Source: Anaerolineae bacterium (GTDB taxonomy: Bacteria > Chloroflexota > Anaerolineae > Anaerolineales > Villigracilaceae). From it: a stretch of DNA of 64,000 bases. The first letter of the stretch is position 1. Every line of letters starts with the position of its first letter. The stretch covers positions 1 to 64,000 of the forward strand of contig JAKLPV010000217.1 of assembly GCA_022013685.1 (NCBI GenBank), given 5' to 3'. This document shows, one piece after another, positions 1 through 64,000 of the stretch. A model generated the notes under the pieces. That model ran no database searches. It saw only the letters and a list, made by a program, of their open reading frames with translations, and had not been told where the DNA came from. A program made the position numbers and the translations under genes.

Positions 1-1025
1 AAACGCACTCGCGGAGATTCATAAGCGGTGGGGAAGAAATGGCGTACCCGCGGTGAAACCGGCAAAGTACCTGCACGCCAATGCGGGTAAGTCAGGGTAA
101 TGGTTACTTCATTGGCTTTGGGTGGTTTTTGCTCGGTTTCAGAGAATTCGTCATCCAGTTGGTATTCAAGTTCAAGCATTTGTTCGCTCAACACTGAGCG
201 GTCATAATCGATCGGGTTATATTTCAGGGTTGCCGGTACCTGCTGAACTTCATCAGGCTCAAGGCGTTTCAAGCACCACAAGATTTCGCCAGCCGGGCCT
301 ACTTCGTCGAAACGGCCATCTTCCTGCAAGGCATAATTCAGCGAAAACTCAAGCAGGTTGCGGCTGACACCGTCTGGCGCATCGATTTGTTCCATCAGGG
401 ATGAAATCGAAAGCGGATCACCGCCAGCCATCTCAATCACGGCCTCCGCCAGATTAAGATGACCTTCGTTCATATCCACGATCAGGGCGCGCGGGAACCA
501 TTGCCCGGCGCTGCAGATCAAGCTTTCATCGGCCAAAAGGGCCATTTCGAGTTTTTTTACCAGTTCATCGCCATACTGTTCGATAATCGCTTGCGGGTCG
601 GCCTCGGGGTTGGGCGCTTCATCGACCGGATTGTTAAGTTTATGTTCAGGCAGGCAGGCAGCAAACAGGCGCGTAGAGTCGTCGAAAGCAACTTCCAGCA
701 CATCAAAAGCGCCAATTTCAAGATTATTGCCCGGACGAACAGAAAGAACCGACCCTTTACGCCAGTTAAGCGCCGGGAAAACAAGTTTTTGTCCTTTTTT
801 GTAAGTTTCTCTGGGCAGAAAAACCTCGCCATCCCCTTTCTGCTGCTTCGCAAGCGCTTCGCGCTCAAATCGGATACGTTCTTCCACCAGGATGCGCATC
901 ATCTCACGATCTGCAAGTGGAATTTCTGTTTCAAAAAGGTAATTTTGCAGAAAGTCAATGTCACGCTTGGTGACGACAAAATTTAGCCAGTAGTCGGCTA
1001 CGAGTTTCAATTGATTATTGGGCAT
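1..1025 (-). CDS. Conserved hypothetical protein, 3' end cut by the window
   Basis: An open frame runs from an ATG at 1025 on the minus strand to the window edge without a stop, giving about 341 residues. The protein starts MPNNQLKLVADYW and is acidic and soluble, with no signal peptide or membrane segment. Around residues 200-250 a helical stretch (ISSLMEQIDAPDG followed by SRNLLEFSLNYALQ) resembles a winged-helix fold, but this is a weak resemblance only. I do not recognise the family. The plus-strand frames across the same bases are shadows: the minus frame is uninterrupted and has normal amino-acid composition. It is divergent from aspS, and the two promoters appear to overlap at 1117-1146. 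Confidence 0.75.
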   Translation of the reverse strand, partial: MPNNQLKLVADYWLNFVVTKRDIDFLQNYLFETEIPLADREMMRILVEERIRFEREALAKQQKGDGEVFLPRETYKKGQKLVFPALNWRKGSVLSVRPGNNLEIGAFDVLEVAFDDSTRLFAACLPEHKLNNPVDEAPNPEADPQAIIEQYGDELVKKLEMALLADESLICSAGQWFPRALIVDMNEGHLNLAEAVIEMAGGDPLSISSLMEQIDAPDGVSRNLLEFSLNYALQEDGRFDEVGPAGEILWCLKRLEPDEVQQVPATLKYNPIDYDRSVLSEQMLELEYQLDDEFSETEQKPPKANEVTITLTYPHWRAGTLPVSPRVRHFFPTAYESPRVR

Positions 1026-1116
1026 AGAATTCTTCCGGGCGATAAATTTTGCCAGCATTTGACAAGTTTTGGACTGCTAGAATCAAAACCTGCCCGTAAA
1101 TCCAGCGGACAGATGT

Positions 1117-1146
1117 ATTATACCCCAAGATAGTTTGTGCTATAAT
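1117..1146. promoter_or_regulatory. Overlapping divergent promoters (hypothetical gene / aspS leader)
   Basis: On the plus strand TATAAT lies at 1141-1146. On the minus strand TATAAT lies at 1122-1117. Each -10 box falls where the other promoter's -35 box should be, 17 nt away: plus-strand TTATAC at 1118-1123 and minus-strand TTATAG at 1145-1140. The -35 matches are poor. The arrangement implies that the two polymerases cannot bind together. Confidence 0.5.
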
Positions 1147-1155
1147 TAGCTCACT

Positions 1156-1245
1156 ATGCGCGGACTCTTCAGATTTGCAAAAGATGCCAATAATTTCCTG
1201 CTGGCCGACTGGTGTCAGGTCAGCGGGGTAGTTCTGTCTGTCTAA
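1156..1245 (+). CDS. Putative aspS leader peptide (29 aa)
   Basis: The ATG at 1156 lies 9 nt after the TATAAT box, with no room for a ribosome binding site, so the mRNA would be leaderless or nearly so. The 29 codons include Asp at codons 10 (GAT, 1183) and 18 (GAC, 1207) and tandem Asn codons AAT AAT at 1189-1194; the stop TAA is at 1243. All of these codons would depend on AspRS if the enzyme is non-discriminating. A transcription terminator follows before aspS. Translation of this ORF is inferred from position and codon content, not from a known family. Confidence 0.5.
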   Translation: MRGLFRFAKDANNFLLADWCQVSGVVLSV

Positions 1246-1304
1246 TCCCGCTCATCTTTTTACATCCAGTCGCCCAAACGCAAATGCGGTGGGCGATATT
1301 TTTT
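1206..1304 (+). promoter_or_regulatory. aspS attenuator: candidate antiterminator and terminator
   Basis: The terminator is CGCCCA (1271-1276) pairing with TGGGCG (1290-1295), with an inner CGCA/TGCG stem, followed by a T-rich run to 1304; aspS starts only 28 nt later. A competing pairing joins CGACTGG (1206-1212, inside the leader ORF) to CCAGTCG (1266-1272), with AGCGGG/CCCGCT (1222-1227/1247-1252) nested inside. The competing stem shares only two bases with the terminator, so mutual exclusion is plausible but not strong. No T-box consensus is present. Confidence 0.5.
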
Positions 1305-1332
1305 GTTAGCACTCATAATTCAGGAGGTCAGA

Positions 1333-3108
1333 ATGTATAAAACTCACACTTGCGGCGAACTACGCCCCGCCCATATCGGCCAAACTGTCACCCTGGCCGG
1401 CTGGGTGCATCGCCAGCGCGATCATGGCGGCGTCACCTTTATCGATCTGCGTGACCGCTACGGGCTGGTGCAGATTGTCGGCGACCCGACCAAAACTGGC
1501 CTGGAAACCATTCAGGATGCGCGCCAGGAATGGGTGCTGCAAATTACCGGTGAAGTCCGCCGCCGCCCGGCAGGCGCCGAAAACCCCAACCTGGCAACCG
1601 GCGAGATCGAAATCGAAGTTAAACAGTGCGAAGCGCTCAACCCGTCCAAACCGCTGCCTTTCCTAATCAATAAAGAAGAAGATGTAGACGAGTCAGTCCG
1701 CCTGAAATATCGCTACCTTGACCTGCGCCGCGAGCGCATGCAGAAAAACCTGATCTTGCGCCACAAAGTGCTCAAGTTCATCCGCGACTACCTGAGTGAA
1801 CGCGAATTCATCGAGGTTGAGACCCCGATGCTGTTCAAGACCACGCCTGAGGGCGCGCGCGATTACCTGGTGCCTTCGCGCACCATCCCCGGCCATTTTT
1901 ACGCCCTGCCGCAATCGCCTCAGCAGCTCAAACAACTGCTAATGGTTGCCGGGATCGATCGCTACTACCAGATTGCACGCTGCCTGCGGGATGAAGACCT
2001 GCGCGGCGACCGCCAACCCGAATTTACCCAGCTCGACCTGGAAATGTCCTTTGTCGAGCGGGATGATGTGCTCGACATGGTCGAAGGTCTTTTTACCAAG
2101 ATGGTGAAGGAAATTCTGCCTGAAAAACGCCTGCTGGCCTCGCCCTGGCCTCGCCTGACCCACGCCGAAGCAATCGAACGCTACGGGACCGACAAGCCAG
2201 ATATGCGCTTCGGTATGCAGGTTTACGACCTGGGCGATATTTTTGCCGCGTCTGAGTTCCGCGTCTTCCAGATGGCGCTCGAAAGCGGCGGCGTGATCAA
2301 GTGTATCGTCGCCCCTGGCTGCTCTGAATATACCCGCAAGGAAGTTGATGCTCTGACCGACTTTGCCAAAACCCAGGGCGCCAAAGGTCTGGCCACCCTG
2401 GCGCTCAGCGCCGAGGGTGTACGTGGCACAGCCCAGAAATTCATCAAGCCCGAAGAAGTGGCCGCCATTCAGGAGCGCACCGGCGCGCAGACCGGCGACC
2501 TGGTGCTATTCGTGGCGGATTCAAAGACTATCGCCAATAAGACCCTCTCTGCGCTGCGGCTTTTATTCCGCGACCGCTTGAACCTGGCCGACCCAAGCCT
2601 GTTGGCCTTTGCCTGGGTGCTCGACTTTCCCATGTTCGAGTGGAGCGAGGAGAACCAGAAATGGGACGCCGCCCACCATCCGTTCACCATGCCCAAGATG
2701 GAAGATTTGCCCAAGTTCGAGACCGACCCCGGCCAGATTCTTTCAGATGCCTACGATATGGTCTTGAACGGATATGAAACTGCCTCCGGCTCGATTCGTA
2801 TCCATCGCAGCGACATCCAGCACAAGGTTTTCGAACTGCTTGGCCTGAGCGACGAAGAGATTCAATCCAAGTTTGGACACATGATCGAAGCCTTCGAGTT
2901 TGGCGCACCGCCTCACGGCGGCATGGCCCCCGGCATCGACCGGCTGGTGATGATCTTTGCTGACGAGCCCAACATCCGCGAGGTGATCGCCTTCCCGAAG
3001 AACCAGGCCGGGCGCGATGTGATGGCCGACGCCCCCTCGCCTGCCAGCGAAAGGCAGTTGCAAGAACTTCACATCCGCGTGGTGGAAGAAGAAAAAAGCG
3101 ACAAATAA
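1333..3108 (+). CDS. aspS: Aspartyl-tRNA synthetase
   Basis: This class II synthetase charges tRNA with aspartate in the cytoplasm. It has 591 residues, the normal bacterial length with the GAD insert. The N-terminal OB-fold anticodon-binding domain starts [12 protein letters not shown]. Motif 2 is seen in [18 protein letters not shown] and motif 3 in [14 protein letters not shown] near the C terminus. The start is the ATG at 1333, preceded by AGGAGG at 1322; an upstream in-frame TTG has no such site. The OB-fold reads RQRDHGG, with His where discriminating enzymes usually have Leu, which suggests a non-discriminating enzyme that also makes Asp-tRNA(Asn) for GatCAB. That specificity is inference. 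A promoter, leader ORF and attenuator-like terminator precede it. Confidence 0.97.
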
Positions 3109-3115
3109 TACCCGA

Positions 3116-3143
3116 AGGGCGAGAATTATCTCGCCCTTTTTGA
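3116..3143 (+). terminator. aspS terminator
   Basis: AGGGCGAGA pairs with TCTCGCCCT across a short loop and runs into five Ts, just after the aspS stop codon. Confidence 0.85.
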
Positions 3144-3174
3144 ATTGGCTGGTTAATCGTGTAGCAGGTTATGC

Positions 3175-3187
3175 TATAATAATTTCA
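3175..3187 (+). promoter_or_regulatory. Leaderless promoter -10 box
   Basis: TATAAT at 3175-3180 ends 6 nt before the ATG at 3187. Transcription would start at or next to the A of the start codon, and no Shine-Dalgarno sequence fits in the gap. Confidence 0.6.
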
Positions 3188-3648
3188 TGGAATCGAAAAA
3201 TATGCTACCAGTCAACAAAAATGCGGAAACAAGCTCCCAGCCGCCAGTAGACCCGGCCATTGAGCGCGAACAGCGCAAAATGATAATCACCCTTACCGCC
3301 GGGGCCATCCTGTTGGTCGCTTTGATCGTTCTGTCGATTGTTTTTTTGATGACCACGGACGCAGAAAACACGAGCAAAATCAGGGATATTTTCATTATCT
3401 TCATGGCGCTCGAGTCGCTGGTGATTGGCGTGGCGCTGGTTATCTTGATTGTGCAGATTTCGAGTTTGGTGAACCTGTTACAAAATGAAGTGCGGCCCAT
3501 GCTCGAAGCAACCAACGAAACCATCAACACCCTGCGCGGTACAACCGAGTTCCTAGGTGAAAATCTGGTTGGCCCGGTGATCAAACTAAATACATATCTT
3601 GCTGGCATGAAACGCTTGCTCGATATGATCGGTATCAAACAAAAATAA
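3187..3648 (+). CDS. Two-helix membrane protein of unknown function
   Basis: This is a 153-residue protein with a charged N terminus and two predicted membrane helices (about residues 33-55 and 68-92: ITLTAGAILLVALIV and IIFMALESLVIGVALVI). An amphipathic C-terminal tail carries NEVRPMLEATNETINTL, a style seen in DUF948-like and methyl-accepting coiled-coil tails. It lies 69 nt ahead of a YtxH-family gene and is probably co-transcribed with it, which suggests an envelope or stress role. The TATAAT box directly upstream points to leaderless translation. The family is not securely identified. Confidence 0.8.
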   Translation: MESKNMLPVNKNAETSSQPPVDPAIEREQRKMIITLTAGAILLVALIVLSIVFLMTTDAENTSKIRDIFIIFMALESLVIGVALVILIVQISSLVNLLQNEVRPMLEATNETINTLRGTTEFLGENLVGPVIKLNTYLAGMKRLLDMIGIKQK

Positions 3649-3716
3649 CCTTGCTGGTTGTCGAACAACAACAATCCAGTATCTCTTTGGCAAACAACCC
3701 TGAAAGGAGCTTTTCT

Positions 3717-4115
3717 ATGTCTGACCGTGATGAATTTGGTGCGTTTTTGGTAGGTTTTATCGTTGGTGGCCTGGCCGGAGCCGTGGCCGCCCTGTTGCTG
3801 GCTCCGCAGTCGGGCGAAGAGACTCGCGCCGTGATCAAAGAACGCTCGATCGAACTGCGCGACCGCGCTGCCGCCGAGGCTGAAGAAGCCTGGAAGCGCG
3901 CCGAAGAAGCCGCAAAAGAAGCCCGCGATAAGGCTGAAAAACTGGCGCACGAGGCCCGCAACAAGGCCGACGAACTGGCCCACCAGGCGATTGCCCAGGG
4001 TGAAGAAATCACTCTCAAAGTAAGCGAAAAGGGCAAAGAACTGGCTGAATCTGCCAAAAAAGCAGTAAGCCGCGCAAAAAAAGGCGATGACTCCGAACTG
4101 CCCGTTGAAGCCTGA
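3717..4115 (+). CDS. YtxH-family small envelope stress protein
   Basis: This 132-residue protein has an N-terminal membrane helix (FLVGFIVGGLAGAVAALLLAP, written here in overlapping parts FLVGFIVGGLAG and AGAVAALLLAP) followed by the typical APQSGEETR motif of the YtxH family. A long Ala/Glu/Lys-rich coiled coil follows (about residues 40-110). YtxH-type proteins are associated with general stress in Bacillus; no biochemical role is established. The start is the ATG at 3717, 7 nt after AAGGAG; an upstream in-frame start at 3651 lacks a ribosome binding site and would add non-homologous residues. Confidence 0.85.
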   Translation: MSDRDEFGAFLVGFIVGGLAGAVAALLLAPQSGEETRAVIKERSIELRDRAAAEAEEAWKRAEEAAKEARDKAEKLAHEARNKADELAHQAIAQGEEITLKVSEKGKELAESAKKAVSRAKKGDDSELPVEA

Positions 4116-4194
4116 TCGGCAGTCATTCTTGCCCAAAAATCCATCTAACACATTGATTAACCATCCCATCATCTTTTGATGCCAGGGACTATTG

Positions 4195-4233
4195 AGGCCT
4201 GGGTACATCTTTATGCTGTACCCAGGCCTTTTT
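4195..4233 (+). terminator. Terminator after the YtxH gene
   Basis: AGGCCTGGGTACA (4195-4207) pairs perfectly with TGTACCCAGGCCT (4217-4229), followed by a T run. Confidence 0.9.
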
Positions 4234-4323
4234 CTATCGGTCGGTTCCTTAACAAAACCGTCATGAAGGCGACGCAAAAAAATCGCCAAAAGGCCAGTAA
4301 AATACAATCACAGGTGAACATTA

Positions 4324-4668
4324 ATGGAAACTTTGTCTCTCGCCTTTCTGGGGCATTTGGTTGGCGATTATATTTTTCAAACCGACTGGATGGCCCAAAA
4401 CAAAAAACACCAAAGCATTCCATGTGCTGTTCACAGTGCAATCTGGTCGGCTTTTGTGGTATTTTTTACCGGATGGGGCTGGCTGCCTTTCATCCTGTTG
4501 TTTGTTGTGCATTTCCTGCAAGACCGCACCTATTTCATCCGCAACTGGATGCACTGGATCGGCCAGGATAATTTCGCCACCGGCCCATACGCTCCCTGGA
4601 GTATGGTGATCGTTGATAACAGCTTCCACTTGCTGCAAATCTGGTTGGTGTGGAAGTTCCTGGTTTAG
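4324..4668 (+). CDS. DUF3307 family membrane protein
   Basis: This 114-residue protein has the DUF3307 pattern: an N-terminal HLVGDYIFQTDWMA segment, a central His in AVHSAIWS, then two or three membrane helices and a second His/Asp-rich part (VVHFLQDR, DNSFHLLQIW). The family is found beside diverse genes and has no established function; the conserved Asp/His/Gln residues in the membrane suggest metal or proton handling. It is a single-gene unit between two strong terminators. Confidence 0.8.
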   Translation: METLSLAFLGHLVGDYIFQTDWMAQNKKHQSIPCAVHSAIWSAFVVFFTGWGWLPFILLFVVHFLQDRTYFIRNWMHWIGQDNFATGPYAPWSMVIVDNSFHLLQIWLVWKFLV

Positions 4669-4680
4669 AAAAACGCATAC

Positions 4681-4730
4681 CAAGAATCAAAAAATCCCCA
4701 TTGCATTGGATGGGGATTTTTTGATTCTTG
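4681..4730. terminator. Long perfect hairpin terminator overlapping the next -35 box
   Basis: A 20-bp perfect stem (4681-4700 with 4711-4730) encloses a 10-nt loop, with A and T tracts in the arms so it could work in either direction. Its last three bases are the TTG of the downstream -35 box TTGACA. Confidence 0.85.
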
Positions 4731-4776
4731 ACATCTTTGCGAATTGTGCGTATACTATGTTTAGTAGTAACTAAAC
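4728..4776 (+). promoter_or_regulatory. Sigma-70 promoter with operator for the GbsR/MarR-type regulator
   Basis: TTGACA at 4728-4733 and TATACT at 4751-4756 are 17 nt apart. A perfect inverted repeat GTTTAGT-AGTA-ACTAAAC spans 4759-4776 at the expected transcription start, and a further half-site TCTAAAC ends at 4784. This is the expected position for autorepression by the gene that begins at 4796. Confidence 0.8.
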
Positions 4777-4795
4777 GTTCTAAACGAGATGAGCC

Positions 4796-5326
4796 ATGAC
4801 AGAAAAGACAGCACACATCAAACAAGATTTTGTAGAAGGTCTGAGCGGCATCAGCGCTTTTTGGGGCTTTCCCAAAGGCATGGGCGCAATTTTCGCCGTC
4901 CTGTATATCTCCCCTGCTCCGCTTTCGCTGGATGAGCTGGTCGAACAGACCGGCCTGACCAAAGGGGCGATCAGCACCAATGTGCGCGCACTCTCGCGCA
5001 TGGGACTCATCCGCCCCGTGACCCGGCTCGGCGACCGAAAAGACTATTACGAAGCCGAAACGGATTTCTACAAGTCGATCCGCGCTATTCTGAAAGAACG
5101 CCAGAACAGCGAGTTCGACCGGGCGGTGACTTCGGTTCGGGAAACGCTCTCGAAGCTGGAGTCAGGCCAGGGTGAGTTCGATCCGGCGGAGCGCGCTTTT
5201 TTGACGGAAAGGGTGCGGGCGTTGAACGATTTCTTTAACGCGATCGATGCCCTGTCCAACGCCGTCGCGCGGATGAACAGCCTGGGGCTGGGAACCATCC
5301 AAACTGTTTTGAAAATACTAAAGTAA
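4796..5326 (+). CDS. GbsR/MarR-family transcriptional regulator
   Basis: This 176-residue protein has an N-terminal winged-helix domain: LSLDELVEQTGLTKGAIST is the helix-turn-helix and RLGDRKDYYEAE the wing. A helical C-terminal dimerisation region follows. Features such as GFPKGMGAIFAVLYISPAPLS match the GbsR subgroup of MarR-like regulators, which control osmolyte or membrane-stress genes. A palindrome sits on its own promoter, so autorepression is likely. The membrane-protein and SDR genes downstream (5412, 5773) are its likely targets. Confidence 0.88.
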   Translation: MTEKTAHIKQDFVEGLSGISAFWGFPKGMGAIFAVLYISPAPLSLDELVEQTGLTKGAISTNVRALSRMGLIRPVTRLGDRKDYYEAETDFYKSIRAILKERQNSEFDRAVTSVRETLSKLESGQGEFDPAERAFLTERVRALNDFFNAIDALSNAVARMNSLGLGTIQTVLKILK

Positions 5327-5327
5327 A

Positions 5328-5344
5328 GCGGGATAACATCCCGC
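5328..5344 (+). promoter_or_regulatory. Small hairpin after the regulator gene
   Basis: GCGGGAT-AAC-ATCCCGC follows the stop codon directly. It has no T tract, so it is more likely an mRNA-stabilising or processing hairpin than a terminator. Confidence 0.4.
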
Positions 5345-5411
5345 ACCACGCAAACCGAGGCGAAGGCCATCGGTGTCTTTAATGTTGCCTGTTCACAAAA
5401 GGAGATGTTTT

Positions 5412-5762
5412 ATGAATACCATTCTGATTTTTTTGGCCCAAATCGCTGTGACGGTGATCGCCTGCTTGTTGATCGCCGGCTATATCCGCCCGTTTTTGAA
5501 GCGCGTGCTGGTCGATCTGTGCGGCACCGAGGAGCGAGCCCAGTTCTGGACAGCTTTCTCGAACATCATGCTGGTTATTTTGCCAACCATCTTTGGTTTG
5601 GGATTTGCACCCGAGACCCTAACGTTCGAAGCCAGTTTCTTCGAGGTTGTCAACCAGATCAAGTGGAATTTGCTTGGCCTGGTGATGTCACTGCTGGCGA
5701 TCGGCGCGGTGGTATCGTTCTTCGCGCTGGTTGCGCCCCGTTCGCCGCAAGTCAAGGCATAA
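5412..5762 (+). CDS. Small integral membrane protein, unknown
   Basis: This 116-residue protein has three hydrophobic segments (ILIFLAQIAVTVIACLLIAG near the N terminus, IMLVILPTIFGLG in the middle, LVMSLLAIGAVVSFFALVAP near the C terminus). The start at 5412 follows AAAGGAG with good spacing; an in-frame start at 5373 has none. It lies between the GbsR-type regulator and an SDR-like gene, and the three are probably one operon. No family recognised. Confidence 0.75.
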   Translation: MNTILIFLAQIAVTVIACLLIAGYIRPFLKRVLVDLCGTEERAQFWTAFSNIMLVILPTIFGLGFAPETLTFEASFFEVVNQIKWNLLGLVMSLLAIGAVVSFFALVAPRSPQVKA

Positions 5763-5772
5763 GGAGGCTGAG

Positions 5773-6675
5773 ATGAAAATCGCTGTTACCGGTTCTTTCT
5801 CGTACTCTGGGAAATACATCACCCGTCGCTTGCTGGCCGAGGGACACGAGGTCATCACCCTGACGGGACACCCCAACCGCCCCGACCCGTTCGGTGGCAA
5901 GGTCAAGGCTTATCCACTCGATTTCGACGAGGCCGGCATGGCCGCCAGCCTGCAGGGCGTGGACACACTCTACAATACCTATTGGGTGCGCTTTGATCAA
6001 GGCAAGAATACCCAGCCGCGCGCAGTGGAGAATACCCGAAGATTGGTGAACGCGGCCAAACAGACTGGCGTGCGGCGGATCGTGCACATCAGCATCGCCA
6101 ACCCATCTGCCGAGTCACACTTGCCCTATTATTGGGGAAAGGCTGCCAATGAGAAGGCTGTCATCGAAAGCGGAATAAGCTACGCCATCCTTCGCCCAAC
6201 GGTGCTGTTCGGCATGGAGGATGTGCTGATCAACAACATCGCCTGGCTGCTGCGGCGTTTTCCGTTCTTCGGGCAGATCGGGGATGGAAAGTATGGCATC
6301 CAACCAGTGTATGTCGATGACCTGGCGGTGCTGGCGCTGGAAGCCGGAAAGCGGGATGAAAACCTGATCTGGGACGCCGTCGGGCCGGACATTTTCAGCT
6401 TCGATGATCTGGTGCGCTTAATCGGGGAGAAAATCGGCCACCTGAAGCCGATCGTGCATTTGCCGCCACAAGTGGCGCTCAGGGCTTCACAATTCATCAG
6501 CCTGTTTGTGGGCGATGTGGTCTTGACCCCCGAAGAAGTGGATGGTCTGACGGCAAACCTGCTGGTTTCGGCCGAGCCGCCGCGCTGCAAAACCCGCCTG
6601 GGCGATTGGCTGGCCGAGAACCGAAAGACGGTTGGGGCGGTGTATGCCTCGGAAGTGGCAAGGCATTACAGATAG
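5773..6675 (+). CDS. NAD(P)-binding atypical short-chain dehydrogenase (NmrA / NDUFA9-like)
   Basis: This is a 300-residue Rossmann protein. It begins MKIAVTGSFSYSGKYITRRL, a variant of the TGxxGxxG nucleotide-binding motif. VRRIVHISIANPS and the YYWGKAANEKAV segment resemble the atypical SDR a5/NmrA group, in which the YxxxK motif is altered. Such proteins act as quinone-complex subunits, sugar-nucleotide epimerase relatives or redox sensors; the substrate cannot be told here. The start at 5773 is preceded by AAGGAGG. It follows the small membrane protein by 10 nt and ends in front of a repeat-rich stretch shared with a convergent gene. Confidence 0.85.
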   Translation: MKIAVTGSFSYSGKYITRRLLAEGHEVITLTGHPNRPDPFGGKVKAYPLDFDEAGMAASLQGVDTLYNTYWVRFDQGKNTQPRAVENTRRLVNAAKQTGVRRIVHISIANPSAESHLPYYWGKAANEKAVIESGISYAILRPTVLFGMEDVLINNIAWLLRRFPFFGQIGDGKYGIQPVYVDDLAVLALEAGKRDENLIWDAVGPDIFSFDDLVRLIGEKIGHLKPIVHLPPQVALRASQFISLFVGDVVLTPEEVDGLTANLLVSAEPPRCKTRLGDWLAENRKTVGAVYASEVARHYR

Positions 6676-6713
6676 GCCCCCTCCCGGCCTTCGCAAAAAC
6701 CACGCGAAGCAAG

Positions 6714-6794
6714 TCCCCCAAATTCCCTGTCTCGACAGGCTCGACAACCATGGGAATTTGGGGGAGGGGAAATGAGGCGACCCAGTGGGTCGCC
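6714..6794. repeat. Palindromic repeat cluster between convergent genes
   Basis: A 14-bp perfect inverted repeat (6714-6727 with 6752-6765) encloses a smaller CTGTC-TC-GACAG palindrome and a TCGACAGGCTCGACA segment of the kind common in REP-like bacterial repeats. A second perfect hairpin, GGCGACCCA/TGGGTCGCC, lies at 6776-6794. They separate the SDR gene from the phosphatase gene and may act as a bidirectional terminator. Confidence 0.7.
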
Positions 6795-6802
6795 CCTACG
6801 AA

Positions 6803-7588
6803 TTACCCATTAATCAAACGTAACATCTGATCTTTTATAACCGCATTACAGGCCAGGGCTTCATCGAAGGTGTGGCCTTCGCGGCCATCCCAACTGCCGA
6901 AGTAGCCGCCAGCTTCCTTGAAGATAACCGGGAAGGGGCCGCAGTCCCAGATGTTCATAATGGGGTCGAGCATGGCTTCGGCGCGGCCGGTGGCGACACA
7001 CAGGTAGCCGTAGGCATCGCTCCAGCCGCGCGAGGCGTAGGCGGCAGTGTTGATTCGCTTCCAGGCTTCGCCGCGGCCCTGCTTGGCCATATTGCGCTCG
7101 TTGGTGTAGCAAACGAAGGCCCTGTCCATGCTGGCGATCTCGGAAACGCGGGCGCGGCGACCATTCCACCAGGCGCCCAGTCCCTCGGCGGCGCAGAGCA
7201 TTTCGTCGGTGCCGGGATAGTAGGCCGCGCCGACCTTGATCTGGCCGTCGATCTCGAGGCCGATCAAGACGCCGTAGAGCGGAACGCCGCGCAGGAAGGA
7301 TTTGGTGCCGTCGATCGGGTCGATGATCCATCTAACGGACTCTTTCACGGAATCACGGACGGAAACGGAGGGGGTGGCGCCGAATTCTTCGCCGAGGATG
7401 GCGTGGGTCGGGTAGTGTTTCTCGATCTCGCCGCGGATAAATTCTTCGGCCGCGCGGTCGGCGGCGGTGACGGGGCTGTCGTCGGCTTTGTAGTCGGGGC
7501 GGACGCCAACGTTGAAGTAGCCGAGGGTGATGCGCCCGGCGCGGTAAGCCAGGTCGGTGGCAAAGGTGAGGAGTTTATCTAGTTTCAT
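6803..7588 (-). CDS. hisN: Inositol-monophosphatase-family phosphatase, probably histidinol-phosphatase
   Basis: This is a 261-residue Mg-dependent phosphatase. The metal-binding motifs are GEEFG (about residues 67-71), DPIDGTKSF (90-98) and the C-terminal WDCGPFPVI near residue 214. The DDSPVTAADRAAEE start and the WDxxP variant match the HisN-type histidinol-phosphatase subgroup more than classical IMPases, but substrate assignment within this family from sequence alone is uncertain. It lies downstream of the CCA-enzyme gene, separated by 74 nt of short-period repeat. A signal peptide is absent, so it is cytoplasmic. Confidence 0.82.
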   Translation of the reverse strand: MKLDKLLTFATDLAYRAGRITLGYFNVGVRPDYKADDSPVTAADRAAEEFIRGEIEKHYPTHAILGEEFGATPSVSVRDSVKESVRWIIDPIDGTKSFLRGVPLYGVLIGLEIDGQIKVGAAYYPGTDEMLCAAEGLGAWWNGRRARVSEIASMDRAFVCYTNERNMAKQGRGEAWKRINTAAYASRGWSDAYGYLCVATGRAEAMLDPIMNIWDCGPFPVIFKEAGGYFGSWDGREGHTFDEALACNAVIKDQMLRLING

Positions 7589-7597
7589 AATTCTCCG

Positions 7598-7634
7598 GTT
7601 GACGGTTAAAAGTTGAAAGTTGAAGGTTGGGTCT
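7598..7634. repeat. GTTGAAA-type short-period repeat
   Basis: Three to four imperfect copies of an AGTTGAA(A/G) unit lie in the gap between two minus-strand genes. The same unit recurs at 12139-12193 and 13687-13754. Confidence 0.7.
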
Positions 7635-7662
7635 CGATATGTCCCGCAAAGGGCGTGCTGGG

Positions 7663-8919
7663 CTACTCGGTCATCGGGGAATTGAGCAAGCTGTTTAACA
7701 AGGTTTGTTCTTGTTCGGGTGTCGTTATTTCCCCATCCAGCCAGGCGGCGCGGAGTTGCCAGAGAATTTCGGCGTAGCGCGGGCCGGGGGGCAGGCCGAG
7801 AGCTTTGAGGGCGTCGCCGTCAGTTTTGGGGTGAATGTGCTGCCAGTCGGTGATGTAGCGTTTAATCGCATCTTCGCCGCTGATAAGATGGGCTGCATAA
7901 AGGGCGGTGAGCGGGACATCTGTCAGATGCCGCACCCAGGCCGAGGGTTTGGATCCGGCCAGGGCGGGCAGCTCGGCCAACAGGGCAGAAACGGCCTGGG
8001 CGTTTTTGAGAACGGTCAGGGGGAAGGTCAGGCGTTCGTGCAGGAGTGTGATCTGCGATTGGGCAAGCCCAGAAAACCAGGCAGCGTAGCCCAAAACCAG
8101 GTTTAACGGCTGGCCGTTGAAGGTCAGGCCGAGTCCCCACTCGGGAGCGGGATGAACTGCGAGGGCAGAATCGAGCTGTTTGGCAAGATCAGAATCCCAG
8201 GGCAGGACATCCGGCAAAACGGCATTAAGCAGACCAAGCTCGAACATGCGCGCCAGGACACGGGCGGGACAGGTTTCGTGGAAAGCAAGGTCCAGTTCGT
8301 GGCGCAGGCGTTCAGCAGTCAGGCGTTCGACGAATGGCAGGGCAGGCGGGATAAGCGCCAGCGTGTCAGGGGCTATCGTGAAGCCGTAGCGGATTTCGTA
8401 GCGGACAGCGCGATAAAGGCGGGTGGGGTCGTCGATAAAAGACTGGGGATGCAGGACACGGATGACGCCGTTTTGCAAGTCGACCTGGGCGTTATGCAAA
8501 TCTACCAGGGTGCTGTCCGCCAGGCGCAAGGCGAGGGTGTTGATGCTGAAATCGCGGCGGGCCAGGTCGTTGGCCAGGGTTGAGGGGGTGATATCAGGTA
8601 AAGTCGCCGGAGCGCGGTAGGTTTCGCGGCGGGCGGTAATCAGGTCGAGGGGCGGGCCTTCAGGGGGTTGCCAGGTGGCCGTGCGGAATTTGGTGTGTAT
8701 GGTAAGTGCGCCACCATATTTTGATGAGAGCACATTGGCAAGCTGGATGGCGTTGCCTTCAACGACAATATCGAGATCGAGGGCCGGCTGGCCGAGCAGA
8801 ATGTCGCGCACACCGCCGCCGACGAGGTAGGCCGGCAGGCCAAGCGCGGCAGCTTGGGAGTCTATCTGGCGCAGCAGGGTCTGGTGCAGGACGGGCAGGG
8901 ATGATAATTTTCCGGTCAT
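7663..8919 (-). CDS. CCA-tRNA nucleotidyltransferase / poly(A) polymerase family
   Basis: This 418-residue class II nucleotidyltransferase has the head-domain motifs: LVGGGVRDILLG (32-43), catalytic LDLDIVVEG (Asp48 and Asp50), RRDFSINTLA and the DDPTRLYRAVRY motif that selects nucleotides (DDPLRILRAxRF in most relatives). It adds or repairs the tRNA 3' CCA end, or only part of it if it is one of a split pair. No HD domain is visible at the C terminus. The start overlaps the upstream permease stop by 4 nt (ATGA), so it appears translationally coupled to a transporter operon, which is an odd partner. Confidence 0.88.
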   Translation of the reverse strand: MTGKLSSLPVLHQTLLRQIDSQAAALGLPAYLVGGGVRDILLGQPALDLDIVVEGNAIQLANVLSSKYGGALTIHTKFRTATWQPPEGPPLDLITARRETYRAPATLPDITPSTLANDLARRDFSINTLALRLADSTLVDLHNAQVDLQNGVIRVLHPQSFIDDPTRLYRAVRYEIRYGFTIAPDTLALIPPALPFVERLTAERLRHELDLAFHETCPARVLARMFELGLLNAVLPDVLPWDSDLAKQLDSALAVHPAPEWGLGLTFNGQPLNLVLGYAAWFSGLAQSQITLLHERLTFPLTVLKNAQAVSALLAELPALAGSKPSAWVRHLTDVPLTALYAAHLISGEDAIKRYITDWQHIHPKTDGDALKALGLPPGPRYAEILWQLRAAWLDGEITTPEQEQTLLNSLLNSPMTE

Positions 8920-9878
8920 GTTTTCCTGTCATAGGGGTCAAAAAGTTCAGCGATCCCGTCGCCAAGCATATTCCAACTAATGCCAAAAATCATCAGCGCG
9001 AGGGTGGCGGGAATGAAAACCCACCAGTACCTGAAAATTCCACCGCCCGGACCGATAACCCAATCGCGACCATTGACAAGCATTGCTCCCCAGGTCGAGG
9101 CGCCGCCCAGACCGATAAAGGTGAAAGTGGCCTGTAAAATAACCATGCCGCCGACATCACGCGCGGCCAGGACGAAGGCCGGCGAAATGGAATTGGGGAT
9201 CAGGTGGCGGAAAATGAGACGGACCGGGCTGGCTCCCAGCGCACGGGCAGCCTGAATAAATTCGGTTTCTTTCAAGGTAGTGACAAGGATATTGATGATG
9301 CGGGCATAGGGCATCCAGGAAAAGAGGATGAGGGTCAGGAGCAAGGGGTTGATGGTATCGAGCAGCCAAAGCACAACACGAGCCGATTCATCCGGTTCAG
9401 TGAACCATTCTCCCTGGTAATAGACGCCCCCGGCATTGAGGATAACGGACATCCAAAGCTGGTTGATGAGCACAACCCCGGCTATGGACGGAAAGGCGAG
9501 GAAGGCGTCTGTGATGCGCATCATAAAACTATTGAGCCAACCGCCCGCATAGGCAGCAACAACACCAAACAATACGCCAAAGATGGCGGTGGAAATGGTG
9601 ACTTGAAGGCCAAACAAGAGAGCATCGCGCGTACCCCAGACCAGGGCGTGAAAAACATCCAGGTTGCCAGGCAGGGTTCCGAGCGGAGGCGCAAGTTCGG
9701 GAGGTTTGGGAACGCGGTCCGTGATACGAAAATCAGGGTTGCGTCTAAATGGGCCGGGAGATTTGGGGTCATCCGGCGAAATAAATGGGGCCAGGACCGC
9801 CACAAAAACAAAGAACAGGACTAGGACAAGTCCCAACCAGTTTTGCCAGTGAGAGAAAAAGCGGCGCAGGTTTCTCAC
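8916..9878 (-). CDS. Oligopeptide-type ABC transporter permease (DppC/OppC family)
   Basis: This 320-residue inner-membrane permease has an N-terminal helix (WLGLVLVLFFVFVAVLAPF), the OppC_N region and the BPD_transp_1 loop EFIQAARALGASPVRLIFRHLIPN that contacts the ATPase. The start is GTG at 9878, overlapping the upstream permease stop by 4 nt. A periplasmic-side insertion between helices (about residues 150-190) is typical of this family. No solute-binding protein or ATPase gene is nearby, so the cargo is unknown; peptides are the default for the family. Confidence 0.92.
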   Translation of the reverse strand: MRNLRRFFSHWQNWLGLVLVLFFVFVAVLAPFISPDDPKSPGPFRRNPDFRITDRVPKPPELAPPLGTLPGNLDVFHALVWGTRDALLFGLQVTISTAIFGVLFGVVAAYAGGWLNSFMMRITDAFLAFPSIAGVVLINQLWMSVILNAGGVYYQGEWFTEPDESARVVLWLLDTINPLLLTLILFSWMPYARIINILVTTLKETEFIQAARALGASPVRLIFRHLIPNSISPAFVLAARDVGGMVILQATFTFIGLGGASTWGAMLVNGRDWVIGPGGGIFRYWWVFIPATLALMIFGISWNMLGDGIAELFDPYDRKT

Positions 9879-10948
9879 GAGCGAAGGACCTCATCGCGCA
9901 CACGCGGGTCAAAGATAGCCTGCAAGACATCCAGGCTGAACATCAAAAACAGGACGATGACAACACTATATACGGTAAAGCCCAGTGCGGCAGCGGCATC
10001 GGGGACATCGCGCATGGAACGCACGATGATATCTGAAATACCATTATAGCGAAAGATGATTTCGACTACAAAAACGCCGCTGACAAGGGATGCGGCAGAG
10101 AGTACCAGGCTGGTGAAGGAAGGGGCAATCATGTTCTTGAAGGCGTGACGCCAGATAAGCCTGTTTTCGCGCACGCCGCGAGCGCGGGCGGCAATGATAT
10201 ATTCGCGGCGGCGTTCGGCGATCACGGAGGAGCGAGCGATGCGCCCAAGAGTAGCCCAGTGATAAATGCTCAGGGTGAAAACCGGCATGGCAAGGTGTCG
10301 CAAAGCATCTGCAACCAGGTCGAGGCGGCCATTTAACAGCCCATCGATCGTGTACATGCCGGTATAGGCTTTGAAGTTTTCAGGCGTAAGGTGAATGGAT
10401 AAGGACATCGACAGCCGCTCCGGAGCGAACCAGCCAAGCCCAATGTAAAAAAAGGAAATCAGGACAAGCGCAAGAATGAAGGAAGGCATGGATGTAGCCA
10501 GAAAAGCGAGCAAACGAAAAACGCTATCAAATTTACCACGCTGACGCCAGCCTGCCAGGACGCCGGCCAGCAGCCCCAACGGAATGAACAGCAAGGCGGA
10601 ATAAAACGCGAGTTCGGCGGTTGCAGGGGTGCGTTGCAACAAAGCAGGCAGAACATCGTTGTTCAAACTTGGGCTGTAGCCCCACTCACCACGCACCAAT
10701 GAGACAACCCAATAAGAATACTGGATCGGGAACGGCTCATTCAAATGGTAGCGCTTGATTATCAGGTTAATCTGTCTTTCTCTCTGCTCTTCGGTCAGGC
10801 GGGCGTTGGTTTCTGGCATGTAGATAGAAGCACGGACCTCAGGAGGTGTTGTCAGAACAACCCCGCCGTAGATAATGGTGGTAATAACCAGCAAAGAGAT
10901 GGGAATTGCCAGAAAACGACGAATCAGGAATTGGAGAAAAGGCGGCAT
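9875..10948 (-). CDS. Oligopeptide-type ABC transporter permease (DppB/OppB family)
   Basis: This 357-residue permease starts with LIRRFLAIPISLLVITTIIYG, the usual OppB first helix. It contains NEPFPIQYSYWVVSLVRGEWG and the coupling loop REYIIAARARGVRENRLIWRHAF. It is the first gene of a minus-strand operon (oppB-oppC-CCA enzyme). The region around residues 195-230 is longer than in typical DppB. Its promoter region is shared with the divergent leader/mazG unit at 11010. Confidence 0.92.
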   Translation of the reverse strand: MPPFLQFLIRRFLAIPISLLVITTIIYGGVVLTTPPEVRASIYMPETNARLTEEQRERQINLIIKRYHLNEPFPIQYSYWVVSLVRGEWGYSPSLNNDVLPALLQRTPATAELAFYSALLFIPLGLLAGVLAGWRQRGKFDSVFRLLAFLATSMPSFILALVLISFFYIGLGWFAPERLSMSLSIHLTPENFKAYTGMYTIDGLLNGRLDLVADALRHLAMPVFTLSIYHWATLGRIARSSVIAERRREYIIAARARGVRENRLIWRHAFKNMIAPSFTSLVLSAASLVSGVFVVEIIFRYNGISDIIVRSMRDVPDAAAALGFTVYSVVIVLFLMFSLDVLQAIFDPRVRDEVLRS

Positions 10949-11009
10949 AAAAAACCTATTTTCATGAAAAAACTGCGCTTATTGTACCCCTCAATCAAAA
11001 ACAATCAGG

Positions 11010-11022
11010 TATAATACGCGCA
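11010..11022 (+). promoter_or_regulatory. Leaderless promoter for the mazG-LOG-proS unit
   Basis: TATAAT at 11010-11015 ends 6 nt before the ATG of an 18-codon ORF, the same spacing as at 3187 and 54081. Confidence 0.6.
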
Positions 11023-11078
11023 TGATTGCACAAAACCCATCCCCTGCACCGCGTTGGCAAACCTCCTGGTCTGGATAG
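11022..11078 (+). CDS. Putative leader peptide with three Pro and two Trp codons (18 aa)
   Basis: The ORF reads MIAQNPSPAPRWQTSWSG and stops at 11076-11078. Pro codons at 11037, 11043 and 11049 lie 12-30 nt before the 5' arm of an antiterminator-like pairing; Trp codons lie at 11055 and 11067. It begins at the predicted transcription start, so it would be translated from a leaderless mRNA. A terminator follows. The transcription unit beyond includes proS, which makes proline-sensing the more attractive reading; the Trp codons have no evident target gene here. Confidence 0.5.
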   Translation: MIAQNPSPAPRWQTSWSG

Positions 11079-11130
11079 GTTCGTTTTGACATTTTCTGAA
11101 GCGGCTCCCAGACCTGAGGAGCCGTTTTTT
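11063..11130 (+). promoter_or_regulatory. Attenuator before the mazG-LOG-proS unit
   Basis: The terminator stem is CGGCTCC (11102-11108) with GGAGCCG (11118-11124), followed by six Ts. The competing stem is CTCC (11063-11066) plus GGTCTGG (11068-11074), both in the leader ORF, pairing with GGAG (11118-11121) and CCAGACC (11108-11114). The competing stem consumes the 3' arm of the terminator, so the two are mutually exclusive. Confidence 0.65.
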
Positions 11131-11145
11131 ATTCAAAAACCTTTC

Positions 11146-11221
11146 ACCACAACGGACACGAAGGAACACAAAGGAAAACCTTAAAACTTGTTCTTCCGTC
11201 GTGTTCCGTTGTCGACGTCGT
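11146..11221. repeat. Imperfect inverted repeat
   Basis: CACCACAACGGACACGAAGG near the left end recurs, inverted and diverged, as TTCCGTCGTGTTCCGTTGT followed by GTGGT on the right. This is a hairpin-forming tract of the short-period class seen elsewhere in the window, between the attenuator and the MazG-like gene. Confidence 0.55.
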
Positions 11222-11235
11222 GGTAAAGAAAGCGA

Positions 11236-11565
11236 ATGCCAAATCTCACCATCCCCGAACTGACCGAGAAAATGCACGCTTTTGTGCGCGCGAAAGGCTG
11301 GTACGAGTCCGATACCAAGCGGCCCCAGACTCCGCGCAACCTGGCGATTTCGCTTTCACTGGAGGCGGCAGAAATTCTGGAGCATTTCCAATGGCGCGAG
11401 GGGCCGGTCGATAAAGACGAGCTGGCCTCCGAGCTGGCAGATGTGACCCTGTACCTGCTGCAACTGGCTTCGGTTTCAGACATCGACCTGGAAGAAGCTG
11501 TTTTGAGAAAGCTGGAAGTGAATGCGGGACGGAGTTGGGACGAAGGACCGAAGACGAAAGACTAA
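11236..11565 (+). CDS. MazG-like nucleotide pyrophosphohydrolase
   Basis: This 109-residue all-helical protein of the MazG/RS21-C6 (dCTPase-like) fold has the EAAEILEHFQW metal-binding helix (about residues 45-55) and the partner ELADVTLYLLQLA helix. It would hydrolyse non-canonical or excess NTPs/dNTPs to NMP and pyrophosphate. The last residues (EGPKTKD) are encoded by a short-period repeat (GACGAAAGACTAAAGACC), so the repeat supplies the stop codon. It is followed after 54 nt by a LOG-family gene. Confidence 0.88.
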   Translation: MPNLTIPELTEKMHAFVRAKGWYESDTKRPQTPRNLAISLSLEAAEILEHFQWREGPVDKDELASELADVTLYLLQLASVSDIDLEEAVLRKLEVNAGRSWDEGPKTKD

Positions 11566-11619
11566 AGACCAAGAACGTTTGACCGAATTACCATTCTCTA
11601 TTCTCGAATATCTAACCTC

Positions 11620-12150
11620 ATGAACATCACTATTTTCGGCGGCGCGCAGCCGCAACCCGGTTCAACGGCTTATGATGAAGCCTATCGCCTCGGCAAAATC
11701 CTTGCAGAGCGCGGGCATGCCGTGCTGACCGGCGGCTACATCGGCACGATGGAAGCTGTCAGCCGGGGCGCAAGCGAAGCGGGCGGGCATGTGATCGGTG
11801 TGACCAGTGAAGACATCGAAAACTGGCGAAAAGTCAGCGCGAATGCCTGGGTCAAAGAGGAAAGACGAAAGAAAAGACTTCTCGAGCGGCTGGAAGGACT
11901 GATCTACGGCTGCGATGCCGCCATCGCCCTGCCCGGCGGCCCCGGCACGCTGACCGAGATCGCCCTGATGTGGAACCTGATGATCGTCGAGTCCCTGCCC
12001 CGGAGGCCGTTGATCCTGGTTGGGGATGGCTGGCAGTCCATCTTCAATCAGGTTTTCCAATCGACCGCTGAATACACATCTGCCAGCGCAAAAGAATTGC
12101 TGCTGTTTGCGAAAGATGTTGAAACTGCTGTAACTCTTGTTGAAAGTTGA
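11620..12150 (+). CDS. LOG/SLOG-family Rossmann-like protein (TIGR00730-type)
   Basis: This 176-residue protein has GGAQPQPGS near the start, the GGYIGTMEAVSRGA segment and the hallmark PGGPGTLTEIALMW motif. Relatives include cytokinin-activating phosphoribohydrolases and nucleotide sensors in the SLOG superfamily. With a MazG-like gene directly upstream, a role in removing odd nucleotides is plausible. The final codons (LVES and the TGA) lie inside the left arm of the palindromic repeat at 12139-12193. Confidence 0.85.
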   Translation: MNITIFGGAQPQPGSTAYDEAYRLGKILAERGHAVLTGGYIGTMEAVSRGASEAGGHVIGVTSEDIENWRKVSANAWVKEERRKKRLLERLEGLIYGCDAAIALPGGPGTLTEIALMWNLMIVESLPRRPLILVGDGWQSIFNQVFQSTAEYTSASAKELLLFAKDVETAVTLVES

Positions 12151-12193
12151 ACGTTGAAAGCCTGCTAAGGGCTGATAAGGTTCAACTTTCAAC
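12139..12193. repeat. GTTGAAAGTTGAA inverted repeat
   Basis: The arms 12139-12151 and 12181-12193 are a perfect 13-bp inverted repeat made of the AGTTGAA unit. The left arm carries the stop codon of the LOG-family gene. Further degenerate units continue to about 12230. Confidence 0.8.
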
Positions 12194-12241
12194 CTGTAAC
12201 ATTAAACATTGAACATTCAACCTTAAACAAATGAGGACAAA

Positions 12242-13684
12242 ATGGCTGAAGAAAAACTCCCCACCCGCGCCGATAATTTTTCGGAATGGTACAACCAACT
12301 GGTATTGAAGGCCGAAATGGCCGATTACTCTCCCGTGCGCGGCTGTATGGTCGTACGCCCCTACGGCTGGGCGCTCTGGGAAAACGTGCAGGCACAGCTT
12401 GACCGGCGTTTCAAAGACACCGGACATGTCAACGCCGCTTTCCCCCTGTTCATCCCCATGTCTTTTCTTGAAAAAGAGAAGGAACATGTCGAAGGCTTTG
12501 CGCCCGAACTGGCGATAGTGACCCACGGCGGCGGCGAAAAGCTGGAAGAGCCCCTGGTGGTGCGTCCCACCTCCGAAACCATCATCGGTTACATGTACAG
12601 CAAGTGGATCAAATCCTGGCGCGACCTGCCCGTGCTGATCAATCAGTGGGGTAACGTTGTACGCTGGGAACTGCGCACCAAGCTCTTCCTGCGCACCGCC
12701 GAGTTCTACTGGCAGGAAGGTCACACCGCCCACGCCACCGAGCAGGAAGCCCGCGAAGAAACCCTGCGCATGCTGGATGTCTACACCGATTTCGCGGTCA
12801 ATGAAGCCGCCGTGCCTGTTATCAAGGGCATCAAGTCCGAAACCGAGAAATTCGCCGGGGCGGTCATGTCGACAACCATCGAAGCCATGATGCAGGATAC
12901 CAAAGCCCTGCAAAGCGGCACCAGCCACTACCTGGGCCAGAACTTTGCCAAGGCTTTTGAAATTCAGTTCACCAATCAGAACAACGAACTGGAATTCTGC
13001 TACACGACATCTTGGGGACTCTCGACCCGCATGATCGGCGCCATTATCATGACGCACGGCGACGACCAGGGCCTGATGCTGCCCCCCCGCATCGCGCCCA
13101 TTCAGGTGGTCATGGTGCCCATCTTCAAGAGCGATACTGAAAAGGCCGCTGTGATGCCCATCGCAGAGCGGATCTTCGGTGAATTGAAAGCCGCCGGTGT
13201 GCGCGTCAAGATGGACGACCGCGAGGAAGTCACTCCCGGCTTCAAGTACAACGACTGGGAAATGCGCGGTGTGCCCCTGCGCATGGAAATCGGCCCCAAG
13301 GATGTTGAAAAAGGCTCCGTAGCGCTGGCCCGCCGCGACAGGCCCGGCCGCGAGGGCAAGTCTTTCGTCTCGCAGGAAAACCTGGCCGCGACCGTCAGCG
13401 AAATGCTGGTGGCGATTCAGGCCGCCATGCTGGAGCGGGCAACCGCCATGCGCGACAGCCACATCCACGACCCCAAGGACTACGAGGAACTCAAACAGGT
13501 CGTCCAGGGTGGATGGGCCTTTTCGTACTGGTGCGAAAGCAAGGAATGCGAAACCAAGGTCAAGGAAGATACCAAGGCCAGCACGCGCTGCATCCCCATC
13601 GAGGGCCAGCCCGGGCACGAGGGAACCTGCATCGTGTGCGGCGCAAAAGCCAAACGCAAGGTTTATTTCGCAAAGGCGTATTAA
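12242..13684 (+). CDS. proS: Prolyl-tRNA synthetase, archaeal/eukaryotic type
   Basis: This class II synthetase of 480 residues lacks the large editing insertion of the E. coli-type enzyme. It has the type-3 features: TRADNFSEWYNQLVLKAEMA at the start, RPTSETIIGYMYSKWI, motif 2 in NVVRWELRTKLFLRTAEFYW and a C-terminal domain with a probable Zn site (WCESKECE and CIVCGAKAKR) and a terminal Tyr. The Cys pairs look intact. The upstream gap holds only repeats, so expression from the promoter at 11010 through mazG and LOG is plausible. A 557-residue antisense frame over this gene is a shadow. Confidence 0.96.
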   Translation: MAEEKLPTRADNFSEWYNQLVLKAEMADYSPVRGCMVVRPYGWALWENVQAQLDRRFKDTGHVNAAFPLFIPMSFLEKEKEHVEGFAPELAIVTHGGGEKLEEPLVVRPTSETIIGYMYSKWIKSWRDLPVLINQWGNVVRWELRTKLFLRTAEFYWQEGHTAHATEQEAREETLRMLDVYTDFAVNEAAVPVIKGIKSETEKFAGAVMSTTIEAMMQDTKALQSGTSHYLGQNFAKAFEIQFTNQNNELEFCYTTSWGLSTRMIGAIIMTHGDDQGLMLPPRIAPIQVVMVPIFKSDTEKAAVMPIAERIFGELKAAGVRVKMDDREEVTPGFKYNDWEMRGVPLRMEIGPKDVEKGSVALARRDRPGREGKSFVSQENLAATVSEMLVAIQAAMLERATAMRDSHIHDPKDYEELKQVVQGGWAFSYWCESKECETKVKEDTKASTRCIPIEGQPGHEGTCIVCGAKAKRKVYFAKAY

Positions 13685-13686
13685 AA

Positions 13687-13754
13687 ACGGTTGAAAGTTG
13701 AAGGTTTTAAGGTTGGAAGGTGATCCATTCAACATGCAACCTTCCAACCTTAAA
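13687..13754. repeat. Palindromic AAGGTTGGAAGGT repeat after proS
   Basis: A perfect 16-bp inverted repeat, TTTAAGGTTGGAAGGT at 13706-13721 with its complement at 13739-13754, is preceded by GGTTGAAAGTTGAAGG units. The loop is 17 nt. There is no T tract. Confidence 0.8.
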
Positions 13755-13762
13755 CATGTACT

Positions 13763-14566
13763 ATGCCCGCAATCGATATTGCCCGCCTTAAGCTTCAAGC
13801 CGCATCGCTGGTCGAAAAATTCGACCGGCCTGCGGCGTTTTTGCATGATCTGCACGAAATTCTTGACCTGTATGCAGACCGCACCCTGCGCGTGAGCGTA
13901 GCGGCTCCGGCTTCAGTGCTGCGCTCGTACCGCTCCCCGCAATCGGTCTTGAAGCAAATCGAGTTTGAGCTGGCCCCGCTGACGGCCACCTTCCCCGAGC
14001 AAAGCATGACCCTGACCGATGCGCTCTGGAAGGACGCCCATCTGGAAACACGCCTGCTGGCCGCCACCCTGCTCGGACGGATCGATCCGCGCACGCCATT
14101 GTTGGTGGAACGCATCAGCGCCTGGGTTGGACGGGTGCGCGATAAAAAAGTACGCACGGCGCTATTAAACATCAGTCTGAACCGCCTGCGCCGTGAAACA
14201 CCTGACAAATTCCTAAACCTGATTCAAGAGTGGCTGGCGAGTAATGACCCGAAGATGTGGGCTTGCGGCATCGAAGCGTTAATCCCCCTGCTGGATGATC
14301 CCGGCTTCGAAAATCTGCCGCCGGTCTTCGATATCGTCCGCCCGGTGATTGCCAGCGCACCCGCCAACCAGCAAAATGAACTGGCGGGGCTGGTCAATGC
14401 ACTCCACCGGGCTTCACCTGTCGAAACAGTTTTTTTTATCAAACAAACCATCAGCGCCTCACAAAACCCGCAAGCATTAATCATTTTGAGACGCATATTG
14501 CCCGAGCTGAATAAAGAACTCCAGCCGCATGTGCAAAAAGCCCTGCGGGAGAAGTCGGGGAAATAA
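13763..14566 (+). CDS. HEAT-like / DNA-alkylation-repeat helical protein
   Basis: This 267-residue all-helical protein resembles the ALK/HEAT-repeat family that includes AlkD and AlkC. KDAHLETRLLAATLLGRID (about residues 92-110) and DPKMWACGIEALIPLLDDP match the pattern in that family (W..S...E.R..A...L). The usual AlkD catalytic residues could not be located with certainty, so it may be a non-catalytic relative. It lies 78 nt after proS, behind a palindromic repeat. No signal or membrane segment is present. Confidence 0.6.
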   Translation: MPAIDIARLKLQAASLVEKFDRPAAFLHDLHEILDLYADRTLRVSVAAPASVLRSYRSPQSVLKQIEFELAPLTATFPEQSMTLTDALWKDAHLETRLLAATLLGRIDPRTPLLVERISAWVGRVRDKKVRTALLNISLNRLRRETPDKFLNLIQEWLASNDPKMWACGIEALIPLLDDPGFENLPPVFDIVRPVIASAPANQQNELAGLVNALHRASPVETVFFIKQTISASQNPQALIILRRILPELNKELQPHVQKALREKSGK

Positions 14567-14585
14567 CGGCAACAGCAGAAATATA

Positions 14586-14630
14586 AAAAATTGCCGGTCG
14601 AATAATCTACTTTCGACCGGCAATTTTTAT
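14586..14630. terminator. Bidirectional terminator
   Basis: AAATTGCCGGTCGAA pairs with TTCGACCGGCAATTT across a 9-nt loop, with A and T tracts on each side. It separates two convergent genes. Confidence 0.88.
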
Positions 14631-14642
14631 AAGCGCAGGAAA

Positions 14643-15326
14643 CTAATCCACAAAGCGATATTTAAGCAAGGCCCAGACCGCTTCGAAGGCGTCGCGCAGG
14701 CCGATTTTCTTCCCTTCGGAATACTCGCGTGGATTAAAACTGATCGGCACTTCATACAGGCGCACATTGCGCTTCAAGATTTTGGCGGTAAATTCCGGCT
14801 CGAAATCAAAGCGATTGGCGCGCAGTTTCATATCCTGCACGATTTCGCGCCTGAAGACCTTATAGCCGGTTTCCATGTCGGTCAGGATGTTGTTGTAGAG
14901 AATATTGGTCATCAATGTCAACAGTTTATTGGCAACCATATTCCAGAACAAGATCGCGCGGTGCGGCGCGCCCAGGAAACGGGAACCGTAAACCACATCC
15001 GCCAGGTTTTCTTCAATCGGCTTTAGCAAGGCCGGATACTCGCGCGGGTCATACTCCAGATCTGCATCCTGAATCAGCAAAACATCCCCCTTGGCATTTT
15101 GCAAGCCGGTGCGCACAGCGGCACCCTTGCCCTGGTTCTTCTCGTGCAAGATAACGCGCACGCCATCCTTGCCATCCAGTTCAGACAGGATCTCGCGTGT
15201 ACCGTCTTTCGAGCCATCATCCACCAGCAAAATTTCCCAGGCCAGACCGGTGGCCTGCACCCGTTGGACAATCTCTCGCACGGTATTTTTTTCATTGTAA
15301 ACAGGGATAATCACAGAAAGGTTCAT
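14643..15326 (-). CDS. Family 2 glycosyltransferase (dolichol-phosphate mannosyltransferase-like)
   Basis: This 227-residue cytoplasmic GT-A enzyme has the nucleotide-sugar motifs VIIPVYNEKNTV, LLVDDGSKDGT and QDADLEYDPREYP (the DXD-type metal site). The downstream EVPISFNPREYSEGKKIG segment is typical of DPM1-like and GtrB-like enzymes that put a hexose on polyprenyl phosphate. No C-terminal membrane helix is present. Its product could feed the GT-C enzymes at 27-47 kb, which need lipid-linked sugars. A minus-strand TATAAT at 15339-15334 lies 7 nt before the ATG, another leaderless-type start. Confidence 0.9.
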   Translation of the reverse strand: MNLSVIIPVYNEKNTVREIVQRVQATGLAWEILLVDDGSKDGTREILSELDGKDGVRVILHEKNQGKGAAVRTGLQNAKGDVLLIQDADLEYDPREYPALLKPIEENLADVVYGSRFLGAPHRAILFWNMVANKLLTLMTNILYNNILTDMETGYKVFRREIVQDMKLRANRFDFEPEFTAKILKRNVRLYEVPISFNPREYSEGKKIGLRDAFEAVWALLKYRFVD

Positions 15327-15339
15327 GGGCGGTATTATA
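15326..15339 (-). promoter_or_regulatory. Leaderless promoter -10 box
   Basis: The minus-strand TATAAT occupies 15339-15334 and is followed by 7 nt (ACCGCCC) before the ATG of the GT2 gene. No Shine-Dalgarno sequence is present. Confidence 0.55.
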
Positions 15340-15451
15340 AAATAAATTTGGGCAGTTTGGGATGTTCAATTGAAGGCATCACAGTCTGACATGCTATAAT
15401 CTTAGCGTACTCCAATTTTTACTTATCCTTTTTTTACTCTGGCAGGTTATC

Positions 15452-16789
15452 ATGTCTCTCAACACCAATTTCCCCGCTCGTTCCGCTCCGCCCAGTGGAC
15501 CAAACTTTGTCCCGCCGCCGATTGTCCGCATAGACGATACCGGCCTTTCGCAGCTCTGGCTGCAAGACCTGGCCTTGAAAATTCTCTACTTTCAGGGGTA
15601 TCTTTCCGGCTTCAAAGTGGCCGAGGAGATTGCCCTGCCTTTTGCCGGCGTCACCGATCTGATCCTTGAATCGCTCAAACGCGAAAAACTGGTCGAGGTC
15701 AAATCATCCTCGATGGGGCTGGGAGAGGGTTCCTACCAGTATGCCATCACAGGCGCAGGCATTGACCGCGCCCGCGAAGCCCTGGAGCGCAGTCAATACG
15801 CAGGGCCGGCCCCGGTTCCGATTGAAATATACAATCAATCCATCCGCCGCCAGAGCAGGCAGCGCATCCCCGTCACGGCTCGCGCCATGCACCAACTGCT
15901 CTCACAACTGGTGCTCTCCAAAACCACTTTCGAACAGCTTGGCCCGGCGCTCAACTCCGGCACATCCATCTTCCTGTACGGACCTCCAGGCAACGGTAAA
16001 ACCAGCGTTGCGCGCGCCTTCGGCAGCCTGATCCTGACCCAGAACATGTATATCCCCTACGCACTATATGTGGATGGGCAGGTCATCAAACTCTACGACT
16101 CGGTCAACCACGAACGCGCCAAAGACGATGACGCAACCGCATCCGGCACCGGCTCGCTGCGTTCCGGGGCCAAACGCGACCCGCGCTGGGTCTTCGTTAA
16201 ACGCCCCTTTATCGTTGTCGGCGGCGAACTGACCCTGGCCGGGCTCGATCTGGTTTTCGACGATACCCACAAGTATTATGAAGCGCCCTTCCAGGTCAAG
16301 GCAAATGGCGGGATCCTGCTGATCGACGACTTTGGCCGCCAGCAAGTGCGCCCACGCGATCTGCTCAACCGCTGGATCGTGCCACTCGAAAACCGGGTCG
16401 ACTTCCTGACCCTGCATACGGGCCGCAAAATGGAAGTCCCCTTTGATGTGCTGGTCGTCTTCTCAACCAACCTGCCGCCCCGCGACCTGGTGGACGAAGC
16501 CTTCCTGCGCCGCCTGCGCCATAAAATCGAAATCGGCGACCCATCTTACGAAGAATTCCGTGAAATCTTCCGCCGCGTGTCCCAGGCCAAGAATGTCAAA
16601 TATAACGACCAGGGTCTGGCCTACCTGTTGCAGGAATGGTACATCAAACGCAACCGCAAACTGCGCGCTTCGCACCCGCGCGATCTGTGTGACCAAATTA
16701 TCGACATCGCCCGTTATATGAACGTCGAACCCGAAATGAACCGGGAGCTGCTTAGCCGCGCCGCCGCATCCTATTTTGTGGAATTGTGA
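15452..16789 (+). CDS. AAA+ ATPase with N-terminal winged-helix-like region
   Basis: This 445-residue protein has an N-terminal region (about residues 30-110) that looks like a winged helix. A AAA+ core follows with Walker A GPPGNGKTS near residue 176, Walker B ILLIDDFGRQ near 288, a sensor-1-like VVFSTNLPP and a C-terminal helical lid. Between Walker A and B an insertion (about 210-270) contains GGELTLAGLDLVFDD. The class resembles MoxR-like or chaperone-type AAA proteins with an unknown client. It is coupled (TGATG) to a GDPD gene. The substrate is not evident. Confidence 0.8.
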   Translation: MSLNTNFPARSAPPSGPNFVPPPIVRIDDTGLSQLWLQDLALKILYFQGYLSGFKVAEEIALPFAGVTDLILESLKREKLVEVKSSSMGLGEGSYQYAITGAGIDRAREALERSQYAGPAPVPIEIYNQSIRRQSRQRIPVTARAMHQLLSQLVLSKTTFEQLGPALNSGTSIFLYGPPGNGKTSVARAFGSLILTQNMYIPYALYVDGQVIKLYDSVNHERAKDDDATASGTGSLRSGAKRDPRWVFVKRPFIVVGGELTLAGLDLVFDDTHKYYEAPFQVKANGGILLIDDFGRQQVRPRDLLNRWIVPLENRVDFLTLHTGRKMEVPFDVLVVFSTNLPPRDLVDEAFLRRLRHKIEIGDPSYEEFREIFRRVSQAKNVKYNDQGLAYLLQEWYIKRNRKLRASHPRDLCDQIIDIARYMNVEPEMNRELLSRAAASYFVEL

Positions 16790-17532
16790 TGTTTGCCGAT
16801 CTGCCCCGTCCCACCGTTTTTGCCCATCGCGGCGCATCGGCCCAGGCTCCCGAAAACACGCTGGCGGCCTTCAAGCTGGCTGCGGATCAGGGCGCGGATG
16901 CCATCGAATTCGATGTAAAACTGAGCGCTGACGGGCAGGTCGTCGCCCATCACGACCCGACCCTCAACCGCACAACAACCGGAAATGGAAAAGTTGGCGA
17001 TTATTCGCTCTCGGAACTAAAAAAACTGGATGCCGGCGCCTGGTTTGGCGAGGCTTATCGCGGCGAACCCATCCCAACCCTGGCAGAAATCTTCGAAACG
17101 GTCGGCAGCAAGCTGTTTATGAATATTGAGTTAACCAACTACGCCACACCCTTCGATAAGCTGGTTGACAAGGTGACGGAATTGGTGAAGCGCTACCACA
17201 TGGAAGAGCGGGTGCTGTACTCATCCTTTTTTCCGCACAATTTGATGCGGGCGGGCGCACTCACCCCCGGCCTGCCTCGCGGACAACTGGCCTTGCCCGG
17301 CCCCGCAGGCTGGTGGCAGCGCCGCTGGGGCAACTTCCTGAGGCTACAGGCTGAACATCCCTTTAGCGGGGATGTCAGCGCCGCCAGCGTTATCCGCGCC
17401 CACGCCCGTGAACGGCAAGTTTTCGTCTGGACGGTCAACGACCCGAACGAGATGCGCCGCCTGCAAACCATGGGCGTGGATGGCATCTTCACCGACGATC
17501 CAAAACTGGCCCTGTCGGTTTTTGGGCGATAG
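16789..17532 (+). CDS. Glycerophosphodiester phosphodiesterase
   Basis: This 247-residue TIM-barrel enzyme cleaves glycerophosphodiesters to glycerol-3-phosphate and an alcohol. The catalytic motifs are FAHRGASAQAPENT (His and Arg-Gly), IEFDVKLSADGQVVAHHDPT (metal-binding Glu/Asp and the second catalytic His) and the C-terminal VWTVNDPNEMRR. There is no signal peptide, so it is cytoplasmic, like UgpQ. The start ATG overlaps the AAA+ stop by one base. The gene is followed by the repeat cluster at 17534-17822. Confidence 0.93.
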   Translation: MFADLPRPTVFAHRGASAQAPENTLAAFKLAADQGADAIEFDVKLSADGQVVAHHDPTLNRTTTGNGKVGDYSLSELKKLDAGAWFGEAYRGEPIPTLAEIFETVGSKLFMNIELTNYATPFDKLVDKVTELVKRYHMEERVLYSSFFPHNLMRAGALTPGLPRGQLALPGPAGWWQRRWGNFLRLQAEHPFSGDVSAASVIRAHARERQVFVWTVNDPNEMRRLQTMGVDGIFTDDPKLALSVFGR

Positions 17533-17533
17533 C

Positions 17534-17822
17534 CTGTCATTTTTAGCACAACCGATTGTCATTTCGAGCGCGGTGGTCGAATCTATCGAGACCCAACAAC
17601 TGTCATTTCGAGCGCCAGCGAGAAATCTTTCCCCGTTGGCACAAGATTTCCCCTGGCACCGCCCGCCAGGGCAGGTGTCAGTCGCCACAGAACGGCTCCT
17701 TCGAAATGACAAAAGACTGGATACTGGATACCGCCCTTCGACTGCGCTCACCTGTGCTGGTGCACGGCGCAAGCAAGGACTGGTTATTGAATACTGAACA
17801 CTGGTTACTGAAAACTGGACAC
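17534..17822. repeat. REP-like TGTCATTTCGAGCG cluster and ACTGGATACTG-type tract
   Basis: TGTCATTTCGAGCG occurs at 17557-17570 and 17601-17614, and its inverted end TCGAAATGACA at 17701-17711, forming a composite palindrome of a type known from several phyla. From 17715 the DNA becomes a run of ACTG(G/A)(A/T)NA-type units (ACTGGATACTGGATAC, then ATTGAATACTGAACACTGG), with a CCCTTCGACTGCGCTCA segment inside. This fills the 300 nt between the GDPD and dehydratase genes; no gene was found in it. Confidence 0.8.
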
Positions 17823-17832
17823 TAACTACCGA

Positions 17833-18783
17833 ATGTTCCCCTACACCTGGCTCCTCGACGCGCAAACGCGCATTTCCCCCCACATCCGCACCACGCCGCT
17901 GACGCATGATTCGCAGCGGAATTTGTGGCTTAAATGGGAAAACCAGCAGATCACCGGGTCTTTCAAATTGCGCGGCGCGCTCAACAAGGTACTCTCTCTT
18001 GAAGACTGGGAACGCCAGGCCGGGCTGGTAACGGCCTCAGCCGGCAATCACGGCCAGGGGTTGGCTTATGCCGCCAAACTAAGCGGCTCGCCGGTTAAAG
18101 TCTTTGCATCAGATCACGCCGTGCCGCGCAAAATCGAAGCCATGCGCGCCCTCGGGGCAGATGTCGAGCTTGTGCCAGGCGGCTACGAACTGGCCGAGGC
18201 AACCGCCATCCGTTACGCTGCTGAACATGGATGCACATTTGTTTCAGCCTATAATGATGCCAGGGTAATTGCCGGGCAAGGAACAGTTGCGCTGGAAATC
18301 CTGGCCCAAAACCCCGAAACAGCTCAAATGACCTGGTACGTACCGGTCAGCGGCGGAGGGTTGCTGGCCGGGGCAGGTTTGGCGCTCAAACAGGCCAACC
18401 CATCTGCGCGGTTGGTGGGGGTGCAGGCCACAGCCTCCGCTTTTATGCACAGCCTGTTCACCCGTAATACACAAGAAGATGTGCCCGACCTGCCCTCCCT
18501 GGCCGACGGGTTGACCGGACCGGTCGAAGCGGGATCAATCAGCATTCCGCTGGTGCGCCAGGCAGCCGATGAAATCGTCTTGGTGGAGGAAGAGTCCATC
18601 GCGCGGGCAATCGCCTTCGCCTGGAAACATTATGGGGAAACAATAGAAGGCTCAGGGGCGGTCGCGCTCGCGGCGGCCCTCCATGGCAGGAACGAGCCGG
18701 GAACCGTGGTAATTCTTTCGGGCGGCAATATCCAACCAGAGACCCACGCCGAAATCCTGCAAAAAATGGGGGTTGTACTGTGA
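17833..18783 (+). CDS. PLP-dependent threonine dehydratase / serine racemase family
   Basis: This 316-residue fold-II PLP enzyme has the cofactor lysine in GSFKLRGALNK (about residue 46), the substrate loop SAGNHGQG and the phosphate-binding SGGGLLAG. No ACT regulatory domain is present, so it is the short catabolic or racemase-like form rather than biosynthetic IlvA. It probably converts threonine to 2-oxobutyrate or serine to pyruvate. No upstream promoter was clear because the repeat cluster occupies the whole gap. Its end overlaps the GH3 gene by 4 nt. Confidence 0.9.
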   Translation: MFPYTWLLDAQTRISPHIRTTPLTHDSQRNLWLKWENQQITGSFKLRGALNKVLSLEDWERQAGLVTASAGNHGQGLAYAAKLSGSPVKVFASDHAVPRKIEAMRALGADVELVPGGYELAEATAIRYAAEHGCTFVSAYNDARVIAGQGTVALEILAQNPETAQMTWYVPVSGGGLLAGAGLALKQANPSARLVGVQATASAFMHSLFTRNTQEDVPDLPSLADGLTGPVEAGSISIPLVRQAADEIVLVEEESIARAIAFAWKHYGETIEGSGAVALAAALHGRNEPGTVVILSGGNIQPETHAEILQKMGVVL

Positions 18784-21548
18784 GAACGCGCCTGTTATCT
18801 GCCTTAAGCCTGTTTATGCTGGCCTTTTCGCTGGTCTGGCCCGCAATTTCAGCGCAGGCCCAGGGCGATGAAGCTCAAAAAGCGACGGCATTGCTGGCGA
18901 AACTAACCCCCGAAGAGCGGGTCGGACAATTGTTCCTGATCACCTTTCAGGGCACGGAAGTGACGCAAGAATCGCAAATTTACGATCTGATTGCCAACCA
19001 TCACATCGGTGGAGTAGTGCTGGCTGCCGCCAACGACAACTTTCTAGCAGCGCCAGATACGGTGGCTGGCGCTGCTGACCTGATAACCGACTTGCAGACC
19101 GCCGAATGGCAACAATCGATCAGCACATCTGACCCGTCTGTGCCGCACACCTACATCCCGATCTGGGTTGGAATTGCCCAGGAGGGCGGCGGCGCACCCA
19201 ACGATGAAATTCTCTCCGGCCTGACGACCCTGCCAGACCAGATGGCGATAGGGGCAACCTGGAACGTCGTCGCTGCAAATGATTCCGGGCAGGTGATGGG
19301 GCGTGAGTTATCGACCCTGGGTTTCAACCTGTACATGGGACTCTCCCTGGATGTTTTGAGCAACCCCAACCCTTCGCTCTCAGCAGATCTAAGCACACGC
19401 GTTTTTGGCGGCGACCCGTACTGGGTCAGCGAGATGGGACGGGCCTTCCTCAGCGGTCTCAAGACAGGCAGCAACGGGCACATGGCTGTGATCGCCAAAC
19501 ACTTTCCCGGCCGCGGCGGCACAGACCGTCCCACCGAGCAGGAAGTGGCTACAGTGCGCCGTTCGCTCGAAGAGTTGAAACAAACCGAACTGGCCCCTTT
19601 CTTTGCGGTGACGGGCAATGCCCCCAACCCTGAAAGCACGGCAGACGGCTTGCTGGTCTCGCATATTCGTTACCAGGGATTCCAGGGCAATATCCGCGCA
19701 ACCACACGGCCGGTAAGTTTCGACCAGCAGTCTCTGGGAGAGATTTTATCCTTACCAGAACTTGCTTCCTGGCGTCAAAATGGCGGGATAATGGTCAGTG
19801 ACGACCTGGGGACGCCTGCCGTACGCCGCTTTTATGACCCCGGCCAGGAAAACTTTTCTGCCCGTCTGGTGGCGCGGGACGCCTTTCTGGCCGGCAACGA
19901 TTTGCTGTATATCGGCAGCATCCAATCGAGTGATACGGAAGATAGCTACTCGACCACCCTGCGCATTCTTGATTTTTTCACCCAAAAATACCGCGAAGAC
20001 CCGGCCTTTGCCCAACGCGTGGATGAATCGGTGCTGCGCCTGTTAACACTCAAATATCGCCTTTATCCTTCCTTTAGCCTGGCTGTCACACGCCCCAGCC
20101 CAAGCTTGGTGGAAGCAATTACACCTTCGACAGATTTGACCTTTGAAGTTGCGCGCCAGGCAGCCAGCCTGCTCAGCCCCTCGCGGGCCGAACTTTCGAC
20201 GGTCCTGCCCGATCCGCCCGGACTGCGCGATTACATTATTTTTTTCACCGATACACGCACCTATCAACAATGTTCCACCTGCCCTGAGCAGATTGTCCTG
20301 CCACATAATGCCCTCAAAATTTCCGTGTTGGCCCTGTATGGCCCGCAGACGGGCGCACTGGTGGCGCCCGCCAACCTGGAATCGTACTCTTTCGACGAGT
20401 TGGCTTTATACCTGGAGAATGACTCATCCACCGCGCGCCTGTCGAACCAATTGCGGCGCGCCAACTGGGTGGTCTTTTCAACATTGGACCTAAGTGAAGG
20501 TCGCGCCCAGGAGGAAACATTCAAGCGTTTCTTCGCTGAAAAGCAAAGCCTGCTGCTCAACAAACGCGTCATCCTGTTTGCTTTTGGTGCGCCCTACTAC
20601 CTGGATGCGACCGATATTTCGAACCTGACAGCTTATTACGGCATGTACAGCGAGTCGGCGCCCTTTGTTGAAGTGGCAGCGCGCCTGCTCTTTCAGGAAA
20701 TCACGCCGGTGGGCGCTTCACCGGTCTCCATTCCCGGCCTCGGATATGACCTGATCTCGGCCATGTTCCCCGACCCCAACCAGACCATCGCACTCTCACT
20801 CGACCTGCCCCCAGCAACCGAGGAAACGACCGACGCCCCCACACCCGAAACCACACCCGCGCCTGTTTTTAAAGTTGGGGAGAGTATCTCCCTGCGCACA
20901 GGGGTCATTCTCGATCATAACGGGCGTCCCGTGCCCGATGGCACGGTAGTAAGGTTTATGCTTCGGGATGAAGGCGGCATTGGACAGCAGATCGAAACGG
21001 TCACAAGCCAGGGCAGCGCAAAAGCAACCTTCCGTCTCGACCAGGCCGGGAACATTGAAATCCGCGCATCGAGTGAACCCGCCACCGTTTCGGATGTCAT
21101 CCAGTTGAACGTCACCAGCGAGGGCAGCTCGGTCGTAATCATTACACCCACGCCGGAACCGACAGAATTTCCATCGCCTACGCCTATAACCACCCCCGAA
21201 CCGGTCATCCGCGAAAATCCGCTGACAAATGCCGGGTACCCAAACCTCTTCGGCTGGCTAATGATAATGTTGATTCTTGCCGGTGGTTCAGGGCTGACCT
21301 ACTGGTTGATGGGCCAAATATTGGAACCGCGTTGGTCAATCCGCTGGGCAATGCTTGTCCTTTTGGGAGGGCTGGCGACCTACAACTATCTGATCCTGGA
21401 ATTACCCGGCGCAGCCGCATGGCTGGACGGGCGTGGACTGGCAGCATTTTTACAAGCGGTCATTCTGGGACAGGTGTTCGGGTTTACGCTTGGCTGGGCC
21501 TGGCGTTCCTTTGTGCTAAATTCGCGCAAACCGCAGCCTGAAAAATAA
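18780..21548 (+). CDS. Secreted GH3 family glycosidase with Ig-like domain and membrane tail
   Basis: The 922-residue protein starts with GTG overlapping the preceding stop. Residues 1-28 form a signal peptide. The GH3 core (about 35-420) contains GQLFLITFQGTE, KHFPGRGGTDRP (near 240) and the nucleophile motif MVSDDLG (Asp near 341). NagZ-type enzymes have an Asp-His dyad in a loop after KHFPGHG; here the loop reads RGGTDRPTE, so the His is missing. A middle domain without a clear name, a bacterial Ig-like domain (about 700-790), a Thr/Pro-rich linker and three or four membrane helices follow. It would be membrane-anchored outside the cell and act on cell-wall or other aminosugar glycans. Confidence 0.82.
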   Translation: MRTRLLSALSLFMLAFSLVWPAISAQAQGDEAQKATALLAKLTPEERVGQLFLITFQGTEVTQESQIYDLIANHHIGGVVLAAANDNFLAAPDTVAGAADLITDLQTAEWQQSISTSDPSVPHTYIPIWVGIAQEGGGAPNDEILSGLTTLPDQMAIGATWNVVAANDSGQVMGRELSTLGFNLYMGLSLDVLSNPNPSLSADLSTRVFGGDPYWVSEMGRAFLSGLKTGSNGHMAVIAKHFPGRGGTDRPTEQEVATVRRSLEELKQTELAPFFAVTGNAPNPESTADGLLVSHIRYQGFQGNIRATTRPVSFDQQSLGEILSLPELASWRQNGGIMVSDDLGTPAVRRFYDPGQENFSARLVARDAFLAGNDLLYIGSIQSSDTEDSYSTTLRILDFFTQKYREDPAFAQRVDESVLRLLTLKYRLYPSFSLAVTRPSPSLVEAITPSTDLTFEVARQAASLLSPSRAELSTVLPDPPGLRDYIIFFTDTRTYQQCSTCPEQIVLPHNALKISVLALYGPQTGALVAPANLESYSFDELALYLENDSSTARLSNQLRRANWVVFSTLDLSEGRAQEETFKRFFAEKQSLLLNKRVILFAFGAPYYLDATDISNLTAYYGMYSESAPFVEVAARLLFQEITPVGASPVSIPGLGYDLISAMFPDPNQTIALSLDLPPATEETTDAPTPETTPAPVFKVGESISLRTGVILDHNGRPVPDGTVVRFMLRDEGGIGQQIETVTSQGSAKATFRLDQAGNIEIRASSEPATVSDVIQLNVTSEGSSVVIITPTPEPTEFPSPTPITTPEPVIRENPLTNAGYPNLFGWLMIMLILAGGSGLTYWLMGQILEPRWSIRWAMLVLLGGLATYNYLILELPGAAAWLDGRGLAAFLQAVILGQVFGFTLGWAWRSFVLNSRKPQPEK

Positions 21549-21621
21549 CCCAAATGGAGACTGACCACTCTTGAAAAAAATCGATATACTCTCCCGTCTT
21601 ACAAGGTGTTACTGCTGACCT

Positions 21622-22026
21622 ATGGATTTTTCCCTGACAACCCCCGCGCTGCTTTTTTCTGCCATTTCCCTGCTTCTTTTGGCATACACCAACCGTTTTC
21701 TGACGCTGGCCGCGCTGATACGCGACCTGTATAGCCGATACAAGGCCCAGCCAGACAAAAAACTGATCGGACAGTTACACAACCTGCGCTATCGGATCGT
21801 TATCATCCGCAACATGCAAATCTTGGGCGTTTCCAGTTTTTTCCTGTGTGTCCTGTGCATGTTCCTGCTCTTTGCGGGGTTGGCGCTGGTTGGCAAGATT
21901 GTTTTTGGGTTGAGTCTGCTGCTCTTATTGGCATCCCTGGCCCTCTCGCTGCGTGAGTTACAGGTCTCGGTCGATGCCTTGACGCTGCAAATTCAGGATA
22001 TTGACGAACTGGAAAAATCGCTGTAA
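21622..22026 (+). CDS. DUF2721 family membrane protein
   Basis: This 134-residue protein has an N-terminal helix (ALLFSAISLLLLAYTNRFL), the DUF2721 signature LAALIRDLY followed by a basic linker (LRYRIVIIRNMQ), and two further helices, ending in a soluble helix (VDALTLQIQDIDELEKSL). The family has no known function. It is a probable single-gene unit after the GH3 gene. Confidence 0.85.
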   Translation: MDFSLTTPALLFSAISLLLLAYTNRFLTLAALIRDLYSRYKAQPDKKLIGQLHNLRYRIVIIRNMQILGVSSFFLCVLCMFLLFAGLALVGKIVFGLSLLLLLASLALSLRELQVSVDALTLQIQDIDELEKSL

Positions 22027-22158
22027 AAAATGTCTTTTTCGCCGGATGAAACCTGTATTGAAAATCTGCAAAAATTTCCATCTTCAGCAGCCATTCCAAC
22101 ACACTTAAGAGATAATTGAAAAGTGTTGTTTGTCAGCCGAAAAAAAGAAATTCAGCAG

Positions 22159-22272
22159 TTGTGCTTTACCAGCCTGTAGGTTATCCTGATATGGTAGTTC
22201 CTGGCAAAAGGTTGCCTAGCACCTTTTAACGCCATGCCAGTTCCACAAAAGATGAAAGGCTATCCTTTCATC
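22159..22272 (+). promoter_or_regulatory. Structured 5' leader of the nucleoside ABC operon (possible riboswitch)
   Basis: A three-way junction can be drawn: P1 TTGTG/CACAA (22159-22163/22244-22248), P2 TACCA/TGGTA (22167-22171/22192-22196) and P3 CTGGCA/TGCCAG plus AAAGGT/ACCTTT (22201-22212/22221-22240). A perfect 9-bp hairpin GATGAAAGG-CTAT-CCTTTCATC (22251-22272) follows, 10 nt before the AAGGAGG of the lipoprotein gene. GATATGG occurs in P2 but the rest of the purine-riboswitch core is absent. Structure is by eye only. Confidence 0.4.
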
Positions 22273-22298
22273 ACAACCCATCAAGGAGGAAGAAACCC

Positions 22299-23501
22299 AT
22301 GCGAAAGTTATTCAATTTCAGTTTGCTGCTCGTCCTTGTTTCAATGGTGCTTGCTGCCTGCGGCCCAACCGCTGTGGCACAACCAGAAGAAACCTTCAAG
22401 TTTGGCATGTTGCTGGTCGGCCCCTACAATGGTCGCGGCTACAGCCAGGCTCATTATGAAGGCGGTATATATGTTCAAGAGAAATTGGCCGGATCAGAAA
22501 TGATCTATGTCGACAAAGTTAACCCGGCTGACCGCCCCGGCACCACGCCCGCCCAATTGGCAGAAGATCTGGTCTCGAAAGGCGCCAAACTGATCATCTT
22601 CAACTCAGATGATATGAAAGATAGCGCGCTCGAGTTTGCTGCCGCCAACCCCGAAGTCATGGTCATTCACGCATCCGGCGATTCGGCCTGGAAAGAAGGC
22701 AAAGCCTACAAGGGTCTGCCAAACATGGGAAACATCTTTGCCCGCATGGAATACGGCAAAATGATGGCTGGCTGCGCCGCCGCCCTGACCACCAAGACCG
22801 GCCAGATCGGCTACCTTGGACCATTGATCAACGATGAAACCCGCCGCCTGGCCGCATCCGCCTACCTCGGCGCTCAACATTGCTGGACCGAATACCTGGG
22901 CAATGACCCCGCTGACCTGCAATTCAAAGTCACCTGGATTGGCTTCTGGTTCAATATCCCCGGCGTAACTTCTGACCCGACCCAGGTCGCCAACGATTTC
23001 TTCAACACCGGTTACGATGTTGTCCTCTCCGGTATCGACACCACCGAGGGCGTCACCGAAGCCAAGAAGCGCGCCGCTGAAGGCAAAGAAGTCTGGGCAA
23101 TCCCATATGACTATGTCGGTTCATGCGAAGAAGGCCAGGAAATCTGCCTGGGCGTCCCCTACTTCAACTGGGGCCCGGCCTATCTCGAAGCCCTCACTGC
23201 CGCAAAATCTGGCACGTGGCAACCCTCCTGGATCTGGCTCAGCCCGGACTGGAAAGACATCAACAACCACGACTCTTCGACCATCGGATTTGTCAAAGGC
23301 CAGGCGCTTTCATCCGACGCCTCTGCCAGCCTCGATAAATTCATCGCCGAACTGGCCGGTGGCCTGAACTTGTTCAGCGGTCCACTCAATTTCCAGGACG
23401 GCTCCACCTTCCTGGCAGATGGTCAGACAGCTACTGACTTGCAGGTCTGGTATCTCGAACAACTACTTGAAGGTATGGAAGGCCAAAGCGTCTCGCAATA
23501 A
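22299..23501 (+). CDS. BMP-family substrate-binding lipoprotein
   Basis: This 400-residue lipoprotein has a signal peptide with the lipobox LAAC (Cys21). The BMP (PnrA-like) fold shows in FGMLLVGPYNGRGYSQAHYEG, then AKLIIFNSDDMKDSALEFA and VVLSGIDTTEGVTEAKKRAAEGKEVW. PnrA-type proteins bind purine nucleosides. It is encoded ahead of an ATPase with two NBDs and two permeases, the YufNOPQ-type nucleoside transporter layout. A strong start site (AAGGAGGAAG) and a terminator after the gene point to higher expression than the rest of the transporter. Confidence 0.92.
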   Translation: MRKLFNFSLLLVLVSMVLAACGPTAVAQPEETFKFGMLLVGPYNGRGYSQAHYEGGIYVQEKLAGSEMIYVDKVNPADRPGTTPAQLAEDLVSKGAKLIIFNSDDMKDSALEFAAANPEVMVIHASGDSAWKEGKAYKGLPNMGNIFARMEYGKMMAGCAAALTTKTGQIGYLGPLINDETRRLAASAYLGAQHCWTEYLGNDPADLQFKVTWIGFWFNIPGVTSDPTQVANDFFNTGYDVVLSGIDTTEGVTEAKKRAAEGKEVWAIPYDYVGSCEEGQEICLGVPYFNWGPAYLEALTAAKSGTWQPSWIWLSPDWKDINNHDSSTIGFVKGQALSSDASASLDKFIAELAGGLNLFSGPLNFQDGSTFLADGQTATDLQVWYLEQLLEGMEGQSVSQ

Positions 23502-23511
23502 GCCCCTTCAG

Positions 23512-23551
23512 AAAACAGGGGCAGGTCCTAAAGGCCTGCCCCTGTTTTTTC
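23512..23551 (+). terminator. Terminator inside the ABC operon
   Basis: AAAACAGGGGCAGG (23512-23525) pairs perfectly with CCTGCCCCTGTTTT (23535-23548), followed by Ts. It lies between the binding-protein gene and the ATPase gene. Confidence 0.88.
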
Positions 23552-23585
23552 AAATCACCCATAGTGCAAGAAGTCGGGAAAAAGC

Positions 23586-25085
23586 ATGAACGTTGAACTC
23601 CAACATATTCATAAATCCTTTGGGGCCGTACACGCCAGCAACGACATCAACCTATCCATCCCTGCCGGGGTAATTCAAGGAATTCTTGGCGAAAATGGCG
23701 CGGGCAAAAGCACGCTCATGAAAATCCTTTCAGGATTCATCCAGGCAGACAACGGCACAATCCTGCTGGATGAGAAACCGGTAATCATTCATGCGCCCGC
23801 TGATGCCATCCAGTATGGCGTGGGTATGTTGCACCAGGATCCGCTCGATTTCCCCCCGCTGCGGGTGATCGATAATTTTATTCTCGGCAACACTGGCGGG
23901 CTTTTCCCTGACCGCAGTGCCGCCAAACGGGACTTCAACCTGCTCGCCGCCCAATTTGGTTTCAATCTAAACCCCGACGCTTATACCGACTCACTCACCG
24001 TTGGCGAGCGCCAGCAACTCGAAATCTTACGCCTGCTCTGGCTGGGTGCGCGCGTTTTGATCCTGGACGAACCCACGACAGGCATTTCGGCTGCCCAAAA
24101 AGACAAACTCTTCGCAACCCTAAAAGTTCTTGCCAGCCAGGGCAAAACCATCATCTTCGTCTCACATAAATTGGAAGATGTGGAATCGCTTTGTCATCGT
24201 GTGGCAGTTTTGCAGCAAGGCAAGCTGATCGGCACAATGGAACCGCCCTATAACACAGAAAAACTGGTCGAGATGATGTTTGGCAAGGTGGTAACCTTTG
24301 GCGGGCGCACCAATTTTACGCCCGGTCAGAGCGCGCTGCACATCGAAAATCTCTCGATGGAAGATTATCGTCTGAGTATTCGTAAGGTTTCGCTGGATGT
24401 GCGACAGTGCGAAGTCATTGGTCTGGCCGGCATGGAAGGCTCAGGCCAGGCCTTGTTCCTGCAAGCCTGCGCCGGGCTTGTCCGCCCAACAGGCGGGCAT
24501 CTCTTGCTCAAAGGCCAGAATTTAACCACCCGCTCACATCACCATTTCAAAAAAAACGGCACGGCTTACTTGCCCGCCGCCCGCCTCGAAGAAGGACTTG
24601 TGCCAGGGTTAACCTTGAGCGAACATTTCATCCTGGCAGGGGAAGGGCAAGGCATGTTCGTCAATCGCACCGAGGCCGTGAACCAGGCCCAGAAACTTAT
24701 CAAAGCCTTCAATATCAAAGGAACGCCGGTCAGCCCAATCGAATCGCTTTCAGGCGGCAACCAACAACGAGCCTTGCTGGCCCTCTTGCGCGAACCGCTC
24801 GACCTGATCCTGCTCGAACATCCCACCCGCGGCCTCGATATAGAATCGGTCATGTATATTTGGGACAAACTCAAAGAGCGTTGTCAACAAGGAACATCTA
24901 TTATCTTTATTTCATCCGACCTGGACGAAATCCTGCAATACAGCGACCGCATTCTGGTCTTTTTTGCGGGCAAAGTCTCCCCGCCGCTGAATGCCGCTAC
25001 AACCAGCGTTGACCAACTCGGACAACTGATTGGCGGCAAAGGCTGGGAAGCTATTTCAGAGAAAACGGAGGCCGCCCATGCGTAA
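23586..25085 (+). CDS. Nucleoside/sugar ABC transporter ATPase with two NBDs
   Basis: This 499-residue protein has the RbsA-like layout. NBD1 has Walker A GENGAGKST and signature LTVGERQQL with Walker B LILDEPTTG. In NBD2 the Walker A reads GMEGSGQAL, without the Lys, and the signature is LSGGNQQRALL; degenerate second sites are common in this subfamily. It powers import through the two permeases that follow. The gene starts 84 nt after the binding-protein gene, beyond the terminator. Confidence 0.95.
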   Translation: MNVELQHIHKSFGAVHASNDINLSIPAGVIQGILGENGAGKSTLMKILSGFIQADNGTILLDEKPVIIHAPADAIQYGVGMLHQDPLDFPPLRVIDNFILGNTGGLFPDRSAAKRDFNLLAAQFGFNLNPDAYTDSLTVGERQQLEILRLLWLGARVLILDEPTTGISAAQKDKLFATLKVLASQGKTIIFVSHKLEDVESLCHRVAVLQQGKLIGTMEPPYNTEKLVEMMFGKVVTFGGRTNFTPGQSALHIENLSMEDYRLSIRKVSLDVRQCEVIGLAGMEGSGQALFLQACAGLVRPTGGHLLLKGQNLTTRSHHHFKKNGTAYLPAARLEEGLVPGLTLSEHFILAGEGQGMFVNRTEAVNQAQKLIKAFNIKGTPVSPIESLSGGNQQRALLALLREPLDLILLEHPTRGLDIESVMYIWDKLKERCQQGTSIIFISSDLDEILQYSDRILVFFAGKVSPPLNAATTSVDQLGQLIGGKGWEAISEKTEAAHA

Positions 25086-26127
25086 TCCACGCTGGACTGA
25101 CCTTGTGCTGCGCCTCACTGCCGTTGGGCTGGCGCTGGTCTTTACAACCCTTATCCTGCTCGCCACCGGCGCGCCTCCCCTGCAAGCCTTCAGCAATATC
25201 ATTGCCGGTTCGGTTGGCTCGGTGGTAAAAATTTCAGATGTCTTGAGCGCCTGGGTGCCGCTGATGCTTGTTTCAGCCGGGTTGCTGATCACCTTTAGCG
25301 CCGGCCTGTGGAATATCGGTATCGAAGGTCAGATCATGCTCGGCGCGATCTTCACTACTGGCGCGATTCGCCTGTTTCAGGATACCCCCCTCCCCCCTGG
25401 ACTGGTGATCGCCATCTCCATCCTGGCCGGGATGTTGGGCGGCGCCTTATGGGCTGCATTGGCGGGTGCGCTGAAGACCTTCGGCGGCGTCAATGAGATT
25501 TTCGGTGGGCTGGGCCTGAACTTTGTTGCCACTGCGATTTCGCTCTGGCTGATTTTTGGCCCCTGGAAGCGCCCCGGCGTGGCTTCGATGAGCGGCACCG
25601 AACCGTTCGACACCTCATTCTGGCTCTCAACCTTCCCCAGTCTACGGCTTAGTCCCTGGGCGCTGGCCTTAGCCATTCTATCTGTGGTAGTCGTTTACTT
25701 CCTGTTGCAAGGAACCTATTTTGGCTTGCGGCTGAAAGCCGTCGGCAAAAATCCGCGTGCTTCGTACCTGCTCGGCATCCCAACCTGGCAATATATGATC
25801 CTGGCATTTGTCCTATGCGGGGCACTGGGCGGGCTGGCAGGAGCAATGCAAGTAACAGGCGTTTATCATCGCCTGATTCCTTCAATTTCCAGCGGCTACG
25901 GGTACATGGGCTTAATGGTTGGCATGCTGGTCAATTACCATCCCCTATGGGCCGCACCGGTTGCGCTCTTTTTCGCCGCACTGAATATCGGCAGCATTCA
26001 ATTGCCGATCGTGCTCAGGCTGGATTCCTCGCTGGCAGGCGTATTGCAAGGCGTTTTGGTCTTGTTCGTCCTGCTGGCAGAGGGCGCGCGCCAGAAATAT
26101 TTCAGTCGAAAGGCGGCCTCACCATGA
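25078..26127 (+). CDS. Nucleoside ABC transporter permease 1
   Basis: This 349-residue BPD_transp_2-type permease has about ten helices. GLWNIGIEGQIMLGAIFTTG is the conserved EAA-like region of this family, and GLRLKAVGKNPRASYLLGIP is the loop for ATPase contact. The start at 25078 follows CGGAGG and overlaps the ATPase gene by 8 nt. With the second permease it would form the heterodimeric channel of a PnrA-linked nucleoside importer. Confidence 0.93.
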   Translation: MRNPRWTDLVLRLTAVGLALVFTTLILLATGAPPLQAFSNIIAGSVGSVVKISDVLSAWVPLMLVSAGLLITFSAGLWNIGIEGQIMLGAIFTTGAIRLFQDTPLPPGLVIAISILAGMLGGALWAALAGALKTFGGVNEIFGGLGLNFVATAISLWLIFGPWKRPGVASMSGTEPFDTSFWLSTFPSLRLSPWALALAILSVVVVYFLLQGTYFGLRLKAVGKNPRASYLLGIPTWQYMILAFVLCGALGGLAGAMQVTGVYHRLIPSISSGYGYMGLMVGMLVNYHPLWAAPVALFFAALNIGSIQLPIVLRLDSSLAGVLQGVLVLFVLLAEGARQKYFSRKAASP

Positions 26128-27122
26128 CCACCGAAATCCTGCTCTTTGGCCTGGCTGGCGTTCTCGTTAGCGCCGCACCCGTCCTGTTCGCCGTGATTGG
26201 CGAGACAATTTCAGAACGGGCCGGTGTGATTAATCTTTCCATGAACGGGACCATCCTGCTCTCAGCAATGGCCGGTTTTGCGGTTTCGGTCGAGACCAAC
26301 AGCTTGGTACTCGGCTTCCTGGCCGGTGCGCTGGTTGGCGCGCTGGTCGCCGCGATCGTCGCCTTCTCTTCGATTACCCTAAAAGTTTCACAGGTAGCCG
26401 TCGGATTTGTGCTTGCCATCACTTGCCGAGACCTGTCTTATTTTCTCGGCAATCCCTACATGGGACAGGTTGGCCCGCGCCTGGGACTGGCCCCGATCCC
26501 CGGCTTGAGTGAGTTGCCAGTCATCGGGCCGCTGCTCTTCCGTCACGATATTATGACCTATCTCTCGTTTGTCCTGATTATCCTAGCCTGGGCTTATATC
26601 TTCCGCACCCGCCCGGGACTTATGTTGCAGGGTATCGGCGAGCGGCCTGCTGCCGCCTTTGTACGTGGCGCAAACGTCAACCGCCTGCGCTACATTTACG
26701 TTATCATCGGCGGAGCGCTGATCGGCCTGGCCGGCCCAATGTATTCGCTTTCGGTCAAAGCCGGTTGGAAAGGAACAATTTCAGGTCTGGATGGTATTGG
26801 CTGGATCGCCCTGGCCATTACCATCTTCGGCGGCTGGAATCCGTTGCGGGCGGCTTTTGGCGCTTACCTTTTCGCTATCCTGCAATGGCTGGGATTAGTG
26901 CTCCAGCCATTGTTGCCGGGCATCCCATCACAAGTCCTGCAAGTCGCGCCCTTCCCGTTGATGATTCTGACCCTGTTGCTGGTGAATATTGGCGACACCG
27001 AGTGGGTGGCGCGCATGTTAGCCGCCCTGCCCGAACGAACGCGCCACGCCATCGAAAAGCTGCTCCGCACCCTGCAAGCCAAACCACCCGCCTCGCTGGG
27101 TGTACCGTTTGAAAGGGATTAG
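26124..27122 (+). CDS. Nucleoside ABC transporter permease 2
   Basis: This 332-residue partner permease begins MTTEILLFGLAGVLVSAAPV and contains GETISERAGVINLSMNGTIL, the segment matching permease 1, with the coupling loop LMLQGIGERPAAAFVRGANV. It overlaps the previous stop by 4 nt (ATGA). An upstream in-frame extension was rejected because it overlaps permease 1 in another frame. It ends the operon, 32 nt from a convergent gene. Confidence 0.93.
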   Translation: MTTEILLFGLAGVLVSAAPVLFAVIGETISERAGVINLSMNGTILLSAMAGFAVSVETNSLVLGFLAGALVGALVAAIVAFSSITLKVSQVAVGFVLAITCRDLSYFLGNPYMGQVGPRLGLAPIPGLSELPVIGPLLFRHDIMTYLSFVLIILAWAYIFRTRPGLMLQGIGERPAAAFVRGANVNRLRYIYVIIGGALIGLAGPMYSLSVKAGWKGTISGLDGIGWIALAITIFGGWNPLRAAFGAYLFAILQWLGLVLQPLLPGIPSQVLQVAPFPLMILTLLLVNIGDTEWVARMLAALPERTRHAIEKLLRTLQAKPPASLGVPFERD

Positions 27123-27154
27123 GGCAAGAAAACCGTTTCGTGAAGACTTTGACA

Positions 27155-28612
27155 TCAAGGTGCGAAACCTGGCCGAACAGTTATTTGCATATCATAATAG
27201 TCCGAAAAACATCTATTGACCCAATAGGCAGGGTCGTCGGTTGGGTCATCTAATGATGCCAGATTTTTCAGCGGCGGAATGGCTATGCTTGTTTCGCCGC
27301 TATTTTTTGCACGCAAAATTAACTCATGGGTATTGTCCCATGTATGGGAAAAGAAAACATAATCCTGTTTTTTCTCTGCCCATTCTTGTTTTTCTAGTTG
27401 AGCAGATAAAGATAGAAACAATATCGCTATAAAAACGATTACCATTGTTCGAAACTCCAAAAGCCTGGATTTCTTGCGCGCTTGTTCTTGTCCAGTAACA
27501 AACCCCGAAGCCACCACCAATAACAGGAAAAAAAAGACTCCCAGAGAAACCGTACGTTCTGGAGGAGGTTGAGAAGTTGCATAAGCCGAGGGGATAAAAA
27601 CACCAAATAAAAATGCAAACGACATCAGGAGAAACAACAACCCAAGACGGTCAGGCTTGCGACGGTAGCCTGACACTATCCCTGCCCAGAAAAACAAAAA
27701 ATAGATCCCTACTAAACCCAACACCTGGCCAATATCTTTCACGAGCACAAGAAGGTACTGCGAAAACCATAAAAGCGAAAATAAAAATACGTTCAGTAAT
27801 CCAGGCGGCTCAGGAAACAAACTCTGCCGAACCTGATTGCCAGGTGATGACAAAATAATCATCGTACCAACAAAAAGCCCAGTTGCACTAGCAAGCAGAA
27901 AAAATCCTTTTGGCTTTCCAAATAAACCATTCTTATCATAATATAATTCAAGCAAGACAACAAAAACAAAAAATACGATAAAAAGTGCACTAAACACTTC
28001 TCCAAAACCAGCTAATATAAAACTGATGAACAACCCCAAAAATAGCGAAAGAAAACAGTTGGGCTGGTAAATGGTAACCCATCTAGAAATCAAAATAAAC
28101 ACAAATAACACCAAAATCGGCAGGTTATATGCACGCATTCCTGACCACCAAAAGATGGTTTGTGGAACCTGAGGATTCAGCAATAAAAATACAAATAAAA
28201 AAGAAAGCCCCAGCACGGTGGTAATCAGAAATTGGATGTAAAACACTAATATTTTAGGAAACAAAGCGTAAATACTTGCCCATAAAGTCAGTGCCCATAA
28301 CAGCAGCAAAAGAGGCACAATAAAGGGCAAACCGTCAGGCACAAGAGAAGGCAAGAACTCATCAAACAATGTCACGATATAAGCGCCATGCCAATTTGTG
28401 TACCAGTAAATCTGAGATTCGTACCAAGGTAAATCACGTGCCACGGCCGCAACACAATAATCATCCGAGATAAACCTGCTGTAAAACCCCAACAAACCAT
28501 ATAAATATAAAATAGGCAGGACAAAACCTGCCAAAAAACAAACAAAAAGAATAGGTAAAATATACTGTTTTCCCCATTCCCAAAAAACGGAGCGAAAAAG
28601 TCTCTCAAACAT
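27155..28612 (-). CDS. Polytopic membrane protein, DUF6056-like
   Basis: This 485-residue protein has about twelve hydrophobic segments and a periplasmic first loop with FISDDYCVAAVARDLPW; such an acidic pair after helix 1 is the typical GT-C position. WWSGMRAYNLP and SSPGNQVRQS resemble the DUF6056 group of putative membrane glycosyltransferases. The base composition is more A+T-rich than flanking genes, which suggests transfer. It lies at the downstream end of the glycosyltransferase island, 1 nt from the spermidine-synthase-like gene. Confidence 0.65.
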   Translation of the reverse strand: MFERLFRSVFWEWGKQYILPILFVCFLAGFVLPILYLYGLLGFYSRFISDDYCVAAVARDLPWYESQIYWYTNWHGAYIVTLFDEFLPSLVPDGLPFIVPLLLLLWALTLWASIYALFPKILVFYIQFLITTVLGLSFLFVFLLLNPQVPQTIFWWSGMRAYNLPILVLFVFILISRWVTIYQPNCFLSLFLGLFISFILAGFGEVFSALFIVFFVFVVLLELYYDKNGLFGKPKGFFLLASATGLFVGTMIILSSPGNQVRQSLFPEPPGLLNVFLFSLLWFSQYLLVLVKDIGQVLGLVGIYFLFFWAGIVSGYRRKPDRLGLLFLLMSFAFLFGVFIPSAYATSQPPPERTVSLGVFFFLLLVVASGFVTGQEQARKKSRLLEFRTMVIVFIAILFLSLSAQLEKQEWAEKKQDYVFFSHTWDNTHELILRAKNSGETSIAIPPLKNLASLDDPTDDPAYWVNRCFSDYYDMQITVRPGFAP

Positions 28613-28613
28613 C

Positions 28614-30665
28614 TTACTTCAGCACCTGGAATAAATTGCTATAATCATCAGTCCACAACGCAATCGCAGTCCTGAAATTTTCCATTCTGTCGGCAACAGC
28701 GGCGATCTCAGGGGCGTCGAAATAGGCCGGGTTACGGCTCAGGGCCATAAACTGCGAAGGAAAGGCTTCGGGATGGCCTTCCGGGATCTTCTGAATATCG
28801 AAAAAGACAACCGTCAGGCCAAGTTCCTGGCCGATTTGCCAGATGACCGGACGCAGGTCGAGGTGGTTATTGGAAATCTGGGCAATCAGTACCCCATCCG
28901 GGGCCAGATGGCTCAGGTAGAGTTCAAAGGCTTCGCGCGTCACTAGGTGAACGGGAATGGCGTCGCTGCTGAAGGTATCCATCGCCAGAATGTCGTAATT
29001 TTGCGGGGATTCGTTTTCGAGCGAGATGCGCGCATCGCCCATGATGACTTCCACATCCGCCGGGGTATCCGCCAAAAAGGAGAAGTATCCACCGCGCCCC
29101 TCAGCCAGTTCCTGAACAATTGGGCTGATTTCATACAGTCGATAGGTATCACCCTCATTCCCGTAAGCGGCCATCACACCAATTCCCAAGCCGAGCACAC
29201 CCACACGCATCGGTTCGCGGCCATATTTGGGATGGTTGCGCATTACCAGGCCAAAACCGCTGTCGCGCCAGAAATAACTGGTTGGCAGCAGGCGTTTTTC
29301 AGGGTCGCGGTATTGTATGCCGTGATTGGTGGCGCCGTGCACTAGGGAATACGTTTCTTCGTCGCCGCGAACACGCACAACACCGTAAAAATCGCGCTCG
29401 CGAAACAAGTCGCCCTGCTGCACACTGTTCACCGCATAAAAAGAAAAAACAACCAGCGCAATCGCTAGCGCGCCCACCCAGGCATCGTGCGCAAAACGCC
29501 AGCGCGGCGGCAAAACGGTGCGGCGATAAAAGGTCAGCGCTGCCATCAAAACGGCCAGAGCGGCCCAGCCCAGGTATAACTCCCAATAGCCGCTAAAAAT
29601 ATTCGGGGCAACCAAGTTAATAAAGACGCCACCCAACGCGCCGCCAATCGAAACCATCAAGTAAAAGCGTGTCAGGTGAGATGGATTGGGGCGCAAACGG
29701 TACAACTCGCCGTGCGCCACCATGCAAACCACAAACAAGAAAAAAGCATAAACTGCCACTTGCCAGGCAATTGCCGTCTCTGAATAAATCAGGATGTAAA
29801 CCAGCGCGGCAGAGGCCAGCCCAAACAAAAGGCTAAAGAGCGGACGCGAATAGAGCCCCTCGCCCGAAAAAGCCAGCACAAACGAAAGCAAGTAAATCGT
29901 CAGCGGCAGCACCCACAGGAACGGAATAGCCGCCACCTCCTGGGTAATCTGGCTGGTAACGGCCAGTAGCATGACCGAAGCCGTTGCACTCAAAGCAATC
30001 CACAGGAACTGTAAGGAAGCCACGGGTGCGGGAACAGGCATTGGCGCGCTCTCCACCTGCGCCGCTTCAATGCGCATCGAGCGCCAGGCCCCGTAACCGG
30101 TCAGCAACGCGAAAAGCAGATAGCCAAGCGACCAAAACCAGCCCTGCTGGCTCAAGGTAAGCCAGGGTTCAATCAAGACCGGGTAGGTCAGGAGCGCCAG
30201 CAGGGAGCCGACGTTCGAGAGCGCGTACAGCCAGTACGGTGATTTGCCCGGATTGGCGCGCCCAAACCAAGCCTGCTGAATGGGACTATTGGTCGCAAGC
30301 ATGAAATACGGCAAACCAACCGAGATCGCCAACAGGATGAAAATGCGCAAAATCGGCAGATCAATCCCGGCGGGTTTCCATTCCGGCCCTGGCGTAATCG
30401 GGGAAGGCCAGAAAATTGCCAGGATCAGCAAAATCGCGCTCGAAAGGGCCAGCAATGTCAGGTGCAGGCGTCCCTGGCGGGGGCGGCCCATCAGCCAGTA
30501 AGCATAGGCGTATCCGCCGGTTAGCAAAACCTGGAAGAACAACATGACCGTTGACCAGACCGCCGGCGTCCCGCCAAACCAGGGCAGAATGTAACGAGCG
30601 ATCATCGGTTGCACCTGGAAGACCAGGAATGCGGAAAGAAAAATACTGAGAATGTAGAGAATCAT
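28614..30665 (-). CDS. Membrane-fused spermidine-synthase-like protein
   Basis: The protein has 683 residues. The N-terminal half (to about residue 400) has about twelve membrane helices, beginning YILSIFLSAFLVFQVQPMIA, the usual start of this fusion family. The C-terminal half is a spermidine-synthase-like Rossmann domain with VGVLGLGIGVMAAYG, EISPIVQELA and DTFSSDAIPVHLVTREAF. The start at 30665 (4-nt overlap with the upstream stop, GGAG 8 nt before it) is preferred over an in-frame ATG 12 nt earlier. The family is linked to polysaccharide and membrane-lipid loci; aminopropyl transfer by it has not been proven. Confidence 0.85.
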   Translation of the reverse strand: MILYILSIFLSAFLVFQVQPMIARYILPWFGGTPAVWSTVMLFFQVLLTGGYAYAYWLMGRPRQGRLHLTLLALSSAILLILAIFWPSPITPGPEWKPAGIDLPILRIFILLAISVGLPYFMLATNSPIQQAWFGRANPGKSPYWLYALSNVGSLLALLTYPVLIEPWLTLSQQGWFWSLGYLLFALLTGYGAWRSMRIEAAQVESAPMPVPAPVASLQFLWIALSATASVMLLAVTSQITQEVAAIPFLWVLPLTIYLLSFVLAFSGEGLYSRPLFSLLFGLASAALVYILIYSETAIAWQVAVYAFFLFVVCMVAHGELYRLRPNPSHLTRFYLMVSIGGALGGVFINLVAPNIFSGYWELYLGWAALAVLMAALTFYRRTVLPPRWRFAHDAWVGALAIALVVFSFYAVNSVQQGDLFRERDFYGVVRVRGDEETYSLVHGATNHGIQYRDPEKRLLPTSYFWRDSGFGLVMRNHPKYGREPMRVGVLGLGIGVMAAYGNEGDTYRLYEISPIVQELAEGRGGYFSFLADTPADVEVIMGDARISLENESPQNYDILAMDTFSSDAIPVHLVTREAFELYLSHLAPDGVLIAQISNNHLDLRPVIWQIGQELGLTVVFFDIQKIPEGHPEAFPSQFMALSRNPAYFDAPEIAAVADRMENFRTAIALWTDDYSNLFQVLK

Positions 30666-32164
30666 AACTGGCTCCATGACCTAATAAAAATTATAGTTGT
30701 CTCATCCCGATACACTTCACGCCAGCCGGCCTCACGGAGAGCGAGGGCCAGGGGGTTATCGGCGCGCAGAATGGCCCATTGAATCTGATACTTCGCCAGA
30801 ACGCCTTCCCAACCCGGCGCGCGGGACATGATGGCTGCGTATTCGCGGCTCAAATCGTCGCCATAGATGTGGGTGTGACCATCCATGAAGATTTTTTGTT
30901 CGGGCCACAGGCGGTAGAGCAGGTAGCCGCCCCAGTCGAATTCGTTGAACATGCGTCCCTGCGGCGGGTTGGCTTCCAACCAGTCGACTGCCGCGACGGG
31001 GAATTGTTCAGGCAGGAACTGGTAGGGCCGGGCACTCTTATCGAGCGACATGCCCGCCCAAATCAGGATGAAACACAACATCACCCCGCCGCCCGCCCAC
31101 AGCCAGCCGCGCAGGTCACGCTCGACGCGCTCCAGTTTTTTGGAGAAGCCCGTCAGCCCCCCCAGCGCAGGCACGGACTGCCACCATGCCGCGAGCAGCT
31201 GCGCTCCAATTGGGGCCAGTACAATCGCCGCCAGCGGAATATTGCGGGCGCTGTACAGACCGATCAGCGTCCAACCGGCCAGATGCAGGGCGGCGGTCAT
31301 GCCCAGGGCATGCCCCGAAAGTACAGATGTGGCAAGTATCGTCCCAAGCAAAATCAAAAACGGCCAGGTGCCGGGGTTGTGAAAATCCGCCGGGCGGTAT
31401 TCGGCGGTCATGCTGGTAATGAAGGGGCTGCCCCCAGCAAGGTTAAAAATCGTCTCCCACAGGTGTAAACCAGAGGGGGTCAGGAAGGTCGCCAGGGTCG
31501 AGGCAATCCCCAACAGAGCCAGGTCACGCCCCGAAACGAATGACTCGCGCCCTTCCAGCCAGCGATCCCAGGCCCAACCGGCCAGCGAAATGGCAAAAGC
31601 CAGCAGTCCCAGCACGAACATGCCATGCAGGTTGGCCCACAAGAGCATTAAAGGCGGGAAAATCCACCAGCGGCGTTCCTGCCCACGGAAAAAAGCGTCC
31701 AGGCGCGAGAGCCATACGGCCAACAAGAGATAGGTCACCAGATGTGGGCGGGTGATCCAGTGCATGGCGGAGGCCGCCAGGGCCAGGGCAACCAGTACCA
31801 GCCCGGCCAGCAAACTGCCGCTGCGCCGGGTGGCTTCGCCAAGCACCAGGGTAAAAGCCAGAGCCAACACGAGCGCCGAGAAGATAACAATACCCGTCAG
31901 CCCAAACCAAGAATCGAGCAGGGCGTATGCGATTTGCAGCAACCACTCGTGCGGGATGGCCGCCACCCCCTCGGTACGAAACGAGAAGGGGTCAGTGTGT
32001 GGGATGGTGCCGGTATCCAGAATGAAACGCCCCATTGCCAGATGATGGCCGAGGTCGCCATCGGCGTTCAACATCTGGTTGCCCTGGCGCAAAGCGGCCA
32101 GGAAGACGACCAGGAAGAAGATGTTGCGCAGGGATGGAAAAAGATAGGAGATGGGTTTATTCAT
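30662..32164 (-). CDS. Polytopic membrane protein, GT-C glycosyltransferase-like
   Basis: This 500-residue protein has about ten helices. After helix 1 comes a large loop with NADGDLGHHLAMGRFILDTG and TDPFSFRTEG, the acidic-loop pattern of GT-C enzymes, and the C-terminal domain holds QGRMFNEFDWGGYLLYRLWP. GT-C enzymes transfer sugars from polyprenyl-phosphate donors on the outer face. The chosen start overlaps the methyltransferase stop by 4 nt. Acceptor unknown. Confidence 0.7.
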   Translation of the reverse strand: MNKPISYLFPSLRNIFFLVVFLAALRQGNQMLNADGDLGHHLAMGRFILDTGTIPHTDPFSFRTEGVAAIPHEWLLQIAYALLDSWFGLTGIVIFSALVLALAFTLVLGEATRRSGSLLAGLVLVALALAASAMHWITRPHLVTYLLLAVWLSRLDAFFRGQERRWWIFPPLMLLWANLHGMFVLGLLAFAISLAGWAWDRWLEGRESFVSGRDLALLGIASTLATFLTPSGLHLWETIFNLAGGSPFITSMTAEYRPADFHNPGTWPFLILLGTILATSVLSGHALGMTAALHLAGWTLIGLYSARNIPLAAIVLAPIGAQLLAAWWQSVPALGGLTGFSKKLERVERDLRGWLWAGGGVMLCFILIWAGMSLDKSARPYQFLPEQFPVAAVDWLEANPPQGRMFNEFDWGGYLLYRLWPEQKIFMDGHTHIYGDDLSREYAAIMSRAPGWEGVLAKYQIQWAILRADNPLALALREAGWREVYRDETTIIFIRSWSQL

Positions 32165-32859
32165 TCTTTTTCCCAAACGCCGATGATCGAGCGCCCAAAG
32201 CGGAAACCTACCAAAGGGTCAAGCAGGCGCGAGAGCGGTACCAGGCGGCGGTCCCAAAACAGGATTTGGGCATGGGTGGGCAGGGATTGACGCAAGAAAA
32301 GCCGGTTAGCAAGCGAGGTCAGCAGGCCGACCGAGTCGAGGTAGCGAAGTAGAATCAAGCGGCAGCCCGGCGGGGTGAGAGAAGAGAGCGTGGCGCGGGT
32401 ATAACGACGATAATGGCCGATAGATGCATCGAAGGGGCTAAAGAGAAATGGATAGGCCGGGGAAAGCACGATTAGCTTGCCGCCGGGGGCCAAGTGATAG
32501 CTGGCGCGTTGCAATTCGGCGCGATCATCTTCTATGTGCTCCAAAACATCGATGTAGAGAATGCTGTCGAAACGGGGGTCAGGCGTGAGCGTGGAAGCGA
32601 ATCCCAACTGCGGACGGCAGCAACCCGGCAGGGGCCGGGAGTGTAACTGTGCGAGAAGGTTGGGGTCCGGTTCAAGACATATCCATTCATCCTGTTTGCC
32701 ATCACACAAGGCGGCTGTGGTCGCGCCCAGGCCGGCTCCCACTTCGAGCACGCGCTGGCCGAAAAATGGGGCAATCAGGCTTTTATAGTAAGCCTTCCAG
32801 CGTTGGGCATGGGCAAAAATTTCGAGTTCAGAGCCGATATAAGCCTGTGATTCGTTCAA
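32161..32859 (-). CDS. SAM-dependent methyltransferase
   Basis: This is a 232-residue class I methyltransferase. Motif I is RVLEVGAGLGATTAAL (about residues 35-50), followed by CLEPDPNLLAQL and the motif YIDVLEHIEDDRAEL. Related enzymes sit in glycan clusters and modify sugars or lipid-linked intermediates. It overlaps both neighbours by 4 nt, so it is translated together with the GT2 and GT-C genes. Confidence 0.88.
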   Translation of the reverse strand: MNESQAYIGSELEIFAHAQRWKAYYKSLIAPFFGQRVLEVGAGLGATTAALCDGKQDEWICLEPDPNLLAQLHSRPLPGCCRPQLGFASTLTPDPRFDSILYIDVLEHIEDDRAELQRASYHLAPGGKLIVLSPAYPFLFSPFDASIGHYRRYTRATLSSLTPPGCRLILLRYLDSVGLLTSLANRLFLRQSLPTHAQILFWDRRLVPLSRLLDPLVGFRFGRSIIGVWEKE

Positions 32860-33803
32860 GGGATTTCCCTTTCAAAGTCAAGGACAAAGTCTTTGTAATC
32901 GACAATCGGGATGAACATTTTTGCGCTGCGATAGCTGAGAACAAAGAAAGAAAGCAGAGCCAGGAAAAGCACGGCCTGCACCATAATGACGGTCAGTCCA
33001 ATGGCAACGTTGGTGGCCCAGCCAGGGATGGCAAGAGGGGTGAAGAAGCGAATATAGACCAGGACGAGAAAAGCCAGCGCGTCCAGCCCTATGATGGACA
33101 GGGCTGCAAAGAGCAGTCGCACATAAACAACTTCGATATAGACCGAAATCGCGCTCAGGCCGTGCAGAACGAGCGCTACCAGGTTCATGTGCGAACGCCC
33201 GGCATAGCGATGGCCGCGCGCAGTGGGAGCGGTGCGCCAGGGCAGGCCGGAACGCATGACCCCGGCGGCAAAATGGTTCCAGATTTCCTGCATATAGACG
33301 ATTCGGCGCAGGCTGGCGGGTGGAATAACGCAAAAATTGCCAAAGTTGATTTTGTGCCCGGTCAGCAGGAGAAAGAGCCACTTGAAGAACGCGTAAAAAA
33401 TGCGGAACAGGCCGCCCTCGGAGCGTTTGGCGCGCTGGGCAAAGATGATCTGGCCGGGATGGGCGTCAAACTCTGCCAGCAAGAGCGGGATGTCTTCGGG
33501 GCGGTCTTCGCCATCGCAGTCCATGACCACGACGGGCAGATTGGTGCGCATTGCCTGGGCGATGGACAAGCCGACGGCAATTGCGCGCTGGTGACCGAGG
33601 TTGCGCGCCAGGCGGATAAGTTTCAGGCTGGGGGGCAGCTGGGCGGGCGGCGGCAAGGTCGAGCCATCGTCCACGGCCAGGATGCGGATGTGCAGTTCGA
33701 ACCTGGCCGCGACCTGTTCGAGCGATTCGGCCAGGATTTTCAGGGATTGCCAGTCATTGTAAACGGGGGTGACAACCAGAATTTCACGCATGAGCCTCGT
33801 CAT
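32856..33803 (-). CDS. Family 2 glycosyltransferase with C-terminal membrane helices
   Basis: The 315-residue protein has GT-A motifs VVTPVYNDWQSL, AVDDGSTLPP and VVMDCDGEDRPEDIP, followed by two or three helices near the C terminus (LSIIGLDALAFLVLVYIRFF and AIGLTVIMVQAVLFLALLSF), the layout of polyprenyl-phosphate glycosyltransferases such as ArnC/GtrB. It would make a lipid-linked sugar donor on the cytoplasmic side for the GT-C proteins encoded beside it. An ATG 12 nt inside the ORF (MREILVVTP) is an alternative start. Confidence 0.9.
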   Translation of the reverse strand: MTRLMREILVVTPVYNDWQSLKILAESLEQVAARFELHIRILAVDDGSTLPPPAQLPPSLKLIRLARNLGHQRAIAVGLSIAQAMRTNLPVVVMDCDGEDRPEDIPLLLAEFDAHPGQIIFAQRAKRSEGGLFRIFYAFFKWLFLLLTGHKINFGNFCVIPPASLRRIVYMQEIWNHFAAGVMRSGLPWRTAPTARGHRYAGRSHMNLVALVLHGLSAISVYIEVVYVRLLFAALSIIGLDALAFLVLVYIRFFTPLAIPGWATNVAIGLTVIMVQAVLFLALLSFFVLSYRSAKMFIPIVDYKDFVLDFEREIP

Positions 33804-35695
33804 TCAATAAAGCGCAGCACCGCCAGGATTGCACCGTCTTTTTCGACCTGGTACACGGTGGGGGCGCTTGGGTACATGTCCAGGTCACGGTTGTTGCGGG
33901 TGGAAATCAGGAGGTAGTAACTGTCTGATGAGTTTCTTTCCTCGACGACATTATAAACGTGAATATCGGGACGGACATAACGCCATAGGGTAGTAGGCGG
34001 GCCAACGACCACCACTTCGGCATTTTGGGGGGCATTGGCGTTCAGGAAGCGGGCTGCTTCGCGAAACGAGGTGCCCCAGTAATCCATTTCGTACTGCCGG
34101 AACGCACCTGAAACACCGCCAACCAGAGAGTTGTAGTAGATGTATTGGTAAGGATGGATGCGCGCAATCCCCAACAGGCCCGGCAGGAGAAGAACAAACA
34201 GCAAGACGGCCCTCAGCCAGGCGCGCGGCAGGCTGCGCCAGATATTTTGTAATCCCCAACCAGCCAGCAGGAAGAGCGGCGGAAGCGCAAACAACATCTG
34301 GCGGAAATTGTCGTACAGATAGGGACGGCCCACCAGAGCCATTCCTATCGGCAGGCCAAACCAGACCAGGCAGAGCAGGAGCATTTCACCTGGCGCGTTT
34401 TTACGCAAGAAAAAGAGCAATCCCAGGCCGAGCAGGAGCAGCAGCGATTCGGTTAATTGGATGGCAAACAGGGTCGGCAAGTAAGCGCGGGGCAGTTCAT
34501 TGCCAGCATAGGATACTCCGGCAAACAATACCTGCCCTGGCCAGGGGAAAGCGGTCATCAGGCGCAAGGTAATCAGCAGGCGCAGGAGCGGTTCGCCCCA
34601 CAGATAAGGCCAGGTGGGGATGACCAGTAGGATGGCGAAAACCCCATAAAAAAAGACGGGCAGGAAGGCCGCACGGCGTACGCGCCAAAAGGCATGGACG
34701 ACAACCAGTACCGCCGCCATGCCGCCCATAACGCGAATCCCAACTGTGAGGGCCAGGGCAATCGCCGCCAGCCAGAAGGCAGACGAACGAAAAACCTGCC
34801 CGAGTTGATGGGCAAAGGGTTGCAGTTCGCTTTGCCAGAGCGCAGCGCGCAGGCCAAGCAGGCGCGAAAGGAACAGGAGCGCCGACCAGGCCAGGGTCAG
34901 GCCCAAAAATATCAGCCCGGCCCAGAACTGTCCCAAAATGGGGCGCAGGTACAGGTCGAGTTCGCGCGCGTCGGAGGTGTCGGCCCGCAGCGCAGCTTCA
35001 GACATCCAGCCCGCGTACAGGTTGAAGGCCAGCCAGGCGAAGGCAAGCATCCCCAGCAGGAGCAGCAAGACTAACCCGATGCGCAGCGGCCAGCCCAGGC
35101 GCGCCCATTCGCTGGTATCCAGTTTTATTTTTTGGGTTTCAGGAAGGGGCAGGAGCGAATCACTGAAGCGCAGCCCAAAATAGAGCGCGGCCATGAACGT
35201 CACATGGAAGGGAATGTCACGGGCGTTGATGAAGGCGTGCCCCCACAAGACGGGCTGGGTGGCGTAGAGCAGGGCCGCGCCGAAAGCCGGCCAGGGGTCA
35301 AGCCAACGGCGGGCGAGCAGGTAGAGCAGGACAATGCCGCCCTGGAATACCAAGAAGGTCAGGAAATGGGCAACATCCGAGATAATCAAATCCGGGAAAA
35401 GGCGCGCCGCCAGCACGCAGGTCATCAGGAACCAGGCCCCGTAATGGCGCAGGGTCGGGTCGCTGAAGGTGCGCTCGAAACCGGGCTGGAAGAGGCCGGG
35501 ATAGGCGGCCAGGGACTCTTCGGCGTAGTTGAAGAAGTTGTATTCATCCCAAGATTCGCCGTAATCGGTCAGGGTCAGCAGGCCGATAATAAGGTTGACG
35601 AACAACAAGGCAACCAGCCCCACTTGCGCCGCACTGCGTTCGGTGCAGTGCAGGTGGGGAAGCAGTTGGGAAAACTTCGCACGCAAATCGTTCAT
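33800..35695 (-). CDS. GT-C-type membrane glycosyltransferase (ArnT/PMT-like)
   Basis: This 631-residue protein has about twelve helices. The first external loop contains LTDYGESWDEYNFFNYAEES, an acidic motif as in dolichyl-phosphate-sugar-dependent transferases, and an extracellular C-terminal domain contains GGVSGAFRQYEMDYWGTSF and ENSSDSYYLLISTRNN-like text. The overall layout matches ArnT/PMT-like enzymes (GT39/GT83 style). It overlaps its neighbours by 4 nt on both sides. Donor and acceptor are unknown. Confidence 0.78.
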   Translation of the reverse strand: MNDLRAKFSQLLPHLHCTERSAAQVGLVALLFVNLIIGLLTLTDYGESWDEYNFFNYAEESLAAYPGLFQPGFERTFSDPTLRHYGAWFLMTCVLAARLFPDLIISDVAHFLTFLVFQGGIVLLYLLARRWLDPWPAFGAALLYATQPVLWGHAFINARDIPFHVTFMAALYFGLRFSDSLLPLPETQKIKLDTSEWARLGWPLRIGLVLLLLLGMLAFAWLAFNLYAGWMSEAALRADTSDARELDLYLRPILGQFWAGLIFLGLTLAWSALLFLSRLLGLRAALWQSELQPFAHQLGQVFRSSAFWLAAIALALTVGIRVMGGMAAVLVVVHAFWRVRRAAFLPVFFYGVFAILLVIPTWPYLWGEPLLRLLITLRLMTAFPWPGQVLFAGVSYAGNELPRAYLPTLFAIQLTESLLLLLGLGLLFFLRKNAPGEMLLLCLVWFGLPIGMALVGRPYLYDNFRQMLFALPPLFLLAGWGLQNIWRSLPRAWLRAVLLFVLLLPGLLGIARIHPYQYIYYNSLVGGVSGAFRQYEMDYWGTSFREAARFLNANAPQNAEVVVVGPPTTLWRYVRPDIHVYNVVEERNSSDSYYLLISTRNNRDLDMYPSAPTVYQVEKDGAILAVLRFIE

Positions 35696-37698
35696 GGCGT
35701 TATCATCCTGTCAGGGGTCAACGGATACAGGCTATAGGTTTCGGTTTGCTGACCGGGGCCAAGCGCGCGGCGCAGATCGGCCAGCAGCAGCCAATCGCGC
35801 TGGTTGAATTTGGCGTTGTCAAAATCGCGCACAAATTCAAAGCCCTGCTCCCAAATGAGCATGTGAGTGTAGCCCTGCTCGCGCCACGTGGCCTGAATCT
35901 CCTCGGCAGAGCTGTGCAGGCGGGCTTCATGATACCAACGGTCGATGATTTCGTCCGGGTCACAGACCGGAGCGCAGTAAAAACTGCGCGTCTCCCAGAG
36001 CATGAGTACTTTGCTATCAGGCGGGAGTTGCTGAATGGTTTTACTGGCATTATACAGGCCTCCCAGATTGCGCTCCAGATAGGCCTCACGGTTGAAAAGA
36101 CCGAAATTGGCTTCGATGGCTCGCTTAGGCAGCACTTCGGAGAGAGTCTCGAACACATTAAAGACAAGGAACATCAACACAATCGCCAGGGCAATCTGCC
36201 CCAGGCGAACCGAGGCCAATCGTATCCGCATGGCAGATTTAAAACCCGCCGCCGACAGGATGGCCCATAGCGGAAAAATGACCACAAACAGGCGGGTTTG
36301 CGCCAACAACCCATTCTGAAAACTGGCAGCGCCCCAAAGAACAAAACCGGCCAGCAGAAGCAGGGTTGCCAACAGAATCAGGCGGCGCTGTTCCTGCGTC
36401 CAAGCGCGCCAGTCGAAATAGGCCAGCGGCCAAAAAGCCAACAGGAGCGGCCCAATCGAAGCCGAGGGGCCAAGTTTGCCCTCCACGCCCCAGATGCTGG
36501 CATACCAGGGCAGGCCCAGGGCCTGAAGCAAGGTCATACTGGAAGGAATGTTGTGATAGAAATCGTAGCGAGTGGCATCCATTGCCCCGGCGGGGAAAAG
36601 CAGCGGGTAGAAGGGGTTGCCCGTCCAGGCAAGGTTCTTTATCCACCAGGGCAGGCTGACGGCGGTCACGAGAAGGCCAAAGAGCAAAAGGTCGGCCAGG
36701 TTCCGCTTCCAACCGCGCCCGCGCAGGAGTAAAGCCAGGAGGCTGAGCAAGACCAGCACCCCGGCGGTGTATTTCAGGCTGAGGGCAAACCCGGCCACGA
36801 CAGCCAACAGGACAATCCAACGCTGCTCCGAGCCGGGCAGGAGCGCCCTTTCAAGAACCTGCCACCAGGTCAACGCATAAAGAAGCAAAAACCACTCGAT
36901 GTACGCCAGGCCCAACAGGCGCGAGAAGGTAAACCCGCTCAACAGGGCCGCAATCCCAAACCAGGCCGCCGGGCGGTCGAATTTTTGGCCGACGTACTGT
37001 CCCAGGGCCAACAAGGTCAGAAAGCCAAGCATCCACCCCAAAACAGCCGGGGCTGATTCGCCACCCAGGGCCAGCATGAAAAGATAGTGCATTTCTGCCA
37101 GTTGCGGCATTCCCCAAAACATGATATCTGAAATATAAATAATTTGCCCGGTCTGGAGATAACGCAAAGGCAGGGTCAGGTGGTAAACCAGCGCATCGAA
37201 AGCCAGCGGCGGGGCAAACGCAACCGAGAGATTGGCAAGAAGAATAATCCCGGCGATGAAAGCAAATAGTTTTTCAGAGAGTTGTTCAGGCTGGAGTCTC
37301 TGCCAGGTCTGCCCAACCTGCCGCCAGAATTCGATCATCTCCCGCCAGAGCCAGGCCACCAAAGCGCCGGCGAGCAACCCAAAAAGCCAGGCTTTAACGC
37401 CGATGAAGACCCCAACAAAGAGAATGAGCAGTGAAAAAATGCCCAATCCAATTGCCAGGCAAGTAAAGGCAGAAAGCGATTGATCAACCCCAAATAGTTT
37501 ATAAATTTTTCGTCCCAATCCGCCAGAAAGACTCATGAGAAGAGCAGATAGGCCAAGAAGCCAGATGTTTTTTATCACGACCAGCAGCATTTCTGGCGAG
37601 AAGGCTTTGTGGGTGTAAACATAAGCAATGCTGACAAGCAGCAGCCAGGCGAGAGAGATTGTCAAAACCAGCCAGGACCGGTTGGCAGGTTTATCCAT
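35692..37698 (-). CDS. Large membrane glycosyltransferase-like protein
   Basis: The 668-residue protein has about fourteen helices, with the GT-C-type feature FAPPLAFDALVYHLTLPLRY after a long first cytoplasmic part and a periplasmic C-terminal domain (RWYHEARLHSSAEEIQATWR). The start overlaps the upstream GT87 gene by 8 nt and has an AGGA site at good distance. It is a probable partner of the neighbouring GT genes in one glycan pathway. Confidence 0.72.
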   Translation of the reverse strand: MDKPANRSWLVLTISLAWLLLVSIAYVYTHKAFSPEMLLVVIKNIWLLGLSALLMSLSGGLGRKIYKLFGVDQSLSAFTCLAIGLGIFSLLILFVGVFIGVKAWLFGLLAGALVAWLWREMIEFWRQVGQTWQRLQPEQLSEKLFAFIAGIILLANLSVAFAPPLAFDALVYHLTLPLRYLQTGQIIYISDIMFWGMPQLAEMHYLFMLALGGESAPAVLGWMLGFLTLLALGQYVGQKFDRPAAWFGIAALLSGFTFSRLLGLAYIEWFLLLYALTWWQVLERALLPGSEQRWIVLLAVVAGFALSLKYTAGVLVLLSLLALLLRGRGWKRNLADLLLFGLLVTAVSLPWWIKNLAWTGNPFYPLLFPAGAMDATRYDFYHNIPSSMTLLQALGLPWYASIWGVEGKLGPSASIGPLLLAFWPLAYFDWRAWTQEQRRLILLATLLLLAGFVLWGAASFQNGLLAQTRLFVVIFPLWAILSAAGFKSAMRIRLASVRLGQIALAIVLMFLVFNVFETLSEVLPKRAIEANFGLFNREAYLERNLGGLYNASKTIQQLPPDSKVLMLWETRSFYCAPVCDPDEIIDRWYHEARLHSSAEEIQATWREQGYTHMLIWEQGFEFVRDFDNAKFNQRDWLLLADLRRALGPGQQTETYSLYPLTPDRMITP

Positions 37699-38881
37699 TC
37701 AAATCATCCTGAATCGAGTCTCGTTTTCGCCAAGCCCCAGTGCAGCGAAAAGGAACATTTTCAACAAGAAAAACCAGTGACCAGATAAGCGGAAAGAAAA
37801 TCACAGCAAACTCGCCGCGAATTTTTTCATCTATTAAGACCAGCAACCAGGGAGATAAAACGGCCAGGCCAACACTGATACGCGCCAGGACCGAAACCTT
37901 GGGGGTCTGATTGGGAACCAGGATTCCCAAAAACAAATCATAGATCCAGCGCATGGGCGTAAGCCCCATCCCGGCCAGAATGGTTGCCGAAAACCAGGGA
38001 CGGATATCGGCAGTTTTAATCGTTATGAACAAGCCGTATCCCAATAGAACGAAAAAATAAGCAATATAGTAGTAATTCCAGGGGGAGGGCAGAATTTGGG
38101 CGCTCCACAAAACCGGCATGCCTCCGGTTATGCTCAACATTTGCAAATATTCAGGTATCCAAAAGCCAGATATCGCAAAACTGGTTAGCGATAAGAAAAG
38201 CATCCAACCCGCAAACCCAAAAAAGAAAGGCCACTTTCTGGTATAAAGCGCCCAGCACAAAAATCCCAGCACAGGAACAACTGTCACGGTTGGTTTAATC
38301 AAGGCAAAGCCAAGCGCAATCCCCGCAATGGTAGGTTTCTCTTTCCACCAATAAAGGGCCAAGTACAATCCAATCAGACTGAGATAGCCCAACTGTCCTT
38401 TTGTAACCGATACAATCCCAAACGGCAAGGCCCCAAAGATGAGGAGAAGCAGAAAAAAATTCCTTGGTTTTTCTGCTGTCCAAACTACCGACAAATTTCT
38501 CAATATCAAAAAAAGAAGTAAAATGAGTGCACTGGCATAAAGAAGCACTGCCCACTTCAAAGGAATCAACGAAAAGGGAAGAATAACAATAAATAACCAG
38601 GCCGGGTAAACAAACATCATCGGGTCATAATCACCAGCCGGGCCGCCATAAATAACCTCCTGAATTTTCAGGGTCACTTCTGGTGTATATGGATTCAACC
38701 CATTAAGCATTTCCTGCACCCCAACCCAAAACGGCACAAAGTCCATGCCTACCCAGCGATAAGGGCCATGCGGGCCATCCAATAACCAGGAATCCCAAAA
38801 CCAGGAAAGCAAGAAGGCCGAACCTAACCAAATAACAACGCCTTGAAGTATTGCCCTTGTGTTTGCCTGTATCATCGTCAT
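37691..38881 (-). CDS. GT87 (DUF2029) family membrane mannosyltransferase-like protein
   Basis: This 396-residue protein has GMDFVPFWVGVQEMLNGLNPY after helix 1 and KIQEVIYGGPAGDYDPMMFVYP, the GT87 layout (DF.xxWxxA.xxLxG.NPY..). GT87 enzymes such as PimE use polyprenyl-phosphate mannose. An alternative ATG lies 6 nt in. It is the first gene of the 27-39 kb run. It has two paralogues in the island (39100 and 45397). Confidence 0.85.
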   Translation of the reverse strand: MTMIQANTRAILQGVVIWLGSAFLLSWFWDSWLLDGPHGPYRWVGMDFVPFWVGVQEMLNGLNPYTPEVTLKIQEVIYGGPAGDYDPMMFVYPAWLFIVILPFSLIPLKWAVLLYASALILLLFLILRNLSVVWTAEKPRNFFLLLLIFGALPFGIVSVTKGQLGYLSLIGLYLALYWWKEKPTIAGIALGFALIKPTVTVVPVLGFLCWALYTRKWPFFFGFAGWMLFLSLTSFAISGFWIPEYLQMLSITGGMPVLWSAQILPSPWNYYYIAYFFVLLGYGLFITIKTADIRPWFSATILAGMGLTPMRWIYDLFLGILVPNQTPKVSVLARISVGLAVLSPWLLVLIDEKIRGEFAVIFFPLIWSLVFLVENVPFRCTGAWRKRDSIQDDLNG

Positions 38882-39045
38882 TTATCTCAACCTGACAAAA
38901 TTTATTGAAAGTAACTTAGACAGCAAAAAAGGCCGCGAAACAATCCCAAGCAATCGCAAAGATACAGCCAGCAAAAGGATTGCCAGGAAAAAAGTTTTAG
39001 GCGAAAAACGGTTCATGTTTCATAGGCAAAGTAAAAAGAGGTTAA

Positions 39046-39100
39046 TATAATCGTATTGACAATTATAAGCGTTCAAAAACAGAAACAGGAATTACATCCA
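39046..39100 (+). promoter_or_regulatory. Divergent intergenic region with possible promoter
   Basis: The 218 nt between the divergent GT87 genes are A+T-rich. TATAAT at 39046-39051 is a candidate -10 box for the plus-strand gene; the -35 match is not convincing. No gene or repeat was found here. Confidence 0.3.
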
Positions 39101-40287
39101 TGAAACCTGCCATTAACTGGGTGAAGGTTTTTACCATCACATGTCTATTATCATTATTCATCATCTATAGCTTTTTATGGCTCAAAATGATTAATACACA
39201 CGTTGAACGCACCGGTTCCGATTTTATCGGCTTGTTTACCGGTGCCAGGCTTTCCCAACTATATGGCTATTCAGCCATATATGATATTGAAAAACAACAA
39301 AACCTGCAAGCCGAAGTGATTGGCTTTGAATTTCACCCCAACCAGACCGGATATTTCACGCATCCCCCTTTTATTGTCCCGCTGGTGCGATTGATAACTA
39401 CCTCAGACTATACCGCTTCCCTGATTCGCTGGACAATTATCCTGCTGGCTCTGAATGCCCTGACCGTTTATCTGCTCGTGCAAACCCTGCCGCAGGGATA
39501 TTTCTCCAAAGAGGAAGCCTGGATTCTTGGACTGGGTGCTTTCCTTTTCACGCCAACCTTTTCAGGATTAATGAATGGACAGGATACTGCTGTGCTTGCC
39601 CTGGGAACCGCTATTTGGATGCATCAATTTTTCAGTAACAAACCCGCCCTTTCAGGTCTGGGGTTAAGCCTGAGTGCCATCCGTCCGCAAATGGCAATTC
39701 TATATACACTTCCTTTCATTTTCAAGCATCAAAGGGTTTTTTGGGGTGCACTCATTGGCGGGTTTGGGCTGGCAATCTTTAGTTTGCTCTTGATTGGGCC
39801 GGGTCAACTGCCCATCTACCTGCATATTATTCAAGTTGTCGAAAGCGGCATGTGGAATCTTCCCCACGCGACCGATATGCCCACCTTGTCCGGTTTTATC
39901 AGGCGCAATTTTGAAAATATGAACCAGGGGATTTATCGAAACCAGATTTGGAGTGTATTCCTGATTGGACTGACAACCATCAGCATCTGGTGGAAAAAAA
40001 GCGACAAAATAACAGAAAAACACGTTGGGCTGGTAGTGATTCTTGGGTTATTGCTGGTCCCTTATGCGCATTACCATGAACTGACCTTGTTGCTTATTCC
40101 CATTTTCTGTTTGATCAGAATCTGGAGCAAGGAAGGCTTAATATCAGCGAAAAAACTGATGCTTTTGCCTTCAAGCATTTCCTTATTATTGCTGTTTGGT
40201 TTTGCATTTCCAAATACCTTGAAATATATATTTGTTTATAGTGTAATCGTACTCTTGGGATATTTTTTATCGAAAAACAAAAAATAA
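39100..40287 (+). CDS. GT87 (DUF2029) family membrane protein
   Basis: This 395-residue protein has GSDFIGLFTGARLSQLYGYS after helix 1 and GYFTHPPFIVPLVR, the conserved HPP segment of GT87 members, with about ten helices and a short Lys-rich end. It is A+T-richer than housekeeping genes in the window and on the opposite strand from the rest of the island, which fits separate acquisition. It is followed by a terminator shared with the Flp gene. Confidence 0.83.
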   Translation: MKPAINWVKVFTITCLLSLFIIYSFLWLKMINTHVERTGSDFIGLFTGARLSQLYGYSAIYDIEKQQNLQAEVIGFEFHPNQTGYFTHPPFIVPLVRLITTSDYTASLIRWTIILLALNALTVYLLVQTLPQGYFSKEEAWILGLGAFLFTPTFSGLMNGQDTAVLALGTAIWMHQFFSNKPALSGLGLSLSAIRPQMAILYTLPFIFKHQRVFWGALIGGFGLAIFSLLLIGPGQLPIYLHIIQVVESGMWNLPHATDMPTLSGFIRRNFENMNQGIYRNQIWSVFLIGLTTISIWWKKSDKITEKHVGLVVILGLLLVPYAHYHELTLLLIPIFCLIRIWSKEGLISAKKLMLLPSSISLLLLFGFAFPNTLKYIFVYSVIVLLGYFLSKNKK

Positions 40288-40316
40288 AAAGGAACCTGAC
40301 TGACAGGTTCCTTTTT
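40287..40316. terminator. Bidirectional terminator between GT87 and Flp genes
   Basis: AAAAGGAACCTG pairs perfectly with CAGGTTCCTTTT across a 5-nt loop, with A and T tracts suited to both directions. Confidence 0.9.
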
Positions 40317-40334
40317 ATCAAAGACAAACTAAAA

Positions 40335-40487
40335 CTAGTTGGCCAAGCCAGTGTTGATTTTGGTGAAAACGTTACCAATGATCGGTCCGAGAATGGTGAG
40401 GGCGGCGATAACTACAATGGCAACCAAAACGAGAATCAAAGCATATTCAACTAAACCTTGGCCTTTTTCTTTCTTCGCGAATAACAT
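40335..40487 (-). CDS. Flp/Fap-type pilin subunit (50 aa)
   Basis: This short gene reads MLFAKKEKGQGLVEYALILV at its start, followed by a hydrophobic helix and a short polar tail ending TKINTGLAN. The G/xxxxEY motif (cleavage after Gly9, Glu14-Tyr15) and the helix that follows define type IVb Flp pilins, made as prepilins and cut by a TadV-type peptidase. AAAGGAGGTGA precedes the ATG at ideal spacing, so it should be strongly expressed. No tad assembly gene is in the window, so it is orphaned from its secretion apparatus. It lies directly downstream of a histidine kinase/regulator pair. Confidence 0.92.
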   Translation of the reverse strand: MLFAKKEKGQGLVEYALILVLVAIVVIAALTILGPIIGNVFTKINTGLAN

Positions 40488-40536
40488 GTCTTTCACCTCC
40501 TTTCAGTTCATAAAGTTGTCATAAATCAGACTAGTT

Positions 40537-40596
40537 TCATTATATGTAAAACCACACAAAAGGCAAGTGATTTTCACTTACAGAAATGCAAGTGAT
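40537..40596 (-). promoter_or_regulatory. flp promoter with GCAAGTGAT repeats
   Basis: On the minus strand TATAAT lies at about 40543-40538 with a TTGCCT-like -35 16 nt upstream. Just upstream, GCAAGTGAT (plus-strand reading) occurs at 40563-40571 and 40588-40596, 25 nt apart, and the inverted half TCACTT at 40574-40579. They make a plausible binding site for a regulator such as the NarL-type product encoded next door. Confidence 0.5.
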
Positions 40597-41636
40597 CAAA
40601 CAGCCGTGGCAGGCAGCGAAAAAGTCACTCTCGTGCCCTTTCCAGAAATCGTAGATAGATCAAACGAGCCGCCAAGCATTTCAACCCGCTCACGGATTAG
40701 GCCCAAGCCCAGGCTGTTACCCTGCTCCAGAATTTCAGGGGCAAAGCCCTTGCCGTTATCATCAACCACCACCCTGATAGCGTTGTCGCTGATATCCACT
40801 TGTGTTTTAACCTGGCTGGCCTGGCTATGACGCGCCGCATTTCCAAGCAATTCCTGAACAGCGCGAAAAACCATCACTTCAAGATATGATTCCAGACGGC
40901 GTTCCTGTCCGGTCACGGTCAGGGTCACATCCAAACCAGCCTGCTCTTTGAACGAATCCACATAGCGTTTGATGGTAGGTATCAACCCGAGATCATCCAA
41001 CATCATAGGGCGCAGTTCAAAAATAAAGTTGCGCACTTTTTGAAACGTGCCCATTGCCGATGCTTTCAGGCTGGACAATTCCTCGCGCGCCTGAGCAACG
41101 TCCACATCCATCAGCCGCATGGCGATCTCTGTTTGCAAGATAAAGTTTGAAAGCGCCTGTGCCGGCCCATCGTGCATTTGACGCGAAAGGCGCTGGCGTT
41201 CGGCTTCCTGAGCTTGAATGATCATCTCCATGCCGGCAGGCTGCGACTTCTGTGACACGCCCGTCATTGCTACTTCCCGGCTTTGCAGGAGACTTGAAAC
41301 ATCCTTCAGCGAAGTGCTGTACTGCTGCAAATGTGATTGGTCACTCTGTAGTTTTTCCAATTGTCCACGCATCACAAAAAGACGCTGTTGAGCATCAAGA
41401 GCCGATCCATATGCCATGCGTACTTCTTCAATTTCAGCAGCATCGCCTTGAGCCTGCACCCGTTGAAGGTGGGCCGTGATCGCAGCATTTCGCTGGGTTA
41501 ATTTACCCACTTCAACCTGGCTTTGTTCGATCATTAAAGTCACTTCATGCAAGGATCGGTTGGTTTCATCCAGCACAGTCTGGATGCTCTTACGGGCTTC
41601 TTCAATAGGATTGATGGCTTCTTCTGTATTTGTCAT
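40596..41636 (-). CDS. Sensor histidine kinase, HisKA_3/NarX-DegS type, soluble
   Basis: The 346-residue kinase has no membrane segment. Residues 10-120 form a long coiled coil. The dimerisation and phosphoacceptor site is QRLSRQMHDGPAQAL with His155, and the HATPase_c domain has VQELLGNAARHSQA and DNGKGFAPEILEQGNSLGLGLIRERVEMLGG. It would phosphorylate the response regulator encoded 2 nt upstream. A DegS-like cytosolic sensor of this kind reads an internal or protein-borne signal. The Flp gene follows directly. Confidence 0.93.
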   Translation of the reverse strand: MTNTEEAINPIEEARKSIQTVLDETNRSLHEVTLMIEQSQVEVGKLTQRNAAITAHLQRVQAQGDAAEIEEVRMAYGSALDAQQRLFVMRGQLEKLQSDQSHLQQYSTSLKDVSSLLQSREVAMTGVSQKSQPAGMEMIIQAQEAERQRLSRQMHDGPAQALSNFILQTEIAMRLMDVDVAQAREELSSLKASAMGTFQKVRNFIFELRPMMLDDLGLIPTIKRYVDSFKEQAGLDVTLTVTGQERRLESYLEVMVFRAVQELLGNAARHSQASQVKTQVDISDNAIRVVVDDNGKGFAPEILEQGNSLGLGLIRERVEMLGGSFDLSTISGKGTRVTFSLPATAV

Positions 41637-41638
41637 GG

Positions 41639-42337
41639 TTACTCCTGCAAGCGATCATCTGGTCGCAGTTTGACCCAGCCGCGTTTTAAGGCGTAAACAA
41701 CAGCCTGGGTGCGATCTTCAACATTGAACTTGCGTAAAATCGAGGTGATGTGATTCTTAACCGTTTGATGACTGATTCCCAAAATCCCGGCAATCTCTTT
41801 ATTGCTCATGCCATCGACAACACAATTAAGTACTTCCATCTCACGTTCAGAAAGAGGATGAAACGGGCTGCCCGGTTCAGAATAAGAACGCCGCGATGAT
41901 TCGATCTGGTTTTCCAACCACAGTTTGAATTCTGCGGGCGTCATCACATGGTTATTTATGACATACAAACCTGCCGCCACTGAGCGAATAACTGCCAAGA
42001 GGTCATCAGGCTGGATGTCTTTGGAACAATATGCAGAAGCACCTGCAATAGCAGCGTGCAAGGTCTGCTCAATATCGTCATATGCTGTCAACAAGATAAT
42101 GCGTGTGCAAATTTTTTCAGCGCCCAGTTCGTGGGTGATTTGCTGTCCATTCATGCCCGGTAGATTGACATCTACAATTGCAATATCAGGACACAGATCA
42201 CGTATGAGTTCAAGCCCCTGCTCGCCGTGCGCAGACTGACCGATAACGTGCAAATCTGCCTCCAATGACAAAGTATCCACAATTCCCTGACGGAAAAGTG
42301 GATGGTCATCTACGATCACAAGGGTCAATTTACTCAT
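41639..42337 (-). CDS. NarL/FixJ-family response regulator
   Basis: This 232-residue regulator has a receiver domain (VIVDDHPLF, phospho-acceptor Asp56 in IAIVDVNLPG) and a C-terminal LuxR-type helix-turn-helix (LSEREMEVLNCVVDGMSNKE). A linker of about 30 residues separates them. The gene is the first of a kinase-regulator unit with its own promoter in the 45-nt gap upstream; the Flp promoter repeats are candidate targets. Confidence 0.95.
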   Translation of the reverse strand: MSKLTLVIVDDHPLFRQGIVDTLSLEADLHVIGQSAHGEQGLELIRDLCPDIAIVDVNLPGMNGQQITHELGAEKICTRIILLTAYDDIEQTLHAAIAGASAYCSKDIQPDDLLAVIRSVAAGLYVINNHVMTPAEFKLWLENQIESSRRSYSEPGSPFHPLSEREMEVLNCVVDGMSNKEIAGILGISHQTVKNHITSILRKFNVEDRTQAVVYALKRGWVKLRPDDRLQE

Positions 42338-42350
42338 TAGTCAGCCTACC

Positions 42351-42388
42351 TAGGGTGAGTATAGCACAGGAGCAGCGTTTTCTTAAGG
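42351..42388 (-). promoter_or_regulatory. Promoter of the regulator/kinase unit
   Basis: On the minus strand TATACT at 42363-42358 has a TTAAGA-like -35 box 17 nt upstream, which overlaps the 3' end of the preceding glycosyltransferase gene. Confidence 0.5.
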
Positions 42389-43840
42389 TTTCTGGCAGTC
42401 ATAAACGGTCATTTTTCCCTGCCCGCTCTGCCCGGCAGATGGGCCATCAGCCTCATAAATTGGATGACAATTAGAAGCCAGAACAGGGTACCAATCCGGA
42501 AAAACAATCAGATGAGTCGCGCCTTGTTCAAGCAAGTATTGAGCAAGTTTGTCTTCATCACGAATAAAAGGAACAACATCTGGCGAAATCAACCCGGCCA
42601 GGTCGATTATCTGGCGCTGGCTGTCATAATATCCCAGCGCGCCAATATCGTGAACAGCAACTCGCGCATCAGGCGGCAAGTTTTGCACAGTCCAACGCGC
42701 AGTCTGCACCATTTCACTTTCAATCCAATTAACATTTTGGGCATAAAAATATCCGCCATAGCCCCAGAAAATAAAACCAAACAATCCAATCAAAGTGAGC
42801 CAGGCAAAGCGCAGCCGCCGCTGGGCGTGGGTACGAACATCCGACAGCCAGAACGCCAGGAAAACCATGCCAAGCAAGAGAAAAATTGGGATGGTCGGCA
42901 TGAGATAGCGTCCGTATTGGTAAAGCGGTAAACGGCTCGTATATATGGCGATATAACCCACCAACCAAATAAAAGAGAGTAAAACACCCCAGCCACGTTT
43001 TTGCACCGCATCAAAAATCCGGATAAACACGGCTGGAAGAAGAACCAATGTTGTACCGATGAAGTAAGTGGTGGCAAATTCCCATAATTTTACAGACCAC
43101 GGCTCGGCTTGCCAGAAAGCGTATTCAGCCTGCTTGGCATAAAAAGTATTCGGCCAGGGCTTGCCAGCCAGGATGAGATTAAAAAACAGGTAAGGGACGA
43201 ACAAAAACGCAAACCCAAGCAAAACCCGTCCCATCGCGCCAAATTTTTCACGCCAGGTTATCGGCTGTAAAAGCGCAAACAGGCCAACCGGCCCAAGCAA
43301 AGTAATTCCATCGGGGCGCGACCAGACGCTCAAACCGACCAGAATGCCAATCAACAGGAAGCGCGGCTGATTAAGAATCAGGAAAGAAAGCACAAGCAGC
43401 GATAGAAAGGCATGTAAGAGAGTCTCCATGCCCGAGGCGGCAGACCAGGCCAGCCGCCACTCACAGACAATCAGCAGCCCCGCCCAGGGCATCACCGAGC
43501 GATAAGCGGGCTGCAACTGGCGCAAGGTCAATTCGAACCGCCAGGCCAGCAGGAAAAGCATCAGACCGCCCAGAAAATATGTCCACAGGTAGGGCGCGCC
43601 GGGTAAGAAAAAGCCAATCGCAAGCAGGAAAGTCCACAAAGGGGAGGTCGAACCGGCGGAGCTTTGTCCGGGCAGGAAAGACCACTCACCGAGCAAGGCC
43701 AGGTTGCGGGCATAGGTCAGGTGAATCCAGGAGTCATCCAGCGGAAAACCGGGCCGATAAACCCAGGCCGCCGCCAGGACATAAGCAACGACTCCCAAAG
43801 CCGAAAAGAGCGCAAGCAGGAAAATTGTTTTTCGTGGCAT
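42383..43840 (-). CDS. Membrane glycosyltransferase-like protein (GT-C)
   Basis: This 485-residue protein has about ten helices. The first external loop reads YRPGFPLDDSWIHLTYARNLA, with the GT-C-type DDxWIH acidic motif, and the C-terminal domain contains DARVAVHDIGALGYYDSQRQ, as in other Chloroflexota and actinobacterial arabinosyl- or mannosyl-transferase relatives. The start at 43840 lies 1 nt after the upstream stop; a longer in-frame start at 43879 overlaps that gene and was rejected. Confidence 0.75.
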   Translation of the reverse strand: MPRKTIFLLALFSALGVVAYVLAAAWVYRPGFPLDDSWIHLTYARNLALLGEWSFLPGQSSAGSTSPLWTFLLAIGFFLPGAPYLWTYFLGGLMLFLLAWRFELTLRQLQPAYRSVMPWAGLLIVCEWRLAWSAASGMETLLHAFLSLLVLSFLILNQPRFLLIGILVGLSVWSRPDGITLLGPVGLFALLQPITWREKFGAMGRVLLGFAFLFVPYLFFNLILAGKPWPNTFYAKQAEYAFWQAEPWSVKLWEFATTYFIGTTLVLLPAVFIRIFDAVQKRGWGVLLSFIWLVGYIAIYTSRLPLYQYGRYLMPTIPIFLLLGMVFLAFWLSDVRTHAQRRLRFAWLTLIGLFGFIFWGYGGYFYAQNVNWIESEMVQTARWTVQNLPPDARVAVHDIGALGYYDSQRQIIDLAGLISPDVVPFIRDEDKLAQYLLEQGATHLIVFPDWYPVLASNCHPIYEADGPSAGQSGQGKMTVYDCQKP

Positions 43841-43841
43841 T

Positions 43842-45410
43842 TCATTCTTCCGGGAGAAATTCGTACACAACCACGCCATTTTCTTGCGTGAAAACCAATC
43901 GCAGGTTCGGGGAGGAAACCTTCAACTCAAGAAAAGGCACGAGCCTATCTGGAATCGATGTGCGCTCAAGAATGAGATAGCGCACACCATAGACACGGGC
44001 GGCTTCAAGAACCTGTTCGAGTTCAGCATCAGGGCTTGCAACCGCAGCGCGTCCGCTGGCGAGGTAATAACCGGGCGGATTGGTCACCATAACGACATCA
44101 CCCGGATCCGCGCCTGCCTGCACCAAACCGGCTTCGACCTGCCGGAAAGTCTGTTCGGGCAAATCCCACTCGCTGCTGACAACCCGCTCATGAACAAGAG
44201 GCAAGGTCAGTATCAGATTGGCGGCGAACAAGATAACCCTGAAAATGCGCTGGGCCTGGGGCGTAAACCAGTTACGACGGCGGGCAGCCGCCACGGCCGC
44301 TTCGAGACCAATAGGCGCGATTGCCCAACCAAGCGGCATAAAAGCCACCCCGGCGTGGAGGAAACTACCGCGAGGCCCGGCAAAGGGAAAAAGCAGGGTC
44401 ATCACCAGGAAGAGGGCCGCGAATCCCAATGCGCCAACCTGAATACGTAAATCCCGACGCAACTTCCAACAGGCAACCAGGATAAAAGGCCCGATAAAAA
44501 TACCACCGAAAACGAAAAGCGCGGTTCCCAGATTAATCCAGAGCGCGTTCAATCGCGCAGAGACAATCGACTGCCAGCCTGAAGCAAGCCAGCGTTCCAA
44601 GGTCAATTGTGAAGCGGGGTAAATGTAGGTATCTTCATATTTGACCAGCAGCATGGCGCGCGAACCGCCAGGGGCCATCGGTGCGCCAAGTTCGGACAGG
44701 TTGCGGGCAAACCAGGGAGCCATTACCAACAAGTAACCCAGAAGAATCAACAGCCCCGAAAACAAAAATGGCCTGACCCAACGGTGCAAATCAAAATGAT
44801 GGAGGGAAAACAGGTGGAGAAGGACAACAAGAAAAGCCAGGGCCAGCCATAGCAAGCCATCGGTGCGGGAAAGGTTCATCAAGCCTGCGACCAATCCCAA
44901 CCCTAAGGCTGTTTTATAAGAGATTTTTGACAAAGAAAGGAAAAACATCGCGCCCAAAATGCGATAAATCGTAAAGTTATCTATCGCAGCGAGGTATGAC
45001 ACATTGTAAGCCGGGAAAACCGCCAGCAAACCAGAGAGCAAGGCCAGATCGCGGCGCGCGGTCAACCGGTAGGCCAGCAAGGCCGTCAACGGCGGGACGA
45101 AGCCTGCCAGCAGAATGAACGGAATGCGGGCCGAGAAGAAATCGTGCTGACCGGTTATCCACATGCCGAAGGCCGCCAGGATGGAGGCCAGCGGCATCCA
45201 ATAACTGTGGGATGGATGAGGCAAGCCTGCCGGATCATCAAGGTAATTCCAAAGAATGATCTCGCTGAATCCATGTCCCTGCACCAATCGCAAGCCGCCC
45301 GCCATGTAATAGTCGGCATCCATGTAGCCGGGTGAATTTTGCAACCAGGCCACCCCTGAGGCAACGGCTAGGCCCAAAATAAATAAGACCAACAAATTAC
45401 TGCGAGGCAT
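43842..45410 (-). CDS. Membrane glycosyltransferase-like protein (GT-C)
   Basis: This 522-residue protein has about ten helices. The first loop contains NSPGYMDADYYMAGGLRLVQ, the D-A-D acidic motif typical of GT-C proteins, followed by HPSHSYWMPLAS. The C-terminal part is extracytoplasmic. It overlaps the upstream GT87-like gene by 14 nt. With the adjacent genes it probably builds an outer-surface glycan. Confidence 0.75.
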   Translation of the reverse strand: MPRSNLLVLFILGLAVASGVAWLQNSPGYMDADYYMAGGLRLVQGHGFSEIILWNYLDDPAGLPHPSHSYWMPLASILAAFGMWITGQHDFFSARIPFILLAGFVPPLTALLAYRLTARRDLALLSGLLAVFPAYNVSYLAAIDNFTIYRILGAMFFLSLSKISYKTALGLGLVAGLMNLSRTDGLLWLALAFLVVLLHLFSLHHFDLHRWVRPFLFSGLLILLGYLLVMAPWFARNLSELGAPMAPGGSRAMLLVKYEDTYIYPASQLTLERWLASGWQSIVSARLNALWINLGTALFVFGGIFIGPFILVACWKLRRDLRIQVGALGFAALFLVMTLLFPFAGPRGSFLHAGVAFMPLGWAIAPIGLEAAVAAARRRNWFTPQAQRIFRVILFAANLILTLPLVHERVVSSEWDLPEQTFRQVEAGLVQAGADPGDVVMVTNPPGYYLASGRAAVASPDAELEQVLEAARVYGVRYLILERTSIPDRLVPFLELKVSSPNLRLVFTQENGVVVYEFLPEE

Positions 45411-46647
45411 AACTACTTTTCTCAGTCGAAATTCGATCAGCCCACAGACGGGCAGGGCGCACCACCCACCATCGCACCCAGTAGAGCAGGAAAATCGTCA
45501 TCAGGGACATCCACAAAAAGCCAGATTGGATGTCAAGCGTGACAAAAAGCCAGGAAGCGCCAAGGGCAACCAACAGGATAACGAGGCTGATCCAGCGCCC
45601 AATCGCGGGCCAATGTTGAACCAACACCGAGGCTGAAAGCAGGAAGGCTGGTAAGAGAGTGACCAGCCCAGCCTGCCGAACAGGCAACCCGACCAGCGGA
45701 GTCACAGCAACAACCAGACAGGCAACCCAAAACCATTGTAAAGCGCTGCGCTTGAGCGCTTGCTGGCTTTCGACCATCAGCAGGAGCAAGACAACGAAAG
45801 CCAAGCCCCAGGCAATGCGCTCTCCCAGGCCCGGGAACCAGGCGGTAAACAATGAGAAAGTGGATGGGTCAACGTTGGCTTGCCAGTTGATGATGGTCGC
45901 CATTAAGAATGAGAGCGCCCAACTTGAATCGATAATAAAAGCAACCACCCCCAAGATGGTCAGGGTCATCAACAAACCTGCCCACACGCGCCAGCGTCCA
46001 TTGAGAAGCGCCCAAACCAATAGAAAGAGCAAAAGCAATCCACCGGTTTCCAGGTCAAAAAAAGAAAGCGCCAACAGCATACCCGCCAGCTCGTCGAGCG
46101 AGGCGCGCAGGGCCAACATAGAGCCGAATAAAAACATCGCCAGCAAGATGACAGCATTGCCCGCAAGCAAGGCGCTGACCGAAAATGCCCAAAGGAACCC
46201 CAGCGAGAACAGGAATAACAACGAAAACCAGGTCGTCTGCCACTGCGAGAGGTGCAGAGAAAAAACAAGCAGCAGGATCAGGCCGATTTCAAGAATCACC
46301 ATCCAGACTGCACGCGCCAGTTCCATATCTGACGAAGCTCCCAGCGGCAGGAAAAGCAGTAGAAGCGGCAACGGCATGCCCACCCGTAGAGGTAATTCAC
46401 CGGGGCCGGCCGCGCGTCCATAAACTATTTTCTGGATTTCGTACGTGGTGAATTCGCCGTAAGGGGTCAGCCCCTCGATCAGCAGGTTGTTTGCGCCCTT
46501 CCAGAGCGGCAAAAAATCTAAACTAAGGCCAGTTCTCTGAATATAGAAGAGGTTTACCCAAAATAAGCCGCCTAACATGGCAACCGCAAAAAATATAATA
46601 AATAATACAGTGAAGGTGTTACGCAGAGCCGCTGCTTTTTGATTCAT
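45397..46647 (-). CDS. GT87-like membrane protein
   Basis: This 416-residue protein has SLDFLPLWKGANNLLIEGLTPY and IQKIVYGRAAGPGELPLRVG, matching the 37691-38881 protein (DFVPFWVG.., IQEVIYGGPAG). The two are paralogues. About ten helices follow. The start is the ATG at 46647 (MNQKAAALRN); an upstream frame extension to 46716 adds unrelated residues. Confidence 0.78.
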   Translation of the reverse strand: MNQKAAALRNTFTVLFIIFFAVAMLGGLFWVNLFYIQRTGLSLDFLPLWKGANNLLIEGLTPYGEFTTYEIQKIVYGRAAGPGELPLRVGMPLPLLLLFLPLGASSDMELARAVWMVILEIGLILLLVFSLHLSQWQTTWFSLLFLFSLGFLWAFSVSALLAGNAVILLAMFLFGSMLALRASLDELAGMLLALSFFDLETGGLLLLFLLVWALLNGRWRVWAGLLMTLTILGVVAFIIDSSWALSFLMATIINWQANVDPSTFSLFTAWFPGLGERIAWGLAFVVLLLLMVESQQALKRSALQWFWVACLVVAVTPLVGLPVRQAGLVTLLPAFLLSASVLVQHWPAIGRWISLVILLVALGASWLFVTLDIQSGFLWMSLMTIFLLYWVRWWVVRPARLWADRISTEKSSYASQ

Positions 46648-46691
46648 ATCCCCGTATTTTACCTGATTCGCGCCGGGCCAATGAAATCTGG

Positions 46692-47600
46692 TTATTGACC
46701 CAAAACAGGCATACACGCCGGGTAAATGCGGTAATCCAATTGTTGGATGGATGTGGAGAAAATATCACCATCGGCATGAGCCGGACTGGGGCGGTCGAGG
46801 CGTACTCGAAGCCAATTGCTGTGGAACTCGCTCACCCCGGGGCTTTCAACGTAATTACCAGGGCCGGGTTTCATTGCCCTGGGCAACAACTGGAACATAT
46901 CCCGGCGGCTGGGGCGATAACCATGCACAATTGTCAACTTGCCGTCAGCCGGATCGGCGTGAGGGGACATAAAAAAGACGCCGCCACTACGGCCACCATT
47001 GCCGATATAGATAAGAGAAATCGGCCCGGTATAGCTGCCATCCTGCCATTCCATTTCTGCATTCCAGGCCGGACGGTCCAGGATACCACGCACGGCCGCC
47101 AGCAGGTAGCGCGGGACTCCCTTCAACCAACCAATCCGACTCTGGATCATGGTGATGTATGGTTCGAGCCCCAGTGCGGTGTTATTGATGAAATAACGCT
47201 CGTTGACCTGTCCCAAATCGACCAAGCGGGATTTGCCGTCCGCAATAATCCGCGCTGCGGCAAATAAATCAAGCGGCAGGCCCATGGCATATTCAGCAAA
47301 ATCGTTGGCCGTACCCAACGGCAGGATACCCAGGGTTGCCAACGGGCCATTCGGCGACCCGGCTGCATGCAACAGACCGTTAACTACCTCACCAATTGTC
47401 CCGTCGCCGCCGGCAGCCACAATGGGAGAAAAACCATCTCGCACAGCTTGCTCAGCCAGCATGGTGATATAGCCGGGGCCTTCAGAAATCGCTAATTCAA
47501 AATCGACTCCGGCGGCGTGCAAGGCTTCTTCAGCCTGTAGCCAGCGGGCGCGGGCGTTCCAGCGATTTGAGTAAGGGTTGAGAATGATTTTAGCGGTCAT
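46692..47600 (-). CDS. Diacylglycerol/lipid kinase family protein
   Basis: This 302-residue DagK-catalytic-domain protein begins AKIILNPYSNR and contains the nucleotide-binding GGDGTIGEVVNGLL (about residues 60-75) and the GTANDFA segment that lines the active site. YegS/DgkB-like enzymes phosphorylate diacylglycerol or related lipids at the membrane. It sits next to the glycan island and could supply phosphatidate or recycle lipid carriers, but that is inference. Confidence 0.92.
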   Translation of the reverse strand: MTAKIILNPYSNRWNARARWLQAEEALHAAGVDFELAISEGPGYITMLAEQAVRDGFSPIVAAGGDGTIGEVVNGLLHAAGSPNGPLATLGILPLGTANDFAEYAMGLPLDLFAAARIIADGKSRLVDLGQVNERYFINNTALGLEPYITMIQSRIGWLKGVPRYLLAAVRGILDRPAWNAEMEWQDGSYTGPISLIYIGNGGRSGGVFFMSPHADPADGKLTIVHGYRPSRRDMFQLLPRAMKPGPGNYVESPGVSEFHSNWLRVRLDRPSPAHADGDIFSTSIQQLDYRIYPACMPVLGQ

Positions 47601-47761
47601 GAGATAAGCCTCACTATATTAATAACACCCCAAAAGTTCGAGCATATCATCAACATTCCAGGTAAATTTTTGGCATGAACGGCTCTTTAGGAATTCCAGT
47701 GATAGGCCCCCACATTTTGGGCAACTATCAAAGAACTGCATGAATGGCAAAAGATTCATAG

Positions 47762-47797
47762 ACAAAAAATGCAAGACAGAAAATTCTGTCTTGCATT
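47762..47797 (-). terminator. Terminator after glnQ-like gene
   Basis: A 14-bp perfect inverted repeat (AATGCAAGACAGAA and its complement, 47768-47797) is followed on the minus strand by TTTTT. The remaining bases to 47600 show no gene; a weak TATAGT box near 47613 may serve the lipid kinase. Confidence 0.85.
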
Positions 47798-47851
47798 AAA
47801 TCTTACCCTTATCACGGGCTGGCGACATTACAGTTTTATAACGAATACGAC

Positions 47852-48604
47852 CTAATGGGTCAGGATTTGCGAGAGGAACAACTGGGTGCGTTCTTCCTTT
47901 GGCGCATTGAAGATTTGCTCAGGTGTGCCAATTTCAACAATTTGCCCTTTATCAAAGAAAACCATCCGATCAGCAACAGCTTTGGCAAAGCCCATTTCGT
48001 GGGTCACGACCAGCATGGTCATACCGGAACGCGCCAGTTCAACCATCACATCCAGAACTTCCTTGATCATTTCCGGGTCGAGAGCAGAGGTAGGCTCATC
48101 GAACAACATGATCTTGGGCTGCATCGCCAGGGCGCGGGCAATCGCAACACGCTGCTGCTGCCCGCCGGAAAGTTGGCCGGGATGTTTCTGGGCCTGGTCT
48201 GGGATGCCAACCCGGTTTAACAATTGCAAGGCAGCTTCTTCAGCCTTTTCCTTGCTCCACTTGCGCACCTGAATAAGCGCCAGCATGACATTCTCCAGCA
48301 CGGTCAGGTGCGGGAAAAGGTTAAATTGCTGGAAAACCATGCCTGTTTCCATGCGAATCATCTCGATGTTGTGGGTATCGTTGTTCAATTCGATACCATC
48401 CACAATGATCGTTCCACTTTGGTGCTCTTCGAGACGATTAATGGCACGGATAAAGGTGGATTTACCAGAGCCAGACGGGCCAAAAATAACAATGACCTCG
48501 CCCTTACGCACATCAAGGTTGATATCCTTGAGCGCCTGGAAGCTGCCATACCACTTATTGACATCCTTACAAATAATAATGGGGGGACGAGTCTCTTCGC
48601 GCAT
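47852..48604 (-). CDS. glnQ: Polar amino-acid ABC transporter ATPase (GlnQ-like)
   Basis: This is a 250-residue ATPase. It has Walker [11 protein letters not shown]-loop [13 protein letters not shown], signature [15 protein letters not shown], Walker [13 protein letters not shown] and the D-loop/H-loop VVTHEMGFA. The start is the inner ATG at 48604, 7 nt after AAAGGAG; an ATG 6 nt further out sits too close to that site. It has no permease or binding-protein gene beside it, so it must serve components encoded elsewhere. A TATAAT box at 48633-48628 precedes it. Confidence 0.93.
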
Positions 48605-48620
48605 GGTCATTCTCCTTTGG

Positions 48621-48633
48621 ATGTGCAATTATA
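48621..48633 (-). promoter_or_regulatory. -10 box of the GlnQ-like gene
   Basis: TATAAT on the minus strand at 48633-48628, about 17 nt of untranslated RNA before the AAAGGAG-ATG start. It lies in the 44-nt gap after pyrG, so the gene need not depend on read-through. Confidence 0.5.
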
Positions 48634-48648
48634 GCCGCAAAACCAGCC

Positions 48649-50280
48649 TTATTTTACCTTCTTTCCCTTAACCCCAACCCGTTCCGCTGCGGCGCGCACA
48701 AATCCAAGAAAAAGCGGATGTGGACGGTTGGGGCGCGAAAGAAATTCCGGGTGGAACTGGCTGCCGACCATGAAAGGATGGTCCTTGACTTCCGAAATCT
48801 CGACCAATTTGGCATCCGGCGACACCCCGGAAAAAACCATACCCGCTTTTTCAAACTCGTCGCGATAGTGATTGTTGAACTCGAAGCGGTGGCGATGGCG
48901 CTCGTCGACATGCGCAACGCCGTAAGCCTGGGCCGCTTTCGTGCCAGCCTGCAACTCGCACGGATACAGGCCAAGGCGCATCGTACCGCCCATGTCGGTA
49001 ATCCCGCGCTGTTCGAGCATCAGGTCGATCACCGGGTGGCTGGTGGCACGGTCAAACTCGCTGGAGTTGGCGTCTTCGTAGCCAAGCACAGTACGCGCAA
49101 ATTCGACACACATCAACTGCATTCCCAGGCATAGTCCCAGATAGGGCACCTTTTTCTCGCGCGCGTGGCGGGCAGCCATGATCTTGCCTTCGATGCCGCG
49201 CGAGCCAAACCCGCCCGGGACCAGGATCGCATCCGCTTTTTCGATGATGTCCCAGCCTTTGTTTTTCTCCAGGTCTGCCGAGTGGACCCAATCGATCTGC
49301 ACGTCCACGCCGATGGTCAGGGCAGCGTGCTTGAGCGACTCGCGCACCGACATATAGGCATCGTGCAATTCGACATATTTGCCAACCAGCGCCACGCGGA
49401 CTTCAGGCTTGTTGGGTTTGCCTACCTGCGCCACCAGCGTCTCCCATTCGCGCCAATCAGGCGTGCGGGTTGGCTTCAAGCCCATGCGCTCAACAACATA
49501 ATCGCCGACGCCAACTTCTTCAAGCAACAGCGGCACTTCGTAGAGAATCTCAGCGGTTTTCATTGGCACAACCGCATTTTTTTCGACGTCGCAGAACAAG
49601 GCGATCTTCTCGCACAAGTCTTCGGGGACTTCGTAATCAGAACGGGCAATAATCATGTTGGGCGAAATACCGATTGAGCGCAATTCAGCCACAGAGTGCT
49701 GGGTCGGCTTGGTCTTGAGTTCGTCTGTTGCGCCGATAAACGGCAGCCAGGTGACATGGATAAAGAAAACGTTTTCACGCCCGACCTCGCTGCGCAACTG
49801 GCGCAGGGACTCGATAAACGGCAGGGATTCGATGTCGCCGACTGTTCCGCCGACTTCCAGGATGACGATCTCGGCATCCATGGCGCGCGCCACCAGCTTG
49901 ATGCGGCGCTTGATCTCGTTGGTGATATGCGGAATAACCTGGATCGTGCCGCCCAGATAATCACCGCGGCGTTCCTTGTGGATGACCTCAGCATAAACCT
50001 GGCCGGTAGTGAAGTTACAGACCCGGTTCAGGCGGATATCGATAAAGCGTTCGTAGTGGCCCAGGTCAAGGTCGGTTTCGGCGCCATCATCCAGCACAAA
50101 AACCTCACCATGCTGGTACGGGCTCATCGTGCCGGGGTCGACGTTGATATACGGGTCGAGTTTCTGCACCGCGACTTTGAATCCGCGCTGTTTGAGCAAT
50201 AGCCCAAGCGCGGCTGCTGTGACCCCTTTACCGACCGAACTGACCACCCCGCCCGTAAAAATGATGTACTTGGGTTCCAT
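48649..50280 (-). CDS. pyrG: CTP synthase
   Basis: This 543-residue enzyme makes CTP from UTP, ATP and glutamine. The N-terminal amidoligase domain begins KYIIFTGGVVSSVGKGVTAA and includes DPYINVDPGTMSPYQHGEVF. The glutaminase domain has GGFGSRGIEGK, the catalytic Cys in YLGLCLGMQLM (near residue 381) and FHPEFLSRP. The length is normal. The start is preceded by AAGGAGACGGT. Confidence 0.97.
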   Translation of the reverse strand: MEPKYIIFTGGVVSSVGKGVTAAALGLLLKQRGFKVAVQKLDPYINVDPGTMSPYQHGEVFVLDDGAETDLDLGHYERFIDIRLNRVCNFTTGQVYAEVIHKERRGDYLGGTIQVIPHITNEIKRRIKLVARAMDAEIVILEVGGTVGDIESLPFIESLRQLRSEVGRENVFFIHVTWLPFIGATDELKTKPTQHSVAELRSIGISPNMIIARSDYEVPEDLCEKIALFCDVEKNAVVPMKTAEILYEVPLLLEEVGVGDYVVERMGLKPTRTPDWREWETLVAQVGKPNKPEVRVALVGKYVELHDAYMSVRESLKHAALTIGVDVQIDWVHSADLEKNKGWDIIEKADAILVPGGFGSRGIEGKIMAARHAREKKVPYLGLCLGMQLMCVEFARTVLGYEDANSSEFDRATSHPVIDLMLEQRGITDMGGTMRLGLYPCELQAGTKAAQAYGVAHVDERHRHRFEFNNHYRDEFEKAGMVFSGVSPDAKLVEISEVKDHPFMVGSQFHPEFLSRPNRPHPLFLGFVRAAAERVGVKGKKVK

Positions 50281-50328
50281 ACCGTCTCCTTCTTAACATT
50301 ATCAAAAACAAGAAATCCTGACAAAACA

Positions 50329-50367
50329 AAACGGCGGAGGCTGGATTGCCTCCACCGTTATAATTTT
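50329..50367 (-). terminator. Terminator of the aminopeptidase gene
   Basis: On the minus strand GGTGGAGGC-AATCCA-GCCTCCGCC is followed by GTTTTGTTTTG, between the aminopeptidase stop and pyrG. Confidence 0.8.
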
Positions 50368-50378
50368 ACATCAAAATC

Positions 50379-51482
50379 CTAGAACACGAACTGTCCGTTG
50401 CGGTAAATCACATCGCCATCGACTGTAATTTCGGCATCCTTGCGCATGTCGCAAATCATGTCCCAGTGGATAACGCTCTTGTTTTTCGAGCCAGTCTCCG
50501 GGTAGCCCGCGCCGAGAGCCATGTGGAAGGTGCCGCCAATCTTCTCGTCGAAGAGAATGTTGCCGGTAAATTTGTCGATCTCGAAATTTGTCCCAATCGC
50601 AAACTCTCCCAAGTAGCGCGAACCGGCATCCGAATTGAGCATTTCGAGCAGGTACTTCTCATTTTTCTCAGCCTTGGCAGCAGTCACTTTGCCGTTGGTG
50701 AAGGTCAGTTCGATGCCTTCAACGGCGACGCCGTTGTAAATGGCAGGATAAGTAAAGCGCACCCAGCCATTGACCGATTCTTCGACCGGACCGGTGTAGA
50801 TTTCACCGTCAGGCATGTTATGGCGGCCACATGAATTGTTGAACTTGCGGCCTTTGATCGAAAGACTCAAATCGACATTCGGGCCATTCAGGCTGACCAA
50901 ATTGCGTCCCTGAATACGCGCGATCATCTTGACCTGTTCATCATGAACACTTTTCCAATACGCTACGGGGTCAGCTTCGTTGGCATGGCAAGCGCGATAG
51001 ACAAAATCTTCATAGCCGCGCAGGCTCATCCCGCCTTCCACCGCGTAGCCCTCGGTGGGAAAAAGCGTTGTCACCCAGCGTAACTCACCCGCCGCCCCGC
51101 GCCGCATCTGGGTTTCCAGAACAGGGGAAAGCGCCTTTTGGCGGCGGCCCAGTTTGGCCGTATCAACAGCCGAAAGTGCGCGCGGATTGGTTTGTGAATG
51201 GATGCGGATGCGCGATTCAAAAGTTTCGTAAGCCAATTTTTGAAAGGTTGGGGCATAATCCAACTGGCTTTCATTGGCGGTTTCGTAGAAAACTTCCTGC
51301 TGGTCTGGCAGTTCAAGCAAAATATGCGGATGCGCCCCCACTTCAAGCGCGCGGTGAAAAATAGCGCGCACCAACGATTCAGCGGCGGTCGTACCCTCGA
51401 TCAAAACCCGGTCGCCTGCGCCCAATCCTGCCGAATAATCCACCAAAATACGGGCAAAACGATCAACTCTCGCGTCGCTCAC
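50379..51482 (-). CDS. M29-family metallo-aminopeptidase
   Basis: This 367-residue protein has the M29 (AmpS/AmpII-type) layout: RFARILVDYSAGLGAGDRVLIEG at the start, GPNVDLSLSIKGRKF, metal ligands in EGIELTFTNGKV and FHMALGAGYPETG, and the closing HWDMICDM. The start is GTG at 51482 with AAGGAG 6 nt upstream; the frame continues further upstream through unrelated residues, which were rejected. The enzyme releases N-terminal residues in the cytoplasm using two metal ions. Confidence 0.92.
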   Translation of the reverse strand: MSDARVDRFARILVDYSAGLGAGDRVLIEGTTAAESLVRAIFHRALEVGAHPHILLELPDQQEVFYETANESQLDYAPTFQKLAYETFESRIRIHSQTNPRALSAVDTAKLGRRQKALSPVLETQMRRGAAGELRWVTTLFPTEGYAVEGGMSLRGYEDFVYRACHANEADPVAYWKSVHDEQVKMIARIQGRNLVSLNGPNVDLSLSIKGRKFNNSCGRHNMPDGEIYTGPVEESVNGWVRFTYPAIYNGVAVEGIELTFTNGKVTAAKAEKNEKYLLEMLNSDAGSRYLGEFAIGTNFEIDKFTGNILFDEKIGGTFHMALGAGYPETGSKNKSVIHWDMICDMRKDAEITVDGDVIYRNGQFVF

Positions 51483-51599
51483 AGATTTCTCCTTGATGAA
51501 AGATGAAACGATTATATCACTGTCTAACTCTTTCGATTTCGAGAAGCATTGCAAATTGATTATCCGCAAGATGCAAACGCAAAAGATATCAGGTGTCCC

Positions 51600-51710
51600 G
51601 CGCAAGTAGACAGGGAAACTGGAAAACTGGTAAACTGGACACGAAAATCGCCCTTCGACTTCGTTATCACTCCGCTCAAAGCTGAAAACTGAATACTGGA
51701 TACTGAAAAA
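51600..51710. repeat. ACTGG(A/T)NA-type short-period repeat
   Basis: AAACTGGAAAACTGGTAAACTGG and CTGAATACTGGATACTG runs flank a CCCTTCGACTTCG-type segment, like the tract at 17715-17822. It occupies the region just before the fused oxidoreductase gene. Confidence 0.75.
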
Positions 51711-53861
51711 ATGAAACAACTCCTGCAAAACCTGAAAAACGGCCAAACCACCATCGAAGATGTTCCCGTCCCCACCCCGCGCGCCGGACAGGCCCTCGTG
51801 CGGGTTGCCGCCTCGCTCGTCTCGGCTGGCACCGAACGCATGCTGGTCGAATTTGCCGAGAAATCACTGCTCGGCAAAGCCCGTTCCCGGCCAGACCTGG
51901 TCAGGCAAGTGTTCGACAAAATGTCGCGCGAGGGCATCCTGCCGACCCTGCAAGCCGCCTTCAACCGCCTCGACAGCCCGATGCCGCTCGGCTACTCTTC
52001 CGCCGGGACGATCGTTGCGCTTGGTGCGGGGATGGAAAGTTTCCAGGTCGGCCAACGGGTGGCCTGCGCGGGCGGCGGCTACGCCGTCCATGCCGAATAC
52101 AACCTCGTGCCGCGCAACCTGCTGACCCCGCTGCCCGACTCGGTCGATTTTGAATCCGCGGCCTTCACCACCCTGGGCGCGATCGCCCTGCACGGTTTTC
52201 GGCTGGCCGAACCGCAATTGGGCGAAAACGTAGCCGTGATCGGCCTGGGTCTTTTGGGATTATTGGCGATCCAACTGGCCTCTGCGGCCGGGTGCCGGGT
52301 CTGGGGCATGGATACCAACCCGGAGCGGGTCGCGCTCGCGCAGCAATTCGGGATTTCGGCCTACCAGCGCTCCCAGGCGGTTGATTCGGCTGCGGCCTTT
52401 ACCGCCAACCGCGGCTTCGACAGCGTCATCATCTGCGCGGACACATCCTCCACCGACCCGGTTGAACTGGCCGGCGTCATTGCCCGCGACCGGGCCAGGA
52501 TCGTCGCCACCGGCGCGGTCGGGCTGAGCTTTCCGCGCAAGATCTACTTTGAGAAAGAACTCTCCTTCATCAACTCGCGTTCCTACGGCCCCGGCCGCTA
52601 CGACCCGTCCTACGAAGAAAACGGCAAAGACTACCCGATCGGCTACGTGCGCTGGACAGAGGGGCGAAATTTCGAGGCAATTGTTGGCCTGCTGGAAAGT
52701 GGCAAGTTGAAAGTCGAAAGTCTGATTTCGCACCGCTTCCCGATCGAACAGGCAGCGGATGCGTATGAGATTATCACCGGCAAGAAAAAAGTGCAGTTTC
52801 TGGGAGTTTTGCTAACCTATGATCAGACGAAAGACGAAAGACGAAAGACGATTGATTTTCCCTCGGTCGTTGGTCTTTCGTCCTCGGTCATCAAACTCGG
52901 TGTTCTCGGCGCCGGTCTCTTTGCCAACGCCACACTTTTACCGGCGCTGAAAAAGGTCAAAGATGTCGAGCTGGTCGGCATCGCCTCGGCAGGCGGATTA
53001 CATGCCGCGCACTCCGCCAAAAAGTTCGGATTTCGCTACGCCTGCTCGGACGATGAACAGATACTCAACGACCCCGAGATCAACACCGTCCTGATCCTGA
53101 CCCGCCACGACTCGCATGCCGATTTAGTGGTCAGGGCTTTGCAGGCGGGCAAGCATGTCTTTGTAGAAAAACCGCTCGCAGTAAATGGTAATCAGTTATT
53201 GGTAATTCAAGACCAATTACAAACTACCAATAACCAATTACTCACGGTCGGTTTCAACCGCCGCTTTGCGCCTCTGGCCCAACAACTTTATAATAAATTG
53301 GCTACACGACGAGAGCCGCTTCACATGCACTACCGCGTCAACGCTGGTTATATTCCGCTCAACCACTGGGTCCACGACCCTGAGCAGGGCGGCGGACGCA
53401 TTATCGGCGAGGGCTGCCACTTTATCGACTTCCTGACCTTCCTGGCCGGTTCTGGGCCGGTCTCTGTCAGCGCCCTGGCCCTGCCGAATGGCGGCAAATA
53501 CCGCGAAGACAATGTTTCGATGACCTTCAGCTTTGCAGACGGCTCGATCGGCGTGGTCGACTATCTCGCCAACGGCGACAAATCTTTCGCCAAGGAAAGA
53601 GTCGAAGTTTTTTGCGGCGGCCAGGTGGCAGTGCTGGACGATTTTCGGGTGCTGGAAACTGTCAGGGATGGAAAAAAGAAAACGATAAAGTTGATGGGCC
53701 AAGATAAAGGCCACTTTAACGAGATGCAAGCCCTCGTCCACGCGATCCGCAGCGGCCAGCCGCCCATTCCGTATGAACATCTGATCGGCGTCACACAGGC
53801 CAGTTTCGCGGCGGTCGAATCGATCCGAAAAAATGGGGAGAAGGTAAAAATCAGCGCATAA
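51711..53861 (+). CDS. Fused zinc-type alcohol dehydrogenase and Gfo/Idh/MocA oxidoreductase
   Basis: The 716-residue protein carries an MDR (alcohol-dehydrogenase-like) domain at residues 1-365, with GYSSAGTIVALGAGMESFQ and VIGLGLLGLLAIQLA; structural-zinc cysteines are missing. A Gfo/Idh/MocA domain fills about 395-716, with LGVLGAGLFANATLL, EKPLA and a helical substrate domain with YRVNAGYIPLNHWVHD. This bi-domain family lies in exopolysaccharide loci and probably acts on sugar or sugar-acid intermediates. Short-period repeat DNA makes the linker (372-394) and a segment near 493-511. A repeat tract also lies directly upstream, so no clear promoter or Shine-Dalgarno is visible. Confidence 0.9.
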   Translation: MKQLLQNLKNGQTTIEDVPVPTPRAGQALVRVAASLVSAGTERMLVEFAEKSLLGKARSRPDLVRQVFDKMSREGILPTLQAAFNRLDSPMPLGYSSAGTIVALGAGMESFQVGQRVACAGGGYAVHAEYNLVPRNLLTPLPDSVDFESAAFTTLGAIALHGFRLAEPQLGENVAVIGLGLLGLLAIQLASAAGCRVWGMDTNPERVALAQQFGISAYQRSQAVDSAAAFTANRGFDSVIICADTSSTDPVELAGVIARDRARIVATGAVGLSFPRKIYFEKELSFINSRSYGPGRYDPSYEENGKDYPIGYVRWTEGRNFEAIVGLLESGKLKVESLISHRFPIEQAADAYEIITGKKKVQFLGVLLTYDQTKDERRKTIDFPSVVGLSSSVIKLGVLGAGLFANATLLPALKKVKDVELVGIASAGGLHAAHSAKKFGFRYACSDDEQILNDPEINTVLILTRHDSHADLVVRALQAGKHVFVEKPLAVNGNQLLVIQDQLQTTNNQLLTVGFNRRFAPLAQQLYNKLATRREPLHMHYRVNAGYIPLNHWVHDPEQGGGRIIGEGCHFIDFLTFLAGSGPVSVSALALPNGGKYREDNVSMTFSFADGSIGVVDYLANGDKSFAKERVEVFCGGQVAVLDDFRVLETVRDGKKKTIKLMGQDKGHFNEMQALVHAIRSGQPPIPYEHLIGVTQASFAAVESIRKNGEKVKISA
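52825..52890. repeat. GACGAAA short-period inverted repeat inside a CDS
   Basis: Units of GACGAAA at 52825-52850 face GGTCTTTCGTC at about 52871-52881 in inverted orientation. They encode the linker between the two halves of the fused oxidoreductase (residues about 372-394) without breaking the frame. Confidence 0.75.
53188..53241. repeat. Palindromic repeat inside a CDS (TTATTGGTA type)
   Basis: The 17-nt arm at 53188-53204 and its inverted copy at 53225-53241 match at 15 positions, with a 20-nt loop of related units. They code for residues about 493-511 of the Gfo/Idh/MocA domain, in frame. Confidence 0.8.
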
Positions 53862-53913
53862 TAGTGTAAGCAAATAGTGCAAAAGAAAGATCGCCTCGAA
53901 CTGATGACCTTCG

Positions 53914-54063
53914 AAGGTGGAAATCGCCTACTCCCTTATTGCATCCACGACCCTGCAACACAACCTGCCGCTTGTGACCACCAACCTGAAGCACTTTCCC
54001 ATGCCCGACATGATTCTCTATGCCGCCGATGAAGCCGGTAAAATCACCCGATGGACAAGATGA
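53914..54063 (+). pseudogene. Remnant of a VapC/PIN-domain toxin (C-terminal part)
   Basis: A 49-codon frame ending at TGA 54061-54063 reads KVEIAYSLIASTTLQ then HNLPLVTTNLKHFPMPDMIL. This is the C-terminal third of a VapC-like PIN domain (usual form DxLIAATAL..., LVTRNxKHF). The usual acidic residue at the DALIA position is replaced. Two in-frame stops lie directly upstream and no N-terminal half or antitoxin is present, so it is a decayed fragment. It sits between the fused oxidoreductase and yqeY. Confidence 0.65.
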
Positions 54064-54068
54064 AAAGG

Positions 54069-54081
54069 TATAATCATTCCA
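54069..54081 (+). promoter_or_regulatory. Leaderless promoter of yqeY
   Basis: TATAAT at 54069-54074 ends 6 nt before the ATG at 54081. No Shine-Dalgarno fits in the gap. The box lies just after the stop of the PIN-domain remnant. Confidence 0.6.
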
Positions 54082-54527
54082 TGGATACAAAAACCCAACT
54101 CAACCAAACCCTTAAAGACGCCATGAAAAGCGGCGATGAAACCCGCAAGCGCACTGTGCGCATGGTGCTGGCCGCCATCAAACAAGTCGAAGTCGATAAA
54201 CGCATCGAACTGGACGAAGCTGCCGTGCTCGCCATCCTGCAAAAAGAAGTCAAAACCCGGCGAGAATCGCTCGAAGAAGCCAAAAAAGCCGCCCGCGAAG
54301 ATCTGGCTGTTGCGTCACAAGCCGAAATCGACATCCTGAACGCCTTCCTGCCCCAGGCAATGAGCGCCGAAGAACTGGGTGAACTGGCTCGTCAGGCCAT
54401 TGCCGAAACCGGCGCAAGCAGCCCCGCAGACATGGGAAAGGTGATGAAAGCGATCATGCCTAAACTCGCTGGCCGCGCCCCAGGCGACCAGGTCAGCGCC
54501 GCAATACGAGAGTTATTATCATCATGA
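54081..54527 (+). CDS. yqeY: GatB/YqeY-domain protein
   Basis: This 148-residue, all-helical protein has the YqeY domain related to the C-terminal tRNA-binding region of GatB: TVRMVLAAIKQVEVDKRIEL, then VLAILQKEVKTRRESLEE and PADMGKVMKAIMPKLAGRAPG. Its role is unclear; relatives are thought to bind tRNA. The start is taken at 54081, at the predicted transcription start. A longer frame to 54051 would overlap the promoter. It overlaps the next gene by 4 nt. Confidence 0.9.
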   Translation: MDTKTQLNQTLKDAMKSGDETRKRTVRMVLAAIKQVEVDKRIELDEAAVLAILQKEVKTRRESLEEAKKAAREDLAVASQAEIDILNAFLPQAMSAEELGELARQAIAETGASSPADMGKVMKAIMPKLAGRAPGDQVSAAIRELLSS

Positions 54528-56653
54528 CCGAAGCGAAGCAAGGCCGCTGGTGGGATCGTATTCCGCGCCACGATATCCTGGCCCTAATATTGTTGGTACT
54601 CACCAGCCTGGCTGCTTATGCAATTATGGCGATCCCGATCGCCATACGCGCCGACTCGGTAGCGCTCCAGGCCGGGCAGGTAGCGCCACAAGATTACCAG
54701 GCCCCTCGTAACGCCGAATATATTAGCGAAGTGCGCACAGAGCAACAGCGCCGGGCAGCCGAAAACGGTGTCGCAGAAGTTTACACACCACCAGACCGGA
54801 CTATAGCCCGTCGCCAGGTGGAATTGTTGCGCGCGGCCCTGCAATTTATCCAATCAGTACGCGACGACCCGAACACCCTGCCCGCCGATAAACGCACCAG
54901 CCTTACCACCCTGGCGGATATTAACTTGAGCGACCAGGCCATAGACAACATCCTATCGATGACAGATGCCCGCTGGACCGCGGCACAAAACGAATCCACA
55001 TTGCTTCTGGATCGCATTTTCCGCAACTCAATTCGTGAGCGCATCAACCTGGAAAGTACGCGGCAAGGCATCCCTGGACTGGTAAGTTTTTCGCTTAACG
55101 AAGAACAGACTGCCCTGGTTGTAGAACTCGTTACCCCTTTTGTTGTCGCCAACAGTTTCGTCAGCGAAGAGCAAACCCTGGCCGCGCGCGAACATGCCCG
55201 CCAGGCAGTCCAGCCGATTACCCAAACTTATGTTGCCGGTGAGTTGGTCGTCCAGCGTGGGGCATTACTGACTGAAGCCAATATCGAAGCCCTGCGAACG
55301 CTTGAACTGATCAAGCCGGGCAACCCGGCAGTGGAATATCTCTCATCCGGCGCGCTGGTGGCTGTTTTCATGGTTTTTATCGGGATGTACTTCCATCGCC
55401 GCAGACCATATTATTATAACGATGGCCGCAGCCTGTTGTTAATCGCCGCGCTCTTCCTGCTCTTCCTGCTAATGGCGCGGCTTCTCATTCCTTATCGCAC
55501 CCTGGTTCCGTATTTCTTCCCATTGCCTGGTTTTGGGCTATTGGTTGCCACCTTATTTGGGCCGGGCGGAGCTTTGCTTCTTTCTTTAGGGTTAAGCGTG
55601 CTGGCCGGGTATAACCTGCCCAACAGCCTCGATTTGAGCATCTACTTCATGTTCGCCTCGCTGGTTAGCATCCTGTCGTTGGGAAAAGCTCAGCGATTTG
55701 GCACTTTCATCTGGGCAGGGATCGTAGCGACCCTGACCGGAACCGCCATCCTGGTAGCTTACCGTCTGCCCCAATCAGAAATCGACATACTCGGATTTTT
55801 CCAACTGATCGGAGCAGCACTCCTGATGGGCTTGCTCTCTGCCAGCCTGGCGCTCATATTGCAATACCTGCTGGCCGAAGCCCTTGGGCTGACCACTCCC
55901 TTACGCCTGGTTGAAATTTCGCGTCCCGACACACCGCTTTTACAGTTTCTATTACGCAGCGCGCCCGGAACCTACCAGCACAGCCTGCAAGTCTCGAACC
56001 TGGCCGAACAGGCCGCCGAAAAACTGGGCATGGACACCCTGTTGATTCGAGTCGGCGTACTCTACCATGATGCGGGCAAAGCCATGAATCCGCCGTTTTT
56101 CATCGAAAACCAGATGCCCGATAATCTCAACCCACACGATGACCTTGACCCGTACATCGCTGCCCAAACGATCATCCGCCACGTTACCGATGGCGTGGCA
56201 CTGGCCCGCAAGCATCGCCTGCCCAAGCGCATTCAGGATTTTATGCTTGAACATCACGGCACGCTGATTACACGCTACCAGTATATGCAGGCCGTCAAAG
56301 CCGCAGGGAATGACTCCAGCCAGGTCGATGAAAACAAATTCCGTTATCCGGGACCGATACCACGTTCGCGTGAAACCGCACTCTTGATGCTGGCCGATGG
56401 CGTCGAAGCCCGCGCTCGTTCCAATCGCCCTAAAACCGAGGAAGAACTACGCCAGATCGTTCAACAGACGATAGATTTCTGCCAAAAAGAAGGCCAACTG
56501 GCCGAAACTCGCTTCACCCTCAAAGATCTGACGATTATCACAGATTCCTTCGTTTCCACGCTAACCGGCTTATACCATCCGCGGATTGCCTACCCATCGT
56601 CTGCAGAAGTACGCGCCCTGCAAGACACCTCGAAAGAAAAGAAAGAACAATAA
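54524..56653 (+). CDS. 7TMR-HD family phosphohydrolase (PgpH-like)
   Basis: This 709-residue membrane protein has an N-terminal helix, an extracellular 7TMR-HDED domain (about residues 50-280), a seven-helix bundle (about 280-470) and a cytoplasmic HD domain with HSLQVSNLAEQAAEK, VGVLYHDAGKA and FMLEHHGT. PgpH-type enzymes degrade cyclic di-AMP. The usual order of yqeY, pgpH, ybeY and dgkA holds in many Gram-positive-like lineages. It overlaps yqeY by 4 nt and ybeY by 1 nt. Confidence 0.93.
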   Translation: MTEAKQGRWWDRIPRHDILALILLVLTSLAAYAIMAIPIAIRADSVALQAGQVAPQDYQAPRNAEYISEVRTEQQRRAAENGVAEVYTPPDRTIARRQVELLRAALQFIQSVRDDPNTLPADKRTSLTTLADINLSDQAIDNILSMTDARWTAAQNESTLLLDRIFRNSIRERINLESTRQGIPGLVSFSLNEEQTALVVELVTPFVVANSFVSEEQTLAAREHARQAVQPITQTYVAGELVVQRGALLTEANIEALRTLELIKPGNPAVEYLSSGALVAVFMVFIGMYFHRRRPYYYNDGRSLLLIAALFLLFLLMARLLIPYRTLVPYFFPLPGFGLLVATLFGPGGALLLSLGLSVLAGYNLPNSLDLSIYFMFASLVSILSLGKAQRFGTFIWAGIVATLTGTAILVAYRLPQSEIDILGFFQLIGAALLMGLLSASLALILQYLLAEALGLTTPLRLVEISRPDTPLLQFLLRSAPGTYQHSLQVSNLAEQAAEKLGMDTLLIRVGVLYHDAGKAMNPPFFIENQMPDNLNPHDDLDPYIAAQTIIRHVTDGVALARKHRLPKRIQDFMLEHHGTLITRYQYMQAVKAAGNDSSQVDENKFRYPGPIPRSRETALLMLADGVEARARSNRPKTEEELRQIVQQTIDFCQKEGQLAETRFTLKDLTIITDSFVSTLTGLYHPRIAYPSSAEVRALQDTSKEKKEQ

Positions 56654-57111
56654 TGATTTTTGTCGAAAATCAGTACGATTTGACCCCGGCAGCCTTGCCA
56701 GAACTTTTGGAACGGGCCGCGCTGGCAGCGCTGCAAAACCAATCCGCGCCTCAGGACGCATCCTTAACGATTGTCCTGACAGACAACGACCAGCTTCACA
56801 ACCTTAATCGGGACTATCTCGGAATCGACTCAACCACGGATGTGCTTTCTTTCCCATCAGACGAAACCGACCCGGAAACCAACTCCCCTTATCTAGGCGA
56901 CATCCTGGTCTCTCTACCACGCGCAGCCAGCCAGGCCGAATCGGCCGGGCACGATATCGAGGCCGAAGCGCAATTACTCGTTGTGCATGGAGTCTTGCAC
57001 CTGCTGGGACATGACCACACCGAAGCGGAAGAGAAAGAGCGCATGTGGCAAGCCCAGGCGCAGATTTTGGCGCAATTGGGGCTAGGCGACATCCAAATCC
57101 GCGAATCGTAA
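56653..57111 (+). CDS. ybeY: Endoribonuclease YbeY
   Basis: This 152-residue metalloendoribonuclease acts in 16S rRNA 3'-end maturation and ribosome quality control. The zinc motif is HGVLHLLGHDHTEAEE (three His) near residues 115-130. STTDVLSFPSDE is the conserved substrate loop. The start ATG overlaps the preceding stop (TAATG). The length matches the family. Confidence 0.95.
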   Translation: MIFVENQYDLTPAALPELLERAALAALQNQSAPQDASLTIVLTDNDQLHNLNRDYLGIDSTTDVLSFPSDETDPETNSPYLGDILVSLPRAASQAESAGHDIEAEAQLLVVHGVLHLLGHDHTEAEEKERMWQAQAQILAQLGLGDIQIRES

Positions 57112-57120
57112 GCCCTATTT

Positions 57121-57501
57121 ATGCAAAACTTCATCGCAAGCCGTATCGCTTCCTTTCGTCATGCTTTTCATGGCTGGATATATGTCATCCGAACCCAGCG
57201 CAACGCCTGGATACACGGTATCATCACCATCCTGGTGGTAATCATGGGACTCTGGCTTGGGCTCCCGGCCCAGGATTGGGCTACGCTGGTGCTGGTCATT
57301 GCAATGGTCTGGTCTGCCGAGTTTTTGAATACGTCCATCGAGGCCGTGGTTGATTTGGCCAGCCCGGCGCATCACCCACTGGCCAAAACAGGCAAGGATG
57401 TCGGCGCGGCTGCCGTACTGATCGCAGCCGGTGCAGCCGTGCTGGTCGGCTTGTTGATACTGGGGCCGCCCTTGTGGGCCAAAATAGCTGTTTGGAGGTA
57501 A
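57121..57501 (+). CDS. dgkA: Diacylglycerol kinase / undecaprenol kinase (DgkA family)
   Basis: This 126-residue protein has three membrane helices. The family motif is EFLNTSIEAVVDLASPAHHP, followed by AKTGKDVGAAAVLI. In Gram-positive-like bacteria DgkA homologues phosphorylate undecaprenol to recycle the carrier lipid. It is 9 nt after ybeY and 4 nt before the next gene, which supports one operon. Confidence 0.94.
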   Translation: MQNFIASRIASFRHAFHGWIYVIRTQRNAWIHGIITILVVIMGLWLGLPAQDWATLVLVIAMVWSAEFLNTSIEAVVDLASPAHHPLAKTGKDVGAAAVLIAAGAAVLVGLLILGPPLWAKIAVWR

Positions 57502-57505
57502 AACA

Positions 57506-58354
57506 ATGACGCTCTCCTTTCGATTTGGCACTGTTGGCTCTCCCATCAAAACCCCTAAAAAGCCCGGCGGTTCGGTCGGAGCAATTATTTTTAGCCGTGA
57601 AATCGGCCTGGATGCGCTCGAATTGGGCTGGGTGCAGTCTGTACGCGTCTCTGTCGAAACCTGCGCCCTGATCAAAGAAACTGCCGCAGCCCAGGATGTC
57701 GGCGTCAGCGTGCATGCTCCTTACTACATCAATCTCAACGCCAGCGATGAAGAGTGGCCCAAAAGCCGCCAAAGGCTGATGGACGCCGCCCACTACGGCA
57801 ATCTGGCCGGGGCCAGCGACATCATTTTTCATCCCGGTTCTTATTTTGAGCAGCCCTCAATCGATGTACTTAAAATTGCCATTCCGCGCCTGCAAGGCTG
57901 TGTGGATGAACTGCGAGCAACGGACAATCCGGTCATTTTACGCCCCGAAACGATGGGCAAAAGCGCCATGCTCGGGTCGCTCGAAGACACGCTCGAAATG
58001 GCCCGCCAAATTCCCGGCGTTTTGCCCTGCCTCGACTTTGCCCACCTGCACGCCCGGCCCGGTGACGGGACAGTTAACTCTTACGATGAGTGGAGCACCC
58101 GGCTGGAACAGTATGGCCTTACGTTGGGCGATTCGGCGCTGGAGCAGCTTCACATCCACCTTTCGGGCATCGAGTACGGCCCCAAAGGCGAGAAAAACCA
58201 CCTGCCCATTTCCGAATCAGATTTCGACCTGGATGGTCTCTTCCGCGCCATGAGTGCATTCAATGCTGCCGGCCGGATTTTATGCGAAAGCCCAATTATG
58301 GAAGAAGATGCGCTGTTGATGCGCAAAACTTGGCAGGTCATTAGCGGTCAGTGA
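57506..58354 (+). CDS. Endonuclease IV-like TIM-barrel protein
   Basis: This 282-residue protein has the AP-endonuclease-2 TIM barrel with metal-binding motifs: VSVHAPYYINLN, IFHPGSYFE, RPETMGKSAMLG, CLDFAHLHARPGDG and LHIHLSGIEYGPKGEKNHLP. These match the Nfo pattern of His/Asp/Glu zinc ligands. It may act as an apurinic/apyrimidinic endonuclease, or as a related sugar isomerase. GGAGGT precedes the ATG. It is the last gene of the yqeY-pgpH-ybeY-dgkA operon. Confidence 0.87.
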   Translation: MTLSFRFGTVGSPIKTPKKPGGSVGAIIFSREIGLDALELGWVQSVRVSVETCALIKETAAAQDVGVSVHAPYYINLNASDEEWPKSRQRLMDAAHYGNLAGASDIIFHPGSYFEQPSIDVLKIAIPRLQGCVDELRATDNPVILRPETMGKSAMLGSLEDTLEMARQIPGVLPCLDFAHLHARPGDGTVNSYDEWSTRLEQYGLTLGDSALEQLHIHLSGIEYGPKGEKNHLPISESDFDLDGLFRAMSAFNAAGRILCESPIMEEDALLMRKTWQVISGQ

Positions 58355-58360
58355 GCAACA

Positions 58361-58390
58361 AAAAAAGAGCCCGGCGAGGCTCTTTTTTGT
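58361..58390. terminator. Bidirectional terminator
   Basis: AAAAAGAGCC and GGCTCTTTTTT form a strong stem between two convergent genes, with A and T tracts in both directions. Confidence 0.88.
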
Positions 58391-58406
58391 TGCTCAGGAT
58401 ATTTTA

Positions 58407-59066
58407 TCAGTTGCTAATATATTCGCGCAAGTTGTGTTCCACCGCATAGGCGGCAGCTTCAGCGCGATTGTTGACGCCCAGTTTCGAGAGAATACTCGAA
58501 ACATAGTTGCGCACAGTGCCTTCGCCCAGGAACAGGGCCTTGGCAATCTCGCGATTGGTTTTACCTTCAGAAACAAGTAAGAGAACGTGCTTTTCCTGTT
58601 GGCTGAGATGCGAAAAAGCCGAAGCTTCCTCGTCCTTGACCGCTTTGCGCACTTCCTGAAAGACACGCTGGGTAACTGCCGGGTCAAGCAGGGCTTCACC
58701 CCGTCCAACCGCATCCAGCGCGCGCACGAGATCTTCGCCGCCAATTTGTTTCAAGATATAGCCCGATGCCCCGGCGCGGATGGCTGAAAAAAGCATCTCG
58801 TCCTCGGCATATGAGGTCAGCATAATCACCTTGGTATCCGGAAAACGCTGGACTATTTCCTCACAAGCTTCAATGCCCGATGTGCCCGGCAGGCGGATGT
58901 CCATCACGACAACGCTGGGCTGCAAGTTTGCCACCTGCTCCAGGGCTTCGCGCGCCGAACTGGCCTCGCCTATCACTTCAAAGTCCGGATGTCTGTCAAG
59001 CAATGCTTTTAAGCCCAGGCGAACAACTTCGTGATCATCTACCAGCAAAATACGCTGTTTACTCAT
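58407..59066 (-). CDS. NarL/DevR-type response regulator
   Basis: This 219-residue regulator has the receiver domain ([12 protein letters not shown], Asp56 in [13 protein letters not shown]) and a LuxR-type helix-turn-helix in which [22 protein letters not shown] resembles the DevR/DosR and LiaR groups. The phospho-receiver is complete. It has its own strong promoter. No kinase gene adjoins it. Confidence 0.94.
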
Positions 59067-59096
59067 GCGCTCCTACCTCTCTGGTTGGGAGTTGAG

Positions 59097-59125
59097 AGTA
59101 TAGCCGAGACAGGTTTGTCTGGCAA
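59097..59125 (-). promoter_or_regulatory. Sigma-70 promoter of the NarL-type regulator
   Basis: On the minus strand TTGCCA (59125-59120) and TATACT (59102-59097) are 17 nt apart. The spacer contains the palindrome GACAGG-TT-TGTC-type motif GACA..TGTC (59108-59119). Confidence 0.75.
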
Positions 59126-59163
59126 GGGACAACAAAAACGACCAGAAATGTCATTATTGCTGT

Positions 59164-59883
59164 CTATTCTTTTTGTCTTCTAAAATCCAGGAAACGATAC
59201 CCTACACCGCGCTCGGTAAGGATGTACTTTGGGCTGGCAGGGTCTTTTTCAAGTTTCTGGCGCAAATAGTTGATATAAAGCCGGACGTAATGCGGCTCAT
59301 CACGATATTCATAGCCCCAAACTTTCGCCAGCAATTGGTCGTGAGAAACGACCCAGCCCGCATTTTGCACAAGGTGAAAGAGCAGGCGATATTCGGTCGG
59401 GCGCAGTTTGACAATTTTGCTTTCAAGCCAAATTTCACGGCGGTCAAAATCAATTTTGAGCCGTTCATCCACTTCGATCAGTCCGTGCATCGAGCCGCTG
59501 GCCGATTCTGTGCGGCGTAAAACAGCCTTAGCCCGGCTGACCAATTCTCGCGGGCTGAACGGCTTGGTAACATAATCATCAGCGCCCAGTTCGAGGCCGC
59601 GCACCCGATCATCTTCTTCGCCTTTTGCCGTCAGCATGATCACGGGCACATTGCTGATTTCGCGAATCATTTCCAGCACTTCAAAACCATTCAGGTCTGG
59701 CATCATCACATCAAGCAAAATCAGATCAGGATTGATGTCGCGCAATCGCTGCACCGCCTGCTTACCGTTGAAGGCTTCGCTTACCTGAAATCCATCATGC
59801 TCCAGGTTGAGGCGGATAAAACGCACCATGCGCTCTTCGTCATCCACCACCAGGATACGTCTGCGTTCAAAATCTTCTGCCAT
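59164..59883 (-). CDS. OmpR-family response regulator
   Basis: This 239-residue regulator has a receiver domain ([10 protein letters not shown], Asp58 in [11 protein letters not shown], and Lys in [11 protein letters not shown]) and a winged-helix DNA-binding domain ([20 protein letters not shown] and [22 protein letters not shown]). It is the last gene of the phosphosignalling operon, 5 nt after the 79-residue protein. No histidine kinase is encoded beside it, so the phosphodonor is not visible. Confidence 0.95.
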
Positions 59884-59888
59884 AGTTT

Positions 59889-60128
59889 TTATTCCCGGAC
59901 AAAGCCAATGATTTGTTCTTCGTCATCGCCTGGCACCACTTCGATGAAAGTAACGCGAGCCATGGGCCAGATAACGAGGGTCACATTTGCCATCAAATAG
60001 TGCAGGTCCTTACCGTCGCGACGGCGCGGATTGCGAACCAAAATGCTGGTATCGCCCGGCCCCGGATAGGCTTCAATTTCGCCCAAAATTGGGTCTTCGT
60101 TTGCTACGTGAATTAGTACAGATGGCAT
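59889..60128 (-). CDS. Small conserved hypothetical protein (79 aa)
   Basis: This acidic, beta-rich protein of 79 residues begins [22 protein letters not shown] and has a basic patch [12 protein letters not shown] followed by a hydrophobic strand. It has no signal or membrane segment. Its place between FHA and OmpR genes, with gaps of 9 and 5 nt, makes it part of the operon. I do not recognise the family. Confidence 0.75.
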
Positions 60129-60137
60129 ATTGTCACC

Positions 60138-60641
60138 TTACATGATATTGAGAATGATTTGTATCTTGAGTTTTCCAATCGCCACAAGATCGCCATGCTT
60201 GAGCGGACTTTCTACATTGGCGATCAGGCGCACACCGTTTAGATAACTGCCATTCGAAGAACCAAGGTCCATGATAGTTGCCTGGCCGCCCACCAGGCGA
60301 ATAACCGCATGCAAACGCGAAACGCCATGATCAAATGCCTGATAGGGAGTCAGGTCAATATCTGGCATAATGGGTTGTTTTTCGCTTATCCGGCCCAAGG
60401 TAAATTCAGTCCGGTCTGAAACGGGGATGATTTGTCCGCTATCGAGCAGGTGCAAGGAAATCCACGTATCCGACAAATTAGACAATGAGTCTTCAGAAAT
60501 AGGCGCTGTTTTCAAGTCATTCGTCTCAGGATTAATTTGCTGGGTTTTCTGACCTTCCAGCCGCACCAATTGCATACCACATTCGCCGCAAAAGAGCGCT
60601 CCTGAAGGTTCCTGATGTTTGCAGTTCGGACAAATAATCAT
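60138..60641 (-). CDS. Zinc-ribbon FHA-domain protein
   Basis: This 167-residue protein has an N-terminal zinc ribbon (Cys4, Cys7, Cys18, Cys21) and a C-terminal FHA domain (about residues 70-165) with LGRISEKQ, the phosphothreonine-binding SRLHAVIR and GSSNGSYLNGVRL. FHA domains bind phospho-Thr peptides and recruit partners of Ser/Thr kinases. Its start overlaps the DnaJ-VWA gene by 4 nt. The reader of phosphorylation is therefore made together with the phosphatase in this operon. Confidence 0.93.
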   Translation of the reverse strand: MIICPNCKHQEPSGALFCGECGMQLVRLEGQKTQQINPETNDLKTAPISEDSLSNLSDTWISLHLLDSGQIIPVSDRTEFTLGRISEKQPIMPDIDLTPYQAFDHGVSRLHAVIRLVGGQATIMDLGSSNGSYLNGVRLIANVESPLKHGDLVAIGKLKIQIILNIM

Positions 60642-62128
60642 AAGGTACGTTCCCCTGGCATTAGTAGCAGCGACCGTGTGCCATATTTGATTTGTTTTTC
60701 ACCAGATTCTGTAAACGCTTTTTGCTGCTCAATATGCTGAGCTTCAAGCAAAATAGTCTTGGCAAGATTTTTTTCTCCTTGAGCCAGCAAATGGGTAGCC
60801 AAGCGTTGCAGGTGTTGAGTCGCTTTTTGATAATCACCCGCTTCCAGAGCGCCCCTTGCCTTTTCCTGCATCCTATAAAGAGTTACCTTCGACAAAGCCT
60901 GGAGAATCGCGGTTGGCGGCTCAACAGGTTCAGCATCATCTACCACGCGGACATTAACCCGAAAAGGAATATCTTGAACAGGAGCAAGAATTGTTGCAAT
61001 CGTCGCTTCAAGGTGGCCCTTAAGCAAATCCACAGACTGGGTGTCTGAGCAATCGGATGAAATCCCCAACTCCAGTAATATTAGGAGAGGTTCATCATAG
61101 AAGACCGGCCCCAGATGGGTCGTCTTGTGAAAAGATAATACCCCAACCTCAGGTTGGAGGCGAAAGGCATAATCGATAACAACACCGGGCGCAAGTTCGG
61201 CGCACAAATCAACACTTTGGGCAAAAGCCCTGGAAAAATTGATGAATTTTTCGCTCAGAAATCGCTCGATATCTTGTGGCTGCTGGATGAACATGGTACT
61301 GGCGCCAGTGATATTTGCCAGATGATCGAGGAAAACATCGTTCCAGCCGCTGCCAAGCCCCATGCCACTAATGCCGATCCCTTGGCTGGCAGCAATTTTC
61401 GCTTTTTCATAACACTGCTGCTCATCACCATAAGTGCGCCCATCGGTCATCAGAATCACATGATTCACATATTTCGGATTGTTGTATCTTTGTACTTCAT
61501 CGATGGCGGTTGTAAGCCCACTCAGAATCTCTGTGCCGCCACCCGTGTCAAGCGTCCTGATTTGCATCTCACTGCGACGGATATCAACCTGCCTTGAAGC
61601 AGGGATGGCAACTTCAGCCCGATCGCTAAAACGAACCAATGAAAAAATATCATCCGGCCCAAGTTGGTGAAGTAATTTTATGGCTGAAGCCTTGGCCATA
61701 TCTATTTTCGGGCCTTGCATTGATGTGGAACAATCTAACACCAGGCAGATGTTTAATGGCGGCGATTTCGCATTTTCTTTATACCGAGCAGCTGCCGCAA
61801 TTGTGGCAAGGATGTACACCAATTGCCTTTCCCTGCCGCTATGTATCGATGAGCGGCTTATCTCAATCTTACAATCAAGCGGGTATTCGATAGCTTGTTC
61901 CACATCATCAGGCGGCAGGGCGGCATCATAAGCCGCGCGGCGCTGTGGATCAACCAAAACTTGGTAGGCTTGCTGAACATCGAGGAAAAGTTCTGTTTCC
62001 CCCGCAGCCTGGTTCTTGTCTGGGTGAAGTTTTTTAGCCGCTCTTAAATAGGCGCGTCGAATTTCTTCTGGCGTAGCAGAACGCAATAACCCGAGCATCC
62101 TATATAAATTCGACTTTTTTGCAACCAT
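60638..62128 (-). CDS. DnaJ-VWA fusion protein
   Basis: The 496-residue protein starts with a J domain (residues 1-70) with an intact HPD motif (35-37), which would stimulate a DnaK-type Hsp70. After a beta-rich segment, a von Willebrand A domain follows (about 125-300) with complete MIDAS: DxSxS at Asp132, Ser134, Ser136, TGGGTEI and MTDGRTYGDE. The C-terminal part (300-496) is beta- and helix-rich. The combination could present clients or partners to a chaperone in a metal-dependent way. Gaps of 4-nt overlap and 17 nt join it to FHA and PP2C genes. Confidence 0.9.
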   Translation of the reverse strand: MVAKKSNLYRMLGLLRSATPEEIRRAYLRAAKKLHPDKNQAAGETELFLDVQQAYQVLVDPQRRAAYDAALPPDDVEQAIEYPLDCKIEISRSSIHSGRERQLVYILATIAAAARYKENAKSPPLNICLVLDCSTSMQGPKIDMAKASAIKLLHQLGPDDIFSLVRFSDRAEVAIPASRQVDIRRSEMQIRTLDTGGGTEILSGLTTAIDEVQRYNNPKYVNHVILMTDGRTYGDEQQCYEKAKIAASQGIGISGMGLGSGWNDVFLDHLANITGASTMFIQQPQDIERFLSEKFINFSRAFAQSVDLCAELAPGVVIDYAFRLQPEVGVLSFHKTTHLGPVFYDEPLLILLELGISSDCSDTQSVDLLKGHLEATIATILAPVQDIPFRVNVRVVDDAEPVEPPTAILQALSKVTLYRMQEKARGALEAGDYQKATQHLQRLATHLLAQGEKNLAKTILLEAQHIEQQKAFTESGEKQIKYGTRSLLLMPGERTL

Positions 62129-62145
62129 AATGATTTAGAACTACC

Positions 62146-63051
62146 TCATCCCAATAACTGCACCAAAATAGCGCTAATATTATCCGGACCGCCAGCCGCA
62201 TTGGCCGCAGCAATCAAGTTCTGACATCCACGCTGAATGGTCGGCGCTTCAAAAACAATTTTTCTCATTTCATCATCGGGCACAACACCCCACAAACCAT
62301 CGGAGCACAACAAGAGATAACCGCCTACCGGGAAAGGAATGGTTGACAGATCAGCGTCAAGAGTTTCTCCTTGTCCCAAAGCCCGATATAAGACGTTTCG
62401 CTGAGGATGCACAGCAGCCTCAGCCGATGTAATTTGGCCCAGCTCTTCGAGGCGGCGCACCAGCGAATGATCACGAGTGATCGTCTCGATGCGCTGGTCA
62501 TTGTACAAGAGATAACCGCGACTGTCGCCAACGTGCCCAATGGTAAGTTGTTGTCCAACCACAAGCGCAGCAGTAACAGTTGTGCCGCTGCCCGGCGCTT
62601 CGACCAAAACCACACGTTGGGCCTCCGCAATGGCCGCTTGCATAATTTCCTGTAACGATTCTTCCAAGGGAATGGAAGGTTGTTTAAACAGGGTATTATG
62701 GAATTTTGTCAAAATATAATCAGAAATTACACGTATGGATGTATTGCTGGCTACCTCGCCATACTGATGGCCGCCCATACCATCAGCAATGATGAACAAG
62801 CCAAAAGGCGCAGTGCTGCTATGCCCGGCAATCGTGGTGGATAGGGTCAAAAGGCTGTCTTCATTAAGTTCGCGCTGACGCCCGATTGACTGGGCACTGG
62901 TAACCAGTAATTGGGGCGGCTCAAAATGATTGACTGTCATTGAACGGATCGATTGCAATTGAACGTCCGAAAGCGGCGCTGTAACTGCATTATCCAGGGC
63001 CTTTTTTGCGGGTTCTTGGGTACCAAAAATTTTACGGAAAAAGTTGAGCAC
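62146..63051 (-). CDS. PP2C-family Ser/Thr phosphatase
   Basis: This 301-residue phosphatase has all core metal motifs: RELNEDSLL (Asp65), FIIADGMGGHQ (Asp90-Gly), IGHVGDSRGYLLY, LLCSDGLWGVV and GGPDNISAILVQL. An N-terminal extension of about 50 residues precedes the catalytic domain. It would reverse phosphorylation by a Ser/Thr kinase, which is probably encoded to the right of the window. It starts 23 nt after the beta-propeller gene. Confidence 0.93.
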   Translation of the reverse strand: MLNFFRKIFGTQEPAKKALDNAVTAPLSDVQLQSIRSMTVNHFEPPQLLVTSAQSIGRQRELNEDSLLTLSTTIAGHSSTAPFGLFIIADGMGGHQYGEVASNTSIRVISDYILTKFHNTLFKQPSIPLEESLQEIMQAAIAEAQRVVLVEAPGSGTTVTAALVVGQQLTIGHVGDSRGYLLYNDQRIETITRDHSLVRRLEELGQITSAEAAVHPQRNVLYRALGQGETLDADLSTIPFPVGGYLLLCSDGLWGVVPDDEMRKIVFEAPTIQRGCQNLIAAANAAGGPDNISAILVQLLG

Positions 63052-63074
63052 AGAGCAACTCCTTGAAACAGATT

Positions 63075-64000
63075 TTATGCCAGCAAAGCATAAATGAAAT
63101 GATCATGCGAACCCACATAGACAATGTCATCATAAACCAGCGGTGCGCCGGTAATCGGGCCCTTGGTTTCATATTTCCAACGCAAACGACCCGTCTTGTA
63201 TTCGAGGCAGTAAAGATTTCCGTCGGCCGAACCGCAATAAACACAATCCCTATAGACAACCGGCGACCCACTCACCTGATGGCTGGTTTTAAACCGCCAT
63301 AGTTCTTTTGCCGACTTTGCTTCAACTCCATAAATATTGCCATCGGCCGAACCTGTAATGACAATATTGTCAGTCACCACAGGCGAAACGATCGATGGTT
63401 TTTCCATGCGAAAACGCCAAATCAACCAGCCAGATTTAGCATCCAGGGCATATAAATACATATCCATCGAATTGAAATAAACAATGTTATCCTTCACCCA
63501 GGGTGAAGAAGTAATGCTGCGCTTGGCTTTATAACGCCACTTGATATTGCCGCGATAATCCAGCGCATAAAAATCGCCAGCTTCACTACCAAAATAAATC
63601 ATATCGTTAGCAATAAAAGGGCTGGAACGAACTTCACTGCCAGCATCAAACTTCCATGCTTCACGATTGGTATCTATATTAACCGCATGCAAGTGCCTAT
63701 CATCAGAACCAAAAAAGATGTGATTATCTGAAATGCGCGGAGAAGAACGAATACGTTCTTCTGTATAGTAAGACCAGCTCAGCTTTCCCGTGCGGGTGCT
63801 AACCGCATGCAAACGATGATCCTCAGAGCCAAAATAAATCGTTTCTTCAAAGCCTACCGGACGGCTGACAATTCCTCCATCAGTAGCATATTTCCACTGG
63901 AATTGGCCGTCAGCAGCATTCAGCGCGTACATGTTATTGTCGTAACAACCAATATAAACCGTGCCATTGTGCAACAAAGGTGTGCTGCGCAATTCATCTT
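63075..64000 (-). CDS. PQQ-like beta-propeller protein, 5' end outside the window
   Basis: The frame continues to the right edge without a start. It has about 308 residues made of about eight repeats of some 38-40 residues, each with YFGSxD or VYCGSADGNLY at a strand end (for example TVYIGCYDNNMYALN and IFFGSDDRHLHAVN). Such repeats occur in PQQ-dependent and BamB-type proteins and as C-terminal sensor domains of bacterial Ser/Thr kinases. In this operon the kinase-linked form would fit, but the kinase domain is not visible. Confidence 0.85.
   Translation of the reverse strand, partial: DELRSTPLLHNGTVYIGCYDNNMYALNAADGQFQWKYATDGGIVSRPVGFEETIYFGSEDHRLHAVSTRTGKLSWSYYTEERIRSSPRISDNHIFFGSDDRHLHAVNIDTNREAWKFDAGSEVRSSPFIANDMIYFGSEAGDFYALDYRGNIKWRYKAKRSITSSPWVKDNIVYFNSMDMYLYALDAKSGWLIWRFRMEKPSIVSPVVTDNIVITGSADGNIYGVEAKSAKELWRFKTSHQVSGSPVVYRDCVYCGSADGNLYCLEYKTGRLRWKYETKGPITGAPLVYDDIVYVGSHDHFIYALLA

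Follow-up and report, generated by a model that had tools for sequence, protein, structure and literature searches.

Probable ribosome-mediated attenuation of aspS through Asp/Asn leader codons in Anaerolineae

Transcription of aspS, the gene encoding aspartyl-tRNA synthetase, is in all likelihood controlled in an Anaerolineae bacterium by ribosome-mediated attenuation sensing both Asp-tRNA(Asp) and Asn-tRNA(Asn). A promoter, a short ORF featuring Asp and Asn codons, an antiterminator strand and a terminator precede the gene and are conserved across the order, which supports the attenuation of aspS proposed in an initial annotation of the same DNA. The output of the enzyme is very probably raised when ribosomes stall because charged Asp- or Asn-tRNA is scarce. 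With less assurance, we favour the wider view that this is a previously undescribed, class-wide attenuator of Anaerolineae, which sums two charged tRNAs and has been reassigned to asnA by means of an Asn-only run.

Organization of the aspS leader region

The window, i.e. the whole stretch of 64,000 nucleotides analysed, hosts aspS at 1333-3108 on the plus strand. The 591-aa product was identified by NCBIfam models (NF001750, 844 bits; TIGR00459, 746 bits), and the ribosome binding site AGGAGGT is located 5' of the start at 1333. A divergent neighbour gene (3-1025, minus strand; product MPNNQLKLVADYWLNF..., at least 341 aa) runs past the window edge. The order promoter, 29-codon ORF, terminator and aspS, described in the initial annotation, is read directly in the window. 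The promoter features the extended -10 element TGCTATAAT (1138-1146, plus strand), with no good -35 upstream in the window sequence; an identical element is found directly 5' of the leader ORF in most relatives. The leader peptide ORF (MRGLFRFAKDANNFLLADWCQVSGVVLSV; 1156-1245, plus strand) lies, as in known attenuators, directly 3' of the promoter. It starts at ATG 1156, within 9 nt of the -10 element, and terminates at TAA 1243-1245. Transcription is predicted to start at about 1153, taken as the usual 7 nt or so past the -10 element; the leader ATG would lie about 3 nt from the 5' end, and the leader mRNA would thus be nearly leaderless, with no Shine-Dalgarno available for the leader ORF. 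The arrangement of TGNTATAAT plus a short ORF occurs once across the 64 kb of the window. A generic promoter/terminator scanner recovered neither this promoter nor the leader terminator on the plus strand.

Asp and Asn are specified by 4 of the 29 leader codons, a bias which is by itself weak evidence, and becomes convincing only through conservation. The codons GAT (Asp, 1183-1185), GCC and AAT AAT (Asn Asn, 1189-1194) form a cluster (1183-1194, plus strand) kept in the genus. Not all the Asp/Asn codons originally regarded as sensors retain this role: GAT and AAT AAT do, but GAC 1207-1209 lies inside the antiterminator strand, and since a ribosome waiting at this codon would hide the strand, GAC is to be considered structural.

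The intrinsic terminator (AGTCGCCCAAACGCAAATGCGGTGGGCGAT followed by ATTTTTTG; 1268-1304, plus strand; -17.6 kcal/mol in the fold) results from the stem AGTCGCCCA...TGGGCGAT, spanning 1268-1297, and the T tract 1299-1304. Two plus-strand segments, denominated strand 2 (TGG-C-CGACTGG-TGT, 1202-1215, from duplex prediction) and strand 3 (1263-1276), make up the putative antiterminator, and the TCGCCCA tract of strand 3 doubles as terminator 5' arm. The core of the duplex is formed by CGACTGG (1206-1212) and CCAGTCG (1266-1272); it may be extended past a C.C mismatch by the pairing of TGG (1202-1204) with CCA (1274-1276), and on the opposite side by TGT/ACA. The region shared by antiterminator and terminator had been set at two bases. 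It includes instead three bases (TCG, 1270-1272), and six if CCA 1274-1276, beyond the mismatch, is counted. An inner antiterminator hairpin (AGCGGGGT...ATCCCGCT; 1221-1252, plus strand) was found by folding, and encloses the leader stop codon; congeners feature the hairpin GGCAGGC...GCCTGCC at the same position. The MFE fold includes also a protector hairpin, formed by strands 1 and 2 (CCTGCTGGCCGAC...GTCAGGTCAGCGGG; 1195-1227, plus strand), whose core pairs are kept in 4 congeners, and which is predicted to hold strand 2 while its own 5' arm is free of ribosomes.

The 1206-1320 region folds at -39.7 kcal/mol, compared with -25.4 kcal/mol in dinucleotide shuffles (z -4.6, 0/200). The switch drawn in the initial annotation is correct in outline. 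In fold snapshots taken before strand 4 exists, the antiterminator has a probability of 0.96-0.99 when the ribosome is stalled at D10, N12 or N13, and of 0.24-0.28 when the ribosome is at the stop; the probability of the complete terminator is then 0.99.

The mechanism suggested by these structures is the following. RNA polymerase would start at about 1153, and a ribosome would begin almost immediately at ATG 1156. If charged Asp-tRNA(Asp) and Asn-tRNA(Asn) are ample, the ribosome would pass GAT and AAT AAT and reach the stop, where strand 2 would in most genera be covered by the ribosome itself, and in the window clade be locked in the protector hairpin. With strand 2 unavailable, the terminator 1268-1304 would form, and transcription would halt upstream of aspS. 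If one of the charged tRNAs is short, the ribosome would wait at the codon cluster, the 1202-1215 segment would pair with 1263-1276, removing the terminator 5' arm, and aspS would be transcribed.

Leader peptides and switches in related genomes

One hundred relatives were searched with the window DNA and then with an aspS profile, and 93 readable aspS upstream regions of the order were obtained; a separate scan yielded 80 named Anaerolineae loci. Leaders were chosen blind to codons, on the basis of the best -10 and the first ATG. By this choice a leader ORF is found at 69 of the 93 aspS upstream regions. Asn and Asp account for 19.5% and 9.4%, respectively, of the residues encoded by the 69 ORFs, whereas each of them makes up 0.9-1.7% when the DNA is read in either of the remaining frames. 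Runs of at least three Asn/Asp residues are present in 58 of the 69 leaders, versus 0.7% of the ORFs in shuffled upstream regions. The in-frame excess of cognate codons, weak in the window alone, is therefore a family-wide trait. Synonymous codons are mixed (AAT 224, AAC 147, GAT 98, GAC 77), which argues for selection on amino acids, not on DNA. Examples of leader peptides in relatives are MAPIRFANNNNNDNNDPCRSVGRSLAG, MNGNISFANNNNNDNDDNPRVVGRSFAG and MKIWRFGNPDNNNNNNAADDLHRAVC; congeners encode MDTFASFFKDDNNNSLLADCCRAGRRILPA, MRELFTTAKDANNSLLAGWCRTGGIVIPA and MLGKLIGLAHITDNNPLPTDWRRGGRLVLPA. In the window genus the clusters (KDANN in the window; KDDNNN, FNDDDN in G002, KDANN and ITDNN) are shorter, yet in every case present; in other genera they are lengthened to longer runs.

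An intrinsic terminator separates leader ORF and aspS in all the 72 leaders examined, and usually begins about 20-25 nt past the leader stop; in relatives aspS lies 67-261 nt past the stop, with the terminator in between. Leaders are found in most families of the order, and are missing in several. Beyond the order, two more families belonging to the class were found to have them, with the clusters NSDDDND (G238) and LIDDNDN (G275), the latter featuring its own GGGGCGGC/GCCGCCCC switch. The conservation in relatives that the initial annotation had called for is thus present through the order, with these two examples elsewhere in the class. No convincing leader was found outside the class in about 35 aspS upstream regions, mostly one per family, and in further loci of the phylum. 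The homologous leader ORF at locus L055 (G015) has a GTG start and zero Asn/Asp codons (MARWLSFFLLKKTALPGG...), and is apparently a decayed sensor. Upstream of aspS in G002:C77 (L315), the leader frame lacks a stop before the terminator and reads through it, possibly because of a single-base change or a sequencing error.

In most genera the codons following the Asn/Asp run are GTTGGGCGA(AGC), encoding VGRS, and GTTGGGCGA is complementary to TCGCCCAAC, the 5' arm of the terminator. A strand located past the sensor codons is hence able to pair with the terminator 5' arm, as in known attenuators, though less extensively in the window clade, where the antiterminator overlaps the lower part of the terminator only. 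The median energy of the duplex is -20.8 kcal/mol in the 72 leaders, versus -14.3 kcal/mol for codon-shuffled ends of the same ORFs, and 47 of the 72 duplexes rank within the best 5%. The distance from strand 2 to the stop codon is mostly 10 nt in the main family, where strand 2 would be covered by the terminating ribosome; in the window clade it is about 30 nt. Compensating changes are found, for example within one genome, in which the second aspS features CCGTTGGGCG/CGCCCAACGG and the first TCGTTGGGCGA/TCGCCCAACG. The pairing of 1206-1212 with 1266-1272, indicated by the initial annotation, similarly recurs in the window genus with G-U and compensating variants (CGGCTGG/CCAGTCG, CGGCTGG/CCGGTCG and CGATTGG/CCAGTCG).

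The terminator 5' arm is predicted to be sequestered with a probability of 0.86-0.90 with a stalled ribosome, 0.41 with the ribosome at the stop and 0.60 in codon-shuffled controls; the p values for the differences, about 4e-10 and 2e-9, are optimistic, as related genomes are counted as independent. When the whole leader is folded to equilibrium, the complete terminator is often favoured in spite of a stalled ribosome, and the states are poorly separated in many genomes. The switch must therefore be kinetic, and snapshots taken before strand 4 exists do separate its states. Statistical support for the antiterminator is modest in the window clade taken alone. Shuffle tests on single genomes are weak (ranks 32, 55, 33 and 8 of 300), and mean sequestration, a measure suited to the main family, is no better than the null. 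A clean stop-codon state was not seen in snapshots of the congeners G003, G036 and G047. The MAFFT/RNAalifold consensus of the clade recovered protector hairpin and terminator, with no covariation term, from only 4 close sequences.

AspRS type, Asn codons and asnA leaders

The window AspRS carries the motifs RDHG and RPAG, whose His and Gly we take, in the light of mutant studies, to be marks of bacterial non-discriminating enzymes. No match to asnS over cut-off was found in the window genome or in the genus (G000-G004), and gatB exceeds the cut-off twice in the window genome (G000:C132:1368-2822 and G000:C74:11754-13238). The estimated contamination of this genome is 5.3%, and one gatB copy may be foreign. 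By the asnS and gatB searches the genome ranks among those without AsnRS and probably with GatCAB, and the premise of a non-discriminating AspRS, on which the initial annotation relied, is supported by residues and gene content. Genomes without AsnRS form Asn-tRNA(Asn) through AspRS and GatCAB (PMC4206432), and the window organism probably converts Asp-tRNA(Asn) into Asn-tRNA(Asn) in the same way, by means of GatCAB. Since AsnRS is missing, GatB is present and AspRS has residues typical of non-discriminating enzymes, Asp and Asn codons would both report on AspRS.

The genomes of many other genera carry asnS immediately 3' of aspS, and the adjacent genes apparently form one operon. Where asnS is a separate gene, the aspS leaders of the genome are still Asn-rich, which the simple model accounts for only in part. 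The idea that aspS leaders lose their Asn codons in the presence of asnS was rejected, as the Asn share is 0.69 with asnS and 0.64 without. Similarly discarded was the hypothesis that stand-alone asnS genes have an Asn leader of their own, as none of 18 asnS upstream regions features one. Most asnS-positive genomes either keep an RDHG-type AspRS or have adjoining aspS and asnS, and this may explain the persistence of Asn codons.

Two AspRS genes, located a few kb apart and each equipped with an Asn/Asp leader, are found in G018 (L147/L148) and G037 (L164/L165). In one AspRS of each pair, encoded near asnS, Phe replaces His at residue 31, and the enzyme may be discriminating. RTFGG replaces RDHGG at residue 31 in nine aspS products, all from asnS-containing genomes (L151, L174, L147, L145, L180, L164, L150, L160 and L152). 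These are candidate discriminating enzymes arisen within the family.

With a covariance model of the leader, 301 genomes from the order were scanned. Matches were located upstream of aspS in nearly all the loci checked, and a few other weak ones correspond to ordinary terminators. In three genomes the match precedes asnA, the gene for asparagine synthetase A. Found in 5 of the 301 genomes, asnA is preceded by a leader in all three f1 copies. The leaders are located directly upstream of the gene (G060:C35:134186-134293, L322/L300; G039:C12:70170-70279, L321; G488:C45:70170-70282, L323), and encode the peptides MFDYSFANFNNNNNNNNAVLRGVGRSASNLQT, MKTSATQFACLNNNNNAPMGVGRSVSGWTT and MFISSFANVSNNNNNGPAGTLGEARRI. 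Their runs contain 18 Asn and 0 Asp, versus 306 Asn and 143 Asp in aspS leaders (Fisher p 0.003; the three asnA leaders may share ancestry). The codon content of the run, Asn only before asnA, Asn plus Asp before aspS, follows therefore the product of the regulated gene. In the same order, an Ile/Leu/Val-rich frame (INLSSLFILVLIIVVLIIKDSL...) and a GC-rich terminator were found upstream of an ilvD-like gene (L316, G484:C17:90955-91036), and judging from the sequence are a probable branched-chain attenuator.

Alternative readings and known systems

The short ORF could be a uORF serving translational coupling or reinitiation, or could encode a functional small peptide, the terminator being a basal attenuator only. 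Leader genes may indeed boost translation through reinitiation in many bacteria (PMC4833913), yet here the leader stop is 67-261 nt away from aspS, with the terminator intervening, and the peptides vary in all but N/D content and the residues encoded by the antiterminator (VGRS from GTTGGGCGAAGC), which makes this reading very unlikely. Stalling might alternatively be caused by translational stress other than tRNA charging, such as that imposed by an antibiotic or by the growing poly-Asn/Asp peptide. Antibiotic-induced leader peptides are generally known to exploit the same RNA logic (an example is in PMC8632094), but in the family described here codon identity tracks the gene, Asn and Asp preceding aspS and Asn alone asnA, and each of the two AspRS paralogues of G018 and of G037 has such a leader. 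We regard this explanation as even less probable than the former.

The least probable alternative is that the terminator is run by a T-box, or another riboswitch binding a ligand or tRNA, and that the short ORF is incidental. In clostridia, T-boxes govern aspS or GatCAB genes, and T-boxes are present in some Chloroflexi (PMC2494555; Saad et al. 2012, 2013, as reported in PMC4206432). Rfam models, the T-box covariance model RF00230 among them, gave no match even at E 5 for the 1000-1400 region, and the rest of the window and six related loci were likewise without a match. What is conserved is moreover an in-frame amino acid content, encoded by mixed synonymous codons, which a T-box would not need. 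Attenuation driven by the charging of the two tRNAs is the preferred reading.

The mechanism is of a classic, known kind. The aspS leader family is likely new, albeit not certainly so. At gathering and at E 5 Rfam has nothing for the window leader, and main-family leaders are similarly unmatched. Leader-peptide control of aspS in Chloroflexi was not found in the literature searched, which reports T-boxes, among which those for ile and trp genes (PMC2494555). The family adds a well-conserved sensor of tRNA charging to a phylum for which that literature names T-boxes only, and connects the codons used in a leader with the indirect route to Asn-tRNA. The Asn plus Asp leaders of aspS and the Asn-only leaders of asnA amount to a natural codon swap, and poly-Asn/Asp leaders provide a simple handle to spot further attenuators in uncultured Chloroflexota.

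As in the attenuators of the trp, his, leu, thr and ilv amino acid operons (Rfam RF00513, RF00514, RF00512, RF00506), a leader ORF rich in cognate codons and mutually exclusive antiterminator and terminator precede a gene for the metabolism of the same amino acid. In contrast to these, the aspS leader controls a tRNA synthetase, involves two cognate tRNAs, shows no similarity to Rfam families, and is near-leaderless in the window clade. The main-family switch, moreover, consists of three strands, and its antiterminator strand lies 10 nt upstream of the stop. The T-box of Clostridium acetobutylicum, as presented in the account of Saad et al. (2012, 2013) given in PMC4206432, also subjects the indirect Asn-tRNA pathway to control by its own product; in that account, however, uncharged tRNA is sensed by direct RNA-tRNA contact, with no leader peptide. 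A cis-regulatory RNA and a terminator are predicted upstream of aspS in Shewanella (PMC2659441) as well, but the element belongs to another phylum and is listed merely as 'tRNA synthetase leader', with no Asp/Asn peptide described. The nearest published analogue found is uORFC-8-2, located before cysS in Rhodobacterales (PMC8632094). This candidate ribosome-mediated attenuator similarly has tandem cognate codons, acts on a gene for an aminoacyl-tRNA synthetase and is limited to one order, and differs from the aspS leader for its Cys codons, phylum, sequence and structure.
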